A stretch of 24,803 bases of DNA from a virus. The position numbers and the translations under genes are program-made. The notes below the pieces were generated by a model, which made no database searches, had not been told where the DNA came from, and saw only the letters and a list, made by a program, of their open reading frames with translations. How positions within the stretch are numbered: position 1 is the first letter of the stretch; each line of letters starts with the position of its first letter. This document shows, piece by piece, positions 1-24,803 of the stretch. Where the stretch lies: positions 1-24,803 of the IMG/VR virus record IMGVR_UViG_3300045999_003662. One strand, 5' to 3'.

Positions 1-101
1 TGCCGATTGACCAAGCAGCACTAGCCGGACTGATTAACCCGCAGGCTCAACAGTTCCCAGCACAGCAGCAGTTCCCACAGATGCGACCGTTCCAGAGGTA
101 G
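1..101 (+). CDS. 3' end of an unidentified late (virion) gene, partial
   Basis: An open frame runs from base 3 to a TAG at 99-101 and gives the last 32 residues of a protein cut off by the window start. The tail is rich in Gln, Pro and Phe (it ends QMRPFQR) and looks like a disordered C-terminus. The next gene starts two bases after this stop with a GAGG ribosome site inside the end of this frame, so the two are in one tightly packed late operon. From position, it should be a head, neck or tail structural protein. Nothing in the fragment identifies it. Confidence 0.7.
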   Translation, partial: PIDQAALAGLINPQAQQFPAQQQFPQMRPFQR

Positions 102-103
102 TT

Positions 104-1819
104 ATGGCCTACACAGTTCAAGAAGTGGCAGATTACATTGCGGCTAATCCTCAGTTAAGTCAGGCGCAACTGTCTGAGCTTGCCCGCAATAACGGGGTCA
201 GTGATGAGGTTCTAGCGCAGGCGATGGGTACGGTGGCTGCTCCACAGCAATACACGCCAGGCCAGATAACTGACCAGCAACTAAAAGACTTCTTTGCTGC
301 TAACCCAAATATCTCGAATGAACAGACCTATGCGCTGATGCAGGAATATCAGGTCAGCCCACAGCAGGTAGTCAATGCGCTTGGACTCGATCCGCAGACT
401 GCTTACGGACAATATAATCAACAGGTTGTTAACAACTCACAGCCTGGTCAGGTGACTGATTACGAGCTGCAAGCGTATTTCGCCAACAACCCAAACACTC
501 CTGACAGCCAAATCTACGCTCTGATGAAGCAGTACGGCGTGACGCCTGAGCAGGTCTCCAGAGCGATTGGGCTGCCTTTGGATCAGGCTCAGGCTAGGTA
601 CAGAGAGGCCAGAGTAGAAGCCACTCCGATAGGCTTGGTTGGCGCTGAGGAATCGCTTGGACAGGGGCTTACAGATGCCACAGCAACACTGCGCGGTGCT
701 GAGACTTCATCACGGTCTGACATCGATGCTGCGCTTGGCCGAATCAACCAACTGTACGGAATCAACATCGATGACTTGCGAGCAGCGGGAACTCAAGCAA
801 GCAGTCAAATTAACACCGGCTTCGACGAGGCGCGTGGATATTTCCAGCCATTCCAGCAGGGCGGGACAACGGCTTTTAATCAGCAACTGGCTCTATCAGG
901 TGCGCTTGGACGGGATGCGTTTAACGCTGCCAGACAAGAGTCTCCCTATGAGCAGTTCCTCTTTGAACAAGGCATGAGAGGCAACCTGGCAGGTGCGGCG
1001 GCTACTGGTGGACTGGGTGGTGGTAACGTCCAGCGAGAACTCACGCGCTTCGGTCAAGGACTTGCGTCACAAGGTCTCCAGCAGCAGATCGGAAACCTCA
1101 ACCAATTGTCTGGCATGGGGATGCAAGGCTCTCAGGCGCTCTCAGGGCTTGCTACAGGCAGGGCTGGTGCGCTGGGTGACATAACCTTGAACACGGCTGG
1201 AAACATCGCTGGGCAGCGTGAAAACATGGCGGCATATGAAGGGCAGGCTGGAGTTGGTCGTGCCAACATTGGTCAACAAACAGGTCGCGGTATTGCTGAA
1301 ATGCAGTACGGCACTGGGCAAGACATCGCAGCAGGTCGAACAAGGGTTGGAGAGATTCAGGCTAACCAGCTTCAGCAGGCAGCGGCTAATCAGTCACGAC
1401 TTCTTGAAGGGCTTGGATTATATCAGTCTAACTTGATCGGTGGTCAGGCTGACAGCTTGATTGACTTGCAGAACCAAGCGGCTGTGAATGCGGCAAATCA
1501 GGCAACAGGGCTTGCTAGTGGCATATCAGGATTGCAGACAGGACTTGCTGCTGGTCAGAATGCAGCCTTCCAAGGCGCTGCCAGAATACCGTCTCAATCG
1601 TTTGATGCTGGGCAGGCGCTCGGTGCAGCGGCAGGCGGGTATAATCTGGGCAATCAATTGGTAAATGCTCCAAGAGCAGGCGGGTATGCTCCAGTGTCTG
1701 AGAGTGCTGCGTTTAGTCGCTATGGCCCATACAGAGGAAACTATAGTGCGGCTCCTGTTGCTAACCCTTTCGGCGTTACAGACTTTAGAACCGCTAACTT
1801 CAAAAGTTTTGGCCCATAA
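104..1819 (+). CDS. Probable internal virion / DNA-ejection protein with three N-terminal repeats
   Basis: This is a 571-residue protein with a GAGG ribosome site 7 bases before ATG. Three related segments of about 40 residues (about 3-42, 54-95 and 116-157) share the pattern tDxxLxxyfaaNPn...iyaLmxqygVtpeqvxxAigl and look like small helical repeats. The rest is rich in Ala, Gly and Gln, with low-complexity helical stretches (about 290-480) and almost no Cys. It is the first of three similarly Gln/Ala-rich large proteins placed just before the tail fibre. In short-tailed phages this slot commonly holds the internal proteins ejected ahead of the DNA (compare P22 gp7/gp20/gp16 or T7 gp14-16). 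The assignment rests on position and composition, not on a recognised domain. A neck or tail-hub structural protein is the alternative. Confidence 0.55.
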   Translation: MAYTVQEVADYIAANPQLSQAQLSELARNNGVSDEVLAQAMGTVAAPQQYTPGQITDQQLKDFFAANPNISNEQTYALMQEYQVSPQQVVNALGLDPQTAYGQYNQQVVNNSQPGQVTDYELQAYFANNPNTPDSQIYALMKQYGVTPEQVSRAIGLPLDQAQARYREARVEATPIGLVGAEESLGQGLTDATATLRGAETSSRSDIDAALGRINQLYGINIDDLRAAGTQASSQINTGFDEARGYFQPFQQGGTTAFNQQLALSGALGRDAFNAARQESPYEQFLFEQGMRGNLAGAAATGGLGGGNVQRELTRFGQGLASQGLQQQIGNLNQLSGMGMQGSQALSGLATGRAGALGDITLNTAGNIAGQRENMAAYEGQAGVGRANIGQQTGRGIAEMQYGTGQDIAAGRTRVGEIQANQLQQAAANQSRLLEGLGLYQSNLIGGQADSLIDLQNQAAVNAANQATGLASGISGLQTGLAAGQNAAFQGAARIPSQSFDAGQALGAAAGGYNLGNQLVNAPRAGGYAPVSESAAFSRYGPYRGNYSAAPVANPFGVTDFRTANFKSFGP

Positions 1820-1837
1820 CATCAGGAACCTTACATA

Positions 1838-3064
1838 ATGGCGATCAATTTTGGTGACATCCTCGGTGGTCTGGGCGCAGCTTACGGCGGCAGAGCGCAG
1901 GAGTACGCACAAGGCATCCAGCAGCGCGAGCAGGGGCTGACTGAGCAGAAGCGGGCAGAGCTTGAGGCTCGGCAGCGAGCGATGTACGAGGACGCAAACA
2001 CGGCGTTTGGCTTCTTGTCGAACCCAGAGCTTAACTATGAGCAGCGAGCAGATAACATCATTCGCCTTGCTGAAGACCGTTTGGACGCATTATCAAACTA
2101 CCCAGACGCAGACCCAAGCGACACTCTGCAAGTGCTTGACCTTGCCAACCAGATGAGAGATGGCACTGACCCTACAGCGGTGACGAGGCTGGCAAAAATA
2201 CTGGCCCCAGCTTATCAAATCTATAAGCAGCGATATGCGCCACAGCAAGAGCAGGAGCGCGGCGTTGTAGTTGGTGGAAATCTTGTTGGTCAGAACACTG
2301 GCAGGCTGATGTATCAATCTCCGACTGAAACACCTCCAGAGCCAGCAGCAGTGCAGTCACTTAGAATCAGGGCCAGCGAATCAGGGCTTGTCCCAGGTAC
2401 TCAAGAGTATTTTGACTTCATGCGATCTGGTGGAGGCGGTGGTCAAGTAATTAATGTTGACACTGGCGCTGGCCCAAGCGACGAACTTAACAAGCTTTTA
2501 GACACGCAGCTTGCTGGATACTTTACCGCAGCCAGCACAAGTGCATCAGCGGCACCACAGCTTCAATTGCTGAGTCAACTTGCTCCTCTGACAACAGAAG
2601 GGCAGATACCTGCTGCGCTGTCTAGGATGTTCCCAACATTCAACGATGCAAACCAAGCATTTATTGGCATTACCAACCAAGTTTTGCCAAGCCTAAGAGT
2701 TCCTGGCTCAGGCGCTCAGTCTGACAGAGACATTGATGTATTGCTCAACAGCATTGGGCCATTAGCAGCGTCAGCAGACACGAAACAATTGTTAATCCAG
2801 TCAATGATGCAGAAGAATGCAATCAATCAACAGTTGGCTGATGTTACTCAGCAAGTGGTCGATGGCAGCATTACCAGACCACAAGCTACCGCTATGATCC
2901 GAGAGATCAACAGTCAGTCGATTATTAGCCCAGCACTGCAACAAGCTCTTAATAAAATCATGCCTAGTGGCGCACCAATCAATGTTCCGCAATCTGCCGT
3001 AGACGCAGGCGTGACGCCCGAGATGTGGAACCTAATGACGCCAGAGCAGAAGGGAGCGTTCTGA
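1838..3064 (+). CDS. Probable internal virion / DNA-ejection protein
   Basis: This is a 408-residue protein starting at ATG 18 bases after the preceding stop, with an AGGA ribosome site. The first 20 residues are Gly/Ala-rich (FGDILGGLGAAYGGRAQEYA) and are followed by a charged helical segment to about residue 90 that looks coiled-coil. The middle has a Gly-rich stretch near 195-205, and the C-terminal half is Gln/Ala/Leu-rich helix. No catalytic motif or membrane segment is visible. It sits between two other large Gln/Ala-rich virion proteins and directly before the tail fibre, so by order it is the second of a three-protein ejection set. I do not recognise a named family. It is almost certainly a late virion protein; its exact role is inference. 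Confidence 0.55.
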   Translation: MAINFGDILGGLGAAYGGRAQEYAQGIQQREQGLTEQKRAELEARQRAMYEDANTAFGFLSNPELNYEQRADNIIRLAEDRLDALSNYPDADPSDTLQVLDLANQMRDGTDPTAVTRLAKILAPAYQIYKQRYAPQQEQERGVVVGGNLVGQNTGRLMYQSPTETPPEPAAVQSLRIRASESGLVPGTQEYFDFMRSGGGGGQVINVDTGAGPSDELNKLLDTQLAGYFTAASTSASAAPQLQLLSQLAPLTTEGQIPAALSRMFPTFNDANQAFIGITNQVLPSLRVPGSGAQSDRDIDVLLNSIGPLAASADTKQLLIQSMMQKNAINQQLADVTQQVVDGSITRPQATAMIREINSQSIISPALQQALNKIMPSGAPINVPQSAVDAGVTPEMWNLMTPEQKGAF

Positions 3065-3065
3065 T

Positions 3066-4964
3066 ATGCCGGTAACTCCAGAGCAACAAGCCGCAATTGA
3101 TAGCGTTAGAGCTATGATGGCGCAACAGCAAGAGCCTCAACGGTTAAGGATGATGACACAAGGCGCTACGTTCAACACGGCTGACGAAATTGAAGCTGCT
3201 GCAAGGTCAGCGGCCACTGGCAGACCTCAGCAAGAGATTGAGCAAGAGATTCGGCAAGGTCTAAGAGCGTACCAACAGCAAAGTCCGATTGCTTCAAAAG
3301 CATACGAGTTTGCCGGCGCAGTTGTTCCTTCCTTGGCGGCAACTTTAGTAACAAGAAACCCAGCACCTGCTGTTGGCGTGTTTTCAAACTTTCTGCCAAA
3401 TATTGCGAAGGTTGCCGGCTTAGGCGCAGTAGAAGGGGCTGCACAAACAGTTGGCGGCATGGAACGACCCTTCAGTGAACGATTCAATGAGATAAGCCCA
3501 ATTGTATATGGTGGTGGTGTTGGCGCAATAACTGCTGGCGGTCTGCAAGCTGGTGGGACGGGGCTAGTTAAAGGTCTAGACGTTGTGACTGAGGCGGCAA
3601 GGTTTGCTTCTGGTAGTCGCGCTCGGAATGCCGTGACAAATGAAGTGCAGCGCATAGCAACTGAGGCTGGCATTGATGTAGCAGAGGCTGAGGCAAGATT
3701 ACTGCGCGGTGAGCTAATTGCAGAAGACCCTAATGTCGCATTGCAGCTTCGCGGGTACATGGGCCAAGGTGAAGCTGGTGCAAACATCAGGGGCACCATG
3801 CAAGACAGACCGGCAGCCACTAGGCGAACAGCGTTTGAAACAATACGAGGAGGGATTGCGGCTGGATTGGATCGCAACATTTACCGGCACATGAGAGCAA
3901 GTGCTGACCTGCTGCGCCAGTTGCAGAACAGGGAATACAAGCAGGCGTTTGAAACTGCGGGAGATGCGCCACAGGCTGTTGTCGATCAGATGTATGAAAC
4001 TATTGCTAGATTCCCAAGCGGCGGCAATAAATTGAAAGAGGCATTTAAGTCAGAGACTGGGCGTGACCCGTTCTTTGTAATTGATGACTTGGGTAAAATA
4101 AGTTTCAGAATGCTGCCGACCATGAGAGACGCAGAAGTATTGAGAAGAATTGTTGCTGATGAGGCTAGGCTATTAACTCGCGGAGGAGGAGCTGGGGCGA
4201 CTACAGGGGTTAATCTTGGCGAGGCTGAAACTTTATTGAGATCATCAATTGACGAAGCAGCTCCTCAGATTGGCGAGGCAAGGGGCAGGGCTAGACTGAT
4301 CTTCCAGCGCAATGACAACTATAAGGCTGGGCTGCAAGCTAATTCTAAAAGCGCAGACGAGATTCAAGTCGAGTTCAATGACGTTCTTAATTCCAGAGAC
4401 CCTGGGCTGATTCAGGCATATCGATTGGGATACCTTCAGAACCTGCAAGCTAAAATACAGGGTGGCAACAAAGCCTCGATTGTAAACAGGCTTACAGACC
4501 CAGAATCTAAAGAAGGCCTGATCTTCCGCACGATATACCCAGAAGACTTGCAAGAGGCTGCTTTGTCTCGGCTTGGAGTAGCAAGACAGGCTCAGACTGC
4601 GAGCACCACTGTTCTGCAAGGCTCCCAGACAGCGCAGACCCAAACGGCGCAAGCAAGGCAGGGGATGCTGTCCGATTCGGTGAGGACAAGCGGGTTGGCT
4701 GCTGATGCACTGCGCGGCGATGCTAACGCTGCGGCTGCAATTCTTGATAGAATGATTCAGCAATTTAGGCCAGGGCTTACTGATACAAACAGATCGGCAA
4801 TTGCTAGGATTCTACTTTCTTCAGACCCGGCAATTGTCAGACGGGCGCTGACTGACACCGAGGCTTTGAAAAGCCTGCAAGCTGCTATCATACCGCTTGC
4901 ACAGTCACCCTTAATGACAGCTTCACTCGCTGGAACAACTTTGGCACCTGAGACAGGGCAATAA
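3066..4964 (+). CDS. Large probable internal virion / DNA-ejection protein
   Basis: This is a 632-residue protein starting one base after the previous stop (TGATATG), with an AGAAGGGA ribosome site inside the end of the upstream gene. The N-terminal 80 residues are charged and Gln-rich. Residues about 78-180 hold several Gly/Ala-rich hydrophobic stretches (FAGAVVPSLAATLV, GGGVGAITAGGLQAGG) that could insert in or cross a membrane. The remainder is long alpha-helical, polar sequence. A hydrophobic, Gly-rich region inside a large helical protein is seen in ejected phage proteins that extend the tail channel through the envelope. No lysozyme or transglycosylase motif was found. It is the third and largest of the series, just before the fibre. 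The function is inferred from context. Confidence 0.55.
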   Translation: MPVTPEQQAAIDSVRAMMAQQQEPQRLRMMTQGATFNTADEIEAAARSAATGRPQQEIEQEIRQGLRAYQQQSPIASKAYEFAGAVVPSLAATLVTRNPAPAVGVFSNFLPNIAKVAGLGAVEGAAQTVGGMERPFSERFNEISPIVYGGGVGAITAGGLQAGGTGLVKGLDVVTEAARFASGSRARNAVTNEVQRIATEAGIDVAEAEARLLRGELIAEDPNVALQLRGYMGQGEAGANIRGTMQDRPAATRRTAFETIRGGIAAGLDRNIYRHMRASADLLRQLQNREYKQAFETAGDAPQAVVDQMYETIARFPSGGNKLKEAFKSETGRDPFFVIDDLGKISFRMLPTMRDAEVLRRIVADEARLLTRGGGAGATTGVNLGEAETLLRSSIDEAAPQIGEARGRARLIFQRNDNYKAGLQANSKSADEIQVEFNDVLNSRDPGLIQAYRLGYLQNLQAKIQGGNKASIVNRLTDPESKEGLIFRTIYPEDLQEAALSRLGVARQAQTASTTVLQGSQTAQTQTAQARQGMLSDSVRTSGLAADALRGDANAAAAILDRMIQQFRPGLTDTNRSAIARILLSSDPAIVRRALTDTEALKSLQAAIIPLAQSPLMTASLAGTTLAPETGQ

Positions 4965-5002
4965 TGCGATTCCATGAGAATCACGGGAGGGTAGCACCAT
5001 AG
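4964..5002 (+). other. 12-codon ORF bridging the ejection gene and the ATA-started fibre gene
   Basis: An ATG at 4964-4966 overlaps the stop of the preceding gene (TAATG) and opens a 12-codon frame ([12 protein letters not shown]) that ends at TAG 5000-5002. That stop overlaps the apparent ATA start of the tail fibre (4999-5001). The geometry would allow ribosomes that terminate here to restart on the fibre gene. It may equally be chance. No codon statistics can be judged on 12 codons. Confidence 0.2.
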
Positions 5003-7605
5003 CGCGTTACGGCGATCTAGATTCACAATACTTCGATGACGCAGGCGATCCTCTGATCTCTGGCAAAATCTACTTCTACGAGACCGGCACCACTACGCTC
5101 AAGACTACTTACTCAGACGTTAACCTCACGATACCGAACACCAATCCGGTGATCCTGACTGCTGCTGGTCGCCAGCCAAACATCTTCTTCGATGGCGTGG
5201 CTAAGGCTATTCTGACCACCAGTGCGAATGTTCAGATACTTGTGCGCGATCCAGTAGGCCAGACCACCAGTGCCTTTGGTGATGCGTGGGTATCGTCTAA
5301 GATTTACGGTGCCAATGACGTAGTGCAGGGCAGTGACGGCGAGTTCTACGTCTCTCTAGCAGCCAATAACGTCAACAACAACCCCGCGTCTACTTCTGGT
5401 TTCTGGGTTCTACTGTACTCGGTCGAATGGAATGCGGGCATAACGTACACAGAAGGCGCGGTCGTTACTGTTAACAATCTGCTTTATCAGTCTCTTCAGA
5501 ACGCAAACCTGAACCAGAATCCGACTACTGAGGCTGCCTACTGGGTGTTAATAAGCCTGGCTTATGTGTCCACTGTTACCTATACAGTCGGCCAGAACGT
5601 GGTCGGCCCTGATGGGATATTCTACACAGCGTTAAGAACAACTGTTGGCGACACTCCGGCATCCTCTCCAAGTGACTGGGTGGGAACGAGTGCTGCTGCT
5701 GCGGCCTCTGCAACGGCTGCTGCTGCCTCTGCGACTGCTGCTGCTGGCTCTGCATCAACTGCGACTACACAGGCCACCAACGCTGCCACAAGCGCGTCTA
5801 CGGCCACCACACAAGCTACTAACGCAGCGGCTAGTGCAGCGACTGCAACGACCCAGGCTAGTAACGCGAGCACATCAGCAAGTAACGCAGCCACAAGCGC
5901 AACGAATGCTGCTGCATCAGCAAGCACAGCATCTACGCAGGCAAGCAACGCTTCTACCAGTGCGACGAATGCGGCATCTAGTGCGACCTCTGCGGCGGCT
6001 TCAGCCTCTACTGCTACCACTCAAGCGTCTAACGCTTCGACCAGTGCGAGCAACGCTTCAACGAGTGCAAGCAATGCAAGCACAAGCGAGACCAACGCAG
6101 CGGCCAGTGCGTCAACTGCTACTACTCAAGCGACTAATGCTTCTACAAGCGCATCAAATGCAAGCACCAGTGCCACTAACGCAGCTTCATCAGCATCTGC
6201 TGCTAGTACATCTGCAACAAACTCAGCGGCATCTGCAACCAGTGCTGCTAACAGCTTTGACCTGTTTGACGATAGGTTCTTGGGAGCTAAAGCATCAGAC
6301 CCGACACTAGACAATGACGGCAACGCTCTAGTGGAAGGTGCTTTGTATTTCAACAGCACTACCGACACTTCAAGAGTTTATAACGGCACTGCTTGGCAGA
6401 ATGTTGCTCCGGTAGCCACAACGATTGACCTAGCGACTCAGGTTACGGGGACTCTTGCTGCTGCTAACGGTGGCACGGGAATTACATCGCCAGGCACACT
6501 TGGCAACGTCCTGACCTCAACCGGCACAACATGGTCAAGCGCACCTCCTGCGGCTGGCGGTCTTGAATATGTAGTGAAGACAGCCAACTACACCACTTTC
6601 GACAAAGAAGGCGTACTTGCAGATACCTCTGGCGGTGCGTTCACTGTGACGCTACCGGCTACTCCGGCAACAGGCGCTCAAGTAGTTGTGGCTGACTCAG
6701 GGTCGTTCTGGGGTACTAACAACCTCACGATAGGCAGAAACGGCTCAACGATTGGCGGTCTGGCTCAAGACCTTGTGTGCGACATTACCGGCGTAAGTGT
6801 GCAGCTCGTTTATGACGGCTCTACTTGGGAAGTCTACGCTCAGATCGGCGGTAACGGCGGCACTGCTGTAACGCTGGATGGTGTTCAGACGCTGACCAAC
6901 AAGACGTTAACTGCTCCTGTGATGACGGCTCCTGTATTGGGTACACCTGCAAGCGGGACGTTGACAAATGCAACTGGGCTACCTCTCACTACCGGCGTGA
7001 CTGGCAATTTGCCTGTAACTAATTTGAACTCAGGCACTTCTGCGTCAGCCTCTACATTCTGGCGTGGCGATGCTACTTGGAGCGCCCCAGCATCTGGCGC
7101 ACTCATTCTTCTCTCTACCGTCACTGCTTCTGCTTCTGCAACGCTTGATATTGAGACTACATTCAGCAGCACTTATGATGCGTATCTAATTGTCGGAACT
7201 GCATTGGTGTCAGCTAACGATGATTCTGCATTTAGCGCACGACTGAAAATTGGTGGCACATATCTGACCTCTGGATATTTGGGCCATTACCAAAATGTCA
7301 GAAACGGGTCTGCCACCTATTCTGGAGTTGGCAATGAAACTACATATATAGGACTGTCGGACGGAACTGGAAATGGCGCATCTGAAAGTTTAAATTTTAC
7401 AATGAAGGTTTTCAATCCAACAAGCACGACTAGGGAACACATCGTTGTGGGCGATATTGTGAACGTCAACTCTGCGCCCTTTTATAAAGGTGGCGCGTTT
7501 ATCGGCGGCAATACCACTACGGGCGCACTTACTGGTGTTCGTTTTTTCTTCGGCGGCAATACCACTTCCGGCAAGATTCGTCTCTACGGCATCGCCAATT
7601 CATAA
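4999..7605 (+). CDS. Tail fibre protein (trimeric, CBM-like repeats, heptad stalk), apparent ATA start
   Basis: This protein of about 868 residues should bind the host surface. The frame opens after a TGA at 4975-4977. The first ATG/GTG/TTG is the GTG at 5149, but the 50 codons before it are clearly coding: [20 protein letters not shown] continues into [13 protein letters not shown], a fibre N-terminus I recognise. The start is then ATA at 4999, with GGGAGG at 4985-4990, 8 bases upstream. Domains in order: an N-terminal virion-attachment region (1-90); three carbohydrate-binding-like repeats (about 97-137, 143-183, 188-228; pattern Y..G..V......Y.sl..n....P....W); an Ala/Ser/Thr heptad stalk (231-419); a conserved [19 protein letters not shown] segment (about 423-442); NGGTG and [10 protein letters not shown] fibre repeats; and a beta-rich tip to the end. 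The tip is somewhat AT-richer around 7180-7480. Fibre identity is firm. The ATA start could be a real rare start or a base error. Confidence 0.88.
5689..6255 (+). repeat. 21-bp degenerate repeats encoding the fibre heptad stalk
   Basis: About 27 tandem seven-residue units of the forms [21 protein letters not shown] and ATNAASS follow one another without a break between the CBM-like repeats and the FDDRF segment. Each unit puts Ala or Ser at fixed positions, as expected for a thin trimeric alpha-helical stalk. At DNA level the 21-bp units differ by many silent changes, so they are diverged copies and not recent duplications. Length change by slippage between units would lengthen or shorten the fibre. 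Confidence 0.85.
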
Positions 7606-7614
7606 GGACACACT

Positions 7615-7896
7615 ATGCCTAACTATCACGCAACATCAGAAGGCAATATCCCGTTCACGGCAGCGGAAGAAATTGAATGGGCAGCAGAACAAGCCGAGTA
7701 TTTAGCCAGCAAAGATGATCGAGTTGCATCTCGTTTAAGGGAAGAGCGCAGTCAATTGCTAACCGCATCAGACTGGACGCAGGTTATTGACGCTCCAGTG
7801 GATCAAGCGGCGTGGGCTGCTTACCGCCAAGCTCTTCGTGACCTCCCACAACAAGCGGGCTTTCCGACTACAATCACTTGGCCGGTCAAGCCGTAA
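7615..7896 (+). CDS. Phage tail assembly chaperone-like protein (APC type)
   Basis: This is a 93-residue protein with an AAGGA ribosome site, starting 9 bases after the fibre stop. It ends with the block L..sDWTQ..DapvdqaaWaaYRqaLRdlp.....P..itWP. I know this block from small proteins that follow tail-fibre genes and are annotated as tail assembly chaperones (Phage_tail_APC type). The N-terminal half is acidic helix (AAEEIEWAAEQAEYLAS). It would act in the cytoplasm, helping the fibre or neighbouring tail parts fold or join the virion. Family membership is fairly clear from the C-terminal motif. The identity of its client protein is inferred from adjacency. Confidence 0.75.
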   Translation: MPNYHATSEGNIPFTAAEEIEWAAEQAEYLASKDDRVASRLREERSQLLTASDWTQVIDAPVDQAAWAAYRQALRDLPQQAGFPTTITWPVKP

Positions 7897-7906
7897 GGAG
7901 TAAATC

Positions 7907-8506
7907 ATGGCAACACTATCAAGCATCATCACGCCGACTAACCTTGTCACATTGACGGGGACTCAGACGCTGACGAATAAAACCATCAACTTAACCTCTA
8001 ACACGCTTGTAGCGACCTCTGCACAAATGGCCGCAGCGGTTACAGATGAGACTGGCTCAGGTGCTTTGGTATTTGCTACAAGCCCTACGCTTGTTACCCC
8101 AGCATTGGGCACACCAGCCTCCGGCAATCTCAGTAGTTGCACAGCAGACGGCACTGACCAAGTGGGGTTCAAGAACCTCCCGCAGAATTCACAGTCAGCC
8201 AACTACACGTTAGTTCTTGCTGATGCGGGCAAGCACATATTTCACCCAGCGGCGGATAACAACGCTCGTACTTTTACCATACCGGCTGCGTCTTCCGTAG
8301 CGTTCCCGATTGGTACAGCGATTACCTTTATAAACATGGCTGCTGCTGCCTGCACGATTGCGATTACCTCAGACGTTATGAACCTCTCCAGTGCGGGCAC
8401 GACCGGCTCACGGACACTGGCTCAGTACGGTTCTGCCACAGCGATTAAGGTGGCTGGGTTGTCGTCCAGTGGGATATGGTTGATCTCAGGGAGTGGTTTA
8501 ACATGA
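7907..8506 (+). CDS. Tail-fibre-related structural protein with TLTNKT motif
   Basis: This is a 199-residue protein with a GGAG ribosome site before ATG. It repeats modules also present in the fibre: GTQTLTNKTI near residue 18 matches [10 protein letters not shown] of the fibre, and ATSPTLVTPALGTPASG near 50-66 resembles the fibre's [18 protein letters not shown]. The C-terminal 120 residues are a beta-rich Ala/Thr/Ser domain (TFTIPAASSVAFPIGTAITF) like the fibre segment [16 protein letters not shown]. There are no enzymatic residues. It is probably an accessory fibre or tip protein that shares ancestry with the fibre's C-terminal half. The stop overlaps the start of the adhesin gene (ATGA), which suggests coupled translation. 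Confidence 0.65.
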   Translation: MATLSSIITPTNLVTLTGTQTLTNKTINLTSNTLVATSAQMAAAVTDETGSGALVFATSPTLVTPALGTPASGNLSSCTADGTDQVGFKNLPQNSQSANYTLVLADAGKHIFHPAADNNARTFTIPAASSVAFPIGTAITFINMAAAACTIAITSDVMNLSSAGTTGSRTLAQYGSATAIKVAGLSSSGIWLISGSGLT

Positions 8507-9372
8507 GTGGTGTTGGTCAAGCGGTGTTTATGAATCAGCGGTCATTTGGCCCACCTCCGGGTCAGCAAGCCTTTACCACCGCTGGCACTTTCACATGGGT
8601 TGCACCAGCGGGTGTGACTAAGGTATCTGTCGTTGCTATTGGTGGCGGGTCAGCAGGAGGCGGCGGTCTAGGATACATAAATAATAAAGCAGTCATCCCC
8701 GGGAACTCATATACCGTAACCGTGGCAGCATCTATTTTCAGGGGTTTCAATGGTAATTTGAGTACGTTTTCTGCCGTTTCAAGTACTGTTACTGGGAATG
8801 GGGGCAGTGCTGGCGGCGCTGGTGGTGGTTTTACTGGGTGTGGCGGGGGTAGTGGCGGCGCTGGCGCTAGTGCTAGTGATGGCGGTGGCGGTGCTGGCGG
8901 CTATTCGGGTACTGGCGGTAGCGGTGTTGTAAATGCCACTGGTGGTTCTGGGGGAGGAGGTGGCGGTGGTGGTTACGCCCCCGGAACTGGTTCATGCTCG
9001 GGTGGTTACAACCGTAGTTGGCAAGGCGGTTATGGTGGCGGTGGTGGTACTGGGATATACGGGAGCGGCGCAAATGGGGCCGCAGGGTCTACTGGAGGCG
9101 CTGGTGGTGTGGGTGGAGGTGGTGGGGCTGGCAGTGGTGGCAGTAGTGGCGGTAGTGGCGGTAGTGGCGGCTTTTGTTATGGGGGGACTGGAGGTAATGG
9201 GGGACTTTATGGTGGGGGTGGTGGCTACGGGGGAGCTTGGAGTACGTTTTTTAATTGCTGCTTCGTAGGTTGTGGCGCTGGAGGTGGTGGCACAGGAGCA
9301 CAAGGAGCAGTCCGCATAATTTGGCCCGGTTGTGCGAGATCATTCCCTTCAACTAGAACAAATGACGAGTAA
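8503..9372 (+). CDS. Glycine-rich distal adhesin / receptor-binding protein
   Basis: This is a 289-residue protein whose ATG overlaps the previous stop (ATGA), with GGGAG about 9 bases upstream. An upstream in-frame ATG at 8476 is less likely. Residues about 22-46 form a beta domain (AFTTAGTFTWVAPAGVTKVS) common at the start of phage glycine-rich proteins. Residues about 98-268 are dominated by Gly (runs of 4 to 8) broken by Ser, Ala, Tyr and Cys. The end, GAVRIIWPGCARSFPSTRT, is a recurrent C-terminus of such proteins. T-even-type adhesins (gp38 of phage S16) pack similar sequence as polyglycine-II helices that display receptor-binding loops, and the same fold is inferred here. Several Cys in the loop-like breaks (CCFVGC, GSCSGG) are unusual. 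It is followed by a possible chaperone. Confidence 0.75.
   Translation: MSGVGQAVFMNQRSFGPPPGQQAFTTAGTFTWVAPAGVTKVSVVAIGGGSAGGGGLGYINNKAVIPGNSYTVTVAASIFRGFNGNLSTFSAVSSTVTGNGGSAGGAGGGFTGCGGGSGGAGASASDGGGGAGGYSGTGGSGVVNATGGSGGGGGGGGYAPGTGSCSGGYNRSWQGGYGGGGGTGIYGSGANGAAGSTGGAGGVGGGGGAGSGGSSGGSGGSGGFCYGGTGGNGGLYGGGGGYGGAWSTFFNCCFVGCGAGGGGTGAQGAVRIIWPGCARSFPSTRTNDE
8794..9306 (+). repeat. Low-complexity GGT/GGC-rich tract encoding the polyglycine core
   Basis: About 510 bases are built almost wholly of GGN codons with interspersed AGT/AGC, GCT and TAT. Codons GGT, GGC and GGG are mixed, so the tract is low-complexity and not an exact tandem repeat. Short direct repeats such as ggcggtagt make the region prone to slippage and to short-read assembly error. 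Confidence 0.8.
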
Positions 9373-9375
9373 ATA

Positions 9376-9870
9376 ATGAACCTTTACATAGAAACTGAAA
9401 ACGGCGCAACTAAGAACCATCCTGCGTTTGAGCATAACCTCATACAAGCCTTTGGTTCAGTCCCAGCACACTGGGAGCCTTTCACCCGTGTCGAGTGTCC
9501 TACACTTGGAACCTACGAAGTGCTGGAAAGCCAAGAGGCTGTGTATGCCAAAGTAGATGGTGTGTGGACGGATGTGTGGTCTGTTCGACCCATGACCGCA
9601 GAGGAAATTACGGCCAAAAAAGAAGCGAGCAAGCAGGCCGTAATAGATGCGTGGGCATTGATCCCTAACGCATTCAACTTTACGGCGTGGGTGTACGATG
9701 AGGCCGCACTGAGAATGGTTCCACCAACACCCCGTCCGGTTGAAGAAGGCAAGATATTCCGCTGGTCTGGTGCAGACAACAACTGGAAAGAAGCCCCAGC
9801 AAAACCGGAAGGTGAAGGCCAGTACGCATTTGATTTCGCGCAGTGGGTATGGATACAAGTAAATGTCTAA
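9376..9870 (+). CDS. Conserved tail-associated protein, possible adhesin/fibre assembly factor
   Basis: This is a 164-residue acidic protein rich in Trp (W43, W63, W68 and others), starting 3 bases after the adhesin stop. The N-terminus MNLYIETENGATKNHPAFE and the following LIQAFGSVPAHWEPF look familiar from proteins next to tail adhesins in aquatic phages, where they carry no firm function. The C-terminal half (SGADNNWKEAP, FDFAQWVWI) resembles the end of small tail-fibre assembly proteins. No membrane segment or catalytic motif is present. Its place right after the polyglycine adhesin suggests a dedicated chaperone, which is inference. The last 8 bases overlap the next gene. Confidence 0.5.
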   Translation: MNLYIETENGATKNHPAFEHNLIQAFGSVPAHWEPFTRVECPTLGTYEVLESQEAVYAKVDGVWTDVWSVRPMTAEEITAKKEASKQAVIDAWALIPNAFNFTAWVYDEAALRMVPPTPRPVEEGKIFRWSGADNNWKEAPAKPEGEGQYAFDFAQWVWIQVNV

Positions 9871-10519
9871 AAAGAAGAAACAAGAACAGCCAGAGTTTGA
9901 GGCGTACTACTACTTCCCGTCTGCTGTTTACGCAAGCAAAAAGCCTGAGTTTCTTAAAGCCGTAAACGAAGTTTCTGAGGAAATGTTAGGCAAGCTCACA
10001 CATGACGTGCATGAGCTTTACCCGATGAACAACACTGACAATTACGCCAATGACCCAAGAGTGCAGGACTTTGTGCAGTATATTGGTCAGAACGGCTGGA
10101 GCATCTTGCAGAGCCAAGGCTACGACATGGCTAACTTCAATGTCATGGTAGACGCAGTGTGGACGCAAGAGCATCACAAGCACTCCCTGATGGAGCAGCA
10201 CGTTCACGGTGGCGGGCATCAACTGGTTGGGTTCTACTTCCTTGAGACACCAGAGAACTGCTCCCGTGCCATGTTCCACGATCCGCGAGGCGGCAAGGTG
10301 CAGATCAACCTACCTGAAGCGAACATGAGCAACGCAACACCGGCAAGCAACATTATTAACTTTTTGCCTGAACCGGGTATGATGTTGATTAGTAACGCAT
10401 GGTTGCCTCACTCTTTTGGGCGTCACGGTTCAGACAAACCAATTAAGTTCGTGCATTTCAATTTGAGTGTGCAGTACGCGCCACAAGCGTGTAGCACCAG
10501 TGCGGCAGAAGTCATTTGA
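9863..10519 (+). CDS. 2-oxoglutarate/Fe(II)-dependent oxygenase-like protein
   Basis: This is a 218-residue protein overlapping the preceding gene by 8 bases, with a Lys-rich start (MSKKKKQEQPEFEA). The core from about residue 110 has the hallmarks of the putative 2OG-Fe(II) oxygenase family (2OG-FeII_Oxy_5 type): H113-V-H115 followed by GFYFL, FHDPRGG at 138-144, and EPGMMLISNAWLPHSFGRHG at 170-189 with the distal His at 183, then IKFVHFNLSV. The usual Arg that binds 2-oxoglutarate in this last block appears to be replaced by Lys (K195). Such genes recur near tail genes of marine phages. The substrate is unknown; hydroxylation of a virion or host protein is one possibility. The lower confidence is for activity, not family. 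Confidence 0.75.
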   Translation: MSKKKKQEQPEFEAYYYFPSAVYASKKPEFLKAVNEVSEEMLGKLTHDVHELYPMNNTDNYANDPRVQDFVQYIGQNGWSILQSQGYDMANFNVMVDAVWTQEHHKHSLMEQHVHGGGHQLVGFYFLETPENCSRAMFHDPRGGKVQINLPEANMSNATPASNIINFLPEPGMMLISNAWLPHSFGRHGSDKPIKFVHFNLSVQYAPQACSTSAAEVI

Positions 10520-10755
10520 AGTATCTTATACGCTACAACAAATCGCGTGGTCAGGCTGGTCGAGGCACGATGGAACACGTCTGGCGAGTGTTTGAAGGCG
10601 ACAAGGCTGAGAAAGAGTACCTGTTCAAGCACTTTGTTTTGAACGTACCATCCTCCAGTGAGCGCACTGGAGAGGACTGGAACATCAGTTGTCACGGGGT
10701 GTTAACGATAGACAAGGCAACATCGACGGCAACGATCAACGAGGAATCTCAATGA
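10516..10755 (+). CDS. Conserved hypothetical protein, TTG start
   Basis: This is a 79-residue protein read from TTG 10516, which overlaps the stop of the oxygenase gene (TTGA). The N-terminus from TTG (KYLIRYNKSRGQAGRGT) looks conserved in kind and gives a continuous fold, so I prefer it over the internal ATG at 10570, which has a possible GAGG site and would give 61 residues. The sequence is polar with several aromatics (HVWRVFEGDK, YLFKHFVLNVP) and one Cys. There is no signal, membrane segment or known motif. The function is unknown. It lies between the oxygenase and the lysis cassette, overlapping the next gene by ATGA. Confidence 0.6.
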   Translation: MKYLIRYNKSRGQAGRGTMEHVWRVFEGDKAEKEYLFKHFVLNVPSSSERTGEDWNISCHGVLTIDKATSTATINEESQ

Positions 10756-11000
10756 ACATCGACGAAATTGCGCTACGCCAAATCATCCGTGAAGAGATGA
10801 AATCTGTCCTCAAGGAAGTCGGCCTGCACGACGATGATGCTGGCAACGATGTACGCGACTTGCGTAGTCTTATAACCGATTGGCGCGGCATCAAGAAAGT
10901 CGTCTGGCAGACGCTTGCCAGGGCAGGGACAATGTTCGTCCTTGGTCTGCTCATGCTTGGTGCCTGGAGTAAACTTAGCGGTGGAGATAGCCCTGAATGA
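10752..11000 (+). CDS. Small membrane protein, DUF6127-like, lysis cassette
   Basis: This is an 82-residue protein. The start is ATG 10752, which overlaps the preceding TGA (ATGA); the longer in-frame start at 10689 lies inside the previous gene. The first 55 residues are a charged helix with the pattern IDEiaLRqIIrEEmksvLkevGLhDDDAgnDvRDLRsLitdWRgiKK. One hydrophobic segment follows (about 61-75, TMFVLGLLMLGAW). This layout resembles DUF6127-type phage proteins that sit by lysis genes. One membrane helix with a cytoplasmic coiled region would suit a holin partner or lysis regulator. That role is inferred from position; only the membrane topology is visible. Confidence 0.6.
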   Translation: MNIDEIALRQIIREEMKSVLKEVGLHDDDAGNDVRDLRSLITDWRGIKKVVWQTLARAGTMFVLGLLMLGAWSKLSGGDSPE

Positions 11001-11473
11001 TTGATCCGGTCTCAGCCCTTGCCTTAGCCACTGGTGCGTACAATGCGATCAAGCGCGGCATTGAGATGGGGCGCGAGATTGAGGACTTATCAGGCCAGCT
11101 GGGTACTTGGTTTTCAGCCGTCAGTGATGTCAAATCCGCAGAAGAAGAAGCCAAAGACCCGCCGCTATTCAAAAAGCTGATCGCCAAAGGCAGTGTTGAG
11201 CAAGAGGCGATGCAGGCACTGATCGCAAGGAAAAAGATTGAGCAGCAAGAAAAGGAACTCAGAGAGCTTATCGTCTGGCGATGGGGGACTGACGAGTACA
11301 CTGCCATGATGCGAGACAGAGCGCGTATTAAAGACACTCGCGCTAAAGCAATTCAAAACCAGCGCAGGAAGATGCGTAAACTTATCGCAAACATTATAAC
11401 GGTTGCTATCTTGCTGATGCTTTCTGGAACGCTCATTGCATTTATTGTCGCAATTATAATTAATTTGAGGTAA
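10997..11473 (+). CDS. Coiled-coil protein with C-terminal membrane anchor, lysis cassette
   Basis: This is a 158-residue protein overlapping the previous gene by ATGA. The N-terminal third is mildly hydrophobic (IDPVSALALATGAYNAIKRG). Residues 50-130 are strongly charged helix with a Lys/Glu/Arg pattern suggestive of a coiled coil (ARKKIEQQEKELRELI). The end holds a single long transmembrane segment (about 132-155) with three closing residues. It lies between a small membrane protein and the holin, so a role in lysis is likely. A spanin-like or antiholin-like job is possible, but there is neither a lipobox nor an N-terminal anchor to support a classical spanin. Confidence 0.6.
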   Translation: MIDPVSALALATGAYNAIKRGIEMGREIEDLSGQLGTWFSAVSDVKSAEEEAKDPPLFKKLIAKGSVEQEAMQALIARKKIEQQEKELRELIVWRWGTDEYTAMMRDRARIKDTRAKAIQNQRRKMRKLIANIITVAILLMLSGTLIAFIVAIIINLR

Positions 11474-11477
11474 TAGA

Positions 11478-11987
11478 ATGTTAAGTTTAATAAGTAGTTT
11501 ACTGGGATTTGCATCAGCGGGATTACCGAAGATTTTGGATGTCTGGCAAGACTCAAAAGACAAAAAGCATGAGCTGAACTTGATGGGAATGCAGCGCGAG
11601 CGCGAACTGGCACTTGCAAAAGAGGGCTTTGCGGCGCAAGCCCGCGTCGAAGAAATTCGCACAGCGCAGGTATCAATGCAGACTGAGCAGGTAGCAATGC
11701 AGACACAGGCTCAAGAACGAATTGCCATGTACAAGCACGACTCGCAAATAGGAGAAGGCGCTTCTCAATCCATAATTAATCTCAGGGCTAGCGTGCGGCC
11801 AGTGGTGACCTATATCTTCGTAGCCTTGCTGGTAGTCGTTGACATAGCAGGCATTTGGTACGCTTATTCTACTGGAGTGGCTTTTGCTGAAGCGATGGAG
11901 ATGGTTTTTAGTGACGATGAGCTTGCCATGCTTGCCGCAATATTGAGCTTCTGGTTCGGCTCGCAAGCGTGGAACCATAAAAGATAA
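11478..11987 (+). CDS. Probable holin (3-TM / GTA-holin-like)
   Basis: This is a 169-residue protein beginning with a hydrophobic stretch (LISSLLGFASAGLP). It continues with a charged helix (about 25-95, rich in Glu, Gln, Arg) and ends with the block RASVRPVVTYIFVALLVVVD...FWFGSQAWNHKR. This block has two membrane segments (about 106-130 and 146-162) and a C-terminal FWFG motif, matching the general plan of the three-TM holins related to gene-transfer-agent holin (GTA_holin_3TM). Such proteins open the inner membrane so that the endolysin can reach the cell wall. It stands 3 bases before the lysozyme gene, as expected. The family call is by eye. Confidence 0.7.
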   Translation: MLSLISSLLGFASAGLPKILDVWQDSKDKKHELNLMGMQRERELALAKEGFAAQARVEEIRTAQVSMQTEQVAMQTQAQERIAMYKHDSQIGEGASQSIINLRASVRPVVTYIFVALLVVVDIAGIWYAYSTGVAFAEAMEMVFSDDELAMLAAILSFWFGSQAWNHKR

Positions 11988-11990
11988 AAA

Positions 11991-12464
11991 ATGAGCGTAT
12001 CAGAAGCAGGCATCCAGTTGATCAAAAGCTTTGAGGGCTGTCACAACAGCCCTTACAAGTGCCCTGCTACGCTTTGGACGATTGGGTATGGTCATGTGCT
12101 GTACCCAGACCAATCGCGTCTCAAAACGCCTGAGAGAGCCGCTTATATACTTAAACCAGAACACAATCGGGTGTGGGATGCTGACGAAATTGATGCGCTT
12201 CTTGAGGCGGATTTACAACGCTTTTCGGATGGGGTATTACGACTATGTCCTGCTGCTGTTGATCGTCAGCTTGATGCGCTTGTGAGTTTCAGCTACAACT
12301 GTGGACTTGGGTCATTGCAGTCATCTAGCCTGCGAATGAAATACAATCGCGGCGACTACGATGGCGCAGCAGATGAGTTCCTGAAGTGGAACAAGGCTGG
12401 CGGGAAAATCCTTGCTGGACTAACCCGCCGACGAGCTGCTGAGAGGGCTTTATTCTTGTCGTAA
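11991..12464 (+). CDS. Endolysin, GH24 lysozyme
   Basis: This 157-residue muramidase cleaves the glycan strands of peptidoglycan. The T4-type catalytic triad spacing Glu-8-(Asp/Cys)-5-Thr is present as E15, C24 and T30 in SFEGCHNSPYKCPATLWTIG, with Cys in place of Asp, followed by GYGH. The later YNCGLGSL and LTRRRAAERALFL blocks are also typical. There is no signal peptide or SAR helix, so export should depend on the holin encoded just upstream (3-base gap). No Shine-Dalgarno sequence is seen before ATG 11991 (the upstream bases are ataaaagataaaaa), so expression may rely on coupling with the holin gene. The stop codon lies in the A-tract of the leftward terminator. Confidence 0.93.
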   Translation: MSVSEAGIQLIKSFEGCHNSPYKCPATLWTIGYGHVLYPDQSRLKTPERAAYILKPEHNRVWDADEIDALLEADLQRFSDGVLRLCPAAVDRQLDALVSFSYNCGLGSLQSSSLRMKYNRGDYDGAADEFLKWNKAGGKILAGLTRRRAAERALFLS

Positions 12465-12467
12465 AAA

Positions 12468-12487
12468 AAGCCCCAATGAAGGGGCTT
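12468..12487 (-). terminator. Rho-independent terminator of the leftward small-gene operon
   Basis: Read on the minus strand, AAGCCCC, a 6-base loop and GGGGCTT are followed by a run of T. The 7-bp stem is GC-rich at its core. The T-run is on the leftward side, so it ends minus-strand transcripts after the gene at 12547. In the rightward direction the hairpin is followed by TTGCCTGTAGCTTTTT, a weaker tail, so it may partly stop late transcripts as well. Confidence 0.8.
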
Positions 12488-12546
12488 GCCTGTAGCTTTT
12501 TCGCTGGACAAATAAGGATAAAACCAGCAGCAGAAGGCTAAATGGA

Positions 12547-12765
12547 CTATGCACGGACATCATCCCCGAAATTCTTGTCTTTCTCAATCCTCCTTCTAAT
12601 TGCCGACATTGGCTCTGCGTTTTGGGCGTGTACACCTCTTGGGATTTGTTTGATCTGCCCGCCCTTTGCCAGGTACTGCTTGATCTGTTCTTCCAGCTTC
12701 TCGCGCTCAGGGGTTTGAGTGTCTGATGCGCGTTCCAGATTGTAGTAGTACTGATCGGTTCTCAT
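12547..12765 (-). CDS. Small phage protein, possible transcriptional regulator
   Basis: This is a 72-residue highly charged protein, the last gene of the leftward chain. Its start overlaps the dUTPase stop (ATGA). The central motif EKLEEQIKQYLAKGGQIKQIPRGV is one I associate with small phage proteins that are sometimes annotated as transcriptional regulators. A helix followed by a Gly-Gly turn and a basic strand could contact DNA. There are no Cys, membrane or catalytic features. Confidence is good that it is a gene and low for the regulator role. Confidence 0.6.
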   Translation of the reverse strand: MRTDQYYYNLERASDTQTPEREKLEEQIKQYLAKGGQIKQIPRGVHAQNAEPMSAIRRRIEKDKNFGDDVRA

Positions 12766-13184
12766 CGCCCAGTGCTCCCAAAGCCGCCTGTGCCACGGGC
12801 AGTAGCTGTCAGTGCGTCTACTTCGACGAGATCAAACAGGGGCGCTGGAATCACTACAAGCTGGGCTACCCTGTCCCTTGCGCGGATGTAATGCCCGCCA
12901 CTACCTGCTACGTAGGTCATAGAGAGTTTTATCTCGCCTCGATAGTCTGAGTCTATTACACCCACGCTGTTTGTTAGGCCCACCCCTGCTTTGCTCAAAC
13001 CTGACCTAATAAAAACAAGGCCGACATACCCCTCTGGTATCTCGACTGCGATACCCGTACCGACCAGCACTGATGCTCCACTAGATACTAGCGCGTCTGC
13101 CTCTGAGTGCAGATCAAGTCCCGCAGAACCCGCTGTCCCTCTCGTCGGCGTGATTGCCGTTGTTGTCAGTTTCGTAAATCTCAT
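12762..13184 (-). CDS. dut: dUTPase (deoxyuridine 5'-triphosphate nucleotidohydrolase)
   Basis: This 140-residue enzyme hydrolyses dUTP to dUMP and pyrophosphate, limiting uracil in phage DNA and feeding dTMP synthesis. All five motifs of trimeric dUTPases are visible: AGLDLHS (21-27), RSGLSKAGVGL (60-70), GVIDSDYRGEI (75-85, with the expected catalytic Asp), RVAQLVVIP (105-113) and the C-terminal lid RGTGGFGSTGR (130-140). Length is typical. Motif 2 begins RSG where many members have PRSS. It overlaps the cell-wall hydrolase by TAATG and the small regulator-like gene by ATGA. Confidence 0.96.
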   Translation of the reverse strand: MRFTKLTTTAITPTRGTAGSAGLDLHSEADALVSSGASVLVGTGIAVEIPEGYVGLVFIRSGLSKAGVGLTNSVGVIDSDYRGEIKLSMTYVAGSGGHYIRARDRVAQLVVIPAPLFDLVEVDALTATARGTGGFGSTGR

Positions 13185-13576
13185 TATCGCCCCCGGTAGA
13201 AAATATGGTTGTCGATTCTAATCGTTCGTTGAAGCTCTGTCGCCCACCAAGGGTGTACTCTCGTCGCATGGTAGTGTGTTGCCCCACCAGTGGGGTCTCG
13301 CAAAAAGTTCCCTGCCGTTAACATTGTGACCAGCAAAGCTTTGGCGTATGCCCAGTCGTCATGGATGTCTTCCCTCTTACCATCGCACATATACGAAAAC
13401 TGACACTCGCCCCTTCGATGTTCGTCCTGGGTGACCACCTCACAGGCCGTGTCAGGGTAACGCTCTGACGCAGTGCGGTGGTAGATGACCCAAGCGACTG
13501 CTGCCTGGCCTTGTATAGGCTCTCCACGGGCCTCGAAGTAGATTGCTGACGCGATGCAGAACAGGGAGGCGATCAT
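13184..13576 (-). CDS. SleB/CwlJ-type cell wall hydrolase
   Basis: This 130-residue protein is almost wholly a Hydrolase_2 (SleB-like) domain: AIYFEARGEP (11-20, with the conserved Glu15), GQAAVAWVIYHR, CEVVTQ, CQFSYMCDGK (58-67), GATHYHATRVHPWW and the ending HIFYRGR. Related enzymes cut peptidoglycan as lytic transglycosylases or amidases. The N-terminus (MIASLFCIASAIYFEARGE) is hydrophobic but is part of the domain core, so a cleavable signal is uncertain. It is odd that a wall-degrading enzyme lies in the leftward nucleotide/regulatory chain when a lysozyme already sits with the holin. It could act in late lysis as a second enzyme or have a separate role. Overlaps: ATGA with the upstream gene, TAATG with dut. 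Confidence 0.88.
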   Translation of the reverse strand: MIASLFCIASAIYFEARGEPIQGQAAVAWVIYHRTASERYPDTACEVVTQDEHRRGECQFSYMCDGKREDIHDDWAYAKALLVTMLTAGNFLRDPTGGATHYHATRVHPWWATELQRTIRIDNHIFYRGR

Positions 13577-13737
13577 GTTGGCTCCTGCGCCGTGGCTCGC
13601 TCCTTTAGCATGGCATCTGCTATTCGGTACGCTCGCAGCGCGAATTCTGTGTATTCTCCTTGCAGGGTGCTGTCAGACAGCATCCCTTGCAGCGCCTTCG
13701 CCGCGAAATAGTCGCGCAGTGTCAGTTCGTCTTTCAT
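13573..13737 (-). CDS. Conserved small phage protein, 54 residues
   Basis: The start is ATG 13735-13737 (MKDELTLRDYFAAKALQG), preceded by AGGAG; a longer TTG-started frame to 13761 is not needed. The pattern LTLRDYFAAKALQGML...YRIADAMLKER is one I have seen in many small phage proteins of unknown function. It predicts two helices and no membrane or metal motif. The start overlaps the upstream stop and its stop overlaps the cell-wall hydrolase start, both by ATGA. Confidence 0.75.
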   Translation of the reverse strand: MKDELTLRDYFAAKALQGMLSDSTLQGEYTEFALRAYRIADAMLKERATAQEPT

Positions 13738-13856
13738 CTCGTACTCCTGAGTCTTCGCCAAAGTCTGGCGATTTCTTTGCGTTGTTGTTGTTGGTCTTGC
13801 GTGTATTGGAGTTGAGCGTACTTCTCTCGGATTGCGTACTTCAGGAACTCTCTCAT
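13734..13856 (-). CDS. Hypothetical small basic protein, 40 residues
   Basis: The frame starts at ATG 13854-13856 with AAAGG upstream and reads MREFLKYAIREKYAQLQYTQ, then a Gln run, then a very basic end (RLWRRLRSTR). It is predicted to be one long helix. There is no known family. Support comes from the exact ATGA overlaps at both ends with neighbouring small genes. Confidence 0.55.
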   Translation of the reverse strand: MREFLKYAIREKYAQLQYTQDQQQQRKEIARLWRRLRSTR

Positions 13857-13990
13857 CGCAGCGCCTTTAAATCATGCTCTCTGACCCAGGCCATAAACTT
13901 GTGCCTAACGTGCTCTTGGGTGTAGCCGAAGAATACCAACCCCTCGGTATCGAGCCTGTACCAGCGTGGCTTAATCTCTCTAATTATCAT
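13853..13990 (-). CDS. Hypothetical small protein, 45 residues
   Basis: The frame starts at ATG 13988-13990 and encodes IIREIKPRWYRLDTEGLVFF, then GYTQEHVRHKFMAWVREHDL to the end KALR. The first half suggests a beta hairpin around a Tyr-Gly turn and the second a helix, so a compact domain is plausible. The stop overlaps the next gene by ATGA. Its start lies inside the end of the upstream gene (11-base overlap). No function is recognised. Confidence 0.6.
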   Translation of the reverse strand: MIIREIKPRWYRLDTEGLVFFGYTQEHVRHKFMAWVREHDLKALR

Positions 13991-14111
13991 CTTCGCCCTC
14001 CTCATCTGTGGGGTTGCAATCCGGGCATCCGGGGTGATCTGGGTCGCGGCAGTCGGGGTGCCTAGCTAGGTCTTGTCTGTACCAGCGCAGGCGTAGGTTG
14101 TCGTCACACAT
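13980..14111 (-). CDS. Hypothetical acidic Cys-containing protein, 43 residues
   Basis: The frame from ATG 14109-14111 gives MCDDNLRLRWYRQDLARHPDC followed by RDPDHPGCPDC and an acidic tail (TDEEGEDDN). The CX7CX2C arrangement with nearby His could bind zinc. A longer frame using TTG at 14189 would run far into the neighbouring gene and is less likely. It overlaps the gene before it by 8 bases and the gene after it by 11. Confidence 0.5.
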   Translation of the reverse strand: MCDDNLRLRWYRQDLARHPDCRDPDHPGCPDCNPTDEEGEDDN

Positions 14112-14289
14112 ACTGCACCGCCCCGCACTGCTTGAGATAACGATGCGGCCTGCCGAGCTTGCGTTCCAGTTCGCGGATCCGCTTCGCAAGGCGGGCGCGT
14201 TCTCTGTTCATCAGGGTCATGATAAACGAGCGGTCAAAGGCGCTGTCGCTCAGTGGGCGGGCGCGTTTCCAGAATCCGTATGCGCTCAT
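14104..14289 (-). CDS. Hypothetical basic protein, 61 residues
   Basis: ATG 14287-14289 overlaps the stop of the micro-gene before it (ATGA); a GTG at 14367 in the same frame is a less likely start. The protein begins MSAYGFWKRARPLSDSAFD and has a highly basic helix (NRERARLAKRIRELERKLGR) that may be a coiled coil or nucleic-acid-binding. No family is recognised. Confidence 0.55.
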   Translation of the reverse strand: MSAYGFWKRARPLSDSAFDRSFIMTLMNRERARLAKRIRELERKLGRPHRYLKQCGAVQYV

Positions 14290-14357
14290 AGGATCACCAT
14301 CGCGCCAATCAGAAAGGCGCATATCAGGGTTGCTATCATTGCGCTGCGCTCGCTCAT
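14286..14357 (-). CDS. 23-residue putative membrane micropeptide
   Basis: ATG 14355-14357 overlaps the stop of the ribbon-helix-helix gene (ATGA), and the TGA at 14286-14288 overlaps the next start (ATGA again). The peptide begins MSERSAMIATLICAFLIGAM and ends VIL, a charged head followed by one hydrophobic span of about 17 residues. Being linked to its neighbours by a 4-base overlap on both sides argues that it is translated. A holin-like, toxin-like or membrane-tether role is only speculation. Confidence 0.5.
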   Translation of the reverse strand: MSERSAMIATLICAFLIGAMVIL

Positions 14358-14482
14358 TTGCTTGCACCTTCTGCCAGCATCAAGATGTATGCCGACACTG
14401 TCAGGCCCAGCTTGCGGGCTGCTCGCATAATCTGCATATGCTGTTCAGATGTGACGCGGATGTTTATATTCTTGTCTTTCAA
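14354..14482 (-). CDS. Small ribbon-helix-helix-like DNA-binding protein
   Basis: This is a 42-residue protein from a TTG start at 14480-14482 with a good AAGGAG site 7 bases upstream. The sequence has the layout of an Arc/CopG-type ribbon-helix-helix: strand NINIRVT, helix SEQHMQIMRAARKLG, turn-helix LTVSAYILMLAEGA. Such proteins bind operators as dimers and often repress their own operon. It is the first gene of the chain of ten overlapping leftward genes, so autoregulation of that chain is a reasonable inference. The fold call is from pattern only. Confidence 0.65.
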   Translation of the reverse strand: MKDKNINIRVTSEQHMQIMRAARKLGLTVSAYILMLAEGASK

Positions 14483-14522
14483 TTTTGGCTCCTTGGTGGT
14501 GGCCGTCCTTGGCCGTGGTTGG

Positions 14523-14735
14523 TTAGCTAAAAGTCTTGGCGACTTCTATTTGCTTTTCTGCTGACGCATGGGTAAAGACTTCGCCATATGCGCGCAGAAC
14601 CATTTGCATATTTTGAACGTCATCATTTGCAACGCTCCATTGGTAAGCAGCATCATTCATTAGCGTCAAGTGGATAAAAGTCTGTTCTTGATCTGCGAAG
14701 ATGTCTTTGTTTCCGTTCATGTTGAGTGCGTTCAT
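14523..14735 (-). CDS. Hypothetical protein, 70 residues
   Basis: ATG 14733-14735 is preceded by AGGGA about 9 bases upstream. The sequence NALNMNGNKDIFADQEQTFI, then HLTLMNDAAYQWSVANDDV and a helical Met/Val/Ala-rich end, has no recognised family. It is uncharacteristically rich in Asn and Asp. It lies just upstream of the ten-gene chain, separated by 40 bases, and downstream of the second putative leftward promoter. Confidence 0.55.
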   Translation of the reverse strand: MNALNMNGNKDIFADQEQTFIHLTLMNDAAYQWSVANDDVQNMQMVLRAYGEVFTHASAEKQIEVAKTFS

Positions 14736-14781
14736 TTTGTTATTCCCTATTTTTGGCCCGCTTTATTGCTGGCATGTGCGT

Positions 14782-14810
14782 ACAATAACCAATCCCCGCC
14801 CTTATGTATA
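14782..14810 (-). promoter_or_regulatory. Putative weak leftward promoter inside a shared 17-bp motif
   Basis: On the minus strand, TATACA (14805-14810) lies 17 bases before TATTGT (14782-14787), 4 of 6 matches to each sigma-70 hexamer. The -35 box sits at the same offset inside a 17-bp sequence (14803-14819) as the -35 of the stronger leftward promoter near 20030. It would serve the gene at 14735 and the small-gene chain. The rest of 14736-14831 is AT-rich and includes the palindrome TGTATACA; no gene of note is seen in it. Confidence 0.35.
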
Positions 14811-14831
14811 CACATTTTATACAAATAGTTT

Positions 14832-15233
14832 CTATTGATTGCGGGCGGGGTGGTTTATTTTCTCTATAAGCCTTTTTGCCTCCTCGCAGCCCTTTGCAAC
14901 CAGCCATGTGTCGCCAATGCTCTGGAGGTAGTCGCGCCAGTCCTTCTGCTCTGCTGACAGGCTGCCGCCCTTTTGCCGCTTCATCTCGATCCAACAGTGC
15001 CATGCCGGGATATAAAGGTCAGGCACTCCTGCGCTGACGCCCTCCAGCTTCAGCCTCCCTCCCTCGCGCTGGGAGCGCGATCCGCCGTTGGGGATGGCAA
15101 AGATACGCACTCCCTCATACTGGCGGCGGAACCATGCCACCAGCTCGCGCTGCTCCTCATGCTCAGTCGGCACCCGGCCTGCTACATCAGCGCACTTCAA
15201 AACGGTATTCTTAACTCTTGCCACTCGGCGCAT
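14832..15233 (-). CDS. VRR-NUC domain nuclease
   Basis: This 133-residue protein is a stand-alone VRR-NUC, a PD-(D/E)XK-type domain found in phage and in FAN1-like repair nucleases. Visible motifs are E25/E26 in the first helix (TEHEEQRELVAWF), IPNGGSR (47-53), GVPDLYIP (69-76, catalytic Asp), WIEMKRQKGG (81-90, catalytic E83 and K85) and LSAEQKDW (92-99). Related phage enzymes cut branched DNA such as Holliday junctions, which would suit resolving recombination intermediates before packaging. The start is ATG 15231-15233, and it overlaps the upstream gene by 37 bases. Confidence 0.88.
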   Translation of the reverse strand: MRRVARVKNTVLKCADVAGRVPTEHEEQRELVAWFRRQYEGVRIFAIPNGGSRSQREGGRLKLEGVSAGVPDLYIPAWHCWIEMKRQKGGSLSAEQKDWRDYLQSIGDTWLVAKGCEEAKRLIEKINHPARNQ

Positions 15234-15382
15234 TGGTCAATCTCCTGTGCGAATTGTTCGGGAACGATCTGGTCGAACTTGATGCACCGTCCACTTTTTA
15301 TAAAGAAGCTTTCGCAAGTGTGGCAGCACCTGGGTGGTCGCCGGTTGTACCACTCGCTGATGAACGCCGGGGTCTTGTACAT
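15197..15382 (-). CDS. Small Cys-rich (zinc-binding) phage protein
   Basis: This is a 61-residue protein from ATG 15380-15382 with GAGG about 7 bases upstream, just after the helicase stop. A TTG at 15394 is an alternative start. The motif PPRCCHTCESFF...GRCIKF...QCAEW has four well-spaced Cys (CX2C, then C and C) typical of small phage metal-binding proteins. The 37-base overlap with the VRR-NUC gene is long. The function is unknown; position suggests a replication/recombination accessory. Confidence 0.7.
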   Translation of the reverse strand: MYKTPAFISEWYNRRPPRCCHTCESFFIKSGRCIKFDQIVPEQFAQEIDQCAEWQELRIPF

Positions 15383-15390
15383 ATCAAACC

Positions 15391-16977
15391 TCAAAATACT
15401 CGTTTGGTGACTCTGAAATACTTTCCATCTTTCTTGTACTCGATTAGCTTGGGAAGCCTGCCTGCTGACAGCCGTGCGGCGATCTCGGCCAGGTTATCCG
15501 ACCGGACAGCATCCAGAGCATTACACTGTGCGGCTATTGATGCCAGCGTTTGCATTGCTCGCTGTCCTGCGTAGCCATCGTGCAGGATGGTAAAGAACTC
15601 GGTGATAAGAGGATCGGACAGCGCCCCGTAATAGTCCACCGCGATCATCTGCTTGCCGCTCACCCTGCTGGTGTGCTCTCGCCATCGCCAGTCTGTGACG
15701 GCCATCTCAATAGCGTCCATGCCCATTATGTCAACGTCACGCAGCACCAGCGGCTTTTTAAAAGGCTCTGGAAACGCCTCTCCGCAGGCTGGGCAAACGG
15801 TGGCAGATATGTACACCAGCTCTCCGCAGCTCTCGCACACCTTTACAGGCGCTTCGCCTTTTCCTTCCATGCCCTTCTTGCTCGGTGGCCTGACGCGAGT
15901 TATGGGGCCGTGCTCCTCTACCACTCCCGCAAAATCCAGCACCAAGCAATGATCGGTGTGCGACTTTGGGCGAAGACCTCTGCCAGCCATCTGCACATAT
16001 AAGCCTGGCGATGCAGTGGCGCGTAGCATAGCAATGAGATCAATGTCAGGGTGGTCAAAGCCGGTGGTCAGCACATTGGCATTGGTCACGGCGCGAAGCC
16101 TGCCTTCCTTGAAGTCTCGCAGGATCGTCTCGCGCTCTTTCTTGGGCGTCTTGCCGGTCACGCACTGCGCTGCAATGCCGCGATCACGCAGCACTGCCGC
16201 TACGTTCTCGGCGTGTTTCACCCCAGCGCAAAAGAACAGCCATGACTTGCGATCCTCGGCAAAGCTGATGACCTCATCTACCACAGCACGGTTATGATCC
16301 TCGGTGTCAAATGCCTCTTGCATCTCTGACTCGATGTACTCTCCTCCTCGCTTGTGCAGTCCGTCAACGGACAGCTTTTCGCGTGTCACCTTTGAGCGCA
16401 GCGGGGCCAGATACCCCTTGTGCAGCAGCTCCTCAATGCTGACAGGCTCGATCAGGGCGTCGAAGATGGCGGGTTTGTCGGTAATCATGCCATGCCCAAG
16501 ACGGTACGGCGTTGCAGTCAAACCAATCACGCGCAGCATGGGGTTGATCACCGTCAGAGCATCAATCAGCATCCGATACCCGCCCGTCTCCGCGATGCCG
16601 ATCAGGTGGCACTCGTCCACGATAATCAGGTCAACGTAGCCAATCTGATCGGCTTTGTTTCGCACCGACTGGATGCCTGCGAAGGTGATCGGCTCGGCAA
16701 GGTTGCGGCTGTTCAGGCTGGCCGAATAGATGCCCATCGGTGCGCCCTTCCAATGCTGGCGCATCTTTTCGGCGTTCTGGCTAATCAGCTCTTTAACGTG
16801 CGTCAGCATGAGCACTCGCGTTTCAGGCCAGTTTTGCAAAGCATCCTTGCACAGTGCCGCAACAATGTGGCTCTTGCCTGACCCGGTTGGGAGCACCAGG
16901 CATGGGTTGCCATTGCCGTTTTCGCCAAACCATTCATAGAGCTGGGTGATTGATCGCTGTTGGTATTCACGGAGCAT
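15391..16977 (-). CDS. DEAD/DEAH-box superfamily 2 helicase
   Basis: This is an ATP-dependent helicase of about 528 residues. Motifs by residue from M at 16977: LPTGSGKSH (29-37, Walker A), VDECHLIG (120-127, DECH Walker B variant), LTATPYR (153-159, motif III), TTGFDHPDIDL (304-314, motif V) and QMAGRGLRPK (329-338, motif VI). A C-terminal zinc ribbon follows (C381, C384, C395, C398). This is the plan of RecG/ERCC3-like phage helicases used in recombination-dependent replication. Several starts are possible (TTG 17001; ATG 16986, 16983, 16977). I chose 16977 because GGAGGA lies 10 bases upstream and MLREYQ is a typical beginning. It overlaps the upstream gene by about 11 bases. Confidence 0.93.
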   Translation of the reverse strand: MLREYQQRSITQLYEWFGENGNGNPCLVLPTGSGKSHIVAALCKDALQNWPETRVLMLTHVKELISQNAEKMRQHWKGAPMGIYSASLNSRNLAEPITFAGIQSVRNKADQIGYVDLIIVDECHLIGIAETGGYRMLIDALTVINPMLRVIGLTATPYRLGHGMITDKPAIFDALIEPVSIEELLHKGYLAPLRSKVTREKLSVDGLHKRGGEYIESEMQEAFDTEDHNRAVVDEVISFAEDRKSWLFFCAGVKHAENVAAVLRDRGIAAQCVTGKTPKKERETILRDFKEGRLRAVTNANVLTTGFDHPDIDLIAMLRATASPGLYVQMAGRGLRPKSHTDHCLVLDFAGVVEEHGPITRVRPPSKKGMEGKGEAPVKVCESCGELVYISATVCPACGEAFPEPFKKPLVLRDVDIMGMDAIEMAVTDWRWREHTSRVSGKQMIAVDYYGALSDPLITEFFTILHDGYAGQRAMQTLASIAAQCNALDAVRSDNLAEIAARLSAGRLPKLIEYKKDGKYFRVTKRVF

Positions 16978-17335
16978 TATCATCATCTCCTCCGTTATCA
17001 AACCAAGAGCAGCCAGCGCCTTTGATTATGCTTGTGTGCAAAAAAGTGATGCCTTTATGCTGTGAAAAAGCCAATATAAAATCATCGCAACCGCTTTCAC
17101 ACGTAAACTTTATGGAAAAAGAATCGCGCCTGGCGCTTGCATTGTCTGTTTCTGCATCATTTGAAAATGAAACATTGTGACCGCGAACGGTAACGGACGT
17201 TCCTTTTTTATCATCTTCGCAATAACGAGTGACTGATTTAACGACCAAATGATGCGTGTATGATTCTCCGCAAGACGGGCAAACCACCTCGGCATTGTCT
17301 CCAGATTGGCTCGTTTGTACGATTGGAAATATCAT
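16967..17335 (-). CDS. Hypothetical protein with Cys-pair motifs
   Basis: This is a 122-residue protein whose start overlaps the nuclease stop by ATGA. An N-terminal CPSCGESYTHH (19-29) and a later CESGC could form a zinc knuckle or ribbon. A central beta-like region (TSVTVRGHNVSFSN) and an acidic end (DNGGDDDN) follow. It is AT-richer than its neighbours in the leftward block, consistent with separate acquisition. No family is recognised. It sits between the Cas4/RecB-like nuclease and the helicase, so it may be an accessory of that set. Confidence 0.65.
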   Translation of the reverse strand: MIFPIVQTSQSGDNAEVVCPSCGESYTHHLVVKSVTRYCEDDKKGTSVTVRGHNVSFSNDAETDNASARRDSFSIKFTCESGCDDFILAFSQHKGITFLHTSIIKGAGCSWFDNGGDDDNAP

Positions 17336-18354
17336 CCACTTATCCTCGCCCCAAATTGTTCCCGCAGTGCAATCACGTTTTTGTCGTTGCTCAGTGCCAG
17401 TGGCAGGTTCGCCAGCAATTCTGCGCTGCTGTATCCGTCCTCGCCGTTTATAACTTCTTGACCTTCGACCTCATAGGCTGCCGACCAATCACCGAATCCG
17501 CCAGCCAGCTTCCACGGCACCAGATCAGGGTGCAGCACATGACTGTCGCACCCGGCATACTGCGCCTCGGTCGGTATCGTGTCGGCCCATCGAGCGCAGT
17601 GCCAGGTTCCGTCATTTTTTGGCGTGGCGTGAGCGCAGGTACGGCAGTTGACCTGCTCAGTCTTTTGCGTCTTGTGGCAGAAGCCATGCGCGGGGCAGAA
17701 CTTGCAGATGTACCAGGCTGGCGATGCGCCGGTAATCGGCTCGGGCATACGCTCAGTCAACGCAATGCGCTGGCCGCGATCAATGTATGCCCTGGCTGAT
17801 TCTTCGCACAGGCGCACTCTCTCGGTGTATATACGATCGTCATCTTTGCAGACGGCGTAGTACAACGCTCGGTCTACCTTTGCGCCGAGCATATAGACCT
17901 GCATCTGCGCCCAGTGGACGGGCTTGGCAAGCTGCACTCCGCTTTTCTCAAGATCATTAAATGACTTCAGGCCGTGGGTTTTGATCTCCAAAATGTGCGG
18001 CTTTTTCGGTGCCTCTGGCACACCCGACTCGATGATTCCGTCCATGCTGCCAGAAACGTGACAGCCGAAATCAACCCGGCTTTGCTCCTGTCCGGTGTGC
18101 GTAACGTGGCACCCGGCAGAGCGCAGGTCAGATACTGCGGTGGCCTCCTCCATCTGGCCGCGCCTGAACAATCGCAAGATGCGCCCTGAGAATGGCTCAA
18201 TAACTGCCCATCGAAAAGACAGCCACATCTTGCGCTCGCACTGCTCGCCAAGCTGTGAGCAGCCCATGTGGGGGCGTGGCTTCTCGGCGCGGGCTTCGTG
18301 CGCGGCGTCGATCATGGCCGAAAGGGTATTCATTGCTTCGGGAATTGCGGTCAT
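17332..18354 (-). CDS. PD-(D/E)XK nuclease, Cas4/RecB-like, probable Fe-S cluster
   Basis: This is a nuclease of about 340 residues. Active-site residues are visible as GSMDG (102-106, D105) and LEIKTHG (122-128, E123 and K125), followed by QMQVYMLG (150-157). An early Cys in QCERKMWLS (C39) pairs with a later CX2CX5C (C217, C220, C226), the arrangement that holds the iron-sulphur cluster of Cas4/AddB-type nucleases. More Cys follow (CRTC at 237-240). It probably produces single strands for the downstream annealing or strand-exchange step. The open frame extends to 18513 but overlaps the DUF669-like gene and a hairpin, so I place the start at ATG 18352-18354; no strong ribosome site precedes it. 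It overlaps the next gene by ATGA. Confidence 0.85.
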   Translation of the reverse strand: MTAIPEAMNTLSAMIDAAHEARAEKPRPHMGCSQLGEQCERKMWLSFRWAVIEPFSGRILRLFRRGQMEEATAVSDLRSAGCHVTHTGQEQSRVDFGCHVSGSMDGIIESGVPEAPKKPHILEIKTHGLKSFNDLEKSGVQLAKPVHWAQMQVYMLGAKVDRALYYAVCKDDDRIYTERVRLCEESARAYIDRGQRIALTERMPEPITGASPAWYICKFCPAHGFCHKTQKTEQVNCRTCAHATPKNDGTWHCARWADTIPTEAQYAGCDSHVLHPDLVPWKLAGGFGDWSAAYEVEGQEVINGEDGYSSAELLANLPLALSNDKNVIALREQFGARISG

Positions 18355-18361
18355 AAAATTA

Positions 18362-18383
18362 CAGGGACGGTTTCCCGCCCCTG
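18362..18383 (-). terminator. Stem-loop between the DUF669-like and nuclease genes, possible attenuator
   Basis: On the minus strand CAGGGGCGG, loop GAAA and CCGTCCCTG form a 9-bp stem with one G-U pair, followed by TAATTTTATG. It looks like a partial intrinsic terminator with a tetraloop. It stands between the gene ending at 18395 and the nuclease start at 18354, so it could lower expression of the distal genes or stabilise the upstream transcript. Confidence 0.6.
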
Positions 18384-18394
18384 CCCTGCTGTTA

Positions 18395-18886
18395 TTATTT
18401 TCGGCCCCAGGGTGGGGAGACTGGTGGCGTTGCTGCCGTACTTGCAGCGGCTGCCGGTGCAGCAGGCTTGGGCATTGCGCCGCCTTCGATGGCCTTCCAG
18501 CCCTTGATCTCATTCGACGGCTCGTACCCTTCGGAGGTCTTTGTCGTCAGCTTGATCGAGCAACGGTTGCCGATAAGCTGATCGGTGTCGGAGACCTTCG
18601 CCAGACCAATCGAGCGCATTACATCACCAAGCTGCTGCCGACCGATCTCCTCGGCCTTGGGGTTTGGATTGCGGATGTTGAGGTTGCCGAACACCACCCG
18701 CCCCTGATGCGTGGGGCCGGTAATGTCGTAGCGCACCTTGATATACTGCCCTGTACCCGCCTTCGTGGTCTCAAGGCTTGCTGCTGCGATGCTCGCCGTG
18801 TACCAGCCATCGGGCAGCGGGGTGTAGTCGCCTGTGTTGCCTTTTGGCAGGTCGTCGGTGCTGAAAGTCTCGTTTAAAAAAGCCAT
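18395..18886 (-). CDS. DUF669-like protein, candidate ssDNA-binding protein
   Basis: This is a 163-residue protein with a clear AGGAG site before ATG 18884-18886. The body (DGWYTASIAAASLETTKAGTGQ, split by a short turn; YIKVRYDITGPTHQGRVVF; LTTKTSEGYEPSNEIKGW) follows the DUF669 pattern. That phage family is often found next to recombination ATPases and is thought to bind single-stranded DNA. The C-terminus is a Pro/Ala-rich linker ending SPPWGRK, which recalls the flexible tail of SSBs but lacks the acidic end. It lies in an operon with the Sak4-like ATPase and the RecB-like nuclease. Confidence 0.75.
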   Translation of the reverse strand: MAFLNETFSTDDLPKGNTGDYTPLPDGWYTASIAAASLETTKAGTGQYIKVRYDITGPTHQGRVVFGNLNIRNPNPKAEEIGRQQLGDVMRSIGLAKVSDTDQLIGNRCSIKLTTKTSEGYEPSNEIKGWKAIEGGAMPKPAAPAAAASTAATPPVSPPWGRK

Positions 18887-18888
18887 GT

Positions 18889-19275
18889 TTATTTCTCCTG
18901 ATGTTCAATTGAAAAGGACGGACGTCCGGGTGTTGTTGTAATTGCTTCAAGCAATGCGGTGGTGATGCTCTCGTCAGCAGCCTTCCAGCTTCTGACATTT
19001 ATCTCAGGCTTCCAACGGAAAAGGCTCGACAAGTGATCTGTCAGGCCATTCTCTGCGGCGATATCTTGCAGCTTGTCGCTGTCGATCCTGTGATTCAAGC
19101 GACCCACCAGTTTGATCTTGAAGCCTGGCGCAGCGGCGTTCTCGGTGCCATCAAATGCCTCCGGCAGGCCGATCAAGGACAGCATTCTGTCCTCAATCAG
19201 TCGGCGCTCCTCCTGAGCTGCTTTCTCGGCGTCCTTGGCCGCTATCCATTGCGCTGACAAGTCGGACAGGCTCAT
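18889..19275 (-). CDS. Hypothetical protein in the recombination operon
   Basis: This is a 128-residue protein. Its start overlaps the Sak4-like stop (ATGA) and it ends 2 bases before the DUF669-like gene. The N-terminal part is a charged helix (SAQWIAAKDAEKAAQEERRL) and the middle a strand-rich stretch (GFKIKLVGRLNHRIDSDKLQ). Similar proteins occupy this slot beside Sak4-like ATPases in other phages, so a partner role in recombination is plausible. No specific biochemical function is recognised. Confidence 0.65.
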   Translation of the reverse strand: MSLSDLSAQWIAAKDAEKAAQEERRLIEDRMLSLIGLPEAFDGTENAAAPGFKIKLVGRLNHRIDSDKLQDIAAENGLTDHLSSLFRWKPEINVRSWKAADESITTALLEAITTTPGRPSFSIEHQEK

Positions 19276-19946
19276 ATTGCACCGCCGATCTTGTTAATGA
19301 CTGCTCCAATGTCTGGGGCTTCCCATGCGTCCAGCTTGCCGCTGCGATCCTTGGCAAGCCACAGTCCGTCTGAGTCGCACATCAGGGCGCGTTGAGCGAC
19401 TCCTTCGGCGTCCTTTTCTACGCGCAGGGCCAGCACCTCGTCGAAGAAGTAGGGCAGGGATTGACCAACCTTGTTACCCGGCATCGAAGGCGAGTAAAGG
19501 ATGCGCCCTGTTTCGTCTTGCGACTTCTCGACCTTCGCGGTCATCAGAACGTGCTTGCCGGGCAGATCACGGAATGCGCGGATAATGCTTGTCATCTGAA
19601 CTGCCATTTCGCCATAAGCCGCCCGCCCATCTTTGTTGACTGCCTTCTCATGGATCAGGACCACCTCGGCTATCTCGCTGATGCTGTCCAGCACAATCGA
19701 ATCAAAGTCTGCGCCGTGCTCGCCGCTGACATAATCAAACGCCTCGCGCAGAGTCTCCATGCTGGAAACCTCTATATAAGGCAGTGCAGCGCCCTGAATG
19801 GACAGCAGCCCGCCTTCGGCTGATATGATGATCGGGCGCGGCATACTTGCCGCCAGGGTGGTTTTACCCGCACCGGCATGACCGTACACCAGCAATTTGA
19901 CACCGTTGGCGGTCACTCCCGCCGTGTTTTTCAACTGTATTGCCAT
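19272..19946 (-). CDS. Sak4-like RecA/AAA ATPase (recombinase)
   Basis: This is a 224-residue P-loop protein with Walker A GHAGAGKTT (22-30) and a Walker B strand FDSIVLDSIS (81-90, acidic D87). Its size, the order of these motifs and TAKVEKSQDE in the C-terminal half match phage Sak4-type RecA-like annealases (AAA_24). They pair single strands during phage recombination, usually with a phage SSB. It is the first gene of the leftward block and heads an operon with the DUF669-like protein and a RecB-like nuclease. AAGGG precedes ATG. It is driven by the promoter at 20006-20034. Confidence 0.85.
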   Translation of the reverse strand: MAIQLKNTAGVTANGVKLLVYGHAGAGKTTLAASMPRPIIISAEGGLLSIQGAALPYIEVSSMETLREAFDYVSGEHGADFDSIVLDSISEIAEVVLIHEKAVNKDGRAAYGEMAVQMTSIIRAFRDLPGKHVLMTAKVEKSQDETGRILYSPSMPGNKVGQSLPYFFDEVLALRVEKDAEGVAQRALMCDSDGLWLAKDRSGKLDAWEAPDIGAVINKIGGAI

Positions 19947-20005
19947 CTTGGAACCCTTTTTCTCGTTGCATCGCGTTCGGCCTATCCGGTTGCGATGTGC
20001 TATAC

Positions 20006-20034
20006 AATATAATCATTTTATATTAGTATGTAAA
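20006..20034 (-). promoter_or_regulatory. Leftward sigma-70-type promoter for the recombination operon
   Basis: On the minus strand TTTACA (20029-20034, 5 of 6 to TTGACA), a 17-base spacer and TATATT (20006-20011, 5 of 6 to TATAAT) form a good promoter about 60 bases before the Sak4-like ATG. It lies in the AT-rich gap 19947-20059 opposite the repressor gene, the expected place for the early leftward promoter. Confidence 0.7.
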
Positions 20035-20043
20035 CACACTTTT
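20027..20043. promoter_or_regulatory. 17-bp candidate operator, second copy at 14803-14819
   Basis: TATGTAAACACACTTTT here and TATGTATACACATTTTA at 14803-14819 match at 14 of 17 bases and point the same way. Each contains the -35 box of a putative leftward promoter at the same offset. The Cro/C1-like protein encoded just to the right is the obvious candidate to bind it. The link is inference. Confidence 0.4.
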
Positions 20044-20059
20044 GAAGGAGTTTCTAAAT

Positions 20060-20245
20060 ATGAATGAAATCATGCAGTTAGACGAAATCAAGCAAAAGCT
20101 GGCAGATCGTCGCCTCGCGGTCGTTGCAGATGGGGCGCGGCTGCACTACAACACGCTGCGGGCAATCCGGGACGGCGAGAAGACCAACCCTACCTTAGAG
20201 ACCATGCGCCGCCTGACCCTGTACTTTAAAGGGGCAGCAGAATAA
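20060..20245 (+). CDS. Cro/C1-like helix-turn-helix regulator
   Basis: This is a 61-residue protein starting at ATG 20060 with AAGGAG 9 bases upstream; an in-frame TTG at 20042 would include that site and is rejected. The body is a small helix-turn-helix domain: IKQKLADRRLAVVADGARLH, then YNTLRAIRDGEKTNPTLETM, then RRLTLYFKG, the layout of XRE/Cro-type repressors. It lies across a short AT-rich gap from the leftward recombination operon, as an early switch gene would. Its stop overlaps the primase-helicase start (TAATG). It probably controls one or both divergent promoters. Confidence 0.82.
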   Translation: MNEIMQLDEIKQKLADRRLAVVADGARLHYNTLRAIRDGEKTNPTLETMRRLTLYFKGAAE

Positions 20246-22266
20246 TGGCAGACCTTACCAAGATACTCGGCGGCCCGTGGTCGCCCCCGGCAGCGCAGAC
20301 AATAATAGTCACGCCACCTGAAATACAAATGCGGGAGGCCATGATTGCGGCAGGGCTTGAGGCTCCCGATCACATCGTATTCGATGGCAAGATTCACCGC
20401 TTCCGCACTGGCACCAAGGGCCGAGGCGGGCAGGACAAAAGCGGCTTCTATGTCGGCTTCCTCGATGGCGTCCCTGCCGGTCACTTCGGCTGCTGGCGGC
20501 TCGGGCTGGAGCACCCTTTCAAGGCCGATATTGGCCGCCAGCTCACGGTGGCCGAGGAGATGGCAAACAGCCGCCGCATGGCCGAGGCCCGCAGGATGCG
20601 CGACGAGGAGCTGGCGCGATCAAGAGAGGTGGCGGCGGACACGGTGAGCGAGATATGGATCAATGCCGGAGCAGCCAGTGCCGATCACCCGTATTTGGCC
20701 CGCAAGGGCGTACACCCGCACGGGGCAAGAGTGACTGGCGATGGCCGCCTGATCGTGCCGCTGTATGATGATGCAGGCGAGCTTTCCTCCCTGCAATATA
20801 TCAGCGCAGACGGCGACAAGAAGTACCACCCCGGCGGCCAGACCGGCGCAAGGTATTGGAGCGTTGGCGTGGTCGATGGCGCGAAGACCGTCTATCTGGC
20901 CGAAGGCTTCGCGACCGCAGCGACCATCCACGAAGTGACGGGCGCTCCCGTCTTCATCTCCTACAGCGCAAGCAACCTTGTGCCTGTGGCAGAGATAATC
21001 AGACGCCAGCACGATGATCTGGTCATCGTGGCCGACAATGACGAGTCAGGCGTTGGCATGAGATACGCAGAGCAAGCGGCGGCGAAGTACGGCGCAAGGG
21101 TCATCATGCCGCCCCTGCCTGGGGACGCGAACGACTACGCTCAAGCGGGGCATGACTTGATCGGCCTGCTACTGCCAAAGGCGGATGGCTGGCTTATCCC
21201 TGCCGATTCCTTCTGCGCCCAGCCTGCCCCGATAGGTTGGCTGGTCAAGCACTGGCTCCAGCAGGATGCGCTGATCATGGTCCACGGCCCGTCCGGGGGC
21301 GGGAAAACATTCGTGGTGCTCGATATGTGCCTTCGCATTGCCTCTGCCAATGCCGACAACACAACAACTTGGCAAGGCAATCGGGTCAAGGCAGGGGCAG
21401 TGGTCTACCTTGCCGGAGAAGGCCATCACGGCCTGCGTGGGCGCATTGCGGCGTGGAAGCAGCATCACAGTGCGGGTGCGCTCGATATGTACCTGAGCAA
21501 AGACGGCTGCGATCTGAACACGCCTGCCGGGTATCAGAGGGTGCGTGACGCGATACGGGGCGGGGGCATAACGCCAAGCATCATCATCGTGGACACCCTA
21601 CATCGTTTCCTTTTGGGCGACGAGAATTCCGCCCAAGACGCCAAGACCATGCTGGATGCCTGCAACGCTTTGATGCAGGAGTTTTCCTGCTCAGTGATTC
21701 TGGTGCATCACACTGGCGTGTCAGAGGAGGCACAGCACCGTGCCAGAGGATCAAGCGCATGGCGTGGCGCTCTGGACATCGAGATCAGCATAGTGCCACC
21801 AAAGGCCGAGGATGCCCCCATCGAGATCGTCCAGCGCAAGAGCAAGGACGCTGAGACAGCCATGCCTCTCTATGTCCACCTGAAGTCTGTGCCAATCACC
21901 GGCTGGCTTGATGAGGACGGCGAGCAGGTAACGTCCGCCGTGATCGTGGCCGCAGATGCTCCCGCCAAGACGGAAAAGCAGGACAAGCTCTCAAAGCACA
22001 AAAAGATGTTTGAGTCTGCCTGGTGGCATGGCGGGGCAGAGGAGCGAGGCGGGGTGCCGTATGTGTCAAGATCGGCGTTTATTGAATACCTTGTTGCCAA
22101 CCAGGGGCTGACAGAAGGCACCGCAAAGATGTACACCAAGCCATCGGCGATCGGAAAGCCTGTCAGCGATCTGCTGATCGGCGAGATTATTGCATCGCAT
22201 GAGCATGGCTGGATCATGCTCGACGAGGTAGAAGCAAGCGCCATGATGATGAGAAAAACAGGGTAA
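20245..22266 (+). CDS. Primase-helicase with TOPRIM and RepA-like ATPase domains
   Basis: This is a 673-residue replication protein. The N-terminal region (1-140) lacks the zinc finger of T7-type primases. A TOPRIM domain follows, with VYLAEGFATA (217-226, E220) and VADNDESG (262-269, D264 and D266). The C-terminal half is a RecA-like helicase of RepA/AAA_25 type: GPSGGGKT (348-355, Walker A), IIIVDTLHRF (446-455, Walker B), LVHHTGV (486-492) and the RGSSAWRGALD block (501-511). It would unwind and prime phage DNA at an origin. No phage polymerase is visible in the window. It is cotranslated with the repressor and followed directly by the repeat array at 22286-22395, a natural candidate for its binding site. 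Confidence 0.9.
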   Translation: MADLTKILGGPWSPPAAQTIIVTPPEIQMREAMIAAGLEAPDHIVFDGKIHRFRTGTKGRGGQDKSGFYVGFLDGVPAGHFGCWRLGLEHPFKADIGRQLTVAEEMANSRRMAEARRMRDEELARSREVAADTVSEIWINAGAASADHPYLARKGVHPHGARVTGDGRLIVPLYDDAGELSSLQYISADGDKKYHPGGQTGARYWSVGVVDGAKTVYLAEGFATAATIHEVTGAPVFISYSASNLVPVAEIIRRQHDDLVIVADNDESGVGMRYAEQAAAKYGARVIMPPLPGDANDYAQAGHDLIGLLLPKADGWLIPADSFCAQPAPIGWLVKHWLQQDALIMVHGPSGGGKTFVVLDMCLRIASANADNTTTWQGNRVKAGAVVYLAGEGHHGLRGRIAAWKQHHSAGALDMYLSKDGCDLNTPAGYQRVRDAIRGGGITPSIIIVDTLHRFLLGDENSAQDAKTMLDACNALMQEFSCSVILVHHTGVSEEAQHRARGSSAWRGALDIEISIVPPKAEDAPIEIVQRKSKDAETAMPLYVHLKSVPITGWLDEDGEQVTSAVIVAADAPAKTEKQDKLSKHKKMFESAWWHGGAEERGGVPYVSRSAFIEYLVANQGLTEGTAKMYTKPSAIGKPVSDLLIGEIIASHEHGWIMLDEVEASAMMMRKTG

Positions 22267-22285
22267 AGCACTGTATATTCATTCA

Positions 22286-22395
22286 GGTAACTAGGTAACT
22301 TTTACGAGGTAACTCAGTTACCCAAAGGGGGGCAAAACAGCCGAATTAGGGTAACTTTAGGTAACTCTCTCCTTAGGGAGAGTTACCAGTTACCC
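22286..22395. repeat. Iteron-like GGTAACT array with nested palindrome; candidate replication origin
   Basis: Eight copies of GGTAACT occur in 110 bases: direct at 22286, 22294, 22308, 22350 and 22360; inverted (AGTTACC) at 22316, 22381 and 22388. The right half folds on itself: GGGTAACT (22349-22356) and GGTAACTCTC (22360-22369) pair with GAGAGTTACC (22378-22387) and AGTTACCC (22388-22395), 18 bp of arms with a 3-base bulge and an 8-base loop. Short iterons plus a palindrome right after the primase-helicase gene suggest an origin. An operator for the packaging/late promoter just downstream is the alternative. Confidence 0.75.
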
Positions 22396-22472
22396 TCGAG
22401 GATGCGCGAGATTTTCATGCGGCTAGCGCAGTGTTAACTCGCATCACGCTTGGCAAGATTATTGGGGCTTTT

Positions 22473-22501
22473 TTGCCTTTGGGATTAAGGGCGGGTATGA
22501 T
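22473..22501 (+). promoter_or_regulatory. Putative rightward promoter for the packaging/late genes
   Basis: TTGCCT (22473-22478) and TATGAT (22496-22501) are separated by 17 bases and lie about 45 bases before the ATG at 22546. The -10 box is one base off consensus. Nothing else in 22396-22545 looks like a gene. This is the only rightward promoter I can support between the repeat array and the terminase genes. Confidence 0.5.
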
Positions 22502-22545
22502 GCAAACACTGCCCCTATGGGGAAAACATTTTGGCCGGAGGCTCT

Positions 22546-22686
22546 ATGCCGCTTAAAAAAGGTTATGGCAAGAAGACGATCAGCAAGAACATCAAGGCTG
22601 AGATGAAGTCGGGCAAGCCTCAGAAGCAGGCGGTGGCTATTGCTATGAGCATGGCAAAGAAATCAAAGCCAGCGAGGTATGAGTGA
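22546..22686 (+). CDS. Small basic phage protein, DUF6496-like
   Basis: This is a 46-residue Lys-rich protein with a strong GGAGG site 5 bases upstream. It reads [20 protein letters not shown], then [20 protein letters not shown], the compact pattern of DUF6496 proteins found near packaging or structural genes in many phages. It is strongly basic, with no membrane or catalytic motif, and may bind nucleic acid. The stop region overlaps the GTG start of the methyltransferase fusion (GTGA). Confidence 0.8.
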
Positions 22687-23951
22687 ACAAGTTCCCGTCT
22701 ATAAAAACTGTGCTGGTCGCTGACCTCATTCCCTATGCCCGCAACAGCCGCACCCACAGTGAAGAACAAGTCACACAGATCGCGGCATCCATCAAAGAGT
22801 TTGGTTTCCTGAACCCGGTCATAATCGACGGCGAGAAAGGCATCATTGCCGGTCATGGGCGCGTCATGGCGGCAAAGAAGCTGGGCATGACAGAGCTGCC
22901 AGCGGTCGAGGCCAGCCACCTTACAGACGCACAGCGCAGGGCGTATATCATTGCCGACAACAAGCTGGCGCTGAATGCAGGCTGGGATGATGAGATGCTG
23001 CGGGTGGAGTTTGCGGAGCTTACCGAGGCGGGTTTTGATCTGGACTTGACCGGCTTTTCGCTGGATGAGATCGGGGCTTTGCAGATTGAGGAGATACCGC
23101 CAGGGCTTACTGACGAGGACGCAGTGCCGGAGGTTCCCGCGCAGCCTGTTACCGTTGAGGGCGATGTGTGGCTGCTTGGCCGGCATCGGTTGATGTGTGG
23201 GGATAGTACCAGTATTGATGCGGTGGACAAGTTGATGGATGGGCAGAAGGCCAGCATTTGCTTTACTTCGCCTCCATATAACGGAGATACAAAATCAAAA
23301 CATGGCGATTATTACGCCACAGACAAAACCCAAAAATTTTATGGCAATGATGGATTTCAAGATAACCTACAAAGCGCGGAATATATTGATTTCACATCAA
23401 CAGTTCTTGGAAATTGTTTTAATGTTGTTGATGGCTATATCTTTTGGAATGTAAGCTACAACGCAAACTCTAGATTTGAATACATAAAACAGATAGAAGG
23501 CTTTTTGCCAAACCTTATTGAGCAAATCTGTTGGAAAAAAACTTCAAATTTCCCATTAAAAGGCTCAATGATGCGGCAATGGGAGCCGGTATACGTTTTC
23601 TCAACGCATATGAGGCCGTTAGGACTTAAGGAAGTAACAGGAAACCATTGGGAGATAAGCAATACTGGGGCGCAACATGAAAGTCATAAAGCCTGCTTCC
23701 CAGTCGCTTTAGTCGAGAAAGCCATTGCAATGTTTTCAGGCATGGCAAATTCTGTACTTGACCCATTCGGTGGAAGTGGCACAAGTCTAATTGCAGGAGA
23801 AAAACAAAGCTGCCAAGCATTCTTAATGGAGCTTGACCCAAAATACTGCGATGTCATCATCAAACGCTGGCAAGACTTCACCGGCAAGCAGGCAACGCTT
23901 GAGGCTACTGGCGAGACATTTGAGGTGCTAAGTAATGTCCGGCTCCCCTGA
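22683..23951 (+). CDS. ParB-like / DNA methyltransferase fusion (adenine-N6 or cytosine-N4)
   Basis: This is a 422-residue fusion read from GTG. Residues 1-135 are a ParB/Srx-like domain ([12 protein letters not shown] at 19-30 and [15 protein letters not shown] at 53-67), and 160-410 a beta-class methyltransferase with TSPPYN (195-200, catalytic) and DPFGGSGTS (360-368, AdoMet binding). It should methylate phage DNA at a specific site and so protect it from host restriction; there is no cognate endonuclease. Bases about 23265-23830, the methyltransferase core, are near 32-35% GC by eye in sampled lines, against about 65% in sampled flanking sequence, with different codon choice. That suggests the core was exchanged by recombination. 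The ATG at 22679 is in another frame. Confidence 0.9.
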
Positions 23952-24318
23952 ACACATTCCAGACGACAAGACCCGCGCCGAGGTCTCCGCGCTGTGCGCC
24001 TATGGTGTGCCACAGGAGGAGATCAGCATTTACATCGGCATTGATGCCAAGACCCTTCGCAAGCATTACCGCGCCGAACTGGACTCGGCCAAGGTCAAAG
24101 CCAACACCAAGGTGCGCCGGTTCCTGTTTGAGGCAGCAACAGGCGATGCTATGAGCAAGGGCGCAACATACGCGGACTGCCTGCGCGGCTCGATGTTCTG
24201 GGCCAAGACGCAGATGGGCTTCAAGGAAAGCGATCACCTGTCTATAGGCGGCGACCCCGACAACCCCATCTCCCTGCTGCTGGGCGAGATCAAGGGCAGA
24301 ACACTAGGGCCAAAATGA
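23935..24318 (+). CDS. Candidate terminase small subunit (HTH protein)
   Basis: This is a 127-residue protein overlapping the methyltransferase end by 17 bases and the large terminase by ATGA. The N-terminal part has a helix-turn-helix-like run (TRAEVSALCAYGVPQEEISIYIG split over DAKTLRKHYRAEL), followed by a helical region and an acidic loop (GGDPDNP) before LLLGEIKG. Small terminases bind the pac or cos site and bring DNA to the large subunit, and they normally lie directly upstream of it, as here. No exact family is claimed. Confidence 0.7.
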   Translation: MSGSPEHIPDDKTRAEVSALCAYGVPQEEISIYIGIDAKTLRKHYRAELDSAKVKANTKVRRFLFEAATGDAMSKGATYADCLRGSMFWAKTQMGFKESDHLSIGGDPDNPISLLLGEIKGRTLGPK

Positions 24319-24803
24319 CCACTGTTGACGATCTCAAGGCTATGCTGCAAGACCCGATGTGGAGGCTCACCAGCGGATGTCTCTACAAGATTATGATTAA
24401 GGGTGACGATGGCGAAGATGACCTGGCAGTGCCATTCCTTCCCAATGCCTCCCAGATCAAACTGCTGGAGAATATGCACCACCGCAACATTATCCTCAAA
24501 GCTCGGCAGCTTGGCTTCACCACTCTGATTGCTATCTACTTCCTCGACTGCGTATTGTTCCGCGATAACGTCAGGGCCTCAATCGTTGCCCAGACCGAGG
24601 GCGTGGCAAAGACCATATTCCGCGACAAGGTGCAGTTTGCCTATAACAACCTCCCCGCAACGCTGCGGCAGGTCATGCCCCTGGCCCGCGATAGTCAGAC
24701 AGAGCTGCTGTTCGCGCACAACAACAGCGCGATCTCGGTGGCAACCAGCGCACGGGGCGGGACGTTGCAGTACTTGCACGTTTCCGAGTTCGGCAAGATA
24801 TGC
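24315..24803 (+). CDS. Terminase large subunit, N-terminal ATPase part (partial)
   Basis: The frame starts with ATG 24315 overlapping the small-subunit stop (ATGA) and runs off the window after 163 codons. The ATPase start is typical: NIILKARQLGFTTLIA (Walker A-like, with K-A-R-Q-L-G-F-T-T), then ASIVAQTEGVAKTIFRDK, SVATSARGGTLQYLHVSEFGKI (two pieces, ending in the Walker B-like VSEFG). The protein pumps DNA into the capsid and its missing C-terminal nuclease cuts it. Its place at the right edge marks the start of the packaging-head gene block. Confidence 0.93.
   Translation, partial: MTTVDDLKAMLQDPMWRLTSGCLYKIMIKGDDGEDDLAVPFLPNASQIKLLENMHHRNIILKARQLGFTTLIAIYFLDCVLFRDNVRASIVAQTEGVAKTIFRDKVQFAYNNLPATLRQVMPLARDSQTELLFAHNNSAISVATSARGGTLQYLHVSEFGKIC

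Follow-up and report, generated by a model that had tools for sequence, protein, structure and literature searches.

Which function has an array of eight short repeats that follows directly on a phage primase-helicase gene? The array is part of the virus record IMGVR_UViG_3300045999_003662, a partial record of 24,803 bp (this whole stretch is referred to as the window), and consists of the word GGTAACT in five direct copies (beginning at positions 22286, 22294, 22308, 22350 and 22360, + strand) and three inverted copies (22316, 22381 and 22388, - strand), which span positions 22286-22394. The number and orientation of the copies given in the initial annotation were thereby confirmed. Outside the array, the word occurs once more in the whole window, at position 3071. 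With both strands counted, a shuffled window of full length contained 1.25 ± 1.24 copies, and nine copies were not attained in any of 100 shuffles; because these counts are so low, eight copies in 109 bp are far beyond chance. The stop codon of the primase gene is at position 22266, and downstream of it the first plausible ORF begins at about position 22546. The array is therefore intergenic, and two further earlier statements held as well, namely that it lies directly after a TOPRIM-RepA primase-helicase gene and that coding does not explain it. Several short repeats adjoining an initiator gene, as they characterise iteron origins, are present here as eight 7-mers. On the evidence of the sequence comparisons given below, the array is very probably the replication origin of a water-borne phage family. 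The region comprises the following features:

20042-20245, + strand: small Cro-like HTH protein of 67 aa (61 aa if an inner ATG is the start), whose gene immediately precedes that of the primase (phrog_18104)
20245-22266, + strand: primase-helicase and putative initiator of 673 aa with Toprim_3 (216-301), RepA-type AAA_25 helicase (320-493) and C-terminal winged helix (Pfam, PHROGs, PDB, AF2)
21973-22263, + strand: winged helix at the C-terminus (aa 577-673), which is predicted to read the iterons and is exchanged with the array (AF2, swap pattern, tree comparison)
22129-22131, + strand: codon of Met629, a residue of the recognition helix (aa 624-630) that predicts the iteron word (mutual information, pair comparison)
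22271-22286, + strand: CTGT-N8-TCAG resembling a LexA/SOS box; it overlaps the first iteron, and its position is conserved in the window's clade
22286-22322, + strand: left iteron block with GGTAACT at 22286, 22294 and 22308 (+) and at 22316 (-)
22327-22344, + strand: box GGGGGCAAAACAGCCG, which separates the two iteron blocks and is retained despite changes of the iteron word
22348-22396, + strand: right iteron block with GGTAACT at 22350 and 22360 (+) and at 22381 and 22388 (-); hairpin with a short A/T-rich loop
22401-22415, + strand: GATGCGCGAGATTTT, a variant of the GATGCGGCG-like downstream box found in most relatives

The 673-aa protein carries TOPRIM domain, helicase and winged helix on one chain. 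Its only relative in the PDB by sequence was RepA of RSF1010 (1g8y, E 8e-6, residues 322-502). The last 97 residues were confidently predicted as a winged helix by AlphaFold2 (pLDDT 95.4); the fold matches of this C-terminal domain in the PDB were generic winged helices without significant E-values, and a search of a plasmid collection revealed no relative of it. The one strong viral match was a Prim-Pol protein. In ct3Oc712 (L210, positions 3173-5065) Prim-Pol replaces TOPRIM, and the same winged helix is found on a protein with Prim-Pol, PriCT_1 and AAA_25, together with a GGGACA array. The putative reader module is therefore common to two primase types.

The right block contains two nested inverted repeats, an inner one of 10 bp (22360-22369/22378-22387) and an outer one of 9 bp (22348-22356/22388-22396). 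The predicted fold of positions 22348-22396 as single-stranded DNA is a 21-bp stem (9 + 12 bp) interrupted by a single 3-nt bulge, with an energy of -17.1 kcal/mol and z = -6.3. A cruciform of 10 + 8 bp had been described here before; the last four copies pair indeed, but the outer arm comprises 9 bp and not 8, and the inner stem can be extended by two pairs.

Relatives were drawn from viral contigs, phage records and a few metagenome-assembled bacterial bins. A raw scan of viral contigs with a triple GGTAACT pattern returned many contigs. Conservation of the array in relatives had been set in advance as a check, and the same layout was found directly downstream of the primase gene in nearly all of about 80 relatives, among them five with complete records (the isolates CGphi29, 1N2-2, XX1924 and PB15, and the circular ct3Oc712). 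The left iteron block comes first; a box of the GGGCAAAA type separates it from the right block, whose inner pair closes a hairpin around a short A/T-rich loop. The box GGGCAAAA is concentrated at this site, with 49 of its 78 copies in 620 kb lying ≤150 nt past the primase stop codon. The hairpin stems vary in sequence among the relatives and keep their pairing, which is covariation (32 distinct hairpin strings, including a few from other inverted repeats of the same region). In two relatives the array is shifted downstream by inserted sequence, by 0.3 kb in L037 and by 1.0 kb past the primase gene in L299. No array was detected after the primase gene (after position 5902) of ct76p945 (L209), in which the C-terminal domain is truncated. 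The next gene in this phage encodes a thymidylate synthase on the opposite strand.

The iteron words differ among the relatives and comprise GGTAACT, GGGTACA, GGAACG, CGAAACA, CCGTACC, GCCCCCT, GACCCT, GGGACA, GGTTCA and CGGACC, the last one in L213. The copies inside one array tend to change their word together. Mixed arrays exist nonetheless; GGAACG arrays often retain one GGTAAC, and L044 appears to be intermediate.

The word varies with the C-terminal winged-helix domain (aa 577-673) and with neither the remainder of the primase nor the neighbouring HTH protein. L016 shares the word of the window; identity to the window's protein is 90-100% over the C-terminus and 58-70% over the larger part of residues 1-320. 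The opposite was observed for L011-L014, which have another word and are mostly 85-100% identical over the first 320 residues and 58-67% over residues 601-673. When pairs with ≥95% N-terminal identity were compared, C-terminal identity averaged 97.7% in pairs with the same word (n = 94) vs 62.9% in pairs with different words (n = 69). L036 and L075 share a stretch of 2,146 identical nt that ends 254 nt ahead of the stop codon; C-terminus and array then diverge, and from +250 the two are again 98-100% identical. A stepwise route is seen in L033 and L044, where the C-terminus has changed at few positions, with Val replaced by Gln at position 629, the array is altered as well, and the flanking DnaA boxes are conserved. 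On a tree of aa 1-560, 25 word changes are needed, vs 12 on the C-terminal tree. The best reading of these comparisons is that winged helix and array form a specificity cassette, which would be rapidly exchanged or co-mutated step by step.

Of all alignment columns, column 629 was the most informative about the word (mutual information 1.97 of 2.27 bits). The residue at this position differs in all 102 close pairs with different words and in none of the 114 close pairs with the same word. Val occurs with GGAAC, Gln or Met with GTAAC, and Leu with GTACA, while Asn accompanies several words. This rule was correct for 31 of 31 C-terminal sequences outside the set from which it was formed, which do not amount to 31 independent tests because many are near relatives; phylogenetically independent contrasts agreed in 12 of 12 cases (p = 0.0005). 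The displaced array of L299 also keeps the word predicted by residue 629. A universal code of one residue was rejected, because the distant L216 has Gln together with CCGTACC, and other residues therefore contribute.

Further evidence bears on an origin function. In the 25 kb surrounding the arrays, 127 perfect DnaA boxes (TTATCCACA) were counted, vs 5 in 580 kb elsewhere in the same loci; such boxes flank 52 of 76 arrays. Near the array of the window no DnaA box was found, and the same applies to its clade. A motif CTGT-N8-[AT]CAG is located just upstream of the first iteron, often overlapping it, in L015, L016 and L018-L024. This LexA-like box occupies the place where other clades carry DnaA boxes, and it overlaps the primase stop codon in L015, L021 and L022. 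The number of such matches in the window is not significant (3 vs 1.95 expected), and the site is suggestive through its conservation. The cumulative GC skew, which had been proposed as a check, reached its minimum about 1-2.6 kb from the array in CGphi29, XX1924, PB15 and 1N2-2. This is near a divergent gene boundary, and gene direction could explain the skew; in ct3Oc712, the fifth relative with a whole record, the minimum disagrees with the position of the array. The initial annotation had considered the missing polymerase unusual. This view was not upheld, since the annotation of the complete relatives CGphi29 and 1N2-2 contains no DNA polymerase either, which fits the use of a host polymerase. 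The origin reading itself gained support from the conserved layout, the DnaA boxes at the arrays of most relatives and the joint change of word and winged helix.

Other functions of the array were also considered. It is improbable that it represents an operator or attenuator, by which the primase would regulate its own gene or the downstream genes would be controlled, with the winged helix as repressor. The position between the primase gene and the next genes, the LexA-like box just upstream of the array in the window's clade and a weak promoter-like match at positions 22473-22501 would agree with such a function, but the array follows the primase gene instead of lying at its promoter, GGTAACT is absent upstream of this gene, no terminator-like site was found, and most arrays are flanked by DnaA boxes. 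In addition, the predicted reader of the array is a helicase-primase. A packaging, recombination or partition site, which would serve the terminase or the ParB-methyltransferase, is very improbable. The genes of the terminase small subunit (1.5 kb downstream) and of the ParB_N-N6_N4_Mtase protein follow the array, but the word tracks the C-terminus of the primase, and in CGphi29, 1N2-2 and ct3Oc712 the directly following genes differ whereas the array stays with the primase gene.

HTH proteins often bind short inverted repeats, and a gene of this type is adjacent; a 61-residue repressor had been named as one candidate binder. The ORF is present and encodes 67 aa if an upstream TTG is used as start codon, and its product matches the transcriptional regulators of phrog_18104 (E 5e-7). 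However, its sequence is identical in L036 and L075, and likewise in L032, L043 and L082, although the array words differ within both groups. The HTH protein was therefore excluded as the reader, and the idea that the array is its target can practically be dismissed. An RNA element was rejected too, as the region gave one sub-threshold Rfam hit, which lies outside the array, and no terminator-like site. TIGR arrays are defined by alternating edge and loop repeats with variable spacers of about 9 nt and a Tas/Nop protein; the array of the window, in which a single word recurs in both orientations and such spacers are absent, was not assigned to this class. A TasH locus is present in CGphi29.

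We consider it highly probable that the array is an origin served by a self-contained initiator-primase-helicase, with winged helix and array as specificity cassette; conserved layout, co-switching of word and C-terminus, cassette exchange, stem covariation and the DnaA boxes of the relatives are all sequence observations that point to it. The 673-aa protein would act as a single-chain initiator, whose C-terminal winged helix would bind the GGTAACT iterons in duplex DNA via the recognition helix around Met629. Binding would gather several initiator copies at the two blocks of inverted iterons, where the RepA-type ring helicase would assemble and unwind the DNA. The TOPRIM domain would then prime, and a host polymerase would copy thereafter. 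The hairpin of the right block probably forms on the exposed single strand or as a cruciform, because its stem covaries and its loop consists of A/T, and it may be a site of priming or loading. The cassette would evolve in two ways: phages would exchange it, and the recognition helix and all iterons would mutate together step by step.

Several known systems resemble parts of this arrangement. SaPI Rep and SCCmec Cch2 are initiator helicases whose C-terminal domain reads short iterons directly downstream of their own gene, and self-loading was proposed for them (PMC7581432). The phages share the C-terminal domain, which is predicted to bind DNA from its fold and coevolution, and the iterons directly downstream of the gene. 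Unlike the D5/DUF927 helicases of SaPI and SCCmec, their protein contains a RecA-fold RepA-type AAA_25 helicase fused to a TOPRIM primase; the covarying hairpin, the GGGCAAAA box, the DnaA boxes in relatives and words that differ between nearly identical phages are further differences. In the alpha protein of phage P4, which acts at ori and crr, primase, helicase and origin recognition are likewise located on one polypeptide and the iterons are short, but the helicase belongs to SF3 and not to the RepA type, and the array of the window follows directly after the gene. In the IncQ plasmid RSF1010, RepA, RepC and RepB' provide helicase, iteron binding and primase as separate proteins at oriV. 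The RepA helicase domain is related (1g8y, a hexamer in RSF1010 and a predicted ring here), and iterons and hairpins occur in both systems; instead of separate RepC and RepB' proteins, the phages have one chain, and their iterons comprise 6-7 bp. Because the tested helicase type and protein organisation differ, the phages were filed neither in the SaPI nor in the RSF1010 family.

A joint exchange of reader and origin is known from the PLE satellites of Vibrio cholerae, in which the DNA-binding domain of RepA and the origin are swapped together and a change of the iterons escapes the origin-directed nuclease Odn (PMC8263062). Putative reader domain and origin are also exchanged together between the relatives studied here. 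PLE is a satellite with semi-palindromic iterons of about 30 bp and a RepA_N reader, whereas phages with many different 6-7 bp words and a C-terminal reader are concerned here. In phage lambda, O is not a helicase and carries its DNA-binding domain at the N-terminus, and the iterons are part of the O gene itself. Ectopic copies of the cognate origin block infection by lambda (PMC4488673). The DNA-binding domain of a lambda-type initiator is cognate to the phage iterons, as it is predicted for the winged helix, but in the window the array follows the gene, the helicase is in the same chain and the reader is C-terminal.

With the precedents of PLE and lambda, selection on origin specificity is plausible in these phages. 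An iteron origin is ordinary in principle; the speed and cleanness of the change in specificity are unusual. Swaps of word and reader may let near-identical phages keep separate copying controls. Somewhat tentatively, origin recognition could be regarded as a hypervariable compatibility type, with a cassette exchanged or re-coded in concert under selection to escape cross-recognition, be it by co-infecting phages, by satellites or by nucleases that target origins, and with a reader that moves between TOPRIM and Prim-Pol replicases. In a test of incompatibility, phages of the same sample gave no signal of avoiding the same word, as 8 of 26 pairs share a word vs 9.2 expected. Replicon compatibility, which is known from plasmids and PLE satellites, may face strong diversifying selection in ordinary phages. 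For an uncharacterised group of phages, the analysis provides a probable origin, where the examined record tables annotate none. It also yields an evolutionary data set of many joint changes of a DNA-reading domain and its eight matched sites, from which the recognition code becomes readable and testable residue by residue.

Some other genes of the window were assigned. Directly past the putative origin region, positions 22683-23951 encode an N6/N4 DNA methyltransferase with a fused ParB_N domain. A leftward cluster for replication and recombination (15391-19946) comprises a DEAD/ResIII helicase, a Cas4-like exonuclease, a DUF669 protein and a Sak4-like ATPase. Positions 5149-7605 encode an 818-aa protein with a long repeat segment rich in Ala, Ser and Thr, which is likely a tail fibre.
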